From the IMG/VR virus record IMGVR_UViG_3300027763_002462, positions 1 through 64,000 of that record: a stretch of 64,000 bases of DNA; one strand, given 5' to 3'. Below the pieces are notes generated by a model. The model searched no databases. It worked only from the letters and a program-made list of their open reading frames with translations, and had not been told where the DNA came from. Source of the DNA: a virus. Shown piece after piece: positions 1 through 64,000 of this stretch; positions within the stretch are counted from its first letter, which is position 1; each line of letters starts with the position of its first letter. The position numbers and the translations under genes are program-made.

Positions 1-3000
1 CCATCTATTCCTGAAGTTCCGCTTGAACCATCTGTACCATTAGAACCTGAAGTTCCTGAAGAACCATCTGTTCCGTTGCTACCACTAGTTCCTGAAGAAC
101 CGTCTGTTCCATTACTACCACTTGTTCCTGAAGAACCATCTGTTCCATTTGAACCAGAAGTTCCTGAGCTACCATCTATACCACTAGTTCCTGAAGAACC
201 GTCTGTACCATTGCTACCACTAGTTCCTGAAGAACCGTCTGTACCATTGCTACCACTAGTTCCTGAAGAACCGTCTATTCCACTAGTTCCTGAGCTGCCA
301 TCCGTTCCGTTTGAGCCAGATGTTCCTGAAGAGCCATCTGTACCGTTAGAGCCACTAGTTCCTGAAGAACCATCTGTTCCGTTTGAACCTGAAGTTCCTG
401 ATGAACCGTCTGTACCATTACTTCCTGAAGTTCCTGATGAACCGTCTGTTCCATTAGAACCTGAAGTTCCTGAAGAACCGTCTGTTCCATTACTTCCTGA
501 TGTTCCTGAAGAGCCATCTATTCCACTAGTTCCTGAGCTACCATCCGTTCCATTACTTCCTGATGTTCCTGAAGAGCCATCTGTTCCGTTTGAACCAGAA
601 GTTCCACTTGAACCGTCTGTTCCATTTGAGCCAGAAGTTCCTGAAGTACCATTAACACCACTAATACCTGAAGTTCCTGAAGAACCATCTATACCGCTAG
701 TTCCTGAGCTACCATCTGTACCATTAGAACCTGAAGTTCCTGAAGAACCGTCTATACCACTAGTTCCTGAGCTACCATCCGTTCCGTTTGAGCCAGAAGT
801 TCCTGAAGAACCATCTGTTCCGTTGCTACCGCTAGTTCCTGAGCTACCATCCGTTCCGTTTGAGCCAGAAGTTCCTGAAGAACCATCTGTTCCGTTGCTA
901 CCGCTAGTTCCTGAGCTACCATCTATTCCACTAGTTCCTGAAGAACCATCTGTTCCGTTGCTACCGCTAGTTCCTGAGCTACCATCTATTCCACTAGTTC
1001 CTGAGCTACCATCCGTTCCGTTTGAGCCAGAAGTTCCTGAAGAACCATCTGTTCCGTTTGAACCTGAAGTTCCTGATGAACCGTCTATTCCACTAGTTCC
1101 TGAGCTACCATCCGTTCCGTTTGAGCCAGAAGTTCCTGAAGAACCGTCTATTCCACTAGTTCCTGAAGAGCCATCTGTTCCATTAGAACCCGAAGTTCCT
1201 GAGCTACCATCCGTTCCGTTTGAGCCAGAAGTTCCTGAGCTACCATCCGTTCCGTTTGAGCCAGAAGTTCCTGAAGAACCGTCTATTCCACTAGTTCCTG
1301 AAGAGCCATCTGTTCCATTAGAACCCGAAGTTCCTGAGCTACCATCTATTCCACTAGTTCCTGAAGAACCATCTATTCCGCTAGTTCCTGAAGAGCCATC
1401 AGTTCCATTAGAACCTGAAGTTCCGCTTGAACCGTCTGTACCGTTGCTACCACTAGTTCCCGAAGAACCATCTATTCCACTAGTTCCTGAAGAGCCATCT
1501 GTTCCATTAGAACCCGAAGTTCCTGAGCTACCATCTATTCCACTAGTTCCTGAAGAACCATCAGTTCCATTAGAACCTGAAGTTCCCGAAGAACCATCTA
1601 TACCGCTAGTTCCCGAAGAACCATCTATACCTGAAGTTCCACTTGAACCGTCTGTTCCATTTGAACCAGAAGTTCCTGAGCTACCGTCTATTCCACTTGT
1701 TCCTGAAGAGCCGTCTGTTCCATTAGAACCTGAAGTTCCTGAACTACCATCTATTCCACTTGTTCCTGAAGAACCATCTGTTCCATTGCTACCGCTAGTT
1801 CCTGAGCTACCATCTATTCCACTAGTTCCTGAAGAACCATCTGTTCCATTGCTACCGCTAGTTCCTGAGCTACCATCTATACCTGAGGTTCCTGAAGAAC
1901 CATCCGTTCCATTAGACCCTGAAGTTCCACTTGAGCCGTCTATACCGCTAGTTCCTGAAGAACCATCTGTTCCATTGCTACCGCTAGTTCCTGAAGAACC
2001 ATCTATTCCACTAGTTCCTGAACTACCGTCTGTTCCGTTTGAGCCAGAAGTTCCTGAGCTACCATCTATTCCACTTGTTCCTGATGAACCATCTGTTCCT
2101 GAGGTACCCGAACTACCATCTATACCGCTAGTTCCTGAAGAACCATCTGTTCCATTACTACCGCTAGTTCCTGAAGAACCATCTGTTCCATTACTACCAC
2201 TAGTTCCTGAGCTACCATCTGTTCCGTTGCTACCGCTAGTTCCTGAAGAACCGTCTGTACCATTAGAACCTGAAGTTCCACTTGAACCATCTATTCCACT
2301 AGTTCCTGAACTACCATCTGTTCCGTTACTACCACTAGTTCCTGAAGAACCATCTGTTCCGTTAGAACCTGAAGTTCCACTTGAACCATCTATTCCACTA
2401 GTCCCTGAACTACCATCTGTACCATTTGAACCTGAAGTTCCTGAAGAACCGTCTGTTCCGTTACTACCACTAGTTCCTGAAGAACCATCTGTACCATTAG
2501 AACCTGAAGTTCCACTTGAACCGTCTGTTCCGTTTGAACCAGAAGTTCCTGAGCTACCATCTATTCCACTTGTTCCTGATGAACCTGATGTTCCACTAGT
2601 TCCTCCTGTTATTACTACGGTAATGTTTCCACTACCATTATTTACTACCGATGCTCCACTGAATGTAATTCCTGAAACGGAAGTAACTGTTGTTGTTCCG
2701 TCTCCAACGGATAAGGCTGAGCCAGACCCTGAAGTTATACCTGTAATTGATACTACACTACCGTCACTATTATTAAGAGATAACGTTGAGGTACCACTGT
2801 TATATGTTCCTCCCGTTACTGTTCCTGTAAATCCTGTAACAGTTACAGTGGCTCCATAATTGTCGTATAATTGTAATGTAGTTGTTGCTGAAAAATATGT
2901 ACCTCCTGTAATAACAGTATCGTTCATATTCGCAACTTTCCATCTCGCATTTTCTCTTGTAACACCACTAACACCTTCAATAGTCGAACCTGTCCACGCA

Positions 3001-3449
3001 TTTAAAAACGCGGCTCCCGCTACAGTACTGTCTTCACATGTCCATCCAAATCCATCAAATCCAAGAGCTCCTGAAATTTGTGCAGCATCCCATAATGCAG
3101 CATAACCATCAATAATATATTGATATGTGGTATCCGCAGATATAACATATACCATCATACCTAAACGTCTTCTACCTGAAGATATTTCATCACTATTAAG
3201 TGTTAAAACATTTGGAAATTCATTTGGTGCATTATAATTGAATGCGATAGGTATAGTATTCCCACTATACAAAATTTGACCCGAGCTTCCCTCAGGTATT
3301 GTATAGTTTAAATTTTGGTGCGAGTAAACTTCCATATACCCACCTATAGAGTATACACTGAAGTTTGTACCATTACTGTTATCAAGAGAAACGCCGATTG
3401 GTCCTTCGTTGATAGTTCCTGCTATTGGATTTTGATAGTTAAAGCTCAT
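1..3449 (-). CDS. Giant collagen-like (G-X-Y) tail fibre protein, 3' end beyond window
   Basis: The minus-strand frame starting at the ATG at 3449 (MSFNYQNPIAGT) stays open to the window edge, so at least 1149 residues are seen and the C-terminus is missing. Residues 1 to about 280 form a non-repetitive head with beta-type repeats of the kind TGGTYNSGTSTLSL. From about position 2608 down to 1 every third residue is glycine (units such as GTSGSNGTDGSSG), giving over 860 residues of uninterrupted G-X-Y with X/Y drawn mainly from T, S, N, D and I. Collagen-like stretches occur in phage fibres and form trimeric rods. Proline and lysine are nearly absent from the repeat, unlike animal collagen. 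It is the last visible gene of the fibre cluster, 16 bases after the Thr/Pro-rich gene and without its own TATTTAT motif, so probably co-transcribed with it. The fibre role is inferred from fold and location. Confidence 0.88.
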   Translation of the reverse strand, partial: MSFNYQNPIAGTINEGPIGVSLDNSNGTNFSVYSIGGYMEVYSHQNLNYTIPEGSSGQILYSGNTIPIAFNYNAPNEFPNVLTLNSDEISSGRRRLGMMVYVISADTTYQYIIDGYAALWDAAQISGALGFDGFGWTCEDSTVAGAAFLNAWTGSTIEGVSGVTRENARWKVANMNDTVITGGTYFSATTTLQLYDNYGATVTVTGFTGTVTGGTYNSGTSTLSLNNSDGSVVSITGITSGSGSALSVGDGTTTVTSVSGITFSGASVVNNGSGNITVVITGGTSGTSGSSGTSGIDGSSGTSGSNGTDGSSGTSGSNGTDGSSGTSGSNGTDGSSGTSGSNGTDGSSGTSGIDGSSGTSGSNGTDGSSGTSGSNGTDGSSGTSGIDGSSGTSGSNGTDGSSGTSGSNGTDGSSGTSGSNGTDGSSGTSGSNGTDGSSGTSGIDGSSGTSGTDGSSGTSGIDGSSGTSGSNGTDGSSGTSGIDGSSGTSGSNGTDGSSGTSGIDGSSGTSGSNGTDGSSGTSGIDGSSGTSGSNGTDGSSGTSGIDGSSGTSGSNGTDGSSGTSGIDGSSGTSGSNGTDGSSGTSGIDGSSGTSGSNGTDGSSGTSGIDGSSGTSGIDGSSGTSGSNGTDGSSGTSGIDGSSGTSGSNGTDGSSGTSGIDGSSGTSGSNGTDGSSGTSGSNGTDGSSGTSGIDGSSGTSGIDGSSGTSGSNGTDGSSGTSGIDGSSGTSGSNGTDGSSGTSGSNGTDGSSGTSGSNGTDGSSGTSGIDGSSGTSGSNGTDGSSGTSGIDGSSGTSGSNGTDGSSGTSGSNGTDGSSGTSGIDGSSGTSGSNGTDGSSGTSGIDGSSGTSGSNGTDGSSGTSGSNGTDGSSGTSGSNGTDGSSGTSGSNGTDGSSGTSGIDGSSGTSGSNGTDGSSGTSGIDGSSGTSGISGVNGTSGTSGSNGTDGSSGTSGSNGTDGSSGTSGSNGTDGSSGTSGIDGSSGTSGSNGTDGSSGTSGSNGTDGSSGTSGSNGTDGSSGTSGSNGTDGSSGTSGSNGTDGSSGTSGSNGTDGSSGTSGIDGSSGTSGSNGTDGSSGTSGSNGTDGSSGTSGIDGSSGTSGSNGTDGSSGTSGSNGTDGSSGTSGSNGTDGSSGTSGSNGTDGSSGTSGID

Positions 3450-3465
3450 AGTCTTTTTATTATTT

Positions 3466-5154
3466 TTATATTAAGGTGTTCCCTTTAAAGTAAACATTAT
3501 TTACTGAGGCATTTATTCTAAAATCTGTACCAGAATATGTCGTGTAAACACGATATGTTCCTGGAGGGATTGTTCCTCCCGTATAATTGATTGTTAGATT
3601 GTAATATGCTGAATTTAAATTTCTAGCGGTTAATGCGTTTGGATTATTTGCGGTATTTGTTCCAATTTGAGTCATAATCTGACCGTTTGTCGCTCCTGTT
3701 GAAACATACCATGTATACCAAGCATTACTTGGTGTTGTACCTCCTGATACTTGCGTAGTTTGGAACAAGTACGCATTGATTGGATTTCCGTAAAAATCGT
3801 TTCCTCCTGATGTCGGAGAAATTGTACCTGTAATAATTGCAGGTGAGTTTCCTCCCCATCCTGAGTAGTTCAAGTAAGCATTCATCTGTTGATTAAATGT
3901 TACAGCGTTTGCAGTAGTTGCTCCATTATTGAAGAATCCACGGAACGTTGAACCTTGAGATACCATCCATCCGTTGAAGTTAACATTCTGAGCTTGAGGT
4001 TCAATTGTTAAATATGCCAAGAATGGAGCTCCTGTTGGTGACGGTGTTTGGGTCATTGTTGGAGTCATACTATTAGTTGGAGTTGCAGTATTTGTTGGTG
4101 TTTGCGTTACTGTTGGAGTTTGTGTCATTGTTGGTGTAACTGTCGCAGTAGTTGTAGCAGTTGGTGTTGCAGTTGCTGTCTCAGTCGGTGTTGCAGTTAT
4201 CGAAGCTGTTGGAGTTGCGGTTGCGGTTTCTGTTGGTGTAGGTGTTGATGTTGCAGTTACGGTAGCAGTGTTAGTTGCGGTTACAGTCGGAGTTGGTGTT
4301 TGAGTATTCGTTGATGTTTGAGTAACACTTGGAGTATTCGTTGGTGTATTAGTAGGAGTTTCGCTTGGAGTACTTGTAGGAGTTTCTGTGTTAGTTGCGG
4401 TGTTGGTTGGTGTTTGAGTTGTTGTATTAGTTGGCGTATTTGTAGGAGTCTCACTTGGAGTCTGTGTTGGAGTTTCAGTATTTGTTGGTGTTACGGTTGG
4501 AGTATTAGTTGGTGTAGTTGTAGGAGTTTCTGTTGGAGTATTAGTTGGAGTTTCAGTATTAGTTGGAGTTACAGTTGCAGTATTAGTTGGTGTATTTGTT
4601 GGAGTTTCTGTTGGCGTTACCGTTGGTGTATTTGTAGGAGTTTCGCTTGGAGTACTTGTAGGAGTTTCTGTGTTAGTTGGTGTTACGGTTGTAGTGTTAG
4701 TTGGTGTTACGGTTGGAGTATTTGTCGGAGTTACTGTAGGTGTCTGCGTTGCAGTTTCAGTTGGCGTAGGACTAGCTCCTATTGTAGGAGTTGGACTTGG
4801 TGTATTTGTTGGTGTTGGCGTATTAGTTGCAGTCTCTGTTGGAGTCGGTGTATTAGTCGCAGTTTCTGATGGAGTTGGAGTTAATGTTGCCCCTGGAGTT
4901 ATCGATGGAGTTGGTGTTGGAGTAGGTGTTGTACAATCTAAAGAAACTACTACTCCGTTGAACATATCTGTTCTTGTATACCCTGAACCGAAGAACGATG
5001 TATTAACATAAATGCTAAATGGGCCTAACGCATTTGAGTTGGAAGCTAATCTTACTATGTATGTTGTACATGCACTTACACTAACTTGTTCAGTTACTGT
5101 AGTGTCATTACAACCAGGTGCGTTATTTACGACTAAAATATTATAAAGTGCCAT
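3466..5154 (-). CDS. Mucin-like Thr/Pro-rich putative fibre protein
   Basis: 562 residues in three parts. About 75 N-terminal residues form a compact domain with three cysteines (NAPGCND, SACTTY, SLDCTT). Residues about 76-380 are a low-complexity stalk built almost only of T, P, N, E, S, V, A ([13 protein letters not shown]-type units). A C-terminal globular domain of about 180 residues, rich in aromatic and Asn/Gly residues, ends in VYFKGNTLI. The plan suggests an extended, possibly glycosylated stalk carrying a terminal binding domain. The Asp-Ser/Thr-hydrophobic sequon used by Bacteroidota O-glycosylation is not evident, so glycosylation is only a possibility. The gene opens a transcription unit with a TATTTAT motif 16 bases before its ATG. 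Function is inferred from composition and from its place beside the collagen-like fibre; I do not recognise either end domain. Confidence 0.7.
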
Positions 5155-5170
5155 CCGCGGATTTTATTTA

Positions 5171-5177
5171 ATAAATA
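5171..5177 (-). promoter_or_regulatory. TATTTAT motif before the Thr/Pro-rich gene
   Basis: GGTATTTATTAAATAAAAT in coding orientation, 16 bases before the ATG at 5154, flanked by GCGG and CCGC as a short inverted repeat. Confidence 0.5.
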
Positions 5178-5249
5178 CCGCAAGTATTCTATTTCCTTAC
5201 TAATAATCTTAAAAATAATAAAATGAATATCTTTTTTTAAAATTATTTA

Positions 5250-5630
5250 TTAACAGCTTGGGTCTGATAAATTTAAATCATTAATAAAACAACTTGGGTC
5301 GGCTAAAGAAACTCCAAAAGTACAAGATGAATTTTGAATATTAATATCAACATTACAATTTGCCATCTCAATTGTAATTTGGAATGTACAACCAAAAGTA
5401 CAATTCAATATTTTGAATATTGAACAATTATTAGAGTCGACCAATGTCAACATTATTTGAGGTGCAGTCTGAAAAATTGAAGGTATAACAGTATTATAAT
5501 AAACTGTAGGTGGAACCGCAGAACTTATGGTACCAATCAAAGTTTGATAATTACCATAAACGTCCGATATATAAACACTAAACGGATACGCCGTACTCCC
5601 TGATATGTCTGTTATTCTAACTTGTGTCAT
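5250..5630 (-). CDS. Small tail/fibre-associated protein, unknown
   Basis: 126 residues from the ATG at 5630 (MTQVRITDISGS). An ORF can be opened three codons earlier at 5639, but the ATG at 5630 overlaps the TGA of the preceding SprB-like gene as ATGA, the usual translational-coupling arrangement, so I prefer it. The sequence looks all-beta. Its second half is cysteine-rich with spaced motifs (NNCSIF, NCTFGCTF, ANCNVD, SSCTFG, PSCFIN, PSC), possibly short repeats or disulphide/metal sites. It sits directly after the SprB-repeat protein in the same unit, which suggests the two products work together in the adhesion apparatus. No family was recognised. Confidence 0.6.
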   Translation of the reverse strand: MTQVRITDISGSTAYPFSVYISDVYGNYQTLIGTISSAVPPTVYYNTVIPSIFQTAPQIMLTLVDSNNCSIFKILNCTFGCTFQITIEMANCNVDINIQNSSCTFGVSLADPSCFINDLNLSDPSC

Positions 5631-7759
5631 GATAAGCACATTATGTCATAAACTATTATTAAGTCAATTACAATTTCTTGTCCTTGTAAGGATGTATTGT
5701 TTTTGCTTGTTTCAATAGTGATTTGATTATTTAATTGGTTGATAGTCACATTACCTATACCAGGAATACTCAACAATAAAGATTTTATAGTATTATACCA
5801 TAAATTATCACTTGGAGCTTGAACTAAAGATGTTGAAGTAAAGAATGGTTGGCTAACTACTATTCCTGCAGGATTTACCGATACTTTGGCAGTATATGTT
5901 GCATCAACTAAATTACAACTTGTATTACCTGTAGTTAAATCATAAAATCCTTCGTTCAACATTTGTAACATACCAAACTTAGTTGGTGAAGAAACGTTGA
6001 ATACTTCTGCACCCATAACATATGATTGATATGAAGCATAATTTTTATAACAATTAATACTTGTCGTTCTTGTTAAAGAACATCCATTATCATCAACTAC
6101 GGTTAAACTATATGTTCCTGCGGTTAATCCTGTAACTTGAATTTGTTGTGGCTCATTAGGAATATTGTCCGACCAATTAAAATTAAATGGTGGTTCACCT
6201 GACGATATAAATGCTGTTATCTGTCCATTACTACCACTACCACAAGAAGTACTATATAATGAAAAATCTAAACGTTGGCTGAACGGAATAAAAACAGTTT
6301 GATTTTGAACACACCCATCAGAATCAGTAACACTAACATTATGGGCTCCTGCCGATAAATTATTAAACGTTACCGCGCTTAAGTTAGTATCAAGTACGTT
6401 ATATAACCCATCTACAGAATAATCCAAAGGCATTGTACCTCCTGTTGTTGAATATATGGTTATTGTCCCATTATTTTGATTACAACTTGTTTCAGTAACA
6501 TTTGTTGAAATTGTAAATTTGTTTTCTGTTATAATGGTAACTTCTTGCATGTAAGAACACCCTGTCGAATCTGAAACTGCGACAGTATACGTCCCTGTAG
6601 ATAATCCATCAAAAACATAAGTTGTTTGAGAAGTGTTTATATTAAGTTGTGTACCATCTGGTGAAATTAATGTATAAGTATAAGGAGTTGCTCCACCAAC
6701 TACCGATATTTGAATTAATCCATTTGTACTTGAACAAGTTGAATTTTGATTAGTAACCAATACTGAAGTTATTCCTCCAGGAGTTTGTAATGTAGTTCCA
6801 GCAAATAATTGACAATACGCAGCATCTGTAACTTGGAAGTTATAATCACCCGCAGTCAATCCTGATAAACTATAAGTTTTTGAATATGATATTAATACGT
6901 TACCAGTTGATGCCGAATAATAATAGGGCGCAGTTCCTCCCGTGATAGTTAAATTAATAACACCATTATTTTGAAAACAACTTGGTGATGTTGAAGTTAT
7001 AATACCTAATCCAATTTGATTAACATTTGTTACCGACCCTTCCGCAGATTTTGTACATCCATATGCATCTGTTACAGAAACCGAATAACTACCTGAGGTT
7101 AATCCCGTAATGGTACTTCCTGTTTGACCGTTACTCCAAAGATATGAGAATGGAGCTTGTCCTGTTTGTCCTGTTACAATTATTTTACCTATTGGAGTTC
7201 CTCCACAACTTGAATTTGGTACAACATATAAACCAAAACTAAACTCTGTTGACGTGTCAATAATAAAACTTTGTGTCTCTCCCGTACATCCTCCTAAATC
7301 TTGGGCCACCATATAATAAGAACCATAATCAATTCCTCCAAAAACAACTTGCTCAGTATTGGTCACTGCTGATTGAATCAAGGTGTTACTCATATCATAC
7401 AAATAAAAATTTGTTGACGAATATTGAGATGTTGAAGTTCCTGTTACAGAACCATTGGCTAAATTACATGTTGTATCCTGCACCCCTAAAATTGAAGCAC
7501 AAACTCCGCTTGACACAGGTATGTTTATATAAAACTCTTGGTTAGTTGGTATTGTAGAATCATTAACTCTGATTACATACGTATCTGCCGACAATCCATA
7601 TCTAGATGAATAAAGTACTGCGGTATCTTGACCTAAATCAGGACTTGTCCATTGAACGGTATATGGTGCGGTACCTCCTGTTGGTACTATAGTAATAGCT
7701 CCACCATTATTTGATTGACAATCACCCGTAATCTGTAATATATAATTAAAAGCCGCCAT
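5627..7759 (-). CDS. SprB-repeat adhesin-like tail protein
   Basis: 710 residues with about seven tandem repeats of roughly 80-90 residues. Each follows the pattern C..NNG.I...V.GG..PY.Y.WSNG......L.AG.Y.V.VTD..GC; clear examples are GQAPFSYLWSNGQTGST with SGSYSVSVTDAYGC, and GEPPFNFNWSDN with AGTYSLTVVDDNGC. This is the SprB repeat pattern known from the gliding-motility adhesin SprB and other large surface proteins of Bacteroidota. A non-repeat C-terminal domain of about 150 residues follows (from YKNYASYQSY). The start codon overlaps the stop of the upstream gene as TAATG, so the two are translationally coupled. Likely role: an extended receptor-binding or fibre component, either acquired from or mimicking host surface protein. 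Repeat identity is high confidence; location in the virion is inferred from neighbours. Confidence 0.8.
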   Translation of the reverse strand: MAAFNYILQITGDCQSNNGGAITIVPTGGTAPYTVQWTSPDLGQDTAVLYSSRYGLSADTYVIRVNDSTIPTNQEFYINIPVSSGVCASILGVQDTTCNLANGSVTGTSTSQYSSTNFYLYDMSNTLIQSAVTNTEQVVFGGIDYGSYYMVAQDLGGCTGETQSFIIDTSTEFSFGLYVVPNSSCGGTPIGKIIVTGQTGQAPFSYLWSNGQTGSTITGLTSGSYSVSVTDAYGCTKSAEGSVTNVNQIGLGIITSTSPSCFQNNGVINLTITGGTAPYYYSASTGNVLISYSKTYSLSGLTAGDYNFQVTDAAYCQLFAGTTLQTPGGITSVLVTNQNSTCSSTNGLIQISVVGGATPYTYTLISPDGTQLNINTSQTTYVFDGLSTGTYTVAVSDSTGCSYMQEVTIITENKFTISTNVTETSCNQNNGTITIYSTTGGTMPLDYSVDGLYNVLDTNLSAVTFNNLSAGAHNVSVTDSDGCVQNQTVFIPFSQRLDFSLYSTSCGSGSNGQITAFISSGEPPFNFNWSDNIPNEPQQIQVTGLTAGTYSLTVVDDNGCSLTRTTSINCYKNYASYQSYVMGAEVFNVSSPTKFGMLQMLNEGFYDLTTGNTSCNLVDATYTAKVSVNPAGIVVSQPFFTSTSLVQAPSDNLWYNTIKSLLLSIPGIGNVTINQLNNQITIETSKNNTSLQGQEIVIDLIIVYDIMCLS

Positions 7760-10746
7760 TAAATGGTATTACAATTTATATTAATGTTTATTCCTGAATT
7801 TAAAGACAATATTTCTCCAACATTTCTTTCAGTACAAGTAAGACTCGTTACTGTTAAAATATTACCATTTAAGTAATAAGTGTATCCATATTTATATAAT
7901 TCAGGTAGATATTGAATTAAAGCATTTCTCCAATCTCTGTTTGATGGTACATCTGTTAATCCGTAACCAGTATAAAATGGTTCTTGTATAATACTGTCAC
8001 CTCCAATTGTTAAGTTAACATACCAATTAGATTGTACTGAATTTTGTACACATTCATTTAACGTTACCCCACTTGATGATAACATATTATTTAATCTGTT
8101 AGATAAAATACTACTAAAATTACTCACATTAGTATCACCATTTAACCAAGGATATATATTAAAATCTGTATACTCCGTCGCACATGTATAATCAAATATA
8201 TTTGAAATAATAAAACAAGGGTCGACAGGTACTGGTATAAATTGGCATCCTCTTTGTCTTCTATAAACAAATTTTTGTTTGTGTAAAACTGAGTTTTCCA
8301 TTCTAACACCTGTATTCCAAATAGTTGTGGCAGGAATCATTTGTTCTGCCAATTTCATCCAATAAGGCCCAATACCATTTACGTAATCAATTAGTTTTTG
8401 ATACGTATACTTGTTGTTTGGTAATCCAACAGTTGCTTCAGATTCAATATATTTCCACCAAATGGATTGTAATGTTGGATATCCTCCTGTTTTACCATCT
8501 GTAATGTATTGTCTGTTTCTAACATTAATCATGTTCTGCCAAAATGTTTGAGAGAATTCGAAGAATGTTTTTTTCTTTGGCTTAGGGTCAACATATGTCC
8601 AATCTACTCCACCAGGTACAGGATAACCAACAGTTAATCCTGATTCAGGAATTGGATAATCATATCTTCTTGATTGGTCCCAAACATCATAAACAAGACC
8701 TTGTCCAGGGTTTAAGAATAAATCAACATTCTTAACATTTAGGACTAACTTTTCATTATCAACATAATAATAAGCATTATAGTCGGCGTTTGTTGAAACT
8801 CTAATTTTATTATCTTCTTCTAACCACGATTTATTATTATCAACAACTTGAGTTAATTTAAATCCTTCCGTCATATAAGGAAAATCTCTAAATCTATTCA
8901 AATATGGTTGACCATAAGAAAACGGAGTTAATTGAGTTTGAATATCATAGTTTTGTCCTGTGTATACGCTTCCTGTAATTCGTACTTGGTCAGGACTTCT
9001 GTGTTGTGGTGTTACTTCGTACCATCCCGCTCCTAATTGGAAGAAATAATCCTCAGTATTAAGAGGTGCTTGAGGATAACCTAAATCATCTATTGGATAA
9101 TCTTCTAATCTAATGTTAACATTACTGTAAGTTGCCACGGATGTAAAAGCGCTATATACATTTCCTTTAATTTTATATGTTTGTCCTGGCAAATAAGATG
9201 GAGTGTCTTGTACGTAAGTACCTCCCGATATTGAAGCCCATTGTGTATAGAATTGGTCTAAATTAATTCTTTGGTCAGCAAGATAAATGTGCTCATTGAA
9301 TTCAATTAATGATTCGGGAGCTCCAATTAATCTCATCATAAATTCAACAGACCTTCTTGTTCCTTTAGATTTGAAAAGGTATGCTGCATTTAAAATTAAA
9401 TTTCTATAAAACGCATAATTTAATTCTGTAGGCGTTAGGGCTCTTGCATAACCAGGATAAGTTGGTGTGTTTGTATTTCCAAAAACAGAACTTAAAAAGT
9501 CTTCATTTGTTATTGGTGAAAAATTTGAAGAATATCCTAACGTTCTTGCAAGGTTAACTAACAACTCAGATGGAATATCATTTTCAGGATTATAATTAAC
9601 CGAATTCATATATGCTAACGCATCAATGAATTGTTTTACTTGGTCAAAACTTCTACCGTATATTTGAAATATTTTTTCAACCTTTTGTCCTCTTGTATCA
9701 AATTCTTTTAATGAATCAGAAGTTAAAAATCTTGATATTAAATTTGTTTTAAACGAATCTAAATTCTTACCAATTTCCTCTAATTTACTTAAATAGTCAT
9801 CAAACAAAAAGGACCTAATATCTAAATTCCAAGTGCCATCCAACGGCCAAGTAACTTGTTGATAGTCAGTATAAAATTGCCCATCTTCATTTTGTTGAGG
9901 TACTTGAAATATTGCAGTATATGGTGGTCTTATTAAACGATTTAATAAAAACTTTTCAACCTCATCAAAATTCTCAGCGAATATTTTATCTGTAATAAAA
10001 TCATTTGGTCTTATTTGGTATTGTTCGTTGATTGTAGAGGCTGTAGTACCAAATGGTGCTCCTGATACATAAAATTGAATATATCCCGAATTTAACGTCT
10101 CTGATGGTGTAAATGATACAATATTATATATGTTATCGTTAATACTCACACAATAATCTAAATAAGTGTTATATAAATTTCTGTATGGTGACTGTGTAAT
10201 CTCACTAGCTAATAAATTAGTTGATGCACTTATTGAGTAATCGATACCAAAAGGGTTGTTAATTCTACTAACGTCAACTTGAAAATATGTTTCATCTTCT
10301 GTTTCATTATATTGAATATTAGTTGCTGTAGGTCCTGTTGTAAAATCAAGGTTGGTATACATAATATCCAAAGAAGCTGGAAACTGATGAAGAATATGTG
10401 TAACCGAAACTTGGAATCTTTTACTTAAAGAACCATACATTGAAAAGTTAAGAACCTGAGATACGTCATAGTTTGGATAAACTCTAAATTGAGTTGCCAT
10501 TATTCTACGACTTTCGGTTAAATCTTCAATATCTAACGAATCTAAACTAATAGGTTCAGAGAACGCTCCAACGTTAAAGGTTCTATTAACCTTTTCAACT
10601 ACTGAAGTTGTAAACTCAAAATTACCTTGCGTAAGTCCGCCACCCTCAACTGTTTGTAATCCTACAATGTTGTCAGAAAAGGTTGCAGCTCCACTACCAG
10701 GTCTTGGAGGGTAAAAGTATTTCGTAGTCTTTTGCGTTATCGCCAT
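7759..10746 (-). CDS. Large baseplate/fibre-attachment protein with P2 gpI-like segment
   Basis: 995 residues. The central part (about residues 430-490) carries LILNAAYLFKSKGTRRSVEF followed by MMRLIGAPES, resembling the K-G-T-x-x-[AS]-[IV]-x-x-[LM] stretch of P2 gpI-type tail proteins that join fibres to the baseplate edge. Upstream is a predicted helical region (LEEIGKNLDSFKTNLISRFL). The C-terminal third contains a Trp/Tyr-rich region (SIWWKYIE, GIGPYWMKLAEQMIP) and ends in a beta-like domain with several cysteines. The neighbours fit a structural role: a 302-residue structural protein upstream, sharing one base, and the SprB protein downstream, coupled by TAATG. The gpI-like assignment is a motif-level inference without alignment. 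The protein may combine gpI-like and fibre functions in one chain. Confidence 0.55.
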   Translation of the reverse strand: MAITQKTTKYFYPPRPGSGAATFSDNIVGLQTVEGGGLTQGNFEFTTSVVEKVNRTFNVGAFSEPISLDSLDIEDLTESRRIMATQFRVYPNYDVSQVLNFSMYGSLSKRFQVSVTHILHQFPASLDIMYTNLDFTTGPTATNIQYNETEDETYFQVDVSRINNPFGIDYSISASTNLLASEITQSPYRNLYNTYLDYCVSINDNIYNIVSFTPSETLNSGYIQFYVSGAPFGTTASTINEQYQIRPNDFITDKIFAENFDEVEKFLLNRLIRPPYTAIFQVPQQNEDGQFYTDYQQVTWPLDGTWNLDIRSFLFDDYLSKLEEIGKNLDSFKTNLISRFLTSDSLKEFDTRGQKVEKIFQIYGRSFDQVKQFIDALAYMNSVNYNPENDIPSELLVNLARTLGYSSNFSPITNEDFLSSVFGNTNTPTYPGYARALTPTELNYAFYRNLILNAAYLFKSKGTRRSVEFMMRLIGAPESLIEFNEHIYLADQRINLDQFYTQWASISGGTYVQDTPSYLPGQTYKIKGNVYSAFTSVATYSNVNIRLEDYPIDDLGYPQAPLNTEDYFFQLGAGWYEVTPQHRSPDQVRITGSVYTGQNYDIQTQLTPFSYGQPYLNRFRDFPYMTEGFKLTQVVDNNKSWLEEDNKIRVSTNADYNAYYYVDNEKLVLNVKNVDLFLNPGQGLVYDVWDQSRRYDYPIPESGLTVGYPVPGGVDWTYVDPKPKKKTFFEFSQTFWQNMINVRNRQYITDGKTGGYPTLQSIWWKYIESEATVGLPNNKYTYQKLIDYVNGIGPYWMKLAEQMIPATTIWNTGVRMENSVLHKQKFVYRRQRGCQFIPVPVDPCFIISNIFDYTCATEYTDFNIYPWLNGDTNVSNFSSILSNRLNNMLSSSGVTLNECVQNSVQSNWYVNLTIGGDSIIQEPFYTGYGLTDVPSNRDWRNALIQYLPELYKYGYTYYLNGNILTVTSLTCTERNVGEILSLNSGINININCNTI

Positions 10747-11654
10747 TAGCTAGTTATGTTTGTAAAGTTTTTACTGAAATCAATATTATCGTTTCTATTT
10801 TGTCTAACCTCATATAACAACGCGTTAAATTGGTCTCTAATTTCATATAAGTTGTATTGTCTGTATATGTTATTTTGAGAGTCATAGATTGTGTAAATAC
10901 CATCATCAATAGACTTGGTCTGATTACCGTAAAGAGCAATAGCAAGAGATGAGATATCGTATTCAACCATTTCTACCTCCAAACTAATAGGATTAAAGAA
11001 AGTGTTAGTGATAATAATATCTTGGTCAGGCTGTCCAATATATGGAGTTGCATTTGGTTTGTTAGTTGGTGATGATGAAGGTGATAGTGTTAGGAAAATA
11101 AGATTCGAATCTCCATCGACATATCTATATCTAATAGATTTTTGAGAAGTATTAACTTCATTACTTACAACTGGTTCGCAATAAAAACTTGAAGTAACTA
11201 CTCTAAAGAAGTTAGGTATTTTTGAGCCGTCATTATTTAAGTATTCAATTCTAAATCCTACAAGTCCTTGAGGAACAAATTTATTTTGGTATTGAGTAGG
11301 TACGTTACTAATATCGATAACAAGACCTTTAACATTTGGTAATGCGCTTAAAACACCACAATCAGTAATAACGGTTCTTATTTGAGCTGGTCTTAAATAT
11401 AATGTGTAGATACCTAATGCGTTAAATTGATTTGCAGGTAATGTTAAATTATATAACCCACCTAAAACTTCAACACCCGCGTTTCCTCCTGTTTCACTAT
11501 TAGCAAAGTAAGGTTTAAGTATGGTAGGTGCATCCAATTTTGTAAGCACAAATTGGTCTGTCACATCCCTTGTTGGAGTGTAGTTCATGATTATCTCAAC
11601 ATCCTGTGGTGAAACATCTGATGGTCTTATTGTACCGTATGAGCCTATTGCCAT
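10746..11654 (-). CDS. Putative tail structural protein, unknown
   Basis: 302 residues, beginning MAIGSYGTIRPSDVSPQDVE. It appears mostly beta-rich with a Ser/Pro/Asn linker near residue 200 (LSPSSSPTNKPNATP) and a helical C-terminus (YNLYEIRDQFNALLYEVRQN). It opens a transcription unit: a TATTTAT motif lies 17 bases upstream, and the following genes (995-residue protein, SprB protein, small protein) overlap one after another. This grouping suggests it is the adaptor that begins the outer-fibre module. I recognise no family. Structural assignment comes only from context and size. Confidence 0.55.
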   Translation of the reverse strand: MAIGSYGTIRPSDVSPQDVEIIMNYTPTRDVTDQFVLTKLDAPTILKPYFANSETGGNAGVEVLGGLYNLTLPANQFNALGIYTLYLRPAQIRTVITDCGVLSALPNVKGLVIDISNVPTQYQNKFVPQGLVGFRIEYLNNDGSKIPNFFRVVTSSFYCEPVVSNEVNTSQKSIRYRYVDGDSNLIFLTLSPSSSPTNKPNATPYIGQPDQDIIITNTFFNPISLEVEMVEYDISSLAIALYGNQTKSIDDGIYTIYDSQNNIYRQYNLYEIRDQFNALLYEVRQNRNDNIDFSKNFTNITS

Positions 11655-11671
11655 GTTCTCTTATTTAATTT

Positions 11672-11678
11672 ATAAATA
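11672..11678 (-). promoter_or_regulatory. TATTTAT motif before the 302-residue gene
   Basis: AACTATTTATAAATTAAATA in coding orientation, 17 bases before the ATG at 11654, nearly identical over 18 bases to the copy before 20070. Confidence 0.6.
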
Positions 11679-11696
11679 GTTTAGTTCTTTTTTTCA

Positions 11697-12785
11697 TTAG
11701 GTTCTTTTCTTATTATCGACATTAAAAAATCCATAACCATAATTAATCATGTCTCCTAAATTATCAACCTCCCCTAATCTTTGTACTCTTTCATATGCAC
11801 TATTCTTTCCTCTCTCCACAAATACGTCCGTTTGTACTTGAGCTTGGTCAATAACTTTTAATAAAACCTCATCTTTAGTTATAGGAACAGAAGTTAAATT
11901 GTTACTAGTTAATCCTGATGATTGTTGGAAAAAAATAGTTGTCCCGTCACTATAGTCATAATAGTTTACGTTTGTTATAGTGTAAGCAGTATATACTGAA
12001 TTAATATCTGATATCGCTCCCCATATTTGTCCGTTAGCAATGACAGGAACTCCAACTTGGAATTTTGGTGAACCATATTGAGCTAGTTCGTTAACTCTTG
12101 ATTTTGTTAATCCAGATACCGTAAATGGTATTGTCACATAATTGTTAGACGTTTGTGCGGATACGACATTGACAGCATCTCCTGAAAATATGTAATCATA
12201 TGACACAGGTGTTCCAATCCAATTTCCAGACGAAGGAGTAAAATACGCGGTTCCTTGTGGGTTATAAATTGTTGGATTTGTGAATGGAGTCTTAATTGTT
12301 TTTGATACTCTTGTTACACCCCATGGATTAGTTTGTTCCATAGTAATAGTGTATTCACTATTTGCCGAAGCGTAAGTATGTGTTATTGATGTTGGTGTAT
12401 ACCCTGTTATAATTTCTTTTGGTGTACCATCTCCCCAATCAACTTTGTATGCAGATAAATCTAAAAACTTTTGAAATTGGCTTGATGTATTATAAACATT
12501 ATAAACATATGGGTTTGTAGTTGTTGATGAAAATATAAAATTTGCAACCACATCTTTTTGTAATACCGCTCCATCAAATGGGCTATAGTAACCAGCGTCT
12601 ACCGCTGTTTGTCTTAATAGAATAGGTACCGTTAGGTTAGTTAATAATGAAGTACCATCAGGACCAGAACTAACAACCGCGGTCATTGCAGAATAAACTC
12701 CTACAGGAGTTCCACTATAGTTAACAACGAATAAGTCTCCTTTAATATTTTCTGGCGATACAGTTATTTTATATAAGTCTTGCAT
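11697..12785 (-). CDS. PKD-domain tail structural protein
   Basis: 362 residues. Residues about 120-170 contain VDWGDGTPKEI, then THTYASANSEYTITMEQTN, the WGDGT...HTY pattern of a PKD/Ig-like domain, often found in extracellular adhesins and in phage tail proteins. The flanking regions look beta-rich; the C-terminus is helical and charged (RGKNSAYERVQRLGEVDNLG). The ATG overlaps the stop of the upstream 274-residue gene as TAATG. It is the last gene of the unit that begins with the 1586-residue protein, and is followed by a 42-base gap holding the next promoter-type motif. Likely a baseplate or fibre-proximal decoration; the exact role is unknown. Confidence 0.65.
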   Translation of the reverse strand: MQDLYKITVSPENIKGDLFVVNYSGTPVGVYSAMTAVVSSGPDGTSLLTNLTVPILLRQTAVDAGYYSPFDGAVLQKDVVANFIFSSTTTNPYVYNVYNTSSQFQKFLDLSAYKVDWGDGTPKEIITGYTPTSITHTYASANSEYTITMEQTNPWGVTRVSKTIKTPFTNPTIYNPQGTAYFTPSSGNWIGTPVSYDYIFSGDAVNVVSAQTSNNYVTIPFTVSGLTKSRVNELAQYGSPKFQVGVPVIANGQIWGAISDINSVYTAYTITNVNYYDYSDGTTIFFQQSSGLTSNNLTSVPITKDEVLLKVIDQAQVQTDVFVERGKNSAYERVQRLGEVDNLGDMINYGYGFFNVDNKKRT

Positions 12786-13609
12786 TATTGTGGCGGATTA
12801 ACATATTCGAACCATTTTATGGGTATATTTGTTCCCACCCTTTGACCTTGAGTATTAAAGACTTGATATGTTTGAGTTGTATAGTCCAACTTAACCGTAT
12901 AGTAGAAATACTGAGTACTATCGAAGGCGTATTTATTACCCGATAAATAAGCTTGTGGCCCATTTGTTTGGTCCAAAGGATTAGTCCCTTTACCTGTCAT
13001 CATTTTAGTAAATTGACCTGTCTTAGCATTGTAAAACTTGGCACTCATATAAAATGTACTAACATCCAAAAAGTTTCTTTTCTTTAACCAATAAATAAAA
13101 AACCCTTCTTTATCTCCAACATAATCTAATACAAACTTTGGTTTCTTAATGTTAACCAATGTTCTTTGCATTTGAGTTTCCATTGTTAAACCTTGTTGGG
13201 TTGGTAAAATTATTGTCAAATAATTTGTTTGGGCTTTTTCATCAGGAGTGTCATAAAAGTCCAATTTAAAAAATGAATTACTAAAATTGTTTTCGTAATA
13301 GTAAACTTCTTGAGGTGTAAACCCTTCTCCTAAATAATTGATTCTCCAATTATTAATATCATTTAATGAACCTCCAGAATAAAAATAAAACTCATAATTA
13401 ATTTCAGTATTATTTGTTGTTGCAGTTGCAGGCAAATGTTCAAATCTTGAAACTTCAAAATCTCTACCAATACCTATTACTTCAGTAATAACAGTTTGTT
13501 CATACTCTTCAATTGCCATATCTAAACCTAAATAATCCCATTGCAATTCAACAGGAATATTGATTTGTTTGTCGGTAATTCCGTCTTGTCTTATTACTAC
13601 TTTATTCAC
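12785..13609 (-). CDS. Putative baseplate/tail protein, unknown
   Basis: 274 residues starting MNKVVIRQDGITDKQINIPV. It looks beta-rich, with two aromatic-rich halves (NYEFYFYSGGSLNDINNWRI and TQYFYYTVKLDYTTQTYQVF), and lacks cysteines, signal peptide and membrane segments. It overlaps its upstream neighbour by 8 bases and shares one base with the downstream PKD gene, so the four genes from 20070 to 11697 form one translationally linked set. The position after gp25, gp6-like and the 1586-residue protein matches the wedge-periphery part of a T4-like tail cluster. No family recognised. Confidence 0.55.
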   Translation of the reverse strand: MNKVVIRQDGITDKQINIPVELQWDYLGLDMAIEEYEQTVITEVIGIGRDFEVSRFEHLPATATTNNTEINYEFYFYSGGSLNDINNWRINYLGEGFTPQEVYYYENNFSNSFFKLDFYDTPDEKAQTNYLTIILPTQQGLTMETQMQRTLVNIKKPKFVLDYVGDKEGFFIYWLKKRNFLDVSTFYMSAKFYNAKTGQFTKMMTGKGTNPLDQTNGPQAYLSGNKYAFDSTQYFYYTVKLDYTTQTYQVFNTQGQRVGTNIPIKWFEYVNPPQ

Positions 13610-15317
13610 AATTATCTATTAATGGTTTGAATGAAAAATCATATCCTGTTAGATTATCATTATAGTTTATACCTTCAGGTATTAATCTAAAGTTTATATC
13701 TGAGTAAGGGTATTGTGCAGTATTCAAATATGGATAATCAACACCTCTACCAAGATTATCTCTATATCCATAAGTATACAAATCTCTCCATCTAAACTGT
13801 TGGTCCGTCATAGAGTAAAATGACCATTCAGGTACTTGGTCTACAAAAGCGACTCCACCTGTTTCAATATAATCAGAGAATACCCTAATTGTCATCTTAT
13901 TATGAGGTTGGTAATAATACCCTGGCGCGTTTGTTGTTGCAACTGTTGTTGTTTGAAACACAGTTTGATTAAACTTTAATTTATGATAGTATGGAGATAC
14001 TACTCTTTCTATTTGTTCATAATCATTCCATTCACAGAAATCACCATCCATTATATCTCCTTTTTGTAAATCTAAGTTATAGTAGAATGTTTTGGTTTCT
14101 CCGTTTGTAAATGTGTATGCCGAGACTGGTATGTTTGTGTTTGATTTTTCATTGGTCAAATTCCACCACGGATTTGTTCTCTTTGATAAATTAAATTCCC
14201 ATCCTTGTTTTAAACCAACTCCATTTTGTGGATTATTAAAATAACCTGAGTAACCTTTATTAACTATTGTTAAATAAATTTCAGTTATAGGTCTTTGTTG
14301 ATTGTCTTTTAATCCAGCAAAATCCAAATCATATTTTGATGTCACATTATAAGTATTACTACTAGTTTTTTGAGAAATTCTAGTAATGTTGTTTGGAGTT
14401 ATTGAACTATATTCTAATTTCTTTTCTTCATTAAAAACATTTTTTTCAAATCCAGCTTTAACCATTTCAAGGTCAGTTAGATTTGTTAAAACTTTGTTTT
14501 GTTTTACATAATATTTTGACTTAGTTTCTGTTAAGTTATCAGGATTAATAACTCTTTTAAATGTACCTGTTGTACCATTACTAAATGTTGTTCCCGTATA
14601 TCCAATATTTAAAACATTAAAGACATAAACACCGCTATCAAATAAACCATTACCTATAGAGTATACTTGAAATATATTTGAGTTTCTATACGTTATAGAT
14701 AATTCAACATATTCTCCTTCAGTTAATCCATGAGGTGCAATACAATTAAACGCGATAAGTCCATTACCATTTGATGTAGAATTTAATATTGAAAAAGGTA
14801 TTCCATCTTTTGCCAACCAATTTACTGCATTTGTATTATTTGAATAATAAGTTAATTCTTTATTATAATTGTTTTCATATGAATATGTTAAATAGTACAT
14901 CCAATTATAGGTATAAGCGCTTTTGGCTTTATATACAAAATGTTGGTCTGAAATATCTGGTCTAAAAAAATCAAATTCATAATATTGCGGATAACCTGGC
15001 CATTTACTAGTACCACCATTTTGAGCACTTGATTTTGAATTCTCAGGACTTGTATAATAAAGATTATATTGGAAAGGTAAGTACCCTGTAGTTCCTGTAT
15101 AAGTATTGGCATATAGATACGAGACTTTAAACGTTGGTCTAAATATTGTGCATCCTTGTCGTTCATCATCATATACTTGAGCCAAACTAATTGTCGAACT
15201 CCTATCATATTCAGTGATTTGTTGACTTTGTTCTTCAAGTGTTAATGAAATTTCTTCATTAACCGATGGTGCTCCTTTATATCTTAAGTTACTTGGAACT
15301 ATTGTATACTTACTCAT
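13602..15317 (-). CDS. Putative baseplate wedge-associated protein, unknown
   Basis: 571 residues beginning MSKYTIVPSNLRYKGAPSVN. It is strikingly rich in Tyr, Asn and Thr (YLFQYNLYYTSPENS-type segments) and appears all-beta, typical of phage tail-periphery proteins. It overlaps the end of the 1586-residue gene by 8 bases and the following 274-residue gene by 8 bases. In T4 the corresponding place after gp6 and gp7 holds gp8, but I see no convincing sequence match, so I do not use that name. A structural role is inferred from composition and gene order. Confidence 0.55.
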   Translation of the reverse strand: MSKYTIVPSNLRYKGAPSVNEEISLTLEEQSQQITEYDRSSTISLAQVYDDERQGCTIFRPTFKVSYLYANTYTGTTGYLPFQYNLYYTSPENSKSSAQNGGTSKWPGYPQYYEFDFFRPDISDQHFVYKAKSAYTYNWMYYLTYSYENNYNKELTYYSNNTNAVNWLAKDGIPFSILNSTSNGNGLIAFNCIAPHGLTEGEYVELSITYRNSNIFQVYSIGNGLFDSGVYVFNVLNIGYTGTTFSNGTTGTFKRVINPDNLTETKSKYYVKQNKVLTNLTDLEMVKAGFEKNVFNEEKKLEYSSITPNNITRISQKTSSNTYNVTSKYDLDFAGLKDNQQRPITEIYLTIVNKGYSGYFNNPQNGVGLKQGWEFNLSKRTNPWWNLTNEKSNTNIPVSAYTFTNGETKTFYYNLDLQKGDIMDGDFCEWNDYEQIERVVSPYYHKLKFNQTVFQTTTVATTNAPGYYYQPHNKMTIRVFSDYIETGGVAFVDQVPEWSFYSMTDQQFRWRDLYTYGYRDNLGRGVDYPYLNTAQYPYSDINFRLIPEGINYNDNLTGYDFSFKPLIDNCE

Positions 15318-18300
15318 CTATTGAATATTTTGTTTTAAATCTGTCTAATGCCGATTCCCCTTTAACCACTCCAAAATAAAATTGGAACGGAGCTCCGACT
15401 AAAAATTTACTTGAAGTTTGTGGTGTTGAAGTGTATCGTCCTCCTACTGTTGGATAACTTGTTACGTTTCCATCTACACTATATATGTATCCTCTTGCGG
15501 TTAAGTCATTTGCAACTGATGTTCCATTTAAATAATATTTTGTATTTGTGGCAGCCCTATCTAAAGATTGATAGTTATTTTGAATAATGTCAGCGGTATC
15601 TGTCGCCCAATTATTATTTTGATTTCCAAAAATAGTACTACTGCCAGACGCCATTTTCCATTGATAAAATGGTGTTAATTGTGATTTGACACCATAAGCA
15701 AATGGAAAATACCCATTATTATTAGTCCCTCTAAAATCAATTCTACCAGGAGTTAAATAATCTTTAGTTTGAAGGTCTTGAGTTGTTGATGAATACCAAA
15801 CAGCCATAATTGGGTCACTACTTGTACCTAAGATGTTTGTCGCATTAATTGCTCCAGGTCTTATTTCATAATATTCAGGTGAAAAATTAACATTACCTAT
15901 TTCAGAATTTATTGACATTAATTGTGCTAAATCACCGTCAATTCTTAGTTGGGGTCTTGAAAATAATTGGTTAATTGAGTTATTACCTAAAGGAATTATT
16001 TGAGCCAAAAAACTTTCATCTGTAATTCTAGAAATAACAAATAAATTAATTAAATCTGAAGTATCTCCATAACTAGTTGAGTCTATATTAGGTATTATAT
16101 ATCCTTTAGTTGCTGGGTCAAAAGTTATTTCAGAATAAAAATAATCTTTCATACCCAAGTTAATTATTGTTGTTGGATATAATAAATTTAATATATTAAC
16201 ACCTCCAGGGTTATTTGTTTTTTTACCTATAAATTTATTTGAAATATCATTCCAAGGACTACTTCTATAATAGAAATTATTACTATCCATATTAAAATAT
16301 GCAACGTCGTTGGCAAATCTAGGATATTCGGGTTTATTTTTACTGTCGTAATATGTGTTAACTTGTAATGGAAATGCATATAACGAACCATTAATCCAAT
16401 TATTCATAAATGATTGAGATAGAACTCCTCTACACAATCCATAGAAAAATCTAAACCTAAAACCCCATTCTCCAAAGTTTCCAAGGTCTTTCACTAAGTC
16501 CGTTAAAGGTCTTCTCATGAACATATAACAACCACCTTCAACCGCATCCGCAGTTGTACATTGTTGGTTTATAGTAAAGTTATCTCCAAATCCTTGGTAA
16601 CAATCTAATCCGACCATAGATTCGCAATTAAAACTTTCCAATACTTTAATTGAGTTTGCTAATCCTTCTAAATCAGGAGTAACTGTTTGAGCACCTGTTG
16701 AGAAAGCGGTTGAGGTAATATCATCAGACTCAGTATTAACCAAATAAACATAAAAATTATTATTTTGCTGTAATAAAGATGGATTATTTGTAAATGAAGA
16801 GCCATCCAATCCATCCGAAGATGGTAATCTATCAGTTCGTAAAACATTTAATGTGTCATTATTAATTAACATTGTAGGATTAGTACTAAAGAATGTTTTT
16901 GTTGTATAATAATAACCAAAGCTAGCTGTGTTAACCACAAAATTACTTATACCTGAATTACACGCCATTACTGCAGACCCAGATAAGTCTTCACTGTTAT
17001 CGTATTTGGCACTAGATGCGTTGACATAATAAAAACCATTTGAAGATAACGAAAGTACTTTGTTACCATTAATTGTTGACTTAACAGGTAAAGGACTTGT
17101 TGTTGCGTCTAATGAACCATAATAGGCGGTATTTGTTGTTGTAAATCCCGTAAATGATTGTCCTGCTATTGGTGATGTTGTAGTACCAGGTTTAAAGAAA
17201 TAAGATTGATAGTACATATTAGTTTGATTATACGGTTGTACAGTCATGCTAGATGTGTCTACTTTTTGTATAGGTATATTAACTCTTGTTGATGCGGTTA
17301 TTGTCCAATTTGAATCAAACTCAGTTGTTCCAAATAAATTACCCAAACAATATTCATTAACATATTTTGGAGAATATGGGTCAACCCCTCTTTGTAAAAC
17401 TACAATATATTGTTCGTTAGCCCCTTGGAAAAATTCATAAGCGTTTAAAGTATTACTTATACCAAAAATGTATCCCCCAATCCACGCCCTCCAGATATTT
17501 GAGATAGAAGGAGTATTTAAAACATTCCCAAAAGATTGGGTTGTACCTGTGTTCCATATTTTAGCCGCGTCTGAAACAGTTATTGCGGTAATGACTTGAT
17601 AATATTCAAAATCCGCAGGGAATCTATAATTTGTTTCTGAAGAACCATATGGTAAATTATATCTTACAGGTGTTAAAATATTTGATGTTTGAGTTGTAGC
17701 ATATGACACATCAATATATGTTGCTCCACTACCATTATAAGTTTGTCCACTAATTCCTGTAACCAATGTCGCCGTATCACCTGTTGTCAATCCAGTATAA
17801 AGATAATTAGTGTCAGTAGTCCCTGTTATGTTAACAAAAGTCAAAAGGTCTCCAGCTTGAAATTGTTCTTGACATAAAACTGTTATTGTATTGTCATAAT
17901 GAAATTTACCTAAATTAGAATCTTTCGCGATTGTTACTTTAATTTTATTAATGTTTGAAAAATAACTATCTCTTTGATTAAAAATATTAATCCTTTCTCC
18001 AATAGGTAAACTATATGAATTAACAAATCTAGAAACTCCATCACTAGTGTTTAATGTTTGAGAAAGTGGTAATTTATATCTTCCTGGATTCATATTAGCG
18101 GATGATAACGATAAACCCGCGAATGACTCAGATACCATTGTTGCATATACTGACCCATCTTCAGTTAACCCTGAAAAATAAGTTGATACTAAACCATCAT
18201 AATAAGAATCAGGTGATGATAAAAAACTTAAAACCCCTCCAGAAGCAGTATTATTAGCAATACCTGTTGTTTTTAAATCTTGAGTACACTCACAGGCCTG

Positions 18301-20070
18301 ACAATCAGGATAAGTTATCATTGGTAATCTTATTGTATAATCTTTTCTATTACAATATTTTCTCCATTTCTTAAATGGGTACCAAGTTATCGCAATAATA
18401 CTAAAACCAATACCCGAAAGCCAACATAAAAAATCAAGAACTAAGTTATACAAGAATAATAAAATATGTCCAAGTGTTAATAAAATTAATGCAATTGGTT
18501 GTATTACCGTAAAAATTATTGAAAATAGAAAAAATAAAAAATCAAAATTTTTAAATCCGTCATTAACTGGAAATTTATTTACACTATCTTCACAGTCTTG
18601 GTTATCAATTTCTTTAATACCAATAAATTTACCAGGAGATGGCCCAAGAAAACCTCCCCCTTTTTTAAATTGGTCAATTAATGACGATACAGTATAAACT
18701 CTATTATATTGAAATTCATAAAATGTATCTTCACAATCTATTACTTCATTAAGCCTATCTATTTTTTGTTGTCCACTAAATCCATTGGTATATCCGCTCC
18801 ACGCAAGTCCAAAATAATAAGAACTTTGTTGTCTTTTACCATTTAAAGTTGTCGGAGTACCAAATGTTGTTGGGTCTGCAGTTGGCGTTGACCATCCGTA
18901 TTCTTTAACATTTGGAACTAAATAATAAGGCCTTCTTGTTTGTAAAGTTAAATCGTTTGGTTGCGTCCACTTAACTTTAAAACGATATTTTGCCTTTGTT
19001 GGAATACCTATTGTTGGGTCATTAGACAAAACTTTTTCTCCAAATTCATTAGTTATAAAATAATCCAAATTCATTGGAAGTTCTATTAACCATGTTCCTG
19101 AACCATCAATAACATTACCTGATTGTTCTAAATCATATTGTTCTAAAACAGGATTACCTTCACTATCTTGTTGTATTGTTTGTCTTAACGCCAAGATTTG
19201 GCCAGGAGCTGTTGTTAACCCACATAAGTTACCCATATCATCCCTTGGTCTACCATTTGCGCGTAATCTGTAACTATCTGGTGTTGAGAACATTGAACCC
19301 ATAAACACTGATGTTGGTTGAATATCAACATTAGCGTCATCCCTTAAGTCAAAATCTAATCTACTAACTGCAATTTGGCAAATTGTTGGGTCACCCCATA
19401 ATGGAGAAATTTCGGCGTTTTTAGTTAAACTAATAATTTGAGGTAGTGAACTTAAATCAGTCGATGACCTAAATTTACTACCAGCAACTTGAGCTTCAGT
19501 TGCAAGACCCATTCTAATCAAATCCTGAGGTGTTAGAGAGAAGTCCCCTATGTCTGACAGGTCAACATCCATAACAATAGTTTGTTCTCCTAATGGAGCT
19601 CCCATTATCATGTAATCACCACTCTCGTTAGTTTTGGCTGTGAACTTATAATAAGTGTCATAAATTTCAACGGCAGTTAATCCTGTTAGAACATCCAATC
19701 TTGTTGGAAGGGTTCCTGTTGCCGCGTGCTTTGAATAAGATTTTTCGTAAGGCAATAGATTATATCTATAACCATCATCATTTTTATCTGTTGGTGATTT
19801 GTAAGGATATATACTTGAAATAAGTGGGTTAGATTCGTCTACAGTTTTTATTGGGACAAAAACAGATACTCTCGCATTAGGTATACCAAATCCATTGTTT
19901 GCAGTAACCCTACCTACTAATACACCATATTCCGAACAACTTCTTGTATAAATGTTGGACTGTTGTATTTTCAACGATAAAATTTCTAAAAACTCAAATT
20001 CTTGGTCTATTTGAACATTAATATTTTTATTAACACCAAGTTCGGTTTTAATACGATATGATTCAGCCAT
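15310..20070 (-). CDS. 1586-residue baseplate-module protein with internal hydrophobic hairpin
   Basis: The N-terminus (residues about 45-80) has YGVLVGRVTANNGFGIPNAR and VSVFVPI, a carboxypeptidase-regulatory/transthyretin-like beta-sandwich pattern. Residues about 505-575 contain a long apolar stretch (FLFFLFSIIFTVIQPIALIL, then LLTLGHILLFLYNLVLDFL and GIGFSIIAITWYPF), enough for two or three membrane-spanning helices, followed by a basic patch and cysteines (PDCQACECTQ, about 588-597). The remaining 1000 residues are beta-rich and Tyr/Asn/Ser-rich. It follows the gp6-like gene, where T4 has gp7 (1032 residues), so a large wedge protein is plausible, but homology is unproven. A membrane-type hairpin is unusual in a baseplate protein and could act in membrane contact during infection or as a buried core. 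A TATTTAT motif sits 16 bases before the ATG. Confidence 0.6.
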   Translation of the reverse strand: MAESYRIKTELGVNKNINVQIDQEFEFLEILSLKIQQSNIYTRSCSEYGVLVGRVTANNGFGIPNARVSVFVPIKTVDESNPLISSIYPYKSPTDKNDDGYRYNLLPYEKSYSKHAATGTLPTRLDVLTGLTAVEIYDTYYKFTAKTNESGDYMIMGAPLGEQTIVMDVDLSDIGDFSLTPQDLIRMGLATEAQVAGSKFRSSTDLSSLPQIISLTKNAEISPLWGDPTICQIAVSRLDFDLRDDANVDIQPTSVFMGSMFSTPDSYRLRANGRPRDDMGNLCGLTTAPGQILALRQTIQQDSEGNPVLEQYDLEQSGNVIDGSGTWLIELPMNLDYFITNEFGEKVLSNDPTIGIPTKAKYRFKVKWTQPNDLTLQTRRPYYLVPNVKEYGWSTPTADPTTFGTPTTLNGKRQQSSYYFGLAWSGYTNGFSGQQKIDRLNEVIDCEDTFYEFQYNRVYTVSSLIDQFKKGGGFLGPSPGKFIGIKEIDNQDCEDSVNKFPVNDGFKNFDFLFFLFSIIFTVIQPIALILLTLGHILLFLYNLVLDFLCWLSGIGFSIIAITWYPFKKWRKYCNRKDYTIRLPMITYPDCQACECTQDLKTTGIANNTASGGVLSFLSSPDSYYDGLVSTYFSGLTEDGSVYATMVSESFAGLSLSSANMNPGRYKLPLSQTLNTSDGVSRFVNSYSLPIGERINIFNQRDSYFSNINKIKVTIAKDSNLGKFHYDNTITVLCQEQFQAGDLLTFVNITGTTDTNYLYTGLTTGDTATLVTGISGQTYNGSGATYIDVSYATTQTSNILTPVRYNLPYGSSETNYRFPADFEYYQVITAITVSDAAKIWNTGTTQSFGNVLNTPSISNIWRAWIGGYIFGISNTLNAYEFFQGANEQYIVVLQRGVDPYSPKYVNEYCLGNLFGTTEFDSNWTITASTRVNIPIQKVDTSSMTVQPYNQTNMYYQSYFFKPGTTTSPIAGQSFTGFTTTNTAYYGSLDATTSPLPVKSTINGNKVLSLSSNGFYYVNASSAKYDNSEDLSGSAVMACNSGISNFVVNTASFGYYYTTKTFFSTNPTMLINNDTLNVLRTDRLPSSDGLDGSSFTNNPSLLQQNNNFYVYLVNTESDDITSTAFSTGAQTVTPDLEGLANSIKVLESFNCESMVGLDCYQGFGDNFTINQQCTTADAVEGGCYMFMRRPLTDLVKDLGNFGEWGFRFRFFYGLCRGVLSQSFMNNWINGSLYAFPLQVNTYYDSKNKPEYPRFANDVAYFNMDSNNFYYRSSPWNDISNKFIGKKTNNPGGVNILNLLYPTTIINLGMKDYFYSEITFDPATKGYIIPNIDSTSYGDTSDLINLFVISRITDESFLAQIIPLGNNSINQLFSRPQLRIDGDLAQLMSINSEIGNVNFSPEYYEIRPGAINATNILGTSSDPIMAVWYSSTTQDLQTKDYLTPGRIDFRGTNNNGYFPFAYGVKSQLTPFYQWKMASGSSTIFGNQNNNWATDTADIIQNNYQSLDRAATNTKYYLNGTSVANDLTARGYIYSVDGNVTSYPTVGGRYTSTPQTSSKFLVGAPFQFYFGVVKGESALDRFKTKYSIDE

Positions 20071-20086
20071 GTAATACCTTTAATTT

Positions 20087-20093
20087 ATAAATA
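20087..20093 (-). promoter_or_regulatory. TATTTAT motif before the 1586-residue gene
   Basis: AACTATTTATAAATTAAAGG in coding orientation, 16 bases before the ATG at 20070. Confidence 0.6.
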
Positions 20094-20166
20094 GTTTATG
20101 TGTTATTTTTAAAGTATAAACACACTCTTTTTAAATTATAAACTAAACGATTTGAGAATAAACCTA

Positions 20167-22005
20167 TTAAGAGAAGGTAACCGATTGGAAGTTTTTAACC
20201 GAAATTCTGATGTCTTTATTTGGATAACGAATTTGATAAACTTGTGATGGTTGAGCAAAAATTGTATCATCAACAGGTACAATTTCTTTTGTTTCGGGAT
20301 TTGAATATTGCATTGACGTTTCAGCCGAAGAGTATTGCCCCCCAACATTATTATAAACGTTAAGACCCGCAACAGTTAAAACACCATTTTGATTTTGAAC
20401 AATACTTCTAATCTCAGATAGATAAACGTTTTGACCAAGTTGTCTTACTTGTGGATTAAAATATGTAGATATCTTATCAACAACATCAGAAATAATCTGT
20501 CCTGAATTTTGTGCAGAGTCTAATACAATTTGAACATCAACACTAAGGTCAATAACCTCAGCAGTTAATATTGAAATATAATCATTCATCATTCTATAAT
20601 TAGAAAGATATGTTGCAACGTTCTGTCTTAATGTATCAGATACTATACTTGTTAATTTACCTGATGTATCGTAAGATAATAACTGAATTAAAATTTTGTT
20701 ATTGTTTTCCGTAATTGAAACTTTGGCAGGAGCTCCAAACTCTGATGGCATATTTCTAATAATCGCCTCATAATCTTGTACTGTAACCGCTCTTTTTTGT
20801 GCGGCAAAGTTAAATGAAACGTAGTTTCTAATTTCTTCTAACGAAGGAATACCTGCTCCACCGATAGCCGCAGTCACGTTAGTACATCTTAATGAGTTAA
20901 CTACTGAAGAGTTAGTTGACTCTGAAGGACCATTAACATAAAATGAAACGGTTCCTATTTGAGTAATAACATTTGTACCTAAGTTTGTTGCTAATCCACC
21001 ACCGACTCTATATTGAATAAATAATGTTGAATTAGGGATTAATGCAGAACCTAATGAAAAGTTATTAGAATATCTTTGTAAGTCTAATGTTGTACCTAAT
21101 GTTGTAAATTGATTTAATGCATCTTGAGCGGTGTTAGTTCCACCACCAAATGTCATCTTTTTAAATCCTTCAGAAGTGTACTCGCTAATAAATCTATTTT
21201 GAGTTTGGATATATTTTCCAACTTTAATACCTGGCTGGTCTGATACTTTTGTAGGGTCTTCAATAAACACTCTATCTTCGGCTAATGCGTCAACTTGATA
21301 CCATTTATTAGAAGCTCCTAAGAATTCTGCAGCTGTTGGTAAGTTTGTATACTCTGTTCCACTTTTTAATAAAACACTAGTAATACCTAATACGTTCTTT
21401 TCAGGTAAGAATAATTCAAAAAATGGTCTAACATCATTTGGCCCAATAACTCTTTTGAATACTTTAGTAATACCATTAACAACAAGTTCTCTTTTTGTAA
21501 TGGTATAGTTAATTAAAACGTTATTTGCGTTAAAGTTAGGTATCTTTAATCTATTCGGGAATCCTTGGGCGTTATATGGTGATGTAAAATCAATGTCATA
21601 TATATTTTCAAAAACTATTCCCGCTCCTGTCACTTGAGAACCTCTTGTAAGTGTTCCTAAGTATCTTTCATCTTCTTTGTCTCCAAACGCAGGTACTGTA
21701 ATTGAAAAATCAACTAAAGATACTGAAGGTCTTTGACCTGGCAATTTTAAACCATAGGTTCTTGCAATGTTATAAATTGAAGACCTTTGTTGTGCGTATT
21801 GAAGAACTGTTTCTTGAATACTTCTATCAATATGATAATGTAGGTTATCTGCGACCGCAGCATTCAAATCTAAGAATACTGAAAATACAGAAGCGTCATT
21901 AAAATCCTGAATTAATTCAGGATAATATGTTCTTACATAATTTAATAACTCAGTTCTTATTCCTTGATAGTCTCTGGTTGTATATGATATTTTACGATTT
22001 GCCAT
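20167..22005 (-). CDS. Baseplate wedge protein, T4 gp6-like (baseplate J family)
   Basis: 612 residues, close to T4 gp6 (660). The N-terminus ISYTTRDYQGIRTELLNYVR followed by TYYPELIQDFNDASVFSVFL and AAVADNLHYHIDRSIQET is the characteristic opening of gp6/gpJ-type wedge proteins. A baseplate-J-like centre and a C-terminal region (VTVQDYEAIIRNMPSEFGAP) also fit, as in the gp6 DYE.I....P motif. The protein forms the iris-like ring that joins baseplate wedges and changes shape on contraction. It lies five bases after gp25, as in many myoviruses, in a two-gene unit headed by TATTTAT motifs at about 22486 and 22513. Family assignment is firm; no defects are visible. Confidence 0.87.
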   Translation of the reverse strand: MANRKISYTTRDYQGIRTELLNYVRTYYPELIQDFNDASVFSVFLDLNAAVADNLHYHIDRSIQETVLQYAQQRSSIYNIARTYGLKLPGQRPSVSLVDFSITVPAFGDKEDERYLGTLTRGSQVTGAGIVFENIYDIDFTSPYNAQGFPNRLKIPNFNANNVLINYTITKRELVVNGITKVFKRVIGPNDVRPFFELFLPEKNVLGITSVLLKSGTEYTNLPTAAEFLGASNKWYQVDALAEDRVFIEDPTKVSDQPGIKVGKYIQTQNRFISEYTSEGFKKMTFGGGTNTAQDALNQFTTLGTTLDLQRYSNNFSLGSALIPNSTLFIQYRVGGGLATNLGTNVITQIGTVSFYVNGPSESTNSSVVNSLRCTNVTAAIGGAGIPSLEEIRNYVSFNFAAQKRAVTVQDYEAIIRNMPSEFGAPAKVSITENNNKILIQLLSYDTSGKLTSIVSDTLRQNVATYLSNYRMMNDYISILTAEVIDLSVDVQIVLDSAQNSGQIISDVVDKISTYFNPQVRQLGQNVYLSEIRSIVQNQNGVLTVAGLNVYNNVGGQYSSAETSMQYSNPETKEIVPVDDTIFAQPSQVYQIRYPNKDIRISVKNFQSVTFS

Positions 22006-22010
22006 TTATA

Positions 22011-22481
22011 TTAAATATTGATAATAACAAAATCACTCTGCGAATAAGTGTTTTTATCTGTTGAGTAGTCTATTTTAACTTTTGCCGTGTAATCCGAAGT
22101 TCCTTTTCCTGGAAATCTATATATTGGAGATTCAGTTGTTCCTAATGTGCTTTGACCTGTTGCAATATCAACTTCCTCTTGTGGGTCTGCAGGGGTGATT
22201 GTTATATTGTTTAACAATAGATTTGGCATAAAGTTTGCCACAGCATCTCTTATGTCAGATTCAATTGCGTCGAATGTAAGTCCATCAAACGGTTCAAATA
22301 CAAATTCATATAATCTTGTTCCAAAAGTAGGTAAAAAATATCTTGAACCTTTTCTTGTTAACAAAAGATGAATTAAATCCGCTTTAATTTCTTGTGCTTC
22401 AAACTGAGTAAGTTGCAAATAATCTCCCCTACTAGAATCTCTAAAAGGGAAATTAAGACCATATGTTGTACCTTGAGCCAT
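22011..22481 (-). CDS. Baseplate wedge subunit gp25 (GPW/gp25 family)
   Basis: 156 residues. The core LIHLLLTRKGSRYFLPTFGT with RLYEFVFEPFDGLTFDAI and VANFMPNLLLNNITI matches GPW/gp25 proteins, the small lysozyme-fold-like wedge component that links the wedge to the sheath and starts sheath polymerisation. An Asp/Glu-rich insertion follows (DPQEEVDIATGQ). T4 gp25 is 132 residues. Two TATTTAT motifs precede the start, one only 4 bases before the ATG and one 31 bases before it, and the nrdA terminator lies just upstream, so this gene begins a new, late-type unit with the gp6-like gene. Confidence 0.88.
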   Translation of the reverse strand: MAQGTTYGLNFPFRDSSRGDYLQLTQFEAQEIKADLIHLLLTRKGSRYFLPTFGTRLYEFVFEPFDGLTFDAIESDIRDAVANFMPNLLLNNITITPADPQEEVDIATGQSTLGTTESPIYRFPGKGTSDYTAKVKIDYSTDKNTYSQSDFVIINI

Positions 22482-22485
22482 AACT

Positions 22486-22492
22486 ATAAATA
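22486..22492 (-). promoter_or_regulatory. TATTTAT motif, proximal copy before gp25
   Basis: TATTTAT in coding orientation with 4 bases (AGTT) before the ATG. If it is the core promoter element, the message would be nearly leaderless, as for the copies before 58672 and 63384. Confidence 0.4.
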
Positions 22493-22512
22493 TAATGTCC
22501 TGATTTTTCCTT

Positions 22513-22519
22513 ATAAATA
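22513..22519 (-). promoter_or_regulatory. TATTTAT motif, distal copy before gp25
   Basis: CTATTTATAAGG in coding orientation, 31 bases before the gp25 ATG and just beyond the nrdA terminator. It resembles the CTATTTATAAATTAAA form seen before 11654 and 20070. Confidence 0.5.
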
Positions 22520-22527
22520 GATTAAAA

Positions 22528-22559
22528 TAAATAATCCCGATGGTGGTCGGGATTATTTA
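22528..22559 (-). terminator. Intrinsic terminator after nrdA
   Basis: A perfect 13-base-pair stem (TAAATAATCCCGA with its complement) around a 6-base loop, followed on the minus strand by TTTTAAT. It starts 6 bases after the nrdA stop codon and separates the replication/nucleotide operon from the gp25-gp6 tail unit. Confidence 0.85.
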
Positions 22560-22565
22560 ATTACT

Positions 22566-24992
22566 TTAAGATGAACAACCGAAACATTCAATTTCGATTC
22601 CTTCAGGTTTTGGTGGTAAATTCATATCACTATAGTCTACTTTAGGAACCTCAACATTTGTTTTAGGTTTTTGTATTTTTGATACATCAACAGCCAAATG
22701 TTTAGCTCCTGTTGAAATCGCTTTAGTTCTAACATAATAACACAAAGTTTTCAAACCTTTCTCCCATGAGTGGAAGTGAGAAGATGTAATCTTTGACAGT
22801 GTTGGATTTGCCATATAGATATTCATTGATTGTGATTGGTCAATGAATGGTGCTCTATCAGCCGCCATGTCAATTAATTCTCTTTGAGAAATCTCCCAAA
22901 TAGTTTTGTACTTTGGAATTAGATGTTCAATTCTTTTAACTTTCTTGTTATAGTTTTTGTCCTCAGGGTCAAGGTATTGGTTAAAGTTAATGTTTTGAAT
23001 AGAACCCTCATTCATGATGATTTCGTTTTTCAAGTCTTCACACCATACCCCAATTTTCTCGAAGTCGTTAATTAAGTACTTGTTAACAATCATGATTTCA
23101 CCACCAACAACTCTTCTGTTAAATAACGCAGAGTGAGCTGGTTCAGTCATTTCAAATGACCCTGTAATTTTAGCTGAAGATGCAACTGGCATCTGAGCTG
23201 TAAATAAAGAATTACACACTCCGTATTCTTTAACATTTTCTTTTAAAGTTGACCAGTCTAAAAACAAATCAGACTCATCTAATCCCCACATATCAAATTG
23301 GAAAATACCTTTTGACATTGGTGACCCTTTGAAGAATTTATACGGTTCTCTAATACCTTTCTTACATAAATCATTACTTTCGGTAATCGCTGCAAAGTAG
23401 ATAGCTTCGAATATATTTTTATTTAAAGTCTTAGCTTCTTCTGATGTGAAGATATAATCCATTAGATAGAATACGTCAGCTAATCCTTGAGTTCCAATCG
23501 CGATAGCTCTTTGTTCAAGACCTCCTTTTAAACCTTTTTCAGTTGAGTAGTTGTTCTTGTCAATTACGTTGTTCAATGCTTTCACCGCTCTTCTAACTTC
23601 TTCAATCAATAACTTATAGTCAAATTTACCATCAACAATAAAGTTCTTCAATACAATAGAAGATAACGTACAGATTGCAGTTGTCTCTTCATCAGTATAT
23701 TGGTAAATCTCGTTACATAAATTTGATTGTTTAATCACACCTATGTTTTGGTGGTTAGTTTTCTTATTCGCACTATCTTTAGCACATAAGTAAGGAACTC
23801 CTGTCTCAACTTGAGACTCGATAATTTTAGACCAAATGTCTTGGGCCTTAACTTTTCTACCGATACCTAAATTAACAGCCTTTTGATAGTTTTCTTCGTA
23901 TTCATCACCATAACATTCTTGTAATGGTTTGATACCCGATTTAATAATTTCATTAGGACAGAATAAGTACCAATCTTCATTGTTCTTAACCGCTCTCATG
24001 AAATTATCGGGAATCCATAACGCGGTGAATAAATCTCTCGCTCTTAATTCCTCAGCACCTGTGTTCTTTTTAATTTCTAACAAGTCCATGATATCTCTGT
24101 GCCATGGTTCTAAATAGATAGCTGCACTACCAGGTCTTCTTCCTTGTTGGTTAAAAAATCTTAATGACTCGTTAACTATTTTTAAGTACTTCAACAATCC
24201 ACCCGCAAATCCTCCTGATGATTTAATTCTACTTTCTTTACTACGAATGTTAGACATTGATAGTCCAATTCCCGCAGCATCTGAAGAATAAGTTGAGATG
24301 TCATTCAAGGTTTTCAACAATCCTTCTCTCGAGTCAGAGTTGTTGTAATGTAACACACAAGACGCTAATTGAGGTACTCTTGTACCTGCATTAATCATGA
24401 TAGGTGTTGCCTTTGATATACGTTGGTTTGATAATGAGTTGTAGTATTCTACAGCCTCTTCATACGTGTTAGTCACCCATAGAGCAACTCTCATGTACAT
24501 GTGTTGAGGTCTTTCAACAACTTTACCTTCAGGTGTCTTTAACAAGTACATTTCTTGTAATGACCTCCACGCGAAATAATCAAAGTTATAATCATTTTCA
24601 TGATTAATTACCTCATCAATTTTACTTGGGCCGTATTTTTCAATAATTGACATTAGTTCGTCATGTACAATACCATCAACGTGTAACGTATGCATTGTAT
24701 TTGAGAAACTTGGGTCAGTTTCTTTGTGATAAGAAGAAATCGCAACTGAAGATGCAAGTCTTGAATAATCGTGGTGACTGCCTGTATAAGCGGCAGCGAT
24801 TTCATATACAAGCTTATCTAATTCTTTAGTTGTAATAATACCTTCCGTTGGAACAGACGTAATAACTTTAATAAAGATTTCATCTGAATTTACATTCAAA
24901 CCTTTAGCAGCTCTTTTAATTCTGTTATATATTTTTTGTGGATTAAAAGACGCGTCTTCCCCGTCTCTTTTTTTAATTTTTAGTGACATCAT
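22566..24992 (-). CDS. nrdA: Class Ia ribonucleotide reductase, large subunit
   Basis: 808 residues, a full-length alpha subunit that reduces ribonucleotides to deoxyribonucleotides for phage DNA synthesis. An N-terminal ATP-cone (KIKKRDGEDASFNPQKIYNR) gives allosteric activity control. Substrate-site cysteines are seen in LASCVLHYN (about 212) and in NLCNEIYQYTDEETTAICTL, where N, C and E form the radical/active-site triad and the second C pairs with the first. LCYYVRTKA near 735 supplies the radical-transfer tyrosine pair. The C-terminal CFGCSS (Cys803, Cys806) is the tail that receives electrons from thioredoxin or glutaredoxin. No intein or split is present. The ATG at 24992 is followed by a second Met; either could be used. 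The gene follows nrdB by 18 bases and is the last gene of the operon before a strong terminator. Confidence 0.96.
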   Translation of the reverse strand: MMSLKIKKRDGEDASFNPQKIYNRIKRAAKGLNVNSDEIFIKVITSVPTEGIITTKELDKLVYEIAAAYTGSHHDYSRLASSVAISSYHKETDPSFSNTMHTLHVDGIVHDELMSIIEKYGPSKIDEVINHENDYNFDYFAWRSLQEMYLLKTPEGKVVERPQHMYMRVALWVTNTYEEAVEYYNSLSNQRISKATPIMINAGTRVPQLASCVLHYNNSDSREGLLKTLNDISTYSSDAAGIGLSMSNIRSKESRIKSSGGFAGGLLKYLKIVNESLRFFNQQGRRPGSAAIYLEPWHRDIMDLLEIKKNTGAEELRARDLFTALWIPDNFMRAVKNNEDWYLFCPNEIIKSGIKPLQECYGDEYEENYQKAVNLGIGRKVKAQDIWSKIIESQVETGVPYLCAKDSANKKTNHQNIGVIKQSNLCNEIYQYTDEETTAICTLSSIVLKNFIVDGKFDYKLLIEEVRRAVKALNNVIDKNNYSTEKGLKGGLEQRAIAIGTQGLADVFYLMDYIFTSEEAKTLNKNIFEAIYFAAITESNDLCKKGIREPYKFFKGSPMSKGIFQFDMWGLDESDLFLDWSTLKENVKEYGVCNSLFTAQMPVASSAKITGSFEMTEPAHSALFNRRVVGGEIMIVNKYLINDFEKIGVWCEDLKNEIIMNEGSIQNINFNQYLDPEDKNYNKKVKRIEHLIPKYKTIWEISQRELIDMAADRAPFIDQSQSMNIYMANPTLSKITSSHFHSWEKGLKTLCYYVRTKAISTGAKHLAVDVSKIQKPKTNVEVPKVDYSDMNLPPKPEGIEIECFGCSS

Positions 24993-25010
24993 AGATTTAA
25001 AAATAATAAA

Positions 25011-25958
25011 TTAGAAATCAGAATCAAATGATAATGTTTCGTTTAGTTTTGCTTTTTGGTATTCCATCGTTCTTGATTCAAAGAAGTTTCCCTTTGTTTC
25101 AACTGCGATTTGTTCCATAAACTTAAATGGTTGTTCAACGTTAAATTCTTTTTTACAACCAAATTTAACTAATAACCCATCAGTTACGAATTCAAGATAT
25201 TGTTTCATCAAGTTTGAATTCATACCGATTAACGAAACAGGTAAAGATTCTGTGATAAATTCTTTTTCAATTTCAAGTGCAGATAATAAGATTTCTCTAA
25301 TTCTTTTTTCAGTTGGTTTGTTTTCTAAGTGATTATTTACCAAATGGATTGCGAAGTCACAATGTAAGTTTTCGTCTTTAAAAATTAAAGTATTAGCATT
25401 ACATAGTCCTTGCATGATTCCTCTTGATTTCAACCAAAAGATTGAACAAAATGACCCTGAGAAGAATATTCCTTCAACCGCAGCAAAAGCTACAAGTCTT
25501 TCTTGGAAAGATGCGTTGTCAATCCAATCAAGAGCCCATTTTGCTTTCTTTTGTACTGCAGGTAGGTTGTCTAAGGCGGTGAAACATAATTGTTTCTCTT
25601 CTTCATTTGAGATATACGTATCGATTAATAAAGAATACATTAAACTGTGTATATTCTCCATCATCAATTGGAACCCGTAGAAGAACTTAGCTTCAGGGTA
25701 TTGTACTTCTCTATAGAAGTTTTCGGCAAGATTTTCGTTAACAATACCATCCGATGCCGCAAAGAATGATAATATATTTTTAACGAAATATTGTTCGTTT
25801 TCAGTAAGATTATTCCAATCTCTGATATCGTTTGTTAAATCAACTTCTTCCGCTGTCCATAATGCGGCTTGGTGGTTCTTATAGAACTCCCAAATATCAT
25901 CGTGTTGAATTGGAAATATTACGAACCTGTTAGGGTTCTCTACTAAAATTTTCTCCAT
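25011..25958 (-). CDS. nrdB: Class Ia ribonucleotide reductase, small (radical) subunit
   Basis: 315 residues, shorter than T4 NrdB (388). Metal ligands and the radical tyrosine are visible. EEVD (Asp40) corresponds to the first carboxylate. ENIHSLMY supplies Glu101, His104 and the tyrosyl-radical Tyr108 in the canonical E-x-x-H-x-x-x-Y spacing. VEGIF supplies a further Glu, and [10 protein letters not shown] the last Glu and His. It is thus a tyrosyl-radical type beta subunit rather than a radical-less or Mn/Fe Phe variant. It generates the radical used by NrdA. It lies 21 bases after the helicase stop and 18 bases before nrdA, so the nucleotide supply genes are co-transcribed with the replisome genes. 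The start is preceded by A/T only, with no Shine-Dalgarno sequence. Confidence 0.95.
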
Positions 25959-25979
25959 AATTAATTGTATTTTTTTGTA

Positions 25980-27365
25980 TTAAGATTGTTGTTTCTGTTG
26001 TTCTTCTTTTTGTTTTCTTTTCTCCATTAACTCTTTTACTCTATCTCTTTTTCTTTCTTCTTGTTGTTCTTCAAAACCTAAGAAGGTAACTGAACTTTCA
26101 GTATCGATTTCAAGTAACTCATTGTTAAATTTACAATTCTCAAAAACTACTCCGTCTTTACCTAGACGAGATTTTGTTATTGCAATAGTTGCGAGGTTCA
26201 TTTCTTTTTGTTGGAGTGTCTTAGCTACAGAGATGATTACGTGACCAACCTGAGCCTTTTTAATTGACCCACCCATTTGGTCAGTCGTTACTACTTCAGC
26301 TGAAATTGAAGACCTATTACCCTGTGTGGCTGTCCATCCAACTAAGTCTAGCTCATGGCACATTGCTTCAAATCCTCTCATTACAGAACCTTCCGCTTTC
26401 CACTCATCCTTACTTGTTGATTCAGGTAATATACAATCGATATAATCTAACATGATTAAATCAATTTTGTTTCCGTCTGCAATCATTTTTCTTACTTGAC
26501 CTTTGATTTGATTCATAGTCATAGTATCAGATGCCAACTTTTTAAGAACCAATTTGTTTTTCATAGTCTCTTGAATCTCAGTAACCTTTGACATTACCTC
26601 ATCTCTATTTTTTACCAAATTGTCTGGTTCAATTCCTGTCCAAAGTGTGAAGTGTTTTCTCTGAATAATCTTAGGGTTATCCTCAAAAAATACTTGAAGG
26701 ACATTGTATCCTAAGTTAAATGCAGTATTTGCAATCTTGGTTAAAATTGTTGTCTTACCAACTCCTGTTGGAGCTAAAATAACACCAATCTCTCCCTTAG
26801 CCAAACCACCCTTAAGTAGTCTGTCAATTCCCGCAATCCCCATTGGAATTGGATGTCTATAATCTTCTTCTAATACGGTATCCAAGTTATCAAAAATATC
26901 CGTTTGTCCTTTGTCAATTTCACCAACTTGTAACGCGTTTCTCACTAATCCCTCAACTTTATCATAAGACTCAAAATCACCCTCAGTAATAATCTTCTGA
27001 GCCTTGTCCATAGCCTTTTGAAGTTCTTGTTGTTTACAGAACTTTAAAGCTTTTTCCTGAACAAATACAGTTCCTTCAAAAGGTGCGTCTTTTACCTGTT
27101 TCAAGGTATCTAAGACCACTTTTGCAACAATTTCCTGTGTAATTTCTGATTTAACAATTTGGTCAAGAGTTTCGAAATTAGGAGTTGATTCATACTTTAC
27201 ATAGTATTCTTTTATCATCTGCAAGATGATTTTAAAGTACTTGTTGTCAAAGTACGATGACTCAATCACGTCCATAATAGACGATGAAAAGTCTTTGTCT
27301 ACAACTATCTGATTCAGTAGTTGTATCTGAAATGTATTACCTAAATAATCGAAATTTTTGTTCAT
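25980..27365 (-). CDS. Replicative DNA helicase, T4 gp41/DnaB-like
   Basis: 461 residues, close to T4 gp41 (475). The N-terminal half is helical. The RecA-type motor follows, with Walker A APTGVGKT at 198-205, a Walker B region LIMLDYIDCI near 310, and TQGNRSSISAEVVTTDQMGG as the later DnaB-type motif with Gln/Arg finger residues. The Lys/Gln/Glu-rich C-terminus (RVKELMEKRKQKEEQQKQQS) is a basic, flexible tail. The hexamer unwinds DNA 5'-3' ahead of the gp43-type polymerase encoded at 60113-62911. It sits in the operon between a 150-residue protein and nrdB. The primase and loader are not in this window; the small unknown genes nearby are candidates only by position. Confidence 0.9.
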   Translation of the reverse strand: MNKNFDYLGNTFQIQLLNQIVVDKDFSSSIMDVIESSYFDNKYFKIILQMIKEYYVKYESTPNFETLDQIVKSEITQEIVAKVVLDTLKQVKDAPFEGTVFVQEKALKFCKQQELQKAMDKAQKIITEGDFESYDKVEGLVRNALQVGEIDKGQTDIFDNLDTVLEEDYRHPIPMGIAGIDRLLKGGLAKGEIGVILAPTGVGKTTILTKIANTAFNLGYNVLQVFFEDNPKIIQRKHFTLWTGIEPDNLVKNRDEVMSKVTEIQETMKNKLVLKKLASDTMTMNQIKGQVRKMIADGNKIDLIMLDYIDCILPESTSKDEWKAEGSVMRGFEAMCHELDLVGWTATQGNRSSISAEVVTTDQMGGSIKKAQVGHVIISVAKTLQQKEMNLATIAITKSRLGKDGVVFENCKFNNELLEIDTESSVTFLGFEEQQEERKRDRVKELMEKRKQKEEQQKQQS

Positions 27366-27403
27366 ATATTGTTTTAAAATTATCCCTCGTATTAATTAAA
27401 TAG

Positions 27404-27856
27404 TTACTTGCTAAGGTCAAATTCCAAATATTCGTAAGTTAATTTGTTGTTTGAAAAAATGTCAGTTAACTCGCGAAGGACCTCTTTTAAAAATGGTCTT
27501 ACGTCTACTGTATAACGAACTTTTGGCGGATAAAATTTTCCGTCAAAAACTCTATGACAAATTGTCTGTTCTCCAACTTTAACATAAATGTTAAAAATTT
27601 CAGGACCCTCAGTGTAAGATGTCTCCATAATTGATGGGTCATGCGCAATTGCGTCTCTGTTGTCCATCATGTAAATTACAGTCTTCATTTTCAAAGCATA
27701 TTGTAATTCATTTTTCAAACTCAGGATGAATTCATACAACTCCACCGAGTTTTTTGCTTTCGGGATATACCCTCTAACGTTGAAAAATCTTTGAACTACA
27801 ATGTTGTCATTCAATGTTAAAAGGAATTCCATTTTCGTGCTGTCTTGCTCTCTCAT
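27404..27856 (-). CDS. Conserved-looking replication-operon protein, unknown
   Basis: 150 residues starting MREQDSTKMEFLLTLNDNIV; an internal Met at residue 9 is a possible alternative start. The sequence is mixed alpha/beta with a helix LYEFILSLKNELQYALKMKT and a C-terminal amphipathic helix followed by YEYLEFDLSK. No cysteine motif, membrane segment or nucleotide-binding loop is visible. It begins 3 bases after the 5' exonuclease stop and ends 38 bases before the helicase, so its product probably serves replication or recombination, perhaps as a helicase accessory factor. That role is inferred only from position. Confidence 0.6.
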   Translation of the reverse strand: MREQDSTKMEFLLTLNDNIVVQRFFNVRGYIPKAKNSVELYEFILSLKNELQYALKMKTVIYMMDNRDAIAHDPSIMETSYTEGPEIFNIYVKVGEQTICHRVFDGKFYPPKVRYTVDVRPFLKEVLRELTDIFSNNKLTYEYLEFDLSK

Positions 27857-27859
27857 GTT

Positions 27860-28861
27860 TTAATTTTTGTTTGTGTTACGTTTTTCTTTTCGTGTTAATT
27901 TCATAAATGGTTTGAGGAAATTTACCCAAGCCTCGTCGTTCTTGGGGAGGTACTTAAAGAGTCCATCCTCCATCATCAGTCTCATTAAGTTTTTGTATCC
28001 TCTATCTGTAGGGTCAATTGTATCGGTATGTATCTGTGTTACAAGTTCTTTACCTTCATCGGTAATAAGTGGGTTCTCAAGGTCTACAATCTTCTTATTT
28101 GTGTTGTAGAAGTCTTCACCAAGTATACCGCTTTTTGTCTTACCAGTCAAAATATTTTCAAGGGCTTTTGGTTTTTTCTTTTGCTCGTTATTTCGTGCAA
28201 TATAAAGTAATTCTTCCATAGTACAGGGTTTTTTATGTAATTCAGGAAAGAACTTTAATAAAGTTTTTTCCCCTAACCCTTCAATACCATCGATATTATC
28301 AGACTTGTCTCCTGTGAAAATTTTGGTAACTAAAACATTATAATGTGGTATGTCAACCTTATTGATGGTTATCATATCTCCGTTCTTAAAATATTGTTTT
28401 GAGATTGGAGAATATATGGTAACTCTTTCTGATATGAGTTGTGTTAAGTCTTTATCTGCAGAGAAGATAATGATATCCTCCTCATTCGATACTTTACAGT
28501 AGTAAGCTATCAAGTCATCAGCCTCGTTGTTTATCATTTCAACTTGGCGTACGAATATCTCCTCGAGGTATTGTTTAACTCGAGATTTTTGTTGAAGGTA
28601 TGACTCGTACTTGTACTCGTTCATATCCTGTCTTCTATTCGCCTTGTATTGTGGGTATATCGATTTCCTGATAGATGAGTTCGAGTCTCCGTCCCAAAAG
28701 ACAACAACCTTATCCAAGTTGTGCTCTTCCAAGAACTTTCTTAAGATGTTGATGAAGTGATAGATTCCACCTAAGTGGTCACCGCCATCATACATCTCTC
28801 TTACTCCGTGAAATCCTATTTTAAACAGATTGTCTCCGTCTACTAATAATGTCTTAATCAC
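27860..28861 (-). CDS. 5'-3' exonuclease / RNase H-like (T4 rnh, FEN family)
   Basis: 333 residues (T4 RNase H 305). Acidic metal-binding motifs are in FEN order: LLVDGDNLFKIGF near residue 4-16, VVFWDGDSNSSIRKSIYPQY with KANRRQ (about 54-80), NNEADDLIAYY (about 112-122), FSADKDLTQL (about 133-142) and FTGDKSDNIDGIEGLGEKT (about 182-200), the last leading into the helix-3-turn-helix. The enzyme removes RNA primers and 5' flaps on the lagging strand. The start codon is GTG (28859-28861, minus), as no ATG lies suitably upstream of the LLVDGDN motif. It lies about 30 bases after uvsX in the replication operon. Confidence 0.9.
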   Translation of the reverse strand: MIKTLLVDGDNLFKIGFHGVREMYDGGDHLGGIYHFINILRKFLEEHNLDKVVVFWDGDSNSSIRKSIYPQYKANRRQDMNEYKYESYLQQKSRVKQYLEEIFVRQVEMINNEADDLIAYYCKVSNEEDIIIFSADKDLTQLISERVTIYSPISKQYFKNGDMITINKVDIPHYNVLVTKIFTGDKSDNIDGIEGLGEKTLLKFFPELHKKPCTMEELLYIARNNEQKKKPKALENILTGKTKSGILGEDFYNTNKKIVDLENPLITDEGKELVTQIHTDTIDPTDRGYKNLMRLMMEDGLFKYLPKNDEAWVNFLKPFMKLTRKEKRNTNKN

Positions 28862-28892
28862 TGTTGTGATTTAAATTGTGAAACAATATATA

Positions 28893-29894
28893 CTAATCCT
28901 CTTTTTCTTCTTTCAAATCAAAGTCACCGTCGGTTCCAATGATATCTTTCCAATAGTCTGCGTATTCTTTTTTATATTTTTCTAAAGAAGTTTTTTCTTC
29001 ACTAGCTTCTTTACCTCCAATGAATCCGTGTGGAGTAACAATAATCTTTCCGTCGTCATAACCCAATCCATTGATGTGGTTTTTCATTACAGAAACTTTT
29101 GTTCTTGATGCAAACTTAATAGTTCTCTTATCTTTTGTTGCGGTAATTTTAGTTGTACCCGCACCTTTTTGGTTTCCGAATAAGAATACTAATGATGAGT
29201 TTAACCAAATGGCCTCACCACCTTTAGCTTTAATCTTTGGTTGTCCAAATGGATTGTCAGGTAATTCAACCCACGGTTGGTTAACAATAACCAATGTGTT
29301 TTCGTATTTAGAATCTGCTTTACGAGACCCTGAAATTCTTTGGTTAATGCCCATACCAATCTTGTCGGCTAAAGTACTTGCATTGTGTTGTTTACCACCT
29401 TTACCTTCGAATGTCATCTTACATGGTACAGAACCAACTGAGTCCCATAAGAATAACAAACTGTAGTCAAGGTTACCTTTCTCTTGTTCGTCTAACAAGT
29501 TGTTGATGTAGTCGGTGATTTGTTCGATGTAGTTGAAGTTATTGTTGAAGATGTAAAAACCATCCCAATCTAACTCACCCGTTTCTTCATCAACTACTTC
29601 CTCGCAATCAAACCCCATCAATTTGGCGTGTTCAAATGACCATTTTTGTTCTGTGATAATAAACACAGGAAGGATACCTTTCTTTTGAGCATCAACCGCA
29701 GTCTTTACAAGTGCAGTAGTCTTACCTGTATCTGAGTGACCAAGTAACATATTCAAGTGTCCAATCGCAGGACCTGGTAGACCAACCGCATCCAAGAAAT
29801 CAGGACCTAAGTCAAAAAACCTTTGTGGTTTATATTTTGCTGAGGTTGAGAATTTGTCTTTAATAGACTTAAAATCGTTTTTCTTAATTGCCAT
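28893..29894 (-). CDS. UvsX/RecA-like recombinase
   Basis: 333 residues (T4 UvsX 391). Walker A is GHSDTGKT at 52-59; the catalytic Glu region is VFIITEQKW near 80, and Walker B is YSLLFLWDSVGS near 150. NTLVIVNQPWVELPDNPFGQ carries the RecA-type Gln switch, and the following region (KAKGGEAIWLNSSLVFLFG) matches UvsX loop 2. The acidic C-terminus (DGDFDLKEEKED) is typical of RecA-type proteins. It forms filaments on ssDNA for strand exchange and recombination-dependent replication, working with the gp32-type protein upstream. Its start overlaps the preceding 97-residue gene by 11 bases, so translation is coupled. Confidence 0.92.
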   Translation of the reverse strand: MAIKKNDFKSIKDKFSTSAKYKPQRFFDLGPDFLDAVGLPGPAIGHLNMLLGHSDTGKTTALVKTAVDAQKKGILPVFIITEQKWSFEHAKLMGFDCEEVVDEETGELDWDGFYIFNNNFNYIEQITDYINNLLDEQEKGNLDYSLLFLWDSVGSVPCKMTFEGKGGKQHNASTLADKIGMGINQRISGSRKADSKYENTLVIVNQPWVELPDNPFGQPKIKAKGGEAIWLNSSLVFLFGNQKGAGTTKITATKDKRTIKFASRTKVSVMKNHINGLGYDDGKIIVTPHGFIGGKEASEEKTSLEKYKKEYADYWKDIIGTDGDFDLKEEKED

Positions 29895-30177
29895 TTTCTA
29901 TTCTTTTAATGTTTGGTAATTTATTCTGTTTTGGTCCTTTATAAAATGTTTCGTCTTGTTCATACAAAACTCCAACTTCTTCTTCGTGAAAAGTGATTAG
30001 ACTAAATGTCATTTGACCATTGTCGTCTACTTCTTTCATCATACCAAACAAAACTGTATCACCAATTTCTTTACTTCTACCTGAGAAGTAATTTTTATCT
30101 TTAAGTTGACTTAGGAATTCATAAGACAGCGTTTTATTGTCTTTCAACTGTAAGTCAATTTCTTCTTTAAATGTCAT
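29884..30177 (-). CDS. Small protein preceding uvsX, unknown
   Basis: 97 residues, beginning [21 protein letters not shown] short helical N-terminus is followed by beta-rich sequence ([35 protein letters not shown]) and a basic C-terminus ([18 protein letters not shown]), suggesting a small mixed-fold protein. It overlaps the HNH gene by 11 bases at its start and uvsX by 11 bases at its end. T4-like phages encode a UvsY mediator that loads UvsX (137 residues in T4), but I see no sequence match, and the position alone is weak evidence. No enzymatic motif recognised. Confidence 0.55.
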
Positions 30178-30715
30178 GTGTTTTATTTTTTAAACTTTGA
30201 TAAAAATTCAGATGTTTTTCTTTTGTGTCAAGTAACTCGTCTTTTTTTGTTTTGTATACCATTAATTCAGGAACATAAGTTAAATGTCGATGTAAAAAAT
30301 TATGTTCTTGAATAGATAATTGAACTATGTCTAACCAATCTTCTTGATTATATGACCAATGATGTAGATGAAATCCTTGTATTTTTGTTAAATAAAGTTC
30401 TGTATATCTAGACGCCATATATTTTTCAGGAAACTTCTGTCGATATTTCTTCATTGTTTCTCTTTTCTTTTCTGTCGATGGATTAAAGAGTCCTTTATAA
30501 TTCAATCTATAATACTTTTCTCTATTTCTTTCTCGTTCTTTTTCTATCCACTCTGGATTGTTTTTTAATTCAATCTCTCTTGTCCTAACATCAATTTTTG
30601 TACACTCTTTACATTTACCTAAATAACCATCAGCCATTTCTTTATGTTTATAAAAATGCGTGATTGGTAATATTTTGTTACATTTGAAACATTTTTTTTC
30701 TGTAATTTCCTCCAT
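30167..30715 (-). CDS. HNH-type endonuclease-like zinc protein
   Basis: 182 residues. The N-terminus has a treble-clef-like zinc knuckle ([16 protein letters not shown] then GYLGKCKEC), common at the front of phage HNH proteins. The middle is a long basic helix ([33 protein letters not shown]). The C-terminal half contains [14 protein letters not shown] and [10 protein letters not shown], resembling the H-H...N...H layout of HNH nucleases. Such genes are often homing endonucleases between essential genes, and this one separates gp32 from uvsX. It has its own TATTTAT motif, set inside an 11-base-pair inverted repeat that abuts the ATG. Nuclease activity is likely but the central Asn of the motif is not certain by eye. 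Confidence 0.7.
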
Positions 30716-30754
30716 AATCTTTCTAGTATTTAATTATAAATATCTAGAAAGATT
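30716..30754. repeat. 11-bp perfect inverted repeat around the HNH promoter motif
   Basis: AATCTTTCTAG (30716-30726) and CTAGAAAGATT (30744-30754) flank a 17-base AT-only spacer that includes TATTTAT on the minus strand. One arm touches the HNH start codon; the other lies 20 bases past the gp32 stop. There is no T-run, so an operator or RNA hairpin masking the start is more likely than a terminator. Confidence 0.75.
30736..30742 (-). promoter_or_regulatory. TATTTAT motif before HNH gene
   Basis: GATATTTATAATTAAATA in coding orientation, 20 bases before the ATG and inside the loop of an 11-bp inverted repeat. Confidence 0.5.
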
Positions 30755-30774
30755 AGAAAGGTATTTTTACCATT

Positions 30775-31635
30775 TTAAAATGGGAGGTCTGAATCTGGTT
30801 CGTCATCCGATTGTGGGTCTAAAGTTACAGCTGGTGTAGATTTAGAAGTTCCACCACCAAAAGACTCGGTAGCTACTGAATTACTTTCGTAAACATATCC
30901 ACCTTTTTCAGTGTCCCATTTTGGAGTCTCTCCGCGAGCAATCGCCTCAAGGTAGTCAATAGGTTTTTTAGAATAAACGTCTAACCAAGTTAACTCATTA
31001 TTAATCCATGCACTTGCCTGTGCTGGGTCTGTATGAACAGGAGCTGGGTCGTCGTACATAACTGTAGATACTGTTGTATACTCCTTACCTTTTGGAGTTT
31101 TAGCTTTAGATAACTCAATAACCAAATCACGACCTTTTTCAGCATCAGTGATGTCACCTTTGTTTCTCCAAATTGGAATGATTTTATCTAAGATACCATC
31201 ATTCTTGTAATTGTGTTTGAATCTCCAAAATTTTGGACCGTCTTCTTCATGGTCTCTGTCGATAACCTTAACGATATAAAATTTACGAGAACGGTATTGA
31301 GCCGCTAACAATTTGTCAGACTCTTTACCTGTTGCAATTAACTCTTCGTAAACCTCGTTTAAAGGTGAACGTTCGTTATCGTTCTTACCTGGGTCGTAGA
31401 ACTTTTGCCATTGTCCACCTACTTGGATTTCGTGGTACCATGCTTCTTTGAATGGTGAAGAACCATCTGTGGTAGGAAGAATTCTTACTCTTCTCTGACC
31501 TGACTTCTCTTTATCCCCAAGGATTAAAGCGAAATACCTTTTCATTCTTTCGTCTTGCGACATTTTACTTTGGGCCCCGCCCGATGCGCTTTGCGTTTTT
31601 TCGTACTGTGCCAATACGGCGTCTAATGAACTCAT
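30775..31635 (-). CDS. ssDNA-binding protein, T4 gp32-like, without zinc finger
   Basis: 286 residues from the ATG at 31635 (MSSLDAVLAQYEKTQ). A TTG-initiated longer reading frame from 31671 is excluded because that codon overlaps the -10 element. N-terminal basic/helical segment, then a gp32-like core: RVRILPTTDGSSPFKEAWYH, GGQWQKFYDPGKNDNERSPL, YRSRKFYIVKVIDRDHEEDG and PKFWRFKHNYKNDGILDKII. A Gly/Ser/Thr-rich linker leads to an acidic tail ending DDEPDSDLPF. The chain contains no cysteine, so the gp32 zinc site (His/Cys3 in T4) is absent. The last six residues match the tip of bacterial SSB proteins that recruits repair and replication partners. It coats ssDNA during replication and recombination. 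It heads the replication operon, driven by a near-consensus promoter at 31669-31700. Confidence 0.88.
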   Translation of the reverse strand: MSSLDAVLAQYEKTQSASGGAQSKMSQDERMKRYFALILGDKEKSGQRRVRILPTTDGSSPFKEAWYHEIQVGGQWQKFYDPGKNDNERSPLNEVYEELIATGKESDKLLAAQYRSRKFYIVKVIDRDHEEDGPKFWRFKHNYKNDGILDKIIPIWRNKGDITDAEKGRDLVIELSKAKTPKGKEYTTVSTVMYDDPAPVHTDPAQASAWINNELTWLDVYSKKPIDYLEAIARGETPKWDTEKGGYVYESNSVATESFGGGTSKSTPAVTLDPQSDDEPDSDLPF

Positions 31636-31668
31636 GTTTTTAAGTTTTAAATTATTAAATGTGTTATA

Positions 31669-31700
31669 CAATTATAGGTGAGTCTATGCGTTTTGTCAAA
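31669..31700 (-). promoter_or_regulatory. Strong early/middle-type promoter for gp32 and the replication operon
   Basis: On the minus strand: TTGACA (31694-31699), a 17-base spacer, then TATAAT (31671-31676), a perfect bacterial sigma-70 consensus. The same DNA reads TTTG, 20 bases, TATAATTG, which fits the Bacteroidota -33/-7 pattern (TTTG, TAnnTTTG) with one mismatch. The predicted transcript start is about 30 bases before the gp32 ATG. No TATTTAT motif is present here. Confidence 0.85.
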
Positions 31701-31704
31701 TAAA

Positions 31705-31726
31705 AAAGGTGTCTTTCGACACCTTT
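31705..31726 (-). terminator. Intrinsic terminator before the gp32 promoter
   Basis: A perfect 9-bp stem (AAAGGTGTC / GACACCTTT) with a GAAA tetraloop on the minus strand, followed by TTTTTTATTTG. It ends the 32664-31730 unit and directly abuts the gp32 -35 element. Confidence 0.9.
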
Positions 31727-31729
31727 AAA

Positions 31730-32434
31730 TTATTTAAATGAAGTTTTGTACGTGTCCGTTTCGGCAGCTCCTCCAGGTTGAAATGAATTTTTAATGTCAG
31801 ATACGTTAATGTCTTTTACTTCGTCTGCAGTTAAAATATAATCATTTTTTCCCGTCTTTTCCATCTCTTCTGATTTATCATCAAAAAATTGTGAAAGTTT
31901 TTGGTTGAATGGATATGAATCGTAAGTTCTTAACTCTAATTTTTCTTGTGGAGTTTTTTCTCTGTATTTTTCAATCTTAGCTTCAAGTGAATTTAACTTA
32001 TTCATGATGTTATCCATCTCTCCAAGTCTTGATTGTAAATCATTTAATTGTCCAAATAGATTGTTAAAATATTCTTCTTGTTTTGTTTCAATACTTTTTT
32101 GTGAGTCTACTAATTCTGTAATATCAAGTTCTTCAGATTCACCTTCACCTTTATCTGTTTTTTCTTCAGACTCTCCATCGTCGTTAAGTTTCTCAACGTC
32201 GGGGTCGTTTTCAACATCTATAGGTTCTCCACCTGCTGGTGCTGGCGCTGGGGGTGGTACCGCTCCTGCTTCCGCTGGAGGTGGTGGAGCTCCCGCTCCT
32301 ACGTCTCCTGGTAATGGTGCCAATGCCCCTAAATCTTGTTCAGGTGCTGCAACGTCAGCCGCTTGTTCCATGATATATTGATTGATACTTTTGTATCTAT
32401 CAATCTCACTTAATATTTTTTTATCTAAACTCAT
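31730..32434 (-). CDS. Acidic coiled-coil protein with Ala/Pro-rich linker, unknown
   Basis: 234 residues. N-terminal helix (MSLDKKILSEIDRYKSINQY), then an Ala/Pro/Gly-rich linker at about 28-72 (GAGAPPPPAEAGAVPPPAPA), an acidic stretch (DGESEEKTDKGEGESEELDI), a coiled coil at about 108-160 (GQLNDLQSRLGEMDNIMNKL) and a C-terminal region YILTADEVKDINVSDIKNSF. The codon use of the Ala/Pro linker is noticeably richer in G+C than the neighbours. The plan of acidic plus coiled-coil suggests a scaffold- or adaptor-type protein, but I recognise no family. It follows a 74-residue gene in a two-gene unit after the 2593-residue hub protein and ends at a terminator. Confidence 0.6.
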   Translation of the reverse strand: MSLDKKILSEIDRYKSINQYIMEQAADVAAPEQDLGALAPLPGDVGAGAPPPPAEAGAVPPPAPAPAGGEPIDVENDPDVEKLNDDGESEEKTDKGEGESEELDITELVDSQKSIETKQEEYFNNLFGQLNDLQSRLGEMDNIMNKLNSLEAKIEKYREKTPQEKLELRTYDSYPFNQKLSQFFDDKSEEMEKTGKNDYILTADEVKDINVSDIKNSFQPGGAAETDTYKTSFK

Positions 32435-32439
32435 TTGTT

Positions 32440-32664
32440 TTATCCGTTTAATAGTTGTTTAATTCCTCTTGATGTTTCTACTCTAACTTTTCTGTTAGCG
32501 TTAACTTGATGACCTGCTCTTTCGATAAGTCCATCTCTTTCTCTAACGGTGTAACAATCCCCTGTGTCTAAGTCACATACTTGTTTTGTTCCGTCTCCGT
32601 TATCTTCTTCAGAATATCTTGTAGATTTTCCTAAGTAGTTGTCTAATGCTGTTTTTATGTTCAT
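32440..32664 (-). CDS. 74-residue protein, unknown
   Basis: Starts MNIKTALDNYLGKSTRYSEE, with a central beta pair holding two cysteines (KQVCDLDTGDCYTVRERDGL) and a basic C-terminus ending GIKQLLNG. The cysteine pair could form a disulphide or a metal site. It has its own TATTTAT motif 14 bases before the ATG and is separated from the following gene by 5 bases, so the two are probably co-expressed late in infection. No family recognised; reading-frame quality and signals support a real gene. Confidence 0.6.
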   Translation of the reverse strand: MNIKTALDNYLGKSTRYSEEDNGDGTKQVCDLDTGDCYTVRERDGLIERAGHQVNANRKVRVETSRGIKQLLNG

Positions 32665-32678
32665 AAGAATCTTTTTAT

Positions 32679-32685
32679 ATAAATA
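32679..32685 (-). promoter_or_regulatory. TATTTAT motif before the 74-residue gene
   Basis: CATATTTATATAAAAAG in coding orientation, 14 bases before the ATG at 32664 and just after the stop of the 2593-residue hub gene. Confidence 0.5.
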
Positions 32686-32695
32686 TGTTGTTATG

Positions 32696-35600
32696 CTATA
32701 AAGTGAATGGTGGACTCAATACTGTTTGCACCAAGACTTCTCCGCCTATCGGTGATGTATACCCATATGGTAGATAGTTTATTTTTAAATTAAAAGTACC
32801 TTTTGAATTTACAGTATAAACATAGGTATATTTGTAGTCAATTCCTTGTGTTTTAGAAGCAGATAGTACAGGGTACCCATCTAAATCTACAATTATGTTA
32901 TCACCATAATCAGCATCTTTAAACTCAGGAGCATTAAATTTATATGTTATATAACCTCCCGCAAGTTTTTTAATATTAAAGTATTCAGTACCATTTCCTT
33001 GTATTACATCACTTTCTCCAACCAATGTAATTGACAATGGTTTTTCAGGATACGTTAGTTTCTTTGTTGTTACATTATTTCCTGAACGAGTAAAATTGAA
33101 ATTGAATGCTTGTTCAACTGGTTTTGGGTATTTAACTTTATCTGCGGCTATTGCATTAACAACAAATTGTATTGTAACTATTTGACCGTCCTTAATTGGT
33201 AACGTTTTAAATGGTTCAATAGGCTTATTAATAATAATATCCGCAACTTCACTATATGTTATATTAAACACATTATTAATAACATTATTACTAAGGATTG
33301 TTTTTGCTTCTCTATTTAATTTTTTGGTTTTGGTATTGTTTGTTATAACTTCATCAAACACAGATATATTCATATTAACATCACTTTTTATAGTCCATGT
33401 ACCTGCATTAGGATTAACATTAACTGTTAATTTATTTGTTATTTCTCCATTAAAAATATCTTCTGTTGTAGATAATAATGTCAAAGGTCCAGTAGTTTGT
33501 GGATTTGTATTAATTGACTCCACATTTGCCAATTGCGTTGTTGTATTTGCTGCCGTTGGATTGGTAGCATCTCCTGGTGATAATGAACTAACCCCATTCA
33601 ACGCAGGATTATAGTTAAACAATACATTCCCTGTAAACGTTCCATGGTCAGTTTTAATTTCAATTTTACCTGAAGCAGCAACAGTTCCTGTGGCAATCTG
33701 AGGTACAACAAATCTTAATGTTTCATCATTATAAATTGTTACATCTTTAAATGGAACAACTTTATTCATAAGTTTAACTTCTTTAGTTGTTGATAAGAAT
33801 CTACCATTAACTTGTACAATAGTTCCTGTATATCCCTGTAATGGGGCGAACGATGTAAACACTGGCGGCGGACATAAAATTGTTGAGTTTGCCATGCTTG
33901 AAACTTTGTCAATCATTTTTAATTGCTCACTAATACTTGCAGACTCAGCAGGTGTTTTAGCGTTTTTAATGTCGGCTTTAAGTTCTGTTTTCTTAATTGC
34001 CGATTTTAAATCTTTAGACGCATCTAAACTCGATAACCCAACATTAACTGCGGATGATAAAGCTTTATATAATGTATCTGTTGTTTCTTTAAATTGAGTA
34101 ATATTTGCATCATAATACTCAGAACTAACATTAGAACCTGGCCAATCACAAATATAATATTTCGCCAATCCTCCTGATAAAATTCTTGGAATATTTGGTT
34201 CAATTCTTGCACCCATAAATCTAACATATGAATCAAGAGTGTCAAAATGTGTCACAGGGTGTGATATGTTTGTTGACGGATTACTCTTAGACTTAACACA
34301 ACTATATGTTGTTGATAATTGAGTCGTTTGAGACCCCCAATCAACATCTAAAGAAATCATACCTAAGTTATTATTCCATCCGTTAAACAATCCAATTTTA
34401 CTACTTGAGGTTTGTTGGAAAGTTTTAAGATACGACATACAATATATGATAGTTTGAAGACTAACATTATTTGGAAATAATCTTGTTAAAGTATCCGCTA
34501 ATTCTTTTTCATTTTTATTTGTTAAATCTCCTTTCACTGAAACGTACTTACCAGGACTATTAACAGGATTGTACACTTTAAGAACATTACCCTCACAAGA
34601 ATTTGTTGTATCTAAAGTATTATCTGCTTTTTGAGAAATTTGTTGTGCCTTAACCGCGTTAGTTGTTCCAGATACTGTTACACTATCTTTATTGATTTTA
34701 AGAAGTTCTTCTAACTTAGTAATAAGGTTTTGATTAATACTCTGTAAGAAAGTATCAATTGCTGGCAAATCATAAATACCCTGTCTAATTCCTGTAAATG
34801 TTGTTTGAAAATTACCAGGTTGTATTGTATGTTGCACATCTTGAATCATGTACGGTCCATTAAACATTGGAACGTGTCTTAAGTTAAAATACATCGTTGG
34901 TTGTAACAAGGCATTACCTAAACAAACAACACTACATTTATAACTTCTTTGTTTATAAAGATTATATAAACTTACGTTTTGTGTTGCGGTTTGTCTACCT
35001 GACGATTGGTCAACCATATTCAATTGAGTATTAATTGATTCTGATGTTGCAGTACCATTGTCTTGACTAACGCTAAACGAATAGAATATATTTTGATTTC
35101 TAATACCAATATCTACGTTAAACCCAACACATTTATTTGATACCGCCCAATCTTTTTTACCTTTATAATCTTCAATTAATGGATTTTCAGAAGCTCTCCT
35201 CATTTCAAATGCATCATCTCTAAATTTAAAGTTACCTTTAGGTAGGTCTAAATATTGCGAAGGTTTACCCGCATAAAAACAAACCATTTTTGGTCCTGAT
35301 TTTCTATAATCAACATCCAAATATGTTCCCCACATACTATTAGCAAAATCTAATGAACCCTCAGCCTTTGGAATTGTGGTTCCATCAACATCTTGTACGT
35401 TGTAAAAATTAACGTATGCTGGTAAATTCATAATATTAAAGTTATTCTTAATAAGAATACCACTAATAAACGTATAAACACTCATGGCTTGGTTAAGAGA
35501 ATATTCTCCATTACCTTTACCTCCTCCAAACATATACTTCAAATCAAAAATATCTAATAAGATAGTGTCACCAATATTTCTTGATGCTCTATCTAAGAAC

Positions 35601-38600
35601 ATAATATCCTCAAATAATGTTTTAGTTTTAAAATCACCACCAGCAATCCATTTGTCATTTAATGCTTTAAACACTTCGTAGTTCTCAACTTTACTTTGTT
35701 CTCCACTAATAACACTTTGTACTGTACTCGAAGGAATTTGTTGTTGATTTGGTAAAGCTACCCTAACACCTGACAATACACCATTTAAGAAATTATTTTG
35801 TAAATCCGTTTCTAAACCAAGATATTGAGTAATATTATTTTTAAATTGTGCCACAGTCATTGTTGGACTCTTTAACCTTTGAGTTGCATACATTTTAATT
35901 ATTGGCGTCAATAACACAACATTCTGTTCGTTGAACTCAATATTATTATCAATAAAGAAATCAGTAATATACGAACCGTTATTTGTATAGGTAACTCCAT
36001 TAATTGTTGAGAACCCAACATTGGTTTCAAGTGCGTTCCACGCTTTGGGGTTTAATAATTTAGATTGGGTTAGTGTTAACGTTCCTCCATTAATTGGTAA
36101 AGTGCCTTTAACGTAAGGGTTAAAAGTTATCGGGTCAGTAACTAATTGTTGTCCATTATATGAAAGATAGGAATTAAAAATTCTGTAATCATAATTAGAT
36201 GGATTACCATATCTAAAAATAATATCGTATTCCATAAACGCTCTAATTCCATTTTGAAATACGTCATATTGTGAATTAATTGTTTTATTAAAATAATCGT
36301 CTTCTTTTTGTTCCGTACCTTGAGCGGGTACCGTCATTAATGTTTTAAATAACGATTGGAAGTTTCTGTAATTGGCATTTAGATTAACAGGACTTTGTCC
36401 AAAAGTTACTGTTTGGGCACTAACATCCGTATTGCTCATTGACTTTGAGAAATTTAAAAACTCTTGTTCAAATGTGTCCAAAATTCTTTTTTCAAAAACG
36501 GAAAATACTTCTTCAATTTTTGAATATGAATTTGTGTTTAAAAAATGAATAGGTGTTTGTGGATTCTTAGTATCAATAAAATTAAGATATGAATCAGGAC
36601 TTGGGAATGCTATTTGATTATTGTCATAATATCCAAAGTTTGGCGCGGGCCATAAACACCTAACAGAACCGTTATAAACACTACTATTTGATGTTAAGTT
36701 TATTTTGGTAGTTGGGGAAGTTGTGTCATTTGTCAAACAAGCTCCTGCGGTTTGATTAAATGAAGTTCCAAAAGATGGAACAACAAAATACTGTATTCCT
36801 TTCGTATTATCTTTAGGATTACAGTTAATACCTATTTCGGGTGTTTTATTTGGAATCATTACCGACCAAGTTATTAGTCTTAAATTTTTTGTTCCTTGGG
36901 TTGCGGTATTAATATTTGAAGTTAGAAAATTATACATCTTCAATCCATTGTTAACACTTTCTTGAATTTCTGAGTCAGTATATCCTTCATACAAATTATA
37001 TCCATTATAAAATAAGTTGAAGTCGTTAATTAATTTAGGATAAAACCCTATTTGCATATTAACGTTGTCTGTAGTTTCACTTTGTAACACTACAGGTCTA
37101 TCAACTCCTTCGTATTTAAATGTATAAGGTTTTGTTGTGGTATTAGTTATTGGGTCATAGTTTATAGTATAGTCAAAGTTTTTCCAAACATCTGTTAAGA
37201 TATCAACTCCAGTGTCTTTGTATTTTTTATATCTATGCCAAACGGAACCATACTTTATCATCCAAGCATATGGTATTTTATGTATTGCACCAAATTTTTT
37301 AAAACAAGATGCAATGTAATCTAAGTCAGTTGTTACATTACCGTCAGTTGTTGTCTTATATTTTTCTCTTAAACTCGCTAATGGTAATGAATTAAGGAAA
37401 AGATATGCCGCTTGTACATAAGGGTATGGGTCATTAATTTTAGAATTGGCAACTCCATTTTGAATTGCATTAACAAAGTACGGAGTATTCAACATTGATG
37501 TTGTAGTTCTTGGTCCTAAAAACCCTGTTGGTGTTGTATAGTCACAATATCCCTCAGTAGCAATAAAATTATTAGGAGTTCTTGTTGTATAAAATGCGGA
37601 TAACCCTGGTATTGCACCTGAATAAACTCCTGAAACTATAGCAGATAAAGTTGGATTTTGAATTAACAAATAAGAAAAATTAGTTACGGGTCGATTTGTT
37701 TTGTAATTATTAACATCTTCAAAATTTGCAATAATCTTTCTTGGTTCAAAAATTTTCAATGTTTTTTTAGTATCATAAACTTGATTACCCGCAGATGTTG
37801 AACTTTGATTTAAGTTATTTAAACACCATGATGGGTCAGTAAATGGTAAAGTATCAACAACCATAGGTTCATTAGATGCGTTCGCAATTAGTTTTGCAAG
37901 AGCTTCCGATTTGGTACTAAGTTGTGGTATTTTACCTAAATCATTAATACTCAATACACTAAAAGAATTATTAGTGATAGATTTAATATACGGTGTTACA
38001 AAGAAATCTCTAATATGGTCTTGATATGCTCTACCTGTACCCATATTTGATATGGTACTTAAAAATTGTTCGTAGTTAGATGCATTTAATCCGTAGTTTT
38101 TTAATTTAAAAGTAATATATGGTGAACTCACTCCTAAACTTGTTGTAATATTACTAACCTCAGTTTCAATATTAAGTTTAAGTAAGTCATTAATTTGACC
38201 TAAGTTAGCCCTAACTAACCCTGAATAGTGTGAAGTTAAAAATTGTCTCTCCCATATTTCGTAATAAAATTTAATCTCTTCTTTATTCTCATAGGCAATT
38301 CCTAATGATGGAAATTCAATTGGATTAATATTAATAATATTTGTATCTCTTTGATTAGCTAATGGAGGCGCAGAACTAGGGTTTTGAAACTTCATTGTTA
38401 GTCCTTTCATATACTCTTCCACAAATTGTACCTCAGGCCATTTAGCGTAATTACCTCCTTGTGTTCTATCAATAACTGTTGGGTCTGCGATATATTTTAG
38501 TTGGAATCTACCTTTTTTGTCTTCAGGTGTTTCAACAAAAAATTGTGGCCAAGGATAAACAGGAATTTGAGCATTCTCAGCTGCGGTATTACCCAATAAA

Positions 38601-40477
38601 GAACCTTGTGTTTGTTTTACATATCCTCTTGTTTCAGAACTTGGAGCTGAAGCATCGTTATCTAAAATCGCGGCCTTTCTAACAGGGTCGTATTTTACGT
38701 TCCAAGCTTTAGTATGGACATCATCCATTAATCTAATAAAACCTTCAGCGGATGCCATGACAACCGCAATCATATTTCTAACCGTAGGTTTAAACCCAAG
38801 TCCAGTATCTTTATCTTCAATCTTTCTTAATAAAGCTTCGGTTATTATTGACTCATATTCCGATAATTTTTTATTTGCTGTTGTTTCTAAAGAAGATATT
38901 GTTGCATCAAATTTACCCTCCCCTTCAAACACAAACCATTTTTCTTTTGTTAAACTATAACTCTCTTTTCCATTAACATCCGTCACTTGAATATTATTAA
39001 CAATTCCAACAAATTTAGCTCGAACTGCGTCTATTGATTCTTGAGTTGGTGTTATAATCCCTGTCTGAGCCCTTGTAGTCTCAACCCAATCAATTTGAGA
39101 ATCACTTGGAGCTTCAATTACAATCATATCCAATTTAATTGGATTTGGGATTGGAGATGTTCCTTTAACTCCAAGGGTTGTATTACCTGCAAGGGCTTCA
39201 TTAAATTTTTTAATGTTACTATCTAATAATGATAGTGCATCTGTCTTAGTAGTTTCATTTGTGGTATTAAAAACGTAAACTTTTGTTTTCTTATCCTCTA
39301 AATAAATCGCTTTTGGGTTCAAATAGGTATTAAACCATGAACTATTTGAATTTCTAATACTTGAAAAGTATTGTGTTAAAATACCTTTATAATTCCTAAT
39401 ATTAGTTAAAGATTCAACATCAGCCTTTGGAAAAGAATTTGTAATGTTTTGTTCAAACGTATCCAATTTTGCCATTAACTGAATTAATGTAAGTTCGGGT
39501 AAGTCTTTAGGTATTAAACCTTTGGCTTTGTATTCACTATAAACTTCAACAATTTTTTGATACCCAATTTCAGTAACTAATTCAGTAACAACTGCGTCAC
39601 TACTATTAGTATTATTGGCTCCAATCGCAGCTTGTACTTTTGATTGGGACTCATTTGCTTTATTTGAAGTTTGAGGTGTTACTGGTGTTTGTGAAAAATT
39701 AAACCTCTGAGCATACATGTGTGGTGTTGCCAATAAATGTCCCATCGCAACCTCATTCAATATGTTAAATTTATAACCTTTAAATGTTAAAGTTATTTGA
39801 TAATTCCCACTAAGCGAATTAAATGCCGCATGAAACTTTTCTAAATTAAGTTGATATCTTACCGCCTGGCCATAAAACCCTTTAAGGGTTAAGTAAAATG
39901 GTGGATAAGGTAAATTAAAAAAGGCTGAGTATGGTGAATTATTTCCTAATTGAAATAACGCTTTACCCTGAACATCTTCCAATAGCATTGTTACTGAAGG
40001 TATGAATGAACTATTGGTTGTAATATTAATACTAGTAATACCTAACAACCCATTATCTATTACATTTGCCTCATTGGCAACACTATTTGTAAAAAATGGT
40101 TTTGCTCCTCCGCTAGGTTGTTGTCCTATCTGAGCTGGTTGGTTAGTTCCATCAAATTTAGTTGCATTTTGACCAGTTAACTCGTCGTAGTATCCTGTAC
40201 CTAAGTAACTATTTTTAGTTGGTTTAAGAAAATTAAGTTTTGCGACAGAAATTGTTTGTAACCCACTATCTTCAGGACTAATACCAACCGCTAGTTTTGT
40301 TCTTGGTAAAACATCCGCCTCTAAATTAGCATACATAACTAAGTTTTCATGGTCAACTAATCTTTCTTGAATTTTTCCATTACTAATTGTTTTGTTTGGG
40401 TCGACTAAAATAAGGTTATTATAGTCAAACTCAACATATATGTCTCCACTCTTGTCTGGTGATAGGTTACCTGCCAT
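32696..40477 (-). CDS. 2593-residue baseplate hub protein with IPT/TIG domain
   Basis: The largest gene here. The N-terminal 300 residues resemble a hub/late-control-type fold (SFIPSVTMLLEDVQGKALFQ, FYGQAVRYQLNLEKFHAAFN, YQITLTFKGYKFNILNEVAM). At about 1840-1900, YKCSVVCLGNALLQPTMYFN with GPYMIQDVQHTIQPGNFQTT is typical of gp27/gpD-like hub or spike-carrier domains. Residues about 2030-2110 (GLFNGWNNNLGMISLDVDWG to FDTLDSYVRFMGARI) resemble the NN.G...FDS layout of glucosaminidase-type domains, but this is tentative. Residues 2205-2290 form an IPT/TIG beta-sandwich (PVFTSFAPLQGYTGTIVQVN). Two more beta domains end the chain. The start overlaps the gp53/LysM-like gene by 11 bases. Role: central hub that pierces the envelope, inferred from position after the tape measure and from these domains. 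Confidence 0.68.
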   Translation of the reverse strand: MAGNLSPDKSGDIYVEFDYNNLILVDPNKTISNGKIQERLVDHENLVMYANLEADVLPRTKLAVGISPEDSGLQTISVAKLNFLKPTKNSYLGTGYYDELTGQNATKFDGTNQPAQIGQQPSGGAKPFFTNSVANEANVIDNGLLGITSINITTNSSFIPSVTMLLEDVQGKALFQLGNNSPYSAFFNLPYPPFYLTLKGFYGQAVRYQLNLEKFHAAFNSLSGNYQITLTFKGYKFNILNEVAMGHLLATPHMYAQRFNFSQTPVTPQTSNKANESQSKVQAAIGANNTNSSDAVVTELVTEIGYQKIVEVYSEYKAKGLIPKDLPELTLIQLMAKLDTFEQNITNSFPKADVESLTNIRNYKGILTQYFSSIRNSNSSWFNTYLNPKAIYLEDKKTKVYVFNTTNETTKTDALSLLDSNIKKFNEALAGNTTLGVKGTSPIPNPIKLDMIVIEAPSDSQIDWVETTRAQTGIITPTQESIDAVRAKFVGIVNNIQVTDVNGKESYSLTKEKWFVFEGEGKFDATISSLETTANKKLSEYESIITEALLRKIEDKDTGLGFKPTVRNMIAVVMASAEGFIRLMDDVHTKAWNVKYDPVRKAAILDNDASAPSSETRGYVKQTQGSLLGNTAAENAQIPVYPWPQFFVETPEDKKGRFQLKYIADPTVIDRTQGGNYAKWPEVQFVEEYMKGLTMKFQNPSSAPPLANQRDTNIININPIEFPSLGIAYENKEEIKFYYEIWERQFLTSHYSGLVRANLGQINDLLKLNIETEVSNITTSLGVSSPYITFKLKNYGLNASNYEQFLSTISNMGTGRAYQDHIRDFFVTPYIKSITNNSFSVLSINDLGKIPQLSTKSEALAKLIANASNEPMVVDTLPFTDPSWCLNNLNQSSTSAGNQVYDTKKTLKIFEPRKIIANFEDVNNYKTNRPVTNFSYLLIQNPTLSAIVSGVYSGAIPGLSAFYTTRTPNNFIATEGYCDYTTPTGFLGPRTTTSMLNTPYFVNAIQNGVANSKINDPYPYVQAAYLFLNSLPLASLREKYKTTTDGNVTTDLDYIASCFKKFGAIHKIPYAWMIKYGSVWHRYKKYKDTGVDILTDVWKNFDYTINYDPITNTTTKPYTFKYEGVDRPVVLQSETTDNVNMQIGFYPKLINDFNLFYNGYNLYEGYTDSEIQESVNNGLKMYNFLTSNINTATQGTKNLRLITWSVMIPNKTPEIGINCNPKDNTKGIQYFVVPSFGTSFNQTAGACLTNDTTSPTTKINLTSNSSVYNGSVRCLWPAPNFGYYDNNQIAFPSPDSYLNFIDTKNPQTPIHFLNTNSYSKIEEVFSVFEKRILDTFEQEFLNFSKSMSNTDVSAQTVTFGQSPVNLNANYRNFQSLFKTLMTVPAQGTEQKEDDYFNKTINSQYDVFQNGIRAFMEYDIIFRYGNPSNYDYRIFNSYLSYNGQQLVTDPITFNPYVKGTLPINGGTLTLTQSKLLNPKAWNALETNVGFSTINGVTYTNNGSYITDFFIDNNIEFNEQNVVLLTPIIKMYATQRLKSPTMTVAQFKNNITQYLGLETDLQNNFLNGVLSGVRVALPNQQQIPSSTVQSVISGEQSKVENYEVFKALNDKWIAGGDFKTKTLFEDIMFLDRASRNIGDTILLDIFDLKYMFGGGKGNGEYSLNQAMSVYTFISGILIKNNFNIMNLPAYVNFYNVQDVDGTTIPKAEGSLDFANSMWGTYLDVDYRKSGPKMVCFYAGKPSQYLDLPKGNFKFRDDAFEMRRASENPLIEDYKGKKDWAVSNKCVGFNVDIGIRNQNIFYSFSVSQDNGTATSESINTQLNMVDQSSGRQTATQNVSLYNLYKQRSYKCSVVCLGNALLQPTMYFNLRHVPMFNGPYMIQDVQHTIQPGNFQTTFTGIRQGIYDLPAIDTFLQSINQNLITKLEELLKINKDSVTVSGTTNAVKAQQISQKADNTLDTTNSCEGNVLKVYNPVNSPGKYVSVKGDLTNKNEKELADTLTRLFPNNVSLQTIIYCMSYLKTFQQTSSSKIGLFNGWNNNLGMISLDVDWGSQTTQLSTTYSCVKSKSNPSTNISHPVTHFDTLDSYVRFMGARIEPNIPRILSGGLAKYYICDWPGSNVSSEYYDANITQFKETTDTLYKALSSAVNVGLSSLDASKDLKSAIKKTELKADIKNAKTPAESASISEQLKMIDKVSSMANSTILCPPPVFTSFAPLQGYTGTIVQVNGRFLSTTKEVKLMNKVVPFKDVTIYNDETLRFVVPQIATGTVAASGKIEIKTDHGTFTGNVLFNYNPALNGVSSLSPGDATNPTAANTTTQLANVESINTNPQTTGPLTLLSTTEDIFNGEITNKLTVNVNPNAGTWTIKSDVNMNISVFDEVITNNTKTKKLNREAKTILSNNVINNVFNITYSEVADIIINKPIEPFKTLPIKDGQIVTIQFVVNAIAADKVKYPKPVEQAFNFNFTRSGNNVTTKKLTYPEKPLSITLVGESDVIQGNGTEYFNIKKLAGGYITYKFNAPEFKDADYGDNIIVDLDGYPVLSASKTQGIDYKYTYVYTVNSKGTFNLKINYLPYGYTSPIGGEVLVQTVLSPPFTL

Positions 40478-40790
40478 AATAATAAAAATAATTTTCTAAA
40501 GCCGCTTTATAGTCCTGTAAAGATGGTAGTAATGGGAAAGGAATAGTCAACACCGCTCCATCATATATATTGTTTTCAAGTCCTCCAAATTGTGGATTTG
40601 CTTGAAGTATTAGCCAACTAAACACAGGTGAGCTATAATATTCTTGTGATACCTTATCTAATCTACTTTGAGCAACTTTATATATATATGACACATCAGT
40701 TGCTTTTTGAGGTATGTAAACATATGGCACAACAGTTTGCTCACCATTAATTAAAAAATCACTATATCTATTCCAATATTGATATGCCAT
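40467..40790 (-). CDS. Small LysM-like baseplate protein (gp53 / tail protein X-like)
   Basis: 107 residues. QSRLDKVSQEYYSSPVFSWL followed by ILQANPQFGGLENNIYDGAV and LTIPFP follows the LysM/gpX pattern, where a small domain with D-x-I/V-A...Y...W-x-I...N and a final L-x-I-P binds the hub or peptidoglycan. T4 gp53 (196 residues) has a related role in closing the baseplate wedge. The ATG overlaps the stop of the 1686-residue gene as TAATG and the end overlaps the 2593-residue gene by 11 bases, so it is made together with two giant hub proteins. The LysM-like fold is a by-eye call with moderate support. Confidence 0.65.
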   Translation of the reverse strand: MAYQYWNRYSDFLINGEQTVVPYVYIPQKATDVSYIYKVAQSRLDKVSQEYYSSPVFSWLILQANPQFGGLENNIYDGAVLTIPFPLLPSLQDYKAALENYFYYYGR

Positions 40791-43700
40791 TAGTTTAGTT
40801 TTGCTTTAGATATGTATGCACCTGTTGAATTTCCGTTAATATCATTCCAAGTGTTATTATTTGTATTTTGATTTGTTGTTGCTCCCAATCCTTTAATCAT
40901 ATTTTGTTGTGAGGTTTTAACTTGTGCGGCAGCTGTGTTTGCGATAGTATATGTAAATACTCTTTCTTTTTTATCAAACGGTGTGTATACCAAGAAGTTT
41001 TTTAACTTTGTTTTTTCCATATTTTCAATAAACGCCTTAGTTATATTATTCTCACTTAAAAATATTGGTTTAGCAGTTTGTTGCCAATAAGCGTCAAACA
41101 CCGCTTCAATATTATCTTGACCACCTTTAATGATAGATGCATTACCAATAATATTACCTATTAAGGCCTTTTTAAATGTTTCATATTTTTTTTCATCAAG
41201 AACATCTTCAGACATAATCATATATTCTCTTCTAAATGAAAAATTATCAAATGATAAGTTTGTACTAAAAGGTAAAAAAACTTGTTCAACCGTAACCTCT
41301 TTAGACACTCCATCATTTGTTTGGAAAACTAACTTGCCTTCATACTCAATTTTATCATAAATAAACTTTGTATTTGACCATATTGCTTCATTAAACTCTC
41401 CAATGTTTATTTGTACTTTTTTAATATCCTGAATCAATTCTTGTAATGTATTTGTTACAGTAGAACTAGTTGCCACCTTAGTTGTACCTAAAGTTACATA
41501 TACTTTAACATTACCTGTTTTACCTTGTAACCCATCAGTACCTGTATTAGGTACACCATCAAAGGCTATAAGATTGACCCTACCTAAACTTTGAATGTAG
41601 CTTTGTTCTTCGGTTGTAAGTTCTTGTATTATTTTTGATACCGCATTTTGGAAAGAACTTCTTTTATTTTTAACAAAATTAAAATAGTTGTCTTGAACTG
41701 TTTTTGTTAACCTTGGTGAAAATCCTCTTACAGTATTATTTATAAATTGTATAAATGGTTCATTTCCGTCTGTGATATTTTTTTCAAACGTCCCAAATAT
41801 TTCATTAAACCTTTTTTCAACATTGGATGGTTTACCAAATAAAACTACAGGTGCAGGATTTACAGTACTTCCATTAACATTAAGGTTTCCTTGGGTGTAT
41901 GAACGTTGTAACATCCATTGTTGTCTTACCGCATTATTATATTGATTAACAGTTTCTTTTGTTTTATTAACTACTGTGGTAAAATATGTTTGAGTATCTG
42001 TAACAAATTTTGCCATAAAATCAGAATAACTCAGGGTACCTGTTTCGCCATCATTATTAATTACGTTAGTAAGAATAGTTCCTACAGTTCCATTATTATT
42101 TTGTCCTGCATTTGGAACCGCTTGATTTAGTGCTGGTGCCGATACCGTATCCTGTTTCCAAAATTCCTCATCTAACACTTTTAAGAAATCTTCATTAGCT
42201 GTAACTGTAGACCTGTCGTCATAAATTTCAGTATTTGCATAATAGTTAAAACTTAAAGCATTTTGCAATCTATCAACCGATTCTTTTAATCCACTACCTC
42301 CAACAAAGTTGAATCCCATAGTTACGTTAGCAATCATTGGTTGTACACCAATGCCTTCAGGGTTAAGGTCTAATTCCTCATAAGTTAATCCTAATGATGT
42401 TGGAATAATTTTGGTATTATAAAAATCACCAATTCTTAATACTAATACTGGTGGAGCTCCAAATGCAGTGTTAACAGCATTATTATATTCTAACACAGGT
42501 GCCCCACTTGGAGTGTTCTTCTTAATTGTTGGTATTGTATTACCTGGTCTCATACACTGTTGTAAGAAAGTAAGTCTTGTATTTAAACCTTCAGGTGTTG
42601 TTGAGTGAAACGCTGGTTGGAAGAACTTTAACTTATCTTTCAAGTTATCATACACCATTGGTGTTTCCGTTTTAATTGTTTCAAAATAATCACACTCGGA
42701 TAATAAATTTCTTAACACTCTTTTAGTGATATTATCTCTTCTGATACGTTGTTGAGTAACTTCTTCCGTTCTAACAGTAGTTGTTACAACATTTCCAACT
42801 AAAACCTGAGTATAGTTTGGTGGCGGTGGTGGTATTGGTTGTGACAAAGTGCTTTCTGTTTTTGAAATGTACGCCCTTCTACAAGCCATAGAAGGTATTG
42901 TATAAATGTCCTTTGAGCCTGATTGTGTGTCTCCTCCTTTGGCTTGAACATCTTTATCTGTACAATTATATGTGTCTCCCGCGGTTTTTACGTTTTCCAA
43001 AGTATGTGGGCTAACATCATTTTTTTGCTTTATTGTAGTTGCCTTTAATACTTGAGCTACGGGAATTGTAGTCTCCTCCCCCTTAGGATTTCCGTCTTTA
43101 ATTAGTAATCTTTTGCCAAAAAATTTAATAGTATTTGGGTTTTCTGCAAAAAATTTAGTAAGTGACTCGATTCTTCTTTTTGATAATTCTCTATTATAAG
43201 ATATAGTTGCTGGCGCAGAACAACTAGAATCAATAACAATAGTAACTGTACCATCAGGATATTGTTCAAATTGATTTTTTAAATCCTGAGCCATAGCCTT
43301 TAAAACATCATAATTTGGTGTTACAGTGTCACTAAAAAAAGTACCTAAATTGGCAGCACGTTGTCTATATATATTAATATTATTTTGGTTGGTATATCTC
43401 TTATACTCAACATCATAGTTTGGTGCAGTATTTGGTTTTGGATAATCGTTCTCAAAATACGCTCCAATATTTAAGTATTTATCAAAATATTCTTTACCTA
43501 AAGGATTAGATTGCGCAACAACTGTTGCACCTTTTGTTGGAGCGTCTTTACCTGTTTGAATAGTTTCTTTAATAAATTGAAGCTCCTCTTTTGTAGCCTC
43601 TTTGGAAGTTATAACATCTTGTAAGTAAGATAACTCTCCAGGAGGGATTGTATAATATTTTTTAGCAAGTTCATATAGGTCATACTTTCTACAACCAGCA

Positions 43701-45850
43701 AAGAACGAATCTAAAATACCATCAATTCTAGCTTTATTAGTTTCATTGTTTAATACTTTGTTAACAATAACATTTAACACAGAAGGATGGTCAACAACAA
43801 TTTTCCATGTTAAACTTCCAGTTCTTGTTGTGTTTTTATATGTATATATAGGTTCAGGCCTTCCTAAGAAATCATGTCCATTCCAATTGGGAGTTACAGA
43901 CTCACTAAAGGTTAATCCGTATGGAGGGAACCACATTACTCGTCCACCATTTGGACCTCTCTCACATACCGCTAAATCCGATACAGAGTTACCTGGAGCT
44001 CCTGTTCTCCAAGCTAAATTTTCCAATGAGAACATATATTTTTTTGCATAACCCGTATTACCCGCTCCTCCTATTATGTTAGTAGAGCTATGTCCTCCTT
44101 CCATTTTGTTTGGAGCAATGTTAAGGTTGTATGTATTGTCTAATACTGAATCGGAAAATCTTCTACCGTTAACCGTAATACCATCAACTTTTTGAAGGTC
44201 ATTGTATTGTAAGTAAGGTATATCTTTGGCAAATACTCTACAGTATTCAGTTCCAACTTCTTGACCAATAGCACCTGTGTATTTATATACTCTTGAACCC
44301 TTAGTCATTTCTTTATATCCATCATGGAAAACTTTACTCACTTGGTCAATCGCATTACCTACGTGTTGTAGTCTTCTACCTCCTTGAGGTTGGCTATCAA
44401 TGATTCTTTGTGTTTGGTCTAATATTGAACCTTGTTTAAATGTTCTTTCTGTTGACTCGGTTGAATTGTATGATGATGGTTTAAAGTCTTGGTCTTCGTT
44501 AACAATCAATCCACCGATACCGACTGTTTTACCAGCATTACCTTTATACTTAGGAGATACCCATGTAAATCCACCTTCAATACCACCACCATTTGAATAT
44601 GTAGGACCGTTGGCTCCTAATCTAATTTCTTTACTTGGTCCTTCATATAATTGAGCTAACTCAGATGGTCCATACACAGGAGATTGTTGTTCTTGTCCAA
44701 ACGCATTTACAGGAACATCACCACCAGGTGAGAACACTCTTGATGGGTCAGAAGTTAAACTACCAATATAAAAGTTGCTATTATTAGTTAATGTACCCGT
44801 TAGAGCTCCACCTAATCTATCAATTAAAGTTCTTTCGTAATGTGGTTTGTATTTGTTAAAATCAATATTTTTAAATAAACGAGACTTTTGTCCTGCTCCC
44901 ATGTTGTTATACATGATTTGAGAACCTGTTTGTCCACCACCTAATAACTTATTAAAGAACTTACCAACAGTACTTTGTTTAAATGCAAGTGATAACTGTT
45001 GGATAGTTGTTGGTTGACCTGGATTAACTGTTGGGTCAAAATAAGAACCTGGTATTGTTGAAGTTGGTAATATACTTCCTCCTAATCTTAAAGCGAAATT
45101 AGCCGCCGCTAAGATTGGATTTGCATTTACCGTAATTGTATAGTTTGGTTCCAATAAAGGAACGTTACCTGAAATGATATTAACTAAGTCGGTACCACTA
45201 TTAACATTTAAAATATTAGCTCGTCCAATAGTATCTTGTCTAATCTGAGCGGCAATTCTTTGTTCAAAATCATGTCTAAGTGTTTGTGCTCCTAATTTGG
45301 CAATAAATGAATCTTGACTTAATGAGCCATTACTTCCACCAGGGTTTTGGGAAAGTAAGATTGATAAAGGACTATAGTTTGATGGTACAAACGTTGTTGG
45401 GTATGGTTGATTGTTGTAGTTGTTTGTTGTTTGAGGTTTGTCTAACGAACCAAAGAACTCAGCACTATCTAATTGTATTTGTCCACCGTTAGAGAATACG
45501 TTAAGTGGTTTCCACTTTTGTGATTCAGGTAATGATTGAGCAACAATGTTGGCATCTTGAAATCCATACTCACCGTCATTTGACTTAGTATTCATTAACC
45601 CGCCTGGGTCAGGAACTTGTTTGTATCCACCTTCATTACCCCATTGGTTAAGAGGAAATAATTTGTTTGCAAAAGATGGCTCATCAATTAATTGGTCAGG
45701 ACTATCTTGAACCGAAGTATCCGATTGAATGTATTCTGTATTAATAGGGAGCGTAGGTCTGTTAGGGGACTTAGCATAAGGTGTTAAGTTCCTAGTTATA
45801 AGTTTCTTTCTAAAACCATCCGAATTTATAAAATCTAAAGGACTTCCCAT
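40790..45850 (-). CDS. 1686-residue baseplate/hub protein with OmpA-like domain
   Basis: The N-terminal 600 residues are Gly/Asn/Pro-rich with phage-structural character (LNQWGNEGGYKQVPDPGGLM). Residues about 605-700 read like a tail-hub domain (KYMFSLENLAWRTGAPGNSV, RVMWFPPYGLTFSESVTPNW, TGSLTWKIVVDHPSVLNVIV). Residues about 820-935 contain VTIVIDSSCSAPATISYNRE then LSKRRIESLTKFF, the D...YN..LS..R...V..(F/Y) signature of OmpA-C-type peptidoglycan-binding domains. A Pro-rich linker (QPIPPPPPNYTQVLV) follows, then a second half with a helical region and LGLTYEELDLNPEGIGVQPM plus IANVTMGFNFVGGSGL, again hub-like. It lies directly after the tape-measure gene and is translationally coupled to the LysM-like gene. 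Its TATTTAT motif is 15 bases before the ATG. Confidence 0.65.
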   Translation of the reverse strand: MGSPLDFINSDGFRKKLITRNLTPYAKSPNRPTLPINTEYIQSDTSVQDSPDQLIDEPSFANKLFPLNQWGNEGGYKQVPDPGGLMNTKSNDGEYGFQDANIVAQSLPESQKWKPLNVFSNGGQIQLDSAEFFGSLDKPQTTNNYNNQPYPTTFVPSNYSPLSILLSQNPGGSNGSLSQDSFIAKLGAQTLRHDFEQRIAAQIRQDTIGRANILNVNSGTDLVNIISGNVPLLEPNYTITVNANPILAAANFALRLGGSILPTSTIPGSYFDPTVNPGQPTTIQQLSLAFKQSTVGKFFNKLLGGGQTGSQIMYNNMGAGQKSRLFKNIDFNKYKPHYERTLIDRLGGALTGTLTNNSNFYIGSLTSDPSRVFSPGGDVPVNAFGQEQQSPVYGPSELAQLYEGPSKEIRLGANGPTYSNGGGIEGGFTWVSPKYKGNAGKTVGIGGLIVNEDQDFKPSSYNSTESTERTFKQGSILDQTQRIIDSQPQGGRRLQHVGNAIDQVSKVFHDGYKEMTKGSRVYKYTGAIGQEVGTEYCRVFAKDIPYLQYNDLQKVDGITVNGRRFSDSVLDNTYNLNIAPNKMEGGHSSTNIIGGAGNTGYAKKYMFSLENLAWRTGAPGNSVSDLAVCERGPNGGRVMWFPPYGLTFSESVTPNWNGHDFLGRPEPIYTYKNTTRTGSLTWKIVVDHPSVLNVIVNKVLNNETNKARIDGILDSFFAGCRKYDLYELAKKYYTIPPGELSYLQDVITSKEATKEELQFIKETIQTGKDAPTKGATVVAQSNPLGKEYFDKYLNIGAYFENDYPKPNTAPNYDVEYKRYTNQNNINIYRQRAANLGTFFSDTVTPNYDVLKAMAQDLKNQFEQYPDGTVTIVIDSSCSAPATISYNRELSKRRIESLTKFFAENPNTIKFFGKRLLIKDGNPKGEETTIPVAQVLKATTIKQKNDVSPHTLENVKTAGDTYNCTDKDVQAKGGDTQSGSKDIYTIPSMACRRAYISKTESTLSQPIPPPPPNYTQVLVGNVVTTTVRTEEVTQQRIRRDNITKRVLRNLLSECDYFETIKTETPMVYDNLKDKLKFFQPAFHSTTPEGLNTRLTFLQQCMRPGNTIPTIKKNTPSGAPVLEYNNAVNTAFGAPPVLVLRIGDFYNTKIIPTSLGLTYEELDLNPEGIGVQPMIANVTMGFNFVGGSGLKESVDRLQNALSFNYYANTEIYDDRSTVTANEDFLKVLDEEFWKQDTVSAPALNQAVPNAGQNNNGTVGTILTNVINNDGETGTLSYSDFMAKFVTDTQTYFTTVVNKTKETVNQYNNAVRQQWMLQRSYTQGNLNVNGSTVNPAPVVLFGKPSNVEKRFNEIFGTFEKNITDGNEPFIQFINNTVRGFSPRLTKTVQDNYFNFVKNKRSSFQNAVSKIIQELTTEEQSYIQSLGRVNLIAFDGVPNTGTDGLQGKTGNVKVYVTLGTTKVATSSTVTNTLQELIQDIKKVQINIGEFNEAIWSNTKFIYDKIEYEGKLVFQTNDGVSKEVTVEQVFLPFSTNLSFDNFSFRREYMIMSEDVLDEKKYETFKKALIGNIIGNASIIKGGQDNIEAVFDAYWQQTAKPIFLSENNITKAFIENMEKTKLKNFLVYTPFDKKERVFTYTIANTAAAQVKTSQQNMIKGLGATTNQNTNNNTWNDINGNSTGAYISKAKLN

Positions 45851-45865
45851 TAATATCTTTAATTA

Positions 45866-45872
45866 ATAAATA
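45866..45872 (-). promoter_or_regulatory. TATTTAT motif before the 1686-residue hub gene
   Basis: CCTATTTATTAATTAAAG in coding orientation, 15 bases before the ATG at 45850 and 21 bases after the tape-measure stop. Confidence 0.55.
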
Positions 45873-45892
45873 GGTTAAGGACTATTTTTTGT

Positions 45893-47764
45893 TTATTGAT
45901 TTCCTACCCTTGGAATATAATTACTTTTAAATGGTCCGTTTGGTGTGCTAACATTGATAATATATTCTTTTGTTTCCGTACTATTCCATTTTTCAACCAA
46001 CATTTTTGTAATCTCTTCTTTTTGAGATGAACTTAAATTTTCAGCACCTCCTTTAAAATCAACCGTTATGTTGAATGACCCTCCAACTTTAACCTCAGAA
46101 GAACTTTTACTTCCAAATGGCCCACCGTTACTACTAACAACATCTCTAACTTTAGATGAAGCGTTGGTTCCTTCAATTAAACTTGAAATTGGTCTGTTTC
46201 CATCACCAGTGTTTCTAGTTGTTTGAGTTTTAGTTTCACCTAACATTTGGTCGATAAAACTTCTGGCGTTTATATCAATTGCATTTTTATCACCTAACTG
46301 TGAACGTGTTTCTTGTAATGTTTTTATAATATTTGCTTGAGCATCCTTACTTAAACCCTGTAATTGAACTCCAGCTTTAGTTAAATAATTTGATAACGCG
46401 TCTGTTGTTGAAACGTCTTTATTTGCAATATCTTTAAATAATGATTTTACGTCGTCAAAAGAATCGGTAAGTGTATCTCTAACTTTTTGTGGAGAACTAA
46501 AGTTTTTAGATAATGCTCCCGTTAAACTTGAAGATAATTTTCTAATAGCTTCTGAACCAGTTAAGACATCTTTTTGTGTTACCGCTCCCCCTAAAACTGC
46601 AGACTTAATTGCCGAAACATTACCAGCAATATCCGCGCTAATAGTCATTTGAGATTTTGCAATCTCTTCCATTGTTTTAGGACCTTCTTTTTGTTCTTTA
46701 ATTAACTTATCAAATTCGTCTTGAGTAAGTTCAGAAAGTTTTCTTGTTTCTAATTCTCCTTTTTCATTTGTAAGTTTAACTTCATACTGTCCACCTTCAC
46801 CCATTTTAGCAATGTTTGCCAAATATTGTTTGTCTTCTTCACTTCCAAGTTTAAGTCCTGCAGCGTTAATAGATGAAAGTCTTTGGTCTAATTCAGCCGC
46901 GGCTAGTCCCATTTTACTCATCTCTTTAGCACTAACACCAGTTTGTTGCTCCATCTCTCTAAGAGTTAACACACCTTGTGGGTTAATCTTGAAAGTTTTT
47001 GTTTTTTCGTCAAAATAGGTAAATTGTTTTGCAACATCTGCCAAACTATTTTGAAGCCCTGATGGGTCATTGATAGATTGGTTCATTAATTGGAATGGGT
47101 CTGCAAGAGCTCCTGCACTAACGCCTAATCTTTGAAAAGCCGCGGCTACTTCAATAGCACCTTCAGGATTTAATACTTTATCCGCAAGTCTAAACGTTTC
47201 CCCCATATCAAACCTCAACATTGAAGCTTGAGCCGCCATTTTGGTTAAACCTTGAACCCCTCCCTCAAATTGGTAACGATTCATTTGTTCCATGTTACTT
47301 CTAACGTCCGCCATCACTTGTTTGGTGTTTCCACCTATACTACGAACATAGTTAACTGAATCTTCTAATTGTTTACCAACTTGTTCAATTCCAACACCAA
47401 CATTTAAAAATCCATCTGCAATTTCTTTAACACTTCCACCAATTACTTTAGTACTGGCATATAACTTCTGAACATCTTCAGTATTTGCAACAACGTTTCT
47501 TCTTGAGGCTTCTGCAATTTGACCAATAGTTTCACCAACAGCACCTAAATCTCCACCTAATCTAACAACATTAGGAAGAGCATCTGTAAGAGCAACTTTA
47601 ACTTCATTAATTCGTTCTCTACTCTGACCAAACGTATTATTAACTTCACGAGCAACCGAACCAACTCTTTCAAACGCGTCAACAAAATCGGCAGCATTTA
47701 AAGTTGCCGCATTTTTTATTTCATCTGCAATTTGTCCTGGGGTCTTTTGGGTTTCGTCTGCCAT
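45893..47764 (-). CDS. Tail tape-measure-type protein
   Basis: 623 residues (T4 gp29 is 590). Mostly helical and Ala/Gln/Ser-rich with repeated heptad-like segments (FERVGSVAREVNNTFGQSRE, EQVGKQLEDSVNYVRSIGGN). FQRLGVSAGALADPFQLMNQ and ISAKEMSKMG-like segments are typical of tape-measure proteins, which set tail length and fill the tube. No clear membrane segment is visible, although LGGDLGAVGETIGQIAEA is weakly apolar. The C-terminus (GGSFNITVDFKGGAENLSSS) is beta-like. It follows the gp26-like chaperone gene and the 59-residue ORF, with a terminator and a TATTTAT motif between, exactly where tape measures lie in myoviruses. Given the short length, the tail should be about T4-sized. Confidence 0.8.
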   Translation of the reverse strand: MADETQKTPGQIADEIKNAATLNAADFVDAFERVGSVAREVNNTFGQSRERINEVKVALTDALPNVVRLGGDLGAVGETIGQIAEASRRNVVANTEDVQKLYASTKVIGGSVKEIADGFLNVGVGIEQVGKQLEDSVNYVRSIGGNTKQVMADVRSNMEQMNRYQFEGGVQGLTKMAAQASMLRFDMGETFRLADKVLNPEGAIEVAAAFQRLGVSAGALADPFQLMNQSINDPSGLQNSLADVAKQFTYFDEKTKTFKINPQGVLTLREMEQQTGVSAKEMSKMGLAAAELDQRLSSINAAGLKLGSEEDKQYLANIAKMGEGGQYEVKLTNEKGELETRKLSELTQDEFDKLIKEQKEGPKTMEEIAKSQMTISADIAGNVSAIKSAVLGGAVTQKDVLTGSEAIRKLSSSLTGALSKNFSSPQKVRDTLTDSFDDVKSLFKDIANKDVSTTDALSNYLTKAGVQLQGLSKDAQANIIKTLQETRSQLGDKNAIDINARSFIDQMLGETKTQTTRNTGDGNRPISSLIEGTNASSKVRDVVSSNGGPFGSKSSSEVKVGGSFNITVDFKGGAENLSSSQKEEITKMLVEKWNSTETKEYIINVSTPNGPFKSNYIPRVGNQ

Positions 47765-47787
47765 AATTTTATTCTGTTAGATATTAT

Positions 47788-47794
47788 ATAAATA
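47788..47794 (-). promoter_or_regulatory. TATTTAT motif before the tape-measure gene
   Basis: TTGTATTTATATAATAT in coding orientation, 23 bases before the ATG at 47764 and immediately after the terminator hairpin. Confidence 0.5.
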
Positions 47795-47795
47795 C

Positions 47796-47821
47796 AAAAG
47801 GACTGATTTTTCAGTCCTTTT
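47796..47821 (-). terminator. Intrinsic terminator between chaperone genes and tape measure
   Basis: A perfect 11-bp stem (AAAAGGACTGA and its complement) with a 4-base loop and T-rich ends on both strands. The TGA stop of the 59-residue ORF lies within the upstream arm. Confidence 0.82.
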
Positions 47822-47990
47822 TATTGTCTTCAATCCATTTATCTAATAAATACTTTCTCATAAAGAGTGGCATAATTAGAAAATCTTGATACGATATGTT
47901 TAATAGTGTCGATAAATAGTAATACTCATCGAGCTGACTTTTCCTATAATCAGAAGAAAGGACGAAAAAAGTCCACCCCAAAACCGACAT
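47811..47990 (-). CDS. 59-residue ORF overlapping the gp26-like gene; possible chaperone extension
   Basis: A small minus-strand ORF in the +1 frame relative to the gp26-like gene. It opens at an ATG at 47990 (MSVLGWTFFVLSS) inside that gene and runs past its stop to a TGA in the terminator. The part beyond the overlap (LDEYYYLSTLLNISYQDFLI, MPLFMRKYLLDKWIEDNKKD) looks like a genuine helical protein, recalling the second domain of tail-assembly chaperones, which is often made by frameshifting just before the tape-measure gene. A T6 run at the overlap (GAC TTT TTT CGT in the first frame) would allow a +1 slip from UUU to UUC. It may instead be an independently started small protein with a role like T4 gp51. 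Either way the reading frame appears real. Confidence 0.55.
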   Translation of the reverse strand: MSVLGWTFFVLSSDYRKSQLDEYYYLSTLLNISYQDFLIMPLFMRKYLLDKWIEDNKKD

Positions 47991-48693
47991 TAACTGTCAA
48001 TCTATCTCCTGATGGGGTCATTACTACTCTTGTCATATCCAATCTTGGCTCATTCTCACTCATAAAGTTTCTTATGAATTTTGAATCAGCAATTGGCATC
48101 TGCTCTATAAATTTGGCGATTTCGCCTTTATCGGTTGAACCGTTTGCTTCAACAATTTCTTTTTGAAGTCTTAATGTAATCTTTGGGGCCACTCTACCTA
48201 CAGGGTATGAATCAGCAATTCTTTGGTTTTCTAAAATTTCACCATAAGTCATTGGTTTTAACTTAACCGTTGTTTGTGATTTTGGTAAAGTTGTAATAAA
48301 CGTACCATCTTCATTTGGTGTTTGTCCTTGTAAAATTGATAATTGTTCTAATGATACAGTTGTCTTAAATGATTTTCTTGTTGTTGGGTCAGTTAATGTA
48401 ACTTCCATTTCAGGACCAAACGCCGTGTTTCTTAAAAAGATTAAGATAGCTTCAACATCACCTTCTAACATCTCCTCAACTCGTAAGTCTGGTTCGTAAA
48501 TTTTAGTTCTTAAAAGATTTGGTGTCATATCTTCACCACCAGCCATTAGTAAGTTTTCATCATTGGCAGTTAAATAACCGACTTTGACTGATTTCTTTTT
48601 GTTTTTGTAGAATATACCTTGAGATGGTAATGGCACCACGTCATGAGGAAGGGAGAAATTTGCCTGTCCGTATTCTTTTGATTGATTATCCAT
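47950..48693 (-). CDS. gp26-like baseplate hub assembly / tail chaperone protein
   Basis: 247 residues. KVGYLTANDENLLMAGGEDM near residue 38-57 resembles the E-E-K-x-L-L-x-A segment near the front of T4-type base plate protein gp26 (T4 gp26 208 residues). The rest is mixed alpha/beta (EEMLEGDVEAILIFLRNTAF, KLKPMTYGEILENQRIADSY) with a C-terminus GFGVDFFRPFF. In T4-like phages this protein helps assemble the baseplate hub; by position before the tape measure it may also act as a tail chaperone. Its 3' end overlaps the 59-residue ORF. The start codon lies only a few bases after the T-run of a terminator-like hairpin, a possible control point. Confidence 0.68.
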   Translation of the reverse strand: MDNQSKEYGQANFSLPHDVVPLPSQGIFYKNKKKSVKVGYLTANDENLLMAGGEDMTPNLLRTKIYEPDLRVEEMLEGDVEAILIFLRNTAFGPEMEVTLTDPTTRKSFKTTVSLEQLSILQGQTPNEDGTFITTLPKSQTTVKLKPMTYGEILENQRIADSYPVGRVAPKITLRLQKEIVEANGSTDKGEIAKFIEQMPIADSKFIRNFMSENEPRLDMTRVVMTPSGDRLTVNVGFGVDFFRPFF

Positions 48694-48701
48694 ATAAAAA
48701 A

Positions 48702-48733
48702 TTAACCGTAAAGTTTATGTGCTTTACGGTTAA
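48702..48733 (-). terminator. Intrinsic terminator-like hairpin abutting the gp26-like start
   Basis: A perfect 12-bp stem (TTAACCGTAAAG and its complement) with an 8-base loop. On the minus strand TTTTTT follows, then ATATGG, so the T-run lies 2 bases before the ATG at 48693. A TATTTAT motif lies upstream of the hairpin, so transcripts from it would pass through the hairpin. Confidence 0.82.
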
Positions 48734-48755
48734 ATATAATAGTTCTAAATTTTTT

Positions 48756-48762
48756 ATAAATA
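48756..48762 (-). promoter_or_regulatory. TATTTAT motif between tail tube and gp26-like genes
   Basis: ACTATTTATAAAAAATT in coding orientation, 3 bases after the tail-tube stop and 62 bases before the ATG at 48693, with the hairpin 48702-48733 in between. Confidence 0.5.
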
Positions 48763-48765
48763 GTA

Positions 48766-49254
48766 TTAGTAAACTAACACACATCTATCCATTCTTAAAG
48801 TTGCTGCGATTGTCGCTAAAGCATCTGTATTGTAGGCCAATGCGTTGAAGTTAACATCTGTCAAGAATGTTCCATAAAGAATCCATTTCTCAACAACAAC
48901 TCCTGTTGGGTCCAACATCTCAAGGTCAATATCTTTCTTATAACCTGCAGCGTATCCCATACGGCCTGTTACTGATTCCGCATGTAAACGTACCCACTCC
49001 ATAAGAGCTTGTGACGCAGATGGGCCAATTGGGTCTCTAAAGACTACGTTAATTGTTTGCCAGTTGAATCTACCTGCAACATAAGTTGAGGTGTTCAAAA
49101 ACGGAATTTCCGTTGCTGCGATTGTGATATGCGGTCTAGATGCAGATTCTACAAACCACTCATTAATTCCTAAACTCGATGGAAACCTTAAAATGAATCG
49201 GTTTTGACGTTTCGGTTCATAAGGAATCGGCATTTTCATCAGTAAATCAGCCAT
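48766..49254 (-). CDS. Tail tube protein, T4 gp19-like
   Basis: 162 residues (T4 gp19 163). KRQNRFILRFPSSLGINEWF, VESASRPHITIAATEIPFLN, NVVFRDPIGPSASQALMEWV with RLHAESVTGRMGYAAGYKKD, and GTFLTDVNFNALAYNTD match gp19-type tube subunits: the N-terminal beta strand, the central helix and the final beta hairpin are all recognisable. Hexamers stack to form the inner tube through which DNA passes. A TATTTAT motif lies 32 bases before the ATG and a terminator-like hairpin follows the gene, so the tube may be made from its own short message, as expected for an abundant protein. Confidence 0.92.
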   Translation of the reverse strand: MADLLMKMPIPYEPKRQNRFILRFPSSLGINEWFVESASRPHITIAATEIPFLNTSTYVAGRFNWQTINVVFRDPIGPSASQALMEWVRLHAESVTGRMGYAAGYKKDIDLEMLDPTGVVVEKWILYGTFLTDVNFNALAYNTDALATIAATLRMDRCVLVY

Positions 49255-49286
49255 ATTATTTAAATTTTGTTTCTATGTTTATAACG

Positions 49287-49293
49287 ATAAATA
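49287..49293 (-). promoter_or_regulatory. TATTTAT motif before the tail tube gene
   Basis: GATATATTTATCGTTATA in coding orientation, 32 bases before the ATG at 49254. Confidence 0.5.
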
Positions 49294-49349
49294 TATCCTG
49301 TTTCAAAAATTTTTCTATTTACTTAAATTTTTAAAAATTGTATTCTTAA

Positions 49350-50177
49350 CTAGACTTCTTTTTTAATGCCTCCAGTTGTAGAATATGTTCTTACTATATT
49401 ATCTGGTTTATCTTTAAAATGTTTTTTCATTACTTCTATATTCTTTGGGTCATCGTCTGAAAAGCCTATAGATGGTTCTTTAGGAATAAAGTTATTATTA
49501 ACATCATTCTTTAAAAAAGCCTTTTTGTTTAATACTGCAGCCATTCCTTTAATATAACTTACAAAATCATCCATTGCACGGACCTTCGCCTCTTCAGGAT
49601 TTTGGGCTCCTTTTTCATCACCAAAAGAAACGGGGTGGTACTTATTAAGTTCTAAATATGACTTGATTAGTTCATCATCACTCATTTCATCCTCATCAGT
49701 AAACGACCTATATTTTTTAAGATTTTTAAGAAGTTCTTCTTTATTTATCCCATTATAATCATTTATGATGTAGTTATAAACGGCTTGCTTTAAAGTATTT
49801 GGATTATGTCCTCTTGCAGTAATAATTGAAAATATTGAACCATTATTAATTGCTTCTCTAAAATCATCAAATGCTGGTCCTTCTTTGGCTCTCATTGAGT
49901 CGATTAAAAAATCTTTGTCTCCCTCAGTTCTAAAGTTTCTAAATGGGTCGTTAGCAAAACCAACAATTTTCTCACCTTTATATTCAAAAGGTTCCTTACC
50001 TAAATGGTGTCTATGTTCCGCAAAGTCATCAGTTGACATACCTACTTCATCACCGTCTTCTGTTTTAACAATGATTTTTGTTGGCATGTGTACAATATTA
50101 TCGTCCCAATCAAATGCATAATATTTCATGTCTGGTGAACCCTTATCCTTAAACCCCTCTATTAATTTTTCTCTCAT
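49350..50177 (-). CDS. HAD-superfamily phosphatase-like protein
   Basis: 275 residues. YYAFDWDDNIV gives the HAD motif I with Asp23 as nucleophile and Asp25 as acid/base. SIITARGHN near residue 117 is motif II with its Thr; KYHPVSFGDEKGAQNPEEAK supplies the motif III Lys; PSIGFSDDDPKNIEVMKKHF is motif IV with D-D-x-x-N-type residues. The fold is thus complete, probably a phosphohydrolase acting on a nucleotide, a sugar phosphate or a DNA/RNA end. The ATG at 50177 puts 16 residues before MKYYAF; an internal Met at residue 17 (50129) is an alternative start close to motif I. It sits between sheath and tube genes, after a G/C hairpin and with no TATTTAT motif of its own, so it depends on read-through from the sheath gene. 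Substrate unknown. Confidence 0.78.
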   Translation of the reverse strand: MREKLIEGFKDKGSPDMKYYAFDWDDNIVHMPTKIIVKTEDGDEVGMSTDDFAEHRHHLGKEPFEYKGEKIVGFANDPFRNFRTEGDKDFLIDSMRAKEGPAFDDFREAINNGSIFSIITARGHNPNTLKQAVYNYIINDYNGINKEELLKNLKKYRSFTDEDEMSDDELIKSYLELNKYHPVSFGDEKGAQNPEEAKVRAMDDFVSYIKGMAAVLNKKAFLKNDVNNNFIPKEPSIGFSDDDPKNIEVMKKHFKDKPDNIVRTYSTTGGIKKEV

Positions 50178-50186
50178 TTGGCTAAA

Positions 50187-50206
50187 GGGGGGATTTAACT
50201 CCCCCC
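50187..50206 (-). terminator. G6/C6 hairpin after the sheath gene, probable attenuator
   Basis: GGGGGGA (minus strand) pairs with TCCCCCC around a 6-base loop, followed only by TTT. It lies 10 bases after the sheath stop and 9 bases before the HAD ATG. The weak T-run suggests partial termination or 3'-end protection of the sheath message. Confidence 0.6.
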
Positions 50207-50216
50207 ATAATTTTTA

Positions 50217-53200
50217 TTAGATATTTTCAAACGAAGCTCCTGTTGGAGTGATGAAGAATTCAATGTCGATGAATTCTAACGCCTTCGTAGGTTTTAAGTA
50301 GATTTTACCTGTTAAAGTGTTTCTATCTAAGTCTTCAGGTGTTGAAGAAACTGTTACACGGAAATCGTATAAACCTCTGTCTCTTCTGATTGAATCTAAA
50401 ATAGGGTTAACACTATCCAAGAATTGTTGTCTAACGATTTGGTCGTTTTGTTCGAACAATAATCTTACCGCTACCGCTGAAATTAATTTACGAGCTTGTA
50501 ATAACAATCTTCTTACGTTCAATCTGTTCAATGCTGAATCAGCTACTTGTAATGTTTTGTTACCCCAAATTACTGTACCAACGTCTGCGAATGTTGCGAT
50601 TGGGTTGATTCTACCTTGATAAAGAGTATCTCTATCTTCTTGAGTCAACTTAACTCTCGCCTTGATTGAATTTACAAGACCTCTTGTGTAACCCGCTGAT
50701 GCGAACCAAGGGAATGCAATGTTATCTGTCAATGCTAAGTTTCTTACAACCTCACCTGTTGGAGGTAAGTAGATTTGTGTATTATTAACAGTATCTCTTA
50801 CTAAAATCCATGGGTAGTAAGTTGCTGTATAGTTTGAGTCAATTCCTGTATTATCTAAGTTGTCAACTGCCTCTTGTGGATAAATAACATCTAAAGAGTT
50901 AGTTCCGTCTGGAGTGTACATTAAGTAGTCAGGAGTTGTTGCGATATAAACAGAGTCAGCTCTTGCGTATTGAACCATTTGAATTGCTTCCTCAACAAGA
51001 TTTGAGTTATTAACATAATCAATACTTGAAGTTGCAAATATGTTAATGTTTGTAGCTTCAGGGTTAGCGAATGTTAATATACCAAGTAAGTAAGCGTAGT
51101 AGTCGGTGTTTGCAAAATCTTGAGTATTGTTTTGTATAACAATTCTCTTGAATAAACCGTCACCTGTTGCTGTTGGGTATCTTGTAGAAGACGAAGCTCC
51201 TGCTAAGTAACCTGTCGCTCCTAATTGGAATCTATCTTGGTTAGTTCTATATTCTCTATAAACATCCCATCCGTCAAATCCACCCGCAAAACATATTGTA
51301 TATTTTCTTGAGTATATAAAGTAGTAAGGGTTTTCTTGAGTTTCAGGGTCAAATCTGAAATCAGCGACTCCACACTCGAAAGCAGTTTCACCACTTGTTT
51401 GGAATGAGTTAGCTATTGTAACTACAGTCGCTCCTGAGTCCATGTGGAATCCTTTACTTAAGTAGTTCCAAGGTTCACCTGCTACAGGTAACGCTGAACT
51501 AACCCAGTTAGGAGGATTTTGTCTACCTTTAAATTGTAAGAATGCATCGTCAATACCAAATTGAGAAGAGAAACCTAAGTAAGCTCTTCTAACAATATCA
51601 CCTGCAGATTCAGTTGCGTTTGTTGTTGAACCAAATGGAGGGTTGAATACAACCTCACCTGGATAATAATATTTAGTTTTGAATTTAGGTACTGGTGAAA
51701 TGTTAGCCGTTGATTCATATTCTCTTTGAGTGTACCCGTAGAATCCACAAGGGATTGCATCTATTGGAGCCTCATCAGCTAATTCAATCATTATATATCT
51801 TGAAATTAAAGCAAATTCACCGTTAGATGAACCAATTTTCTTAGCAACAAAGTTGTTTGAAGCTGGGTCCATATTACAATTTGTGAATTTCTCAATTACA
51901 ACAGGATTAGCGTCTGTATCAAAGAAGTTTCTAACTAATACGTCAAATGTCATATTGTTAAATGATAAGTTTGCAATTGAAACTTTAACTTCTGTGTTAG
52001 CTGCGTCACCATCAGAAATTGAAATGAATTTAAATAATCTATAAACTTTATTACCTCTTAACTCAGATACTAAGAACGGAGTTTCAGGTGATTGATATTT
52101 TTCAACTTTATAAGCGATTGATTGTGTATTTTCGCTTCTTGCATCTTCTAACGCAACTAACTCAGGATTAATACCTTTAATATAACCTTGGTTATATGCA
52201 TAGTTTAAAGAACCTGGATAAATTTCTTCAACATATAATGGAACCTCATTTCTTGATTTTCCAAAATTATCAACACCTAACACTTTAGTTATAAACTTAG
52301 GAGACGCCGCAGATAATGAAGTTTCAAAAGAGAAAGTATCAGAATCTTTAGTAATACCTGAAAGTAAGAATCCTTCATATGGTGAATTTGTAATACCTGA
52401 ATATTGTCCTGTTGCAACTAAATTAACATCAGTTAATCCACTTACTTCGTATATAGGACCGTGTTGACCAAGGTCTGCGTTGTTTGAATATAATGAAATA
52501 CCTCTTGAACGTAAAGTTGCTACAACCATGTTGTTATATTCACTATAAGCAGTACCTGAGAAGTTGAATACATCTCCTTCAATAGTTCCTGTATAAGTTG
52601 CTCCACCGTCAGTTGTTGTTAAAGACGTTACAGTATAATAGAATGAATAACCTGCGTAGTCGTTATTAATATTAGCGTCATTATCAAACGTTGCATAATA
52701 CCAAGGGTCGTTTAAATCTGCACTTAAATCATTAGTATCAAGATTGTTTGAACTTGACCCAAACACATTTAATTGTTTTGAGTATTGACTAACTAATCCC
52801 CAATAAGTTGTTGATGGTACCGCTCCGTAGAATGCAACAGTTGTTGCGGAATACGATGGGTTATCGATTATAAATCCTAAATTAGAATTAAAATCATCTT
52901 GATATGTAGATGTACTACCATCAGATAATCTATATTGTATATTTAGGTTATTTTGAATGTCTGTAGGTAATCCACTTAACATAGTAACAGTACTACCCGA
53001 ACTAGCTCCTGTAAATACAGAAGTAAATGCGGTTCCTCCTGTTGGAGGTATTATACCTATAGTTAATGGGTCGACATTGGCAGTAACTCTAATACTCCAA
53101 GAAGGACCCGCGTCGTATCCCGACAAACCTAATACTCTTGTAACAAACAATTGGTTAGACTGTTGTAAGTATGACTTGGCAATGTATGCCGCTTCATATT

Positions 53201-53429
53201 TTGGGATTTGTGTGTTTACAAATTTTACTGGTTCCGTTCCGCCAAAATAAGCTTGGAACTCGTCGTAGTTAGTTATAAAAACAGGTTCGAATGCAGGGCC
53301 CTTTATTGTTTCCCCTACTAAACCTAAGGTAGTAACACCGACACTCTGTGCTACGAACGAAAGGTCCGTTTCAGATGTGTATACTCCAGGTGATACAAAA
53401 ACTTTTTGATTTGCTTGTGCTGTTGCCAT
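50217..53429 (-). CDS. Tail sheath protein, T4 gp18-like, enlarged
   Basis: 1070 residues against 659 in T4 gp18. The N-terminus VFVSPGVYTSETDLSFVAQS with VGVTTLGLVGETIKGPAFEP is a clear sheath signature. The C-terminal domain (TRGLVNSIKARVKLTQEDRD, GTVIWGNKTLQVADSALNRL, NVRRLLLQARKLISAVAVRL) with TLTGKIYLKPTKALEFIDIE is the conserved handshake/attachment region. The extra 400 residues lie in the middle (about 130-650) and are beta-rich, probably additional surface domains on the sheath. The protein forms the contractile outer tube that drives the tail through the host envelope. A TATTTAT motif lies 36 bases before the ATG; the divergent ribbon-helix-helix gene begins 122 bases away. Confidence 0.92.
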   Translation of the reverse strand: MATAQANQKVFVSPGVYTSETDLSFVAQSVGVTTLGLVGETIKGPAFEPVFITNYDEFQAYFGGTEPVKFVNTQIPKYEAAYIAKSYLQQSNQLFVTRVLGLSGYDAGPSWSIRVTANVDPLTIGIIPPTGGTAFTSVFTGASSGSTVTMLSGLPTDIQNNLNIQYRLSDGSTSTYQDDFNSNLGFIIDNPSYSATTVAFYGAVPSTTYWGLVSQYSKQLNVFGSSSNNLDTNDLSADLNDPWYYATFDNDANINNDYAGYSFYYTVTSLTTTDGGATYTGTIEGDVFNFSGTAYSEYNNMVVATLRSRGISLYSNNADLGQHGPIYEVSGLTDVNLVATGQYSGITNSPYEGFLLSGITKDSDTFSFETSLSAASPKFITKVLGVDNFGKSRNEVPLYVEEIYPGSLNYAYNQGYIKGINPELVALEDARSENTQSIAYKVEKYQSPETPFLVSELRGNKVYRLFKFISISDGDAANTEVKVSIANLSFNNMTFDVLVRNFFDTDANPVVIEKFTNCNMDPASNNFVAKKIGSSNGEFALISRYIMIELADEAPIDAIPCGFYGYTQREYESTANISPVPKFKTKYYYPGEVVFNPPFGSTTNATESAGDIVRRAYLGFSSQFGIDDAFLQFKGRQNPPNWVSSALPVAGEPWNYLSKGFHMDSGATVVTIANSFQTSGETAFECGVADFRFDPETQENPYYFIYSRKYTICFAGGFDGWDVYREYRTNQDRFQLGATGYLAGASSSTRYPTATGDGLFKRIVIQNNTQDFANTDYYAYLLGILTFANPEATNINIFATSSIDYVNNSNLVEEAIQMVQYARADSVYIATTPDYLMYTPDGTNSLDVIYPQEAVDNLDNTGIDSNYTATYYPWILVRDTVNNTQIYLPPTGEVVRNLALTDNIAFPWFASAGYTRGLVNSIKARVKLTQEDRDTLYQGRINPIATFADVGTVIWGNKTLQVADSALNRLNVRRLLLQARKLISAVAVRLLFEQNDQIVRQQFLDSVNPILDSIRRDRGLYDFRVTVSSTPEDLDRNTLTGKIYLKPTKALEFIDIEFFITPTGASFENI

Positions 53430-53465
53430 TATTTAATTTAATTCTATTGCAGATTTATTTTAATG

Positions 53466-53472
53466 ATAAATA
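53466..53472 (-). promoter_or_regulatory. TATTTAT motif before the tail sheath gene
   Basis: GAATATTTATCATTAAAA in coding orientation, 36 bases before the ATG at 53429, within the short divergent region shared with the plus-strand ribbon-helix-helix gene. Confidence 0.5.
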
Positions 53473-53532
53473 TTCGTTACTACTACAAAAAACTTGACTT
53501 TTGAATATGTATTTGTAAACGGTATGAATAAA

Positions 53533-53550
53533 TTCTGCCTTTTTTCTGCC
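53533..53550. repeat. Tandem TTCTGCC pair before the RHH gene, possible operator
   Basis: TTCTGCC at 53533-53539 and again at 53544-53550, an 11-base period (about one helical turn), ending 1 base before the ATG of a predicted ribbon-helix-helix protein. Such proteins commonly bind tandem half-sites. Confidence 0.4.
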
Positions 53551-53551
53551 T

Positions 53552-53719
53552 ATGAAAACTAAGAAGGAAATAAAGAACATTAAAATAGACCCTGAAGTAC
53601 ACGAGATATTAAAAAAGTACTGTGAGAATCGTGGAATGAAGATTTATAAATTTTTAGAAAATTTGATACTTGAGAAGTGTAAAGAAAAAAAAGATATCTA
53701 CGGAGAAAAATTAAACTAA
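53552..53719 (+). CDS. 55-residue ribbon-helix-helix DNA-binding protein
   Basis: The ORF starts MKTKKEIKNIKIDPEVHEIL and continues KKYCENRGMKIYKFLENLIL to a TAA at 53719. A short basic strand (KKEIKNIKIDPEV) followed by two helices with a turn (KKYCENRGMKIYKFLENLI) is the ribbon-helix-helix (Arc/MetJ/CopG) layout; K-I-D-P-E-V-H is a common strand/helix border. Such proteins dimerise and repress promoters. It is on the plus strand inside a minus-strand block, divergent from the sheath gene and overlapping the end of the 346-residue gene by 9 bases. TTGACT at about 53493 is a possible -35 element, so the gene may be expressed earlier than its neighbours. Possible role: transcriptional repressor of late tail genes or of itself. 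Confidence 0.7.
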   Translation: MKTKKEIKNIKIDPEVHEILKKYCENRGMKIYKFLENLILEKCKEKKDIYGEKLN

Positions 53720-54751
53720 GATATTATCAAACTTAATGTTTGCTTCTAAAGAGTCATCTTGTTTAACAACTTGTATTCTTAAAACATCATTAGTTGTTAT
53801 TTGAATCTTCTGAACATCGGTACCATAATAGTCTCCGTTAATATAAACATCATATGATTCAACGTTGATTGAATTAGCCCAAGTTAAATTTGCAGTATAA
53901 GCAACCACATCACTTAATGTATTGTTACCAACAACATAATAAAAGTTAGATAAAAATTCGTCAGGGTTTTTAGGACTTTTATTTCTTCTTTGTTTAAAAC
54001 TTGAAGTATCAATCTCCATAATTTGAGAAACTCTTGCAATTGCAGGTTTAACTTCAAACTCATCTTCATCAATAAGATATCCTAACATTGTGAAGTCATA
54101 TGATTGAACATAATATTTTCTTGAGTCCAAACTCATTTGAGACTCGTCAGAAATATTGTTTAATATGATTGGAACATATTGCCCTTTGATAAAAGTGTAC
54201 GCCTGTCTTGATGAGAATTTTTGCATAACAATTTTATTTAATTCGTTAAGCTCCCTCATTCTATTACAAATAATTTTTACACTGTAGTTAATATCTACAG
54301 GCACTGGCTGTGGTATTGTGTATATGTCCATACCTTGTTCGTTACCATTCCAAGTTGGAACAGATGCATAATAAAATTGTTTTCTATTAGGTATTGTATA
54401 TTGAAGAGCAGGATTAGTTCCAAATTTAACTTCAGGACTTCTTACCACTGTAATGAATGGTGGTGAAGGGTTATAATCTAAATCAACAAATAAAGCAGTC
54501 TCAACATATTGTGTCCAGTTTTGAGTTGTAATAATAATATCAACCATAGGTACCACTTTACCTGCGGTTACAACTTCTAAATCTCCTTTAACAAAATCAA
54601 GCATACCCCTATCCAAGTCGGCATGTAATACTGACTTAGGTAAATAAGTTCCATCTTTGTTGATATATTCCAACAACTGCTCCCTACGAGCAGACAAAGT
54701 TTTTTTAGGAACTAACGGCAATGTTGGTTTAACTTGTTTTGGTAATGGCAT
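53711..54751 (-). CDS. Putative tail completion/sheath-stabilising protein (gp15 position)
   Basis: 346 residues (T4 gp15 is 272). VDIIITTQNWTQYVETALFV with DLDYNPSPPFITVVRSPEVK, then VDINYSVKIICNRMRELNEL NKIV, YVPIILNNISDESQMS and YYVQSYDFTMLGYLIDEDEF have the layout of tail-terminator-type proteins in T4-like phages. The last 80 residues (NTLSDVVAYTANLTWANSIN) form a fibronectin/Ig-like beta domain that may be an addition. The gene lies 2 bases after the 171-residue protein and upstream of the sheath, in the same order as gp14-gp15-gp18 in T4-like genomes. Assignment to gp15 is by order and general pattern; moderate confidence. Confidence 0.6.
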   Translation of the reverse strand: MPLPKQVKPTLPLVPKKTLSARREQLLEYINKDGTYLPKSVLHADLDRGMLDFVKGDLEVVTAGKVVPMVDIIITTQNWTQYVETALFVDLDYNPSPPFITVVRSPEVKFGTNPALQYTIPNRKQFYYASVPTWNGNEQGMDIYTIPQPVPVDINYSVKIICNRMRELNELNKIVMQKFSSRQAYTFIKGQYVPIILNNISDESQMSLDSRKYYVQSYDFTMLGYLIDEDEFEVKPAIARVSQIMEIDTSSFKQRRNKSPKNPDEFLSNFYYVVGNNTLSDVVAYTANLTWANSINVESYDVYINGDYYGTDVQKIQITTNDVLRIQVVKQDDSLEANIKFDNILV

Positions 54752-54753
54752 TA

Positions 54754-55266
54754 TTAAATTCCTCTAAATTCATTTTCACTAACATAAGTGGCAACAACAC
54801 TTCTATAAAAAGGTTTGTATCCACCGTAAGTGTGTTTATTGTCTGACCTAACATATCCATCATCAGACACTACATAATATCTAACCCTATCTTCAGATTC
54901 ATAATATCCAATATAATCACCTTGAAATATTTCAACTTCCAAATCATCAAGAGTCTTTTGGTAAATAGAGAACTTCATATTACCAGGCTCTTGTAGTTCA
55001 ATTTTTGAATTACCATAGTTTTTACTTGCAGGAGTCATCACCTGAACCAAACCTTGCAATTCAACAGGAGCTAAAAATTGGATTCCATCTTCAAGTACCT
55101 CACCATAAACATCATCTACTTTTGTTTTTTGTCTATCTACTCGATAGAGAACAATAGTAAAGTTCATATCACCAAGCAACCACTCCTCACCCATACCGAT
55201 GTCGAGTGAATAGTCTTCAGCTCCAAAGAACTTACCTAATCTTGTAATTGGGACTAACTTTTGCAT
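54754..55266 (-). CDS. Putative neck protein (gp14 position)
   Basis: 170 residues from the ATG at 55266 (MQKLVPITRLGKFFGAEDYS). A longer TTG-started frame from 55284 would be read through the TATTTATC motif at 55273-55279, which I take as the promoter element, so the ATG is preferred. The mostly beta sequence (MNFTIVLYRVDRQKTKVDDV, GNMKFSIYQKTLDDLEVEIF, GDYIGYYESEDRVRYYVVSD) and position before the gp15-like gene fit a gp14-type neck/connector component (T4 gp14 is 256), but no firm sequence match is seen. It is divergent from the plus-strand helicase gene. Confidence 0.55.
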   Translation of the reverse strand: MQKLVPITRLGKFFGAEDYSLDIGMGEEWLLGDMNFTIVLYRVDRQKTKVDDVYGEVLEDGIQFLAPVELQGLVQVMTPASKNYGNSKIELQEPGNMKFSIYQKTLDDLEVEIFQGDYIGYYESEDRVRYYVVSDDGYVRSDNKHTYGGYKPFYRSVVATYVSENEFRGI

Positions 55267-55272
55267 ATATTG

Positions 55273-55279
55273 ATAAATA
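55273..55279 (-). promoter_or_regulatory. TATTTAT motif before the gp14-position gene
   Basis: GAGTATTTATCAATAT in coding orientation, 6 bases before the ATG at 55266. It decides the start by lying inside the longer TTG-initiated frame. Confidence 0.45.
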
Positions 55280-55321
55280 CTCAAAGATTAACTATATTTA
55301 AGCCAAATAATTTTCCAATTA

Positions 55322-57073
55322 ATGGACGCTAGTTTAGAATCAAAGGCATTGTCTCTCTTGGAGGTTTATGAAGGAGGAAATAACTACCTTATTGAACTTA
55401 AAAGAAAGTCTCAAATAAATAGGAGGTTTTACCCTACAAGGAGTCAGGCTGAGTATATTATTAATAACCATAACAAACAACCAAAGGTTGCAAAAAAATG
55501 GGTAATACTTGACGCATATTTCGCACAGAAACTTGCTGACGATAAACTTATGACCGAAATACCTGAAAAAATTTGGGTAGAAAAGTTATTGGCAGATAAA
55601 GAAAAAGCGTTTCACATTTGGGGTAAGATAACCGAATCGGAACAACTACATGATTTTTGGTTGCCCAAAGCGGCAATCATAAAAGACAACACGGTTAAAA
55701 ACGTTGTAATAAACTATGAAAAATATTCTCACCGTCCTCCTCTTGAACATCAAAAAGAATCTATTCAAAAATTGGTTGAAAATAAAAAATTCATACTTGC
55801 AGATGATATGGGTCTTGGAAAGACTACTTCTACTATTATAGCGGCATTAGAATCAGGGTCCAAGAAAGTATTAATTATTTGTCCAGCAACTTTAAAAATT
55901 AACTGGAAAAGAGAGATTGAAAACTATTCAGATAAGGCAGTTTATATTGCTGAAGGTAAAAACTTTAGTACGGATGCTGACTTTGTAATAATAAATTATG
56001 ATATTATAAAAAATTTCCATGATACAAAAAAGAAAGGTGAATCGCAAATTCTTGATGCCAATTTTGATTTGGTGGTCGTTGATGAAGCGCACTATATTAA
56101 AAACGCTACAGCCCAAAGAACAAAACTAATTAACGACCTTGTTAAGAAGGTGGACCGACTTTGGTTATTGACGGGTACTCCGATGACCTCTCGACCAATT
56201 GATTACTTCAACTTATTAAGTTTGATTGAATCCCCTGTTGCGAAGAATTGGATGGCGTATGCTATCAGATACTGTCAGGGATACCAATTCAACGTCGGAG
56301 GCAGAAAGGTGTGGAATGTTATGGGGGCGTCTAATCTTGAGGAATTAAGAGACAGAACCGCAGGTCTTACATTAAGAAGACTTAAAGAAAACGTACTTGA
56401 CCTTCCTGACAAAATAATCACACCAGTATATCTTAGATTAAAGTCTAAAATGTATGAGGAGATTATGGGAGAATATTACGATTGGTATGACAAAAATCCA
56501 GAGGAATCAAAATCTCTTACAGTTCAATTCACCAAGTTAACAAAGATACGTCAGGTTATCGCAGATGAAAAAGTTTCACAGACAATAGAACTTGCAGAAA
56601 ACATTGTTGAACAAGGGAAAAAAGTAATTATCTTCTGTAACTTTACAGATTCACTTAATAAAATTTGCGAACATTTTGGTAAATCCGCAGTTAAAATAAA
56701 CGGCTCAATGTCTAAACCTGAAAGACAACACAGTGTAGACAGTTTCCAAGAAAACGATAAAATAAAAATACTTGTCGGTAATATAAAAGCCGCTGGGGTT
56801 GGTATAACTTTAACGGCAGCTGAAGCGGTTATTATGAACGACCTATCATTTTTACCATCCGACCACGCCCAAGCAGAAGACCGAGCTTATAGATACGGTC
56901 AAAAAAACAATGTATTAGTTTATTACCCCATATTCGAAAACACAATCGAAGGAATTATCTACGACATATTAAACAATAAAAAACAAGTGATTGCCACAGT
57001 TATGGGGGACAATCAAAATACGGCCGATGCTGCCGAAGAAATTTTGAAGAGAATTAATGAAATGCGTCGTTAA
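55322..57073 (+). CDS. SNF2-family (SMARCAL1-like) DNA helicase/translocase, UvsW-like role
   Basis: 583 residues, almost the size of T4 UvsW (587), but with SNF2-type motifs: LEHQKESIQKLVENKKFILA (Q region), DDMGLGKTT at about 161-169 (motif I), VVVDEAHYIKN at about 250-260 (DEAH), LLTGTPMTSRPIDYFNLLSL (motif III), and in lobe 2 KINGSMSKPERQHSVDSFQE, NIKAAGVGITLTAAEAVI and DRAYRYGQKNNVLVYYP (motifs IV-VI). The N-terminal 135 residues resemble the HARP-like front of SMARCAL1 proteins. Such enzymes rewind or remodel forked DNA, matching the branch-migration job of UvsW. It is the first gene of the plus-strand block, divergent from the gp14-position gene, and is followed by the superoxide dismutase fusion. 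The start is the first in-frame ATG. Confidence 0.88.
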   Translation: MDASLESKALSLLEVYEGGNNYLIELKRKSQINRRFYPTRSQAEYIINNHNKQPKVAKKWVILDAYFAQKLADDKLMTEIPEKIWVEKLLADKEKAFHIWGKITESEQLHDFWLPKAAIIKDNTVKNVVINYEKYSHRPPLEHQKESIQKLVENKKFILADDMGLGKTTSTIIAALESGSKKVLIICPATLKINWKREIENYSDKAVYIAEGKNFSTDADFVIINYDIIKNFHDTKKKGESQILDANFDLVVVDEAHYIKNATAQRTKLINDLVKKVDRLWLLTGTPMTSRPIDYFNLLSLIESPVAKNWMAYAIRYCQGYQFNVGGRKVWNVMGASNLEELRDRTAGLTLRRLKENVLDLPDKIITPVYLRLKSKMYEEIMGEYYDWYDKNPEESKSLTVQFTKLTKIRQVIADEKVSQTIELAENIVEQGKKVIIFCNFTDSLNKICEHFGKSAVKINGSMSKPERQHSVDSFQENDKIKILVGNIKAAGVGITLTAAEAVIMNDLSFLPSDHAQAEDRAYRYGQKNNVLVYYPIFENTIEGIIYDILNNKKQVIATVMGDNQNTADAAEEILKRINEMRR

Positions 57074-57081
57074 AGAAAATC

Positions 57082-57110
57082 TGGATTATTTATATGAAAT
57101 GGATAATCCA
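57082..57110. repeat. 8-bp inverted repeat around the SOD-fusion promoter motif
   Basis: TGGATTAT (57082-57089) and ATAATCCA (57103-57110) flank a 13-base spacer and enclose the TATTTAT motif, ending 5 bases before the ATG. It is similar in plan to the repeat before the HNH gene, and could be an operator or a start-site hairpin. Confidence 0.55.
57087..57093 (+). promoter_or_regulatory. TATTTAT motif before the SOD-nuclease fusion
   Basis: ATTATTTATATGAAA in coding orientation on the plus strand, 22 bases before the ATG at 57116, showing that the motif follows gene direction on both strands. Confidence 0.5.
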
Positions 57111-57115
57111 AAAAT

Positions 57116-58654
57116 ATGAAAAAAATAGAAGAGAAAATCCAACAACTCGAAACACAAATACTTGAAAACCACATCACAAAAGAAAAAGAGTTGTTGATTA
57201 ACGAAATGAAAAAAATAGGAATAGAAAAATTACCCTATTCTTACTCAGCCCTGAAACAGTTTATTGACCCCGAGACAATGAACTTTCACTATAACAAACA
57301 TTATAAGGGATATGTGGATAAATTGAATGACGCTTTAAATAAAAAGAAATACGGGGATTTAGAGTTAGAACAAATAATCAAAACAATAAGTCGTTTTGAT
57401 AAGACAATAAGAAACAACGCAGGAGGAGCATTTAACCACGCATTGTTTTGGAATATGTTAACACCAACTCCAAAGAAATTAGAAGGAGAATTACTTAAAA
57501 AAATCACAAAACAATTCGGAAGTTTCACTGCGTTCAAGAAACAATTTGATACTGTTGCCAAAGATAGATTCGGTTCAGGGTGGGTATGGTTAGTCCTTAC
57601 TGCCAAGAACACATTAAAGATTATGTCGACTCCAAATCAAGACAATCCTTTAATGAATGTGATTGAAGGTGGTGGGTTTCCAATATTAGGATTAGACTTA
57701 TGGGAACACGCTTATTACTTAAAGTATAGAAACAAGAGAGACGAATATATTGTTAACTTTTGGAAAGTTGTAAATTGGGAATTTGTTTCCAAGTTATACG
57801 AAATGAAAACGGAAACTAAATTAGTAGAATCCGTTAAGTTAGAGAAGTTGATTACAGAATCTAAAGAGGCGAAGTTCTGTGACGCCAAGGAAGTTCAATT
57901 CTACAGAGAACTTATTAATAATTCAAACATTAAGAGAATATACCAAGACGGAGTAACTAATGCTTTAAAAGAAGTGTTTAGTCAATTTTGGGTTGATAGT
58001 ACAAATAAAGAAATGTCAGGGTTTTATGGATTAGAGTCTAAAGAAGGAAGGTCTATTTTAAATAACCTAAACACAAACTTCAACACGTTTTGTTTATTAA
58101 CCAAAGCAATTAATACTCAAATTGAAAAAATAGGTAGACCTGAAAAGAAATTTAATTTTTCTAAAAAAGAAAATAGAACCATTAAAGAAATTAACAGATT
58201 AATGAATGCGTTGTATCATTTCAAAACAGAAATATTCACAAAAAACAACGAGGAGTTTATTAACATAATTAAAGTGTTAAAAAAATTGTGGGATAGAGGA
58301 CAAAAATCTGAAGATGATGTTTTAATTAAAATTGAAAAATATTTTGGGGATTCCGCAAAACTTGAAAAGACTGGAGGACATGGTCAAAAAACCGATGCTC
58401 TCCTTGGTGTTGATTTAACAATTACTTTAAATGAAACAAAATATACCGCTCAGGTTAAACCATTTTCAAGAATAATAAAAGAAGATGGGAAAATTACTGT
58501 AAAAGATACAGGAAATGTTAAACCGTACGACGTTGATTGGTTGATATTTATTAATACAAAATCAAACGAAATTTTGATTTTTGAAAACAACCCGATTAAA
58601 AATCATAATCAATATGTGTTTAATGAGAGTTCATTAATTCATAAAATAGAATAG
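57116..58654 (+). CDS. Mn-type superoxide dismutase fused to a PD-(D/E)XK-like domain
   Basis: 512 residues. Residues 1-38 are a charged coiled-coil-like leader. Residues about 39-229 are an intact Fe/Mn superoxide dismutase: MNFHYNKHYKGYVDKLN (ligand His58, gateway His62), NNAGGAFNHALFWN (ligand His108), FGSGWVWLV, STPNQDNPL (Gln175, Mn-type position), and GLDLWEHAYY (ligands Asp194, His198). The NQD..L..G motif makes Mn or cambialistic use more likely than strict Fe. Residues 230-512 are not SOD: helical to about 410, then KSEDDVLIKIEKYFG, GGHGQKTDALLGVDLTITLN and YTAQVKPFSR, an E...D...QxK pattern like PD-(D/E)XK nucleases. Normal SODs are about 200 residues. It stands between helicase and neck genes under a late-type motif. 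Possibly it detoxifies superoxide and also processes or binds DNA. Confidence 0.9.
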   Translation: MKKIEEKIQQLETQILENHITKEKELLINEMKKIGIEKLPYSYSALKQFIDPETMNFHYNKHYKGYVDKLNDALNKKKYGDLELEQIIKTISRFDKTIRNNAGGAFNHALFWNMLTPTPKKLEGELLKKITKQFGSFTAFKKQFDTVAKDRFGSGWVWLVLTAKNTLKIMSTPNQDNPLMNVIEGGGFPILGLDLWEHAYYLKYRNKRDEYIVNFWKVVNWEFVSKLYEMKTETKLVESVKLEKLITESKEAKFCDAKEVQFYRELINNSNIKRIYQDGVTNALKEVFSQFWVDSTNKEMSGFYGLESKEGRSILNNLNTNFNTFCLLTKAINTQIEKIGRPEKKFNFSKKENRTIKEINRLMNALYHFKTEIFTKNNEEFINIIKVLKKLWDRGQKSEDDVLIKIEKYFGDSAKLEKTGGHGQKTDALLGVDLTITLNETKYTAQVKPFSRIIKEDGKITVKDTGNVKPYDVDWLIFINTKSNEILIFENNPIKNHNQYVFNESSLIHKIE

Positions 58655-58660
58655 TTAAGA

Positions 58661-58667
58661 TATTTAT
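58661..58667 (+). promoter_or_regulatory. TATTTAT motif before the neck protein gene
   Basis: GATATTTATTGACATGG on the plus strand: TATTTAT, then 4 bases, then the ATG at 58672. It implies a very short or absent leader if the motif is the core promoter. Confidence 0.45.
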
Positions 58668-58671
58668 TGAC

Positions 58672-59796
58672 ATGGCAGTATTACCAGAACCAGAAAGAAG
58701 TAGGATATATACGAGAATCAAACATCAGTTAGGTGCACCACTAAGAAGTGTTGAACTTGAAGATGAGATGATGGATTCGTTAATGGAATTAGCAATTGGG
58801 GATTACGAAGAGTATATCCTACAATGGTTAATTGATTCTCAATGGGTTAACTTAGTTAACTTGAATATGAATGAAAGGTCTGTTGCAAGAGCGTTAGTTA
58901 CAAGAACTATGGATTTTGAACAACAGTTTAGTTACGCATATTCTAAAATTGTAGGTCTTCAAACTGAAGGTCCTTGGGTTTTAAAGAAAGATTATTTCGT
59001 TCTTGAGAAGAATGTTCAAACATATGAAATTCCTGCGGGTAGAGAAGTTAATGAACTATTATGGTTTAGTGACCAACCTTGGACTGCGTTTGGAATTGGT
59101 GGAATGGCTGGTGGTTTTGGTGGTATCGGATTAGGTGCCGACCAAGCTGGATTTGCTCAAATGGGTAATCAAGGTTCTTATTTTATGATGTCAGGTTTTG
59201 ATTATTTAATCAGAATGCAAGAAGCCAATATTCTTAATAGAATTTTAGGTGGTTCGATGACTTATAGAATTACAGGTTTACCTGATGGTAAAAAGTTAAT
59301 TCACTTAATGAATACCCCTGGTGGTAAATTTAATTGGTCAAGTTATAGTCAATACGTTGGTAAAGCCGTATGGTATTGGTATTATGATGTTGAACCCGAT
59401 AGTAGAGCCGATTGTCTCAAAAACAATCCTGATATTATTAAATTACCGACAGATGTTCCAATCGAATCTCTTAGTTGGGAGGACTTAAACGTTCCTGGTC
59501 AACAATGGGTGAGAAGATGGTTTACTGCCTATTGTAAAGAAACTTTGGCAAGAGTTAGAGGTAAGTATAGTGGTAACTTAAAAACACCTGATTCTGAAAT
59601 CGTAATGGATTATCAGAGTTTACTTACTGAGGCTAAAGACGAAAAGACCAAATTAATAGATGAACTAACAGGAGCTGAAGGATGGTTGACAAGAATGAGA
59701 CCCGATAAAGTAATGGAACGAGAAGCATTAATTGCAGAAAACTTGAACAAACAAATGAAGTTCAGAGCAATGCCTCGTCAAATATATGTAATTTAA
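58672..59796 (+). CDS. Neck protein, T4 gp13-like
   Basis: 374 residues (T4 gp13 309). The N-terminus MAVLPEPERSRIYTRIKHQL is followed by a helical part, then GPWVLKKDYFVLEKNVQTYE and IPAGREVNELLWFSDQPW. The C-terminal helix block (WVRRWFTAYCKETLARVRGK, YSGNLKTPDSEIVMDYQSLL, AKDEKTKLIDELTGAEGWL) closely fits the gp13/neck family of T4-like and cyanophage genomes. A Gly/Met-rich insertion lies in the middle (GIGGMAGGFGGIGLGADQAG), probably a flexible loop. The protein closes the head after packaging and connects it to the tail. It is separated from its gp14/gp15-like partners by the helicase and SOD genes and lies on the opposite strand, a rearrangement compared with T4. Confidence 0.8.
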   Translation: MAVLPEPERSRIYTRIKHQLGAPLRSVELEDEMMDSLMELAIGDYEEYILQWLIDSQWVNLVNLNMNERSVARALVTRTMDFEQQFSYAYSKIVGLQTEGPWVLKKDYFVLEKNVQTYEIPAGREVNELLWFSDQPWTAFGIGGMAGGFGGIGLGADQAGFAQMGNQGSYFMMSGFDYLIRMQEANILNRILGGSMTYRITGLPDGKKLIHLMNTPGGKFNWSSYSQYVGKAVWYWYYDVEPDSRADCLKNNPDIIKLPTDVPIESLSWEDLNVPGQQWVRRWFTAYCKETLARVRGKYSGNLKTPDSEIVMDYQSLLTEAKDEKTKLIDELTGAEGWLTRMRPDKVMEREALIAENLNKQMKFRAMPRQIYVI

Positions 59797-59800
59797 TTTT

Positions 59801-60136
59801 ATGGCAATACTAAAAACAATACCATCAAGAAAAGTAATCAATGGGTTTGTCGTAGACACCTCAGAAATTTCTATAGTATCTGAAAAAGATTATACAACAA
59901 ACGGAGAGTCTTGTATTGTAATTAAAGATGTTTCTGAATCTACAGTTATTTTAAATTCTAAAACAACAGACCATATTGTGGTTAAATCAATGACAAGACT
60001 TACAATCAAACCAGACATCGGTAAAATCGATGAAGACTATGATGAAATAGTTGCTGATAAGTATGCTTGTATTGAATTTAGATTTATGAGTGGAAATTGG
60101 TATATCCTATCTTCAGACGGTTTGAAGCAATCCTAA
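59801..60136 (+). CDS. Small protein after the neck gene, unknown
   Basis: 111 residues starting MAILKTIPSRKVINGFVVDT. All-beta looking (SCIVIKDVSESTVILNSKTT DHIV) and ending in ACIEFRFMSGNWYILSSDGL KQS, a layout reminiscent of short beta-helix or trimeric decoration segments of virion proteins. It starts 4 bases after the gp13-like stop, so it is co-translated with the neck protein, and overlaps the end of the convergent DNA polymerase gene by 24 bases. A structural role is inferred. No terminator hairpin is evident between the convergent genes. Confidence 0.6.
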   Translation: MAILKTIPSRKVINGFVVDTSEISIVSEKDYTTNGESCIVIKDVSESTVILNSKTTDHIVVKSMTRLTIKPDIGKIDEDYDEIVADKYACIEFRFMSGNWYILSSDGLKQS

Positions 60137-62911
60137 TTTTTCTTCCCAACCTTCCTCGGCTAAATCATACATATAATCTGGCTTAAGACCTCGTCTTTCC
60201 CAATAGTTTAATTCTTGTTCAGTTATATCTAAGACATCTTCTTGTAACTTATCTTGAGAACCCTCATCCAATGGGTGTCCATTAATAAGTTCACACTGAG
60301 TTGTTGTAAAGATTCCTCTATCTTGAGGGTTATCAACAATTAAACCATTTCTAACTTCGTCTTTAAATACAACCATCAAAGGTTCAATTCTTTTATTGAA
60401 CGTTGCAATCGCTCTTGGTACATTATAATCACCAGTTAAGTCAGGGTCGTTATCCAATATATCTTTATCCAACATATAACAGTTTACCATAACACCATCA
60501 GTTATAGGTTTTGACTTAGGATTCATAAGGGAGTTATAAGCATTCGTATCTTTAATTTGTTTTACGGTCATCTTTTGAACATCACCCTGAGATGATTTAG
60601 TTCCGTTGTTAACGTACAAAATAACATCACCTAAATTCACATTTAAATTATTTTTTAATGCCAATTCCATGTGAGCCATTCTACTCATACTGTTACCAGA
60701 TTTAGTCTTTGTAGTTAACCTTTTATTATAATCATCAAGACTTAATTTAACTTTAGCTCTTTGGGCAATCTTACTCAATGGAATTTTTTTATCAAATATG
60801 ATTTGAAGGTATTCATAATAATATTCAACGAAGGCCTTACCATTACCTTGTAATAACATTTTAATACCCTTATCTAAAAACGCCTCAATATATAATGGAA
60901 GTTTTTTTGACTTAATACTATTACCCGTTAACTTAATTTTACCTTTGGAATCCATAACAGCATAATTCTTACGAGCCAAGTTAATACAAGATGGCCATAC
61001 CCCATCGGTGTCAAGAGCCATCTCACCTCTCATGAAGATATCATTGTATTCAGCAACGTCAGCTTCAGGCCCGTAATATTCTTTACCCTCTTTAACCTTC
61101 CAATTCAATCCACGTCCAACATAAACTCTGTCGTTCGCCTCATCAGGAGTAGAAAAGTTCACACCATCCGTATCCATTACCAATGGAACATAACCTTTAG
61201 TCATAAAGAATCTAATCATTTGACGAAGGTATTGTCTACCTGTACAAGTGATTTGTTCCCCCATATACATGTCACCCCAAGCATAAACCTGAGGAGCTGA
61301 TAAAGCACCGAACATCGAGTTAATGAAAATTTTAATTGGCAATTGTTTATTACCATATGATTCAGACTTCTTACGGTCAACATTATAAAACTCTTCGGCA
61401 AGTTGTTTGTATTTGATACGAGTGTTACGGAAATAACTTAACATTCCTTTCATCGCACCTGTTACATCACAATCAGGAAATACATCATGTACTAATTGAA
61501 TAGAGGGGTATAGAGACGAGAAATCGAGCTTAAGTACGTTCTTACTATAACCAACTTTAAGTAGTCGAGAAAGACCTCCTACGAAGTCTGTCTTGGATTC
61601 TTTGGCAGGTATTGCAAGTCCGTGTTTATAAGACCATGCTAACATTAACATTTTCCATAATGTTGCAGTACCCATAGTAGATACTCTTTCATAAGTTGTT
61701 GGAATCATCGCAGCCAACAAGAACGAACCTTGGTTGAACTCTTGGTCTACCTTAAGGGTTTCATCTAAGTCATCGTCAAGATACATCTCAACTAACTTGT
61801 CACCCGCAATCTGATTATAAACATCTGAACGTTTAGAACAAGCGTCATCAATCTTAGAATCAACACCGACTTTCTTATACTTACCATTCTGAATGTTTAA
61901 CCAATAATTTTCTTTCTTTGTATAGAATGGTCCAATATCTGAATGGTCAATATATACACGGTCAGGAGCTTCGGCATTAATGTATTGTGTAATGTATTTC
62001 AAACCCGCGGCTTTAATACTCGAGTTAATCGCCTGAGCTCTACGAACGGCATGAATAATATCAATTACATTGTAACCCCAAATAGAAGTTTGAGTAAAAT
62101 TCTCAACCTCATTGGCAAGTTTCAACATACTATCTTTTCTTGTGAAAGAATGTTCAGGGTGTAATGATTTACAAATCTTCTTTGGGTCGATACCTAAGAT
62201 TCTACATCTTTCGAATATCCAATGCCAGTCGAAGTTCGCTGAATTATATCCACCAATAATACTTGGCTTAAGTTCATTGATTACCTTGAAGAATTCTATG
62301 ATGGCATTTCTCTCTTCAGATTCATCCATACATTCGATTACTCTGTGGTAACCTTTATTGGTTTTAATTCCAATCATGAAGATACGACCGTCCTTAGGTT
62401 CAAGTGCAGTCGTTTCTAAGTCAAATACAAGACGGGTAACCTCTTCATAGTTTTCAAAACCTTTGAATAGTCTTTTTTCTTTTGAAATTAAATATTGTTC
62501 TACAGGAGGTAGAACCATCACTTTATCTTTAGTCTTATCACCCCATGGGTCACATCCACCTTCTCTAAAGAATTGGATTAGTTCTCTGTAACCTTTTAAG
62601 GATTTAACCATGAAAGTCATACCCTTTTGTAATCTTTCATTACTATGGGTTTCTAACTTTTCAATCATGATACCATGTTTGGTCATGGCATCTTTCTGAG
62701 CTGCTTTTGAACCATTGTAAAAGTTAATCTCACGCAAGTCACCAACCCACGCAAACGGTGTGAATGTGTCTTTTCGGATTTCCTTTCCTTTACCAGGGAT
62801 TTCTTTGATTTTGTAAATGCAGTTCTCGCGATAGTCGTATTCGATAGCGACTATAAATTCTTCGGGGTCGTTTCCATGTAGGAACGATTCAATATCTTGG
62901 TCTGTAAACAT
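60113..62911 (-). CDS. Family B DNA polymerase, T4 gp43-like
   Basis: 932 residues (T4 gp43 898). Proofreading exonuclease: RLVFDLETTALEP (Exo I, about 163-175) and GGYNSANFDWHWIFERC (Exo II, about 222-238). Polymerase: LKLDFSSLYPSIQ (motif A, about 460-472), KIFINSMFGALSAPQVYAWG (motif B), VPLVMDTDGVNFS (motif C, the DTD catalytic pair near 580). The C-terminus carries extra residues ending EEGWEEKLGLLQTV, where T4-type polymerases bind the sliding clamp. All catalytic aspartates are present and no intein is seen. It copies the genome with the gp41-type helicase and the gp32-type protein encoded at 26-31 kb. Its upstream region holds a 14-base palindrome and a TATTTAT motif. The gene is distant from the replication operon. 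Confidence 0.95.
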   Translation of the reverse strand: MFTDQDIESFLHGNDPEEFIVAIEYDYRENCIYKIKEIPGKGKEIRKDTFTPFAWVGDLREINFYNGSKAAQKDAMTKHGIMIEKLETHSNERLQKGMTFMVKSLKGYRELIQFFREGGCDPWGDKTKDKVMVLPPVEQYLISKEKRLFKGFENYEEVTRLVFDLETTALEPKDGRIFMIGIKTNKGYHRVIECMDESEERNAIIEFFKVINELKPSIIGGYNSANFDWHWIFERCRILGIDPKKICKSLHPEHSFTRKDSMLKLANEVENFTQTSIWGYNVIDIIHAVRRAQAINSSIKAAGLKYITQYINAEAPDRVYIDHSDIGPFYTKKENYWLNIQNGKYKKVGVDSKIDDACSKRSDVYNQIAGDKLVEMYLDDDLDETLKVDQEFNQGSFLLAAMIPTTYERVSTMGTATLWKMLMLAWSYKHGLAIPAKESKTDFVGGLSRLLKVGYSKNVLKLDFSSLYPSIQLVHDVFPDCDVTGAMKGMLSYFRNTRIKYKQLAEEFYNVDRKKSESYGNKQLPIKIFINSMFGALSAPQVYAWGDMYMGEQITCTGRQYLRQMIRFFMTKGYVPLVMDTDGVNFSTPDEANDRVYVGRGLNWKVKEGKEYYGPEADVAEYNDIFMRGEMALDTDGVWPSCINLARKNYAVMDSKGKIKLTGNSIKSKKLPLYIEAFLDKGIKMLLQGNGKAFVEYYYEYLQIIFDKKIPLSKIAQRAKVKLSLDDYNKRLTTKTKSGNSMSRMAHMELALKNNLNVNLGDVILYVNNGTKSSQGDVQKMTVKQIKDTNAYNSLMNPKSKPITDGVMVNCYMLDKDILDNDPDLTGDYNVPRAIATFNKRIEPLMVVFKDEVRNGLIVDNPQDRGIFTTTQCELINGHPLDEGSQDKLQEDVLDITEQELNYWERRGLKPDYMYDLAEEGWEEKLGLLQTV

Positions 62912-62939
62912 ATGTAATATACGAGTGGTTTATTGGCAA

Positions 62940-62953
62940 TCACAATATTGTGA
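62940..62953. promoter_or_regulatory. 14-base palindrome before the DNA polymerase gene
   Basis: TCACAATATTGTGA is a perfect palindrome, 28 bases before the polymerase ATG and downstream of the TATTTAT motif. It could be an operator for a dimeric repressor or an mRNA hairpin; T4 gp43 is known to regulate its own translation. Confidence 0.5.
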
Positions 62954-62974
62954 AGTTCACCTTACTCATCTTAC

Positions 62975-62981
62975 ATAAATA
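62975..62981 (-). promoter_or_regulatory. TATTTAT motif upstream of the DNA polymerase gene
   Basis: CTATATTTATGTAAG in coding orientation, 63 bases before the ATG at 62911, the longest spacing of the set. Confidence 0.35.
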
Positions 62982-63006
62982 TAGAAAATTAAATTGGTTA
63001 ATCAAA

Positions 63007-63384
63007 TTAACAACAAGCAGTTTCTGAAATAAAACTATCTTGGATATTAATATAAAGTTCCTCTCTGATTGGTAGAATTAAATTCCCTTCGTCGTTTTTA
63101 ATTAAAAATTGACCTTGGTATCTACCAGGAGTATTTGTATCTCTTGCAGTAAATTTAAAATAAATGTAATACTCGGGGTCAGCACCTTCAGGTAAAATTA
63201 AATTTACAATTTCAGCAGGAGCAGAAACAATTTTAGGAATTCCAGTTTCTACCTCAACCATAGTGAAAAATATAGTAGAAACCTCCAAGTCTTGCATAAG
63301 TTGCAAATAACCTGACCTTCCGTCTTTTACAACCTGCATTTTTAATACAGGTAAAGTTGCATTCTTTTTTATATAAAATTCCAT
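63007..63384 (-). CDS. Small beta-sandwich virion protein, possibly BppU-N-like
   Basis: 125 residues. MEFYIKKNATLPVLKMQVVK, VSTIFFTMVEVETGIPKIVS, YYIYFKFTARDTNTPGRYQG and QFLIKNDEGNLILPIREELY form alternating beta strands with the G-x-Y-x-G turn that recalls the N-terminal domain of baseplate upper proteins (BppU). It ends in a Cys-Cys pair (SETACC). A TATTTAT motif lies only 4 bases before the ATG at 63384. The role is inferred as a structural or decoration protein; the family link is weak. Confidence 0.5.
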   Translation of the reverse strand: MEFYIKKNATLPVLKMQVVKDGRSGYLQLMQDLEVSTIFFTMVEVETGIPKIVSAPAEIVNLILPEGADPEYYIYFKFTARDTNTPGRYQGQFLIKNDEGNLILPIREELYINIQDSFISETACC

Positions 63385-63388
63385 AACA

Positions 63389-63395
63389 ATAAATA
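63389..63395 (-). promoter_or_regulatory. TATTTAT motif before the 125-residue gene
   Basis: GTATATTTATTGTTATGG in coding orientation, 4 bases before the ATG at 63384, again with a near-leaderless geometry. Confidence 0.45.
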
Positions 63396-63400
63396 TACTG

Positions 63401-64000
63401 TTATGATTCTTTACGCAGCTCTCTGTTATAATGTTCGAATCTATCGTGTTCTGTTGGTGTCATAAGTAACAACCCAGGGTACAACTCATCTTTTTTAACT
63501 AACTGATACATATGACTCATCCATGTTTGTTCAAACGGATGTGCCCATGTTGTATCTAAGAACATTTTTTTATTTCCTGGTCTACTAACAATCTGAGGCC
63601 AGTTACAATAATAAACGTCACCAACTGCATATGGAACACCCTTGTGGGATAACACAGCATTGAATTCTGTTTTTGGAGCATTAGGGTCAAGTCCCATTTC
63701 TGGAAGTCTTGGTTTACCTGGCCAAAACTCATCTCTTACATGTTGAGGAACATTGTACCAAGCCCACTGAGTTCCATTGTCTCCATAAAACTCAGAATAA
63801 TTCATCTTTAAAAAATCAAAATTTTCTTTCTTAATAATTTCTAAAGACTTTGTATATAAATTGGAAACATATCGATTGAATCCATTCCTACAAGATGTCC
63901 CTTCATTTGGAAAGAAGAACATATCGTCCTCAAAGAATAAATAATAATCTAAATCAGTTTTATCAAAATGTTCGGCAATCCATTGTCTACCACCACATAT
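63401..64000 (-). CDS. Glycosyltransferase-like protein, 5' part beyond window
   Basis: The frame is open from the right edge, so the N-terminus is missing; 199 residues are visible. The segment just inside the edge reads GGRQWIAEHFDKTDLDYYLF then FEDDMFFFPN, with a D-x-D-like E-D-D motif after beta strands, as in glycosyltransferases of GT-A fold. The rest (NYSEFYGDNGTQWAWYNVPQ, GVPYAVGDVYYCNWPQIVSR) is aromatic-rich. A start at an internal Met (63922) would cut through the motif, so the longer open frame is preferred. It could modify phage DNA bases, virion proteins or host surface sugars. Sugar and acceptor cannot be told from sequence. Confidence 0.6.
   Translation of the reverse strand: MCGGRQWIAEHFDKTDLDYYLFFEDDMFFFPNEGTSCRNGFNRYVSNLYTKSLEIIKKENFDFLKMNYSEFYGDNGTQWAWYNVPQHVRDEFWPGKPRLPEMGLDPNAPKTEFNAVLSHKGVPYAVGDVYYCNWPQIVSRPGNKKMFLDTTWAHPFEQTWMSHMYQLVKKDELYPGLLLMTPTEHDRFEHYNRELRKES

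Follow-up and report, generated by a model that had tools for sequence, protein, structure and literature searches.

The window, which is the whole 64,000-nucleotide stretch of virus record IMGVR_UViG_3300027763_002462 analysed here, carries a single open reading frame in which an Fe/Mn superoxide dismutase (SOD) is followed by a module predicted to be a nuclease. The gene lies between a SNF2-type DNA helicase gene and a neck gene, and the features of the locus are collected in Table 1. In a scan of viral contigs, all of the best 80 of at least 592 relatives matched residues 1–512, and 66 distinct full-length fusions were counted after the scans had been merged. When loci were fetched independently via the neck gene, SOD and nuclease occupied one frame in 75 of 80. 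We are nearly certain that this is a genuine fusion of a Mn-type Fe/Mn SOD with a nuclease module made up of a helical and a PD-(D/E)XK-type part.

Table 1. Features of the SOD-nuclease locus, in positions of the window
Feature	Position	Strand	Evidence or remark
SNF2-type DNA helicase gene, upstream	55322..57073	+	phrog_62, E 1.4e-115
TATTTAT late-type motif	57087..57093	+	29 nt before start codon
SOD-nuclease fusion ORF	57116..58654	+	ATG, 512 aa plus stop, single open frame
N-terminal helical extension, residues 1–35	57116..57220	+	Pfam SOD match starts only at residue 36
I28-N-E30, candidate prohead-protease site before SOD	57197..57205	+	[LI]xE30 in 66/66
Fe/Mn SOD domain, residues 36–226	57221..57793	+	Pfam; identity, dN/dS
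M230, end of SOD similarity	57803..57805	+	M in 65/66; aligns with start Met of free-standing nucleases
L236-V-E238, candidate prohead-protease site after SOD	57821..57829	+	LxE[ST] in 66/66
I246-T-E248, candidate cleavage site before nuclease module	57851..57859	+	[LI]xE in 66/66
Helical part of predicted nuclease module, residues 249–380	57860..58255	+	predicted models
PD-(D/E)XK-like domain (predicted), residues 381–512	58256..58651	+	fold comparison, active-site conservation
E399 of RGQKSE	58310..58312	+	invariant
D433 of GVDL	58412..58414	+	invariant
Q446-V-K448	58451..58459	+	Q and K invariant
Neck gene (head-tail adaptor Ad2), downstream	58672..59796	+	phrog_211, E 1e-9

Identity and substitution rates varied along the chain in a sample of 40 of the 66 distinct fusions (<97% identity). 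Mean pairwise identity and median dN/dS were 0.886 and 0.04 in the SOD domain, 0.653 and 0.23 in the linker (residues 227–256), 0.698 and 0.13 in residues 257–380, and 0.664 and 0.16 in residues 381–512. Methionine 230 may be a pure relic of a start codon, but the SOD of a contig on which the two parts are separate genes (L475) also ends ...KLYEMKIETKINNLKK, so the M230 stretch may already have belonged to the SOD side.

Both Pfam domains of the Fe/Mn SODs were found: Sod_Fe_N (PF00081) at residues 36–115 (E 6.5e-22, 78.3 bits against a gathering threshold of 27) and Sod_Fe_C (PF02777) at residues 123–226 (E 4.5e-40, 136.3 bits against 20.9), with the VNW motif at residues 219–221. None of the 66 distinct homologues departed from the metal ligands H58, H108, D194 and H198 or from Q175 of the NQD motif, in agreement with the complete SOD core that an earlier note on this DNA had read from the letters. 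A search against the sequences of solved structures returned SODs as its top matches, many of them named Mn, and the residues G104 and Q175, mapped to E. coli numbering, presumably indicate a Mn-type enzyme. Among 271 bacterial relatives, the top 80 were 46–57% identical to the fusion SOD, and 70 of these 80 had Bacteroidota names in their titles. Judged by its residues and relatives, the SOD part is a Mn-type Fe/Mn SOD, ligand-complete and Bacteroidota-like. It shares both domains, the four ligands and the Mn-type second-shell residues with the Fe/Mn SODs (SodFM), but differs from them by its 35-residue N-terminal extension and by the C-terminal nuclease module. The SODs of phage PA5oct and Vibrio phage 2.275.O are likewise virus-encoded Fe/Mn SODs; unlike the fusion, they are separate genes, 29–31% identical to it over the SOD, and no match to the nuclease module was found in either genome.

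The nuclease module was nearly silent in sequence searches. Residues 234–512 alone matched no Pfam or NCBIfam family at curated cut-offs, the C-terminal part of the fusion gave no match to the Hjc family at E up to 1 or to the Mrr family in searches of the same two collections, and the module had no match at E up to 10 among the sequences of solved structures. The function-unassigned family phrog_5018 was matched weakly and uninformatively (best E 7.9e-5, 23 of 30 members). PADLOC reported no defence-system match for the fusion, its C-terminal part or a relative from a 735-kb phage, and a single weak match (E 0.043) for a relative from a 635-kb phage. A pattern-based search of bacterial genome contigs for the C-terminal module yielded 73 pattern matches, none of which was a relative.

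Structure prediction was more informative. The full-chain model was poor in the SOD part (pLDDT mostly <50), perhaps because the alignment was shallow, and usable at the C-terminus; residues 249–512 modelled alone reached a mean pLDDT of 83.6. By VIA-align, which speaks only to the families that VIA lists, residues 395–511 of the full model came closest to the SPARDA nuclease (Z 7.6), NhoI (6.9), archaeal Hjc (6.8) and I-Ssp6803I (6.6). The first 19 rows for this model (Z 5.1–7.6) were restriction, homing, Holliday-junction, SPARDA or MepB entries. For the C-terminal model alone, the same PD-(D/E)XK enzymes led with a best Z of 6.0, and the first 23 rows (Z 3.6–6.0) belonged to those same classes, ahead of unrelated ones. 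Since every Z was below 8, the fold support is moderate; a plain Foldseek search of the PDB gave nothing below E 0.001, with I-Ssp6803I the best at 0.015. We take Hjc, NhoI, I-Ssp6803I, the SPARDA nuclease, DpnI and MepB to be members of the PD-(D/E)XK superfamily. With them the fusion shares the predicted core fold (Z 4.4–7.6), and with PD-(D/E)XK nucleases the E, D and QxK set; it differs from them in matching no sequence family and in an added helical domain of about 130 residues. The RGxxxE stretch presumably corresponds to that of the Hjc Holliday-junction resolvases and the QxK to that of Mrr-type nucleases. Two matches stood out among predicted viral structures, a 1113-aa marine phage protein and a 501-aa protein of an uncultured Caudovirales phage (A0A6J5L953 in BFVD/UniProt). 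The latter, named only 'superoxide dismutase', matched the nuclease module over 260 columns at 30% identity and is apparently a distant protein of the same kind.

Conservation converged on the same residues. E399, D433, Q446 and K448 were identical in 66 of 66 distinct fused homologues. In an alignment of ten divergent members (three fused and seven free-standing, down to 18% identity), the only invariant columns of the nuclease half were these four and the glycines G395 and G431, which we read as a preserved active site. On the strength of the models, the module very probably has a nuclease-type fold, and fold and conservation together support its description as a predicted nuclease. The nuclease-like domain claimed in the earlier note is thereby upheld; a C-terminal fold lacking a nuclease-like active site, which the note had named as the contrary outcome, was not what prediction and fold search returned.

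The neighbourhood of the gene was nearly constant. Of 67 loci with enough upstream sequence, 64 had the end of the SNF2 helicase gene <400 nt before the fusion, and the other three had it at 0.7–0.9 kb; the neck gene followed directly downstream in 79 of 79 loci with room for it, which fits the link to virion genes proposed in the earlier note. The carriers are T4-like, large freshwater phages, with records of up to 326 kb. They probably infect Bacteroidota, in agreement with the Bacteroidota names on most of the best bacterial SOD relatives.

The fusion is one of several alleles at this position. The 80 neck-gene loci comprised 75 fused, one split and three SOD-less nuclease genes (in one of the latter, L459, the contig begins just upstream of the nuclease), and one locus without sequence in range. 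A scan for SOD-less nucleases found 15 loci: 13 without a SOD in the available sequence, one with merely 108 bases upstream of the nuclease (L469), and the split contig. On the split contig, the SOD has its own stop and retains all ten residues that were checked; 65 bases later the nuclease begins with its own ATG. No SOD was found elsewhere in any of six SOD-less records searched, one of 309 kb, although these records may be fragments. An initial generalization that the nuclease never occurs without SOD (249 of 249 overlapping C-terminal-match loci, 68 distinct tails) was overturned by the neck-gene and SOD-less-nuclease scans; it was wrong because the scans behind it had been seeded from the fusion.

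In a midpoint-rooted tree of 64 neck genes, six SOD-less rows formed a deep separate clade, and the split row and one SOD-less row fell inside the fused clade. Locus L468 shows 67% identity to L474 in the neck protein and 91% in the nuclease; its identity to the window is 87% in the neck protein and 34% in the nuclease. From this mismatch we conclude that nuclease alleles have been swapped between clades, sometimes removing the SOD. Free-standing relatives also occur in two huge phages. The 735-kb GenBank phage LR756501, whose record has no match to PF02777, encodes a 290-aa homologue whose alignment to the module starts at residue 4 (97% probability by hhalign, E 5e-11), and the 635-kb phage LR745206 encodes a 251-aa protein related to the nuclease part (E 1.8e-5 by profile; hhalign 94% over 63 columns); a pattern-based search of viral contigs revealed no close relatives of either protein. 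It is the nuclease that stays constant at this locus; the SOD is an addition that can be separated from it. The earlier note had proposed a bifunctional protein. Both domains do lie in one chain, but an obligatory bifunctional enzyme is unlikely given the SOD-less and split alleles at the same locus.

The alleles differ in their upstream motifs. The late-type motif on which the earlier note had remarked, TATTTAT, stands upstream of 21 of 86 genes of the window's record (1.2 expected), most of them structural-looking by eye. In a related record, G001, TATTTAT preceded 97 of 389 genes against 9.6 expected, and TAnnTTTG 55 of 389 against 26.4. TTTG/TAnnTTTG is given as the Bacteroidota promoter consensus in passages of PMC6847099. 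All 49 distinct fused upstreams had TATTTAT and none had TAnnTTTG, whereas all eight distinct unfused nuclease upstreams, the split contig included, had TAnnTTTG and two had TATTTAT; in seven of the eight, a TTG or TTTG lay at a suitable distance from TAnnTTTG. The SOD of the split contig retains TATTTAT upstream. A scan for sigma-70 promoters stayed at chance level. Going by these motifs, fused genes would be expressed late and unfused nuclease genes early.

Motifs inside the protein raise the question of its fate after synthesis. In T4, according to passages of PMC9026906, the prohead protease gp21 cleaves after the Glu of L/I-X-E, internal proteins carry targeting propeptides of 10–19 residues in which residues 4, 7, 8 and 10 matter, and foreign proteins, one of them a nuclease, have been loaded into heads via such signals. 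Of the 15 invariant Glu residues of the fusion, only E30, E238 and E248, which bracket the SOD, were preceded at a distance of two by L or I in every one of the 66 sequences; the motif is short, and this test was made after the sites had been seen. More generally, L or I preceded a conserved Glu by two places in 4 of 17 cases, only modestly above the figures for other residues such as K (4 of 31) and N (5 of 26). In each of the 66 sequences, residues 239–248 were hydrophobic at places 4, 7 and 8 and had E at place 10. The 7-mer hydrophobic-x-x-hydrophobic-[LI]-x-E, which resembles a capsid targeting sequence (CTS), was present in all 66 only at residue 248 (the runner-up, at 510, in 33). The sites around the SOD, which the earlier note does not mention, hint at a possible cleavage of the chain into two proteins within the head.

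Related genomes gave uneven testimony on such signals. A Peptidase_S77 (gp21) gene was over cut-off in seven of seven related records, all picked for carrying the fusion. The window's own record, which ends inside the capsid gene, had no match; control genomes were unmatched as well, so this absence says little. LR756501 and LR745206 had gp21-type matches below cut-off only. The major capsid protein of two clade records has, by our count, FLINE60/A61 at the place of a gp23-type propeptide, which in T4 is 65 residues long as stated in part of PMC5694885. In G001, tandem [LI]xE motifs lay within the first 40 residues of 34 of 339 proteins (12.5 +/- 3.3 in shuffles); among its 239 proteins of at least 145 aa, they occurred N-terminally in 25, within an interior stretch in 10 and among the C-terminal 40 residues in 16. 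The motif [LI]xE peaked at residues 7 and 9, with 21 and 17 of 391 ORFs against 5.8. Enrichment of the CTS-like 7-mer close to N-termini was seen in G001 (27 of 339 against 11.2 +/- 3.0) and only weakly in the examined part of LR745206 (6 of 85 against 3.1 +/- 1.7); there was none in G000 (4 of 87 against 2.7 +/- 1.6) and no clear one in the stretch of G004 (1 of 18 against 0.6 +/- 0.8). The free-standing relative in LR745206 starts MKKFTEYIKE/S. The eight distinct unfused alleles keep the Glu, but only three have the [LI] context; this would suit early alleles that need no signal, but equally a Glu conserved for another reason. The SOD of PA5oct begins with a CTS-like ...IAE/A stretch (MNDSIKKYISIAE followed by A), and its GenBank CDS bears the note ESI-MS/MS; a structural proteomics analysis of PA5oct is mentioned in part of PMC6950013.

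With the T4 internal head proteins IPI, IPII, IPIII and Alt, the fusion shares the [LI]xE motif, the 10-residue spacing, the hydrophobic pattern and the late motif, and its relatives possess the gp21 protease. The T4 CTS is N-terminal, whereas the fusion has its candidate E248 site inside the chain besides a putative signal near the N-terminus. To our knowledge, none of the T4 internal proteins is a SOD or a nuclease. We consider the case for packaging with cleavage of the fusion in the phage head to be evenly balanced, in view of the [LI] context in only three of eight unfused alleles, the patchy enrichment of the 7-mer and the sub-cut-off gp21 matches in the huge phages.

If packaging does occur, the order of events would be as follows. 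The fusion would be made late and enter the prohead core, where the phage's gp21-type protease would cut it after E30, E238 and E248. Cleavage would leave in the head a mature SOD of about 208 residues (31–238) and a nuclease of 264 residues (249–512). Both would pass into the next host with the phage DNA. The task of the nuclease there would be to cleave the DNA of the host or of competitors, and that of the SOD to clear superoxide, either while infection proceeds or within the particle. The SOD-less alleles would reach the same end through early transcription from a host-type promoter, not through packaging. Taken as a whole, the course of late synthesis, head packaging, gp21 cutting and injection of SOD and nuclease falls slightly short of an even chance in our estimation. 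More tentative is the comprehensive form, a head-packaged precursor whose internal capsid-targeting and cleavage stretch delivers a co-injected antioxidant and DNase, with the SOD-less, host-promoter allele as an interchangeable alternative.

The gene product might instead be a late cytoplasmic enzyme that is never packaged, its Hjc-like nuclease working with the adjacent SNF2 helicase to resolve branched DNA, as endonuclease VII does in T4, and its SOD shielding DNA during replication and packaging. Holliday-junction resolvases are among the best fold matches, the helicase gene adjoins at 64 of 67 loci, the fused genes have a late motif, RuvC was found in none of seven records, and Endonuclease_7 was over cut-off in none of six (one sub-cut-off match, in G003; controls had none over cut-off). 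The window has, however, an endonuclease VII-like gene of its own (30167–30715, minus strand; phrog_1035, E 3.2e-8), and the swapping of alleles seen between L468 and the window would be odd for a housekeeping resolvase. The host-type promoter elements of all eight unfused alleles also speak against it, the [LI]xE sites would go unexplained, and we consider this account rather unlikely.

A nuclease that is likewise never packaged might attack host DNA or competing phages within the cell; the SOD would then be an auxiliary metabolic gene, protective of the host as it dies, which the fusion places on a shared late transcript. Swapping of nuclease alleles between clades is what conflict predicts, the host-type promoter element precedes all eight distinct unfused genes, and SODs and other ROS genes are reported for freshwater phages in parts of PMC6802176. 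Against this, all 49 fused upstreams bear the late motif and none the host-type element, a timing that is late for the breakdown of host DNA, and no reason is offered for the three invariant [LI]xE motifs that flank the SOD. We judge it unlikely. An improbable third alternative is that the SOD is catalytically normal and the nuclease fold inactive, serving only for binding or as a structural part of the head or neck; the adjoining neck gene at all 79 loci with room, the Z scores below 8 and a Q where ExK commonly has its E would fit, but the confinement of invariance across ten sequences to E399, D433, Q446, K448 and two glycines is the pattern of an active site. Finally, an assembly error or frameshift joining two genes, which the earlier note had allowed for and which the separate genes on contig L475 (L457) might recall, is rejected as having virtually no likelihood in the face of identical architecture in 66 distinct phage sequences and 75 of 80 neck-gene loci, full-length matches in all of the best 80 of at least 592 relatives, and a linker with a median dN/dS of 0.23.

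As to what the protein does, the SOD part may protect virions or DNA from oxidation; for the suggestion that DNA cutting is controlled by redox state or metal, we found no supporting evidence. SODs as a class are already known in freshwater phages, as parts of PMC6802176 relate. The titles and abstract openings surveyed for phage SODs contained neither a SOD-nuclease fusion nor a packaged phage SOD. Each of the parts is of a known kind; what is apparently new, at least to us, is the architecture, the natural occurrence of alleles that are split or lack the SOD, and the switch of promoter.

Phage SODs are usually classed as auxiliary metabolic genes, and here one is tied to a predicted nuclease, to an operon with a neck gene and to motifs of the prohead protease. 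The same syntenic position holds alleles that are fused, split or SOD-less; with these natural controls one can test whether antioxidant enzymes travel within phage heads. The locus also lets one ask why a phage would carry a DNase beside its own genome, and whether being packaged and being transcribed early are two routes for delivering the same enzyme. If that is true, these phages would have two interchangeable ways to have a nuclease ready at the start of infection.

Spacing of the TATTTAT motif, the late-type candidate promoter element found upstream of the fused superoxide dismutase (SOD)-nuclease genes, was often tight: in the window and in phage record G000, it lay only 11 nt before the ATG of many genes. 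If TATTTAT is a promoter element, the leader would thus be almost absent. In the window, the plus-strand frame overlapping the tail-fibre-like gene on the minus strand was open as well, for 952 codons.

Features located in the window and in related or other phages
Feature	Position	Strand	Remarks
TATTTAT 11 nt before ATG (examples)	58661; 63395; 70263; 107677		window and record G000
HNH/endonuclease VII-like protein	window 30167-30715	-	phrog_1035, E 3.2e-8; phrog_2340, E 7.8e-10
Tail-fibre-like protein	window 3-3449	-	by eye; very long GTSGSNGTDGSS repeat
Sugar-metabolism-like and glycosyltransferase-like genes in a long cluster	L183:18006-18809 and surrounding 63-94 kb of record		by eye; with an ORF resembling NAD synthetase
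Nuclease relative, 635-kb phage LR745206.1	L361:2488-3243		start MKKFTEYIKE|S
SOD EST35_0261, phage PA5oct, MK797984.1	L362:3956-4504		annotated only as hypothetical protein
G001 proteins with recurrent N-terminal peptide (examples)	L380:11866-12732; L381:8275-8736; L382:17449-17814; L375:3879-4346

In three related loci carrying the SOD-less nuclease (L458, L460, and L468), a long insert upstream of that gene breaks the helicase reading frame; the ORF across it starts with GLGKAEFVENKVFTPYGRKRIGDLEIGDEVIGSDGKK. Judged by eye, the insert looks like an intein.

Judging from its sequence, the free-standing nuclease relative of LR745206.1 appears to carry, as its first 10 residues, a targeting sequence like those of T4. 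The start of the free-standing PA5oct SOD resembles a capsid targeting sequence, and the record holds an ESI-MS/MS note for this protein. In phage record G001, a relative of the window record, proteins apparently unrelated to each other repeatedly began with a peptide that roughly follows M-x5/6-[LI]TE[SN]-x-L..., and another [LI]xE or VxE came about 12 residues further along. This recurrent peptide is possibly a head-targeting tag used across the clade.
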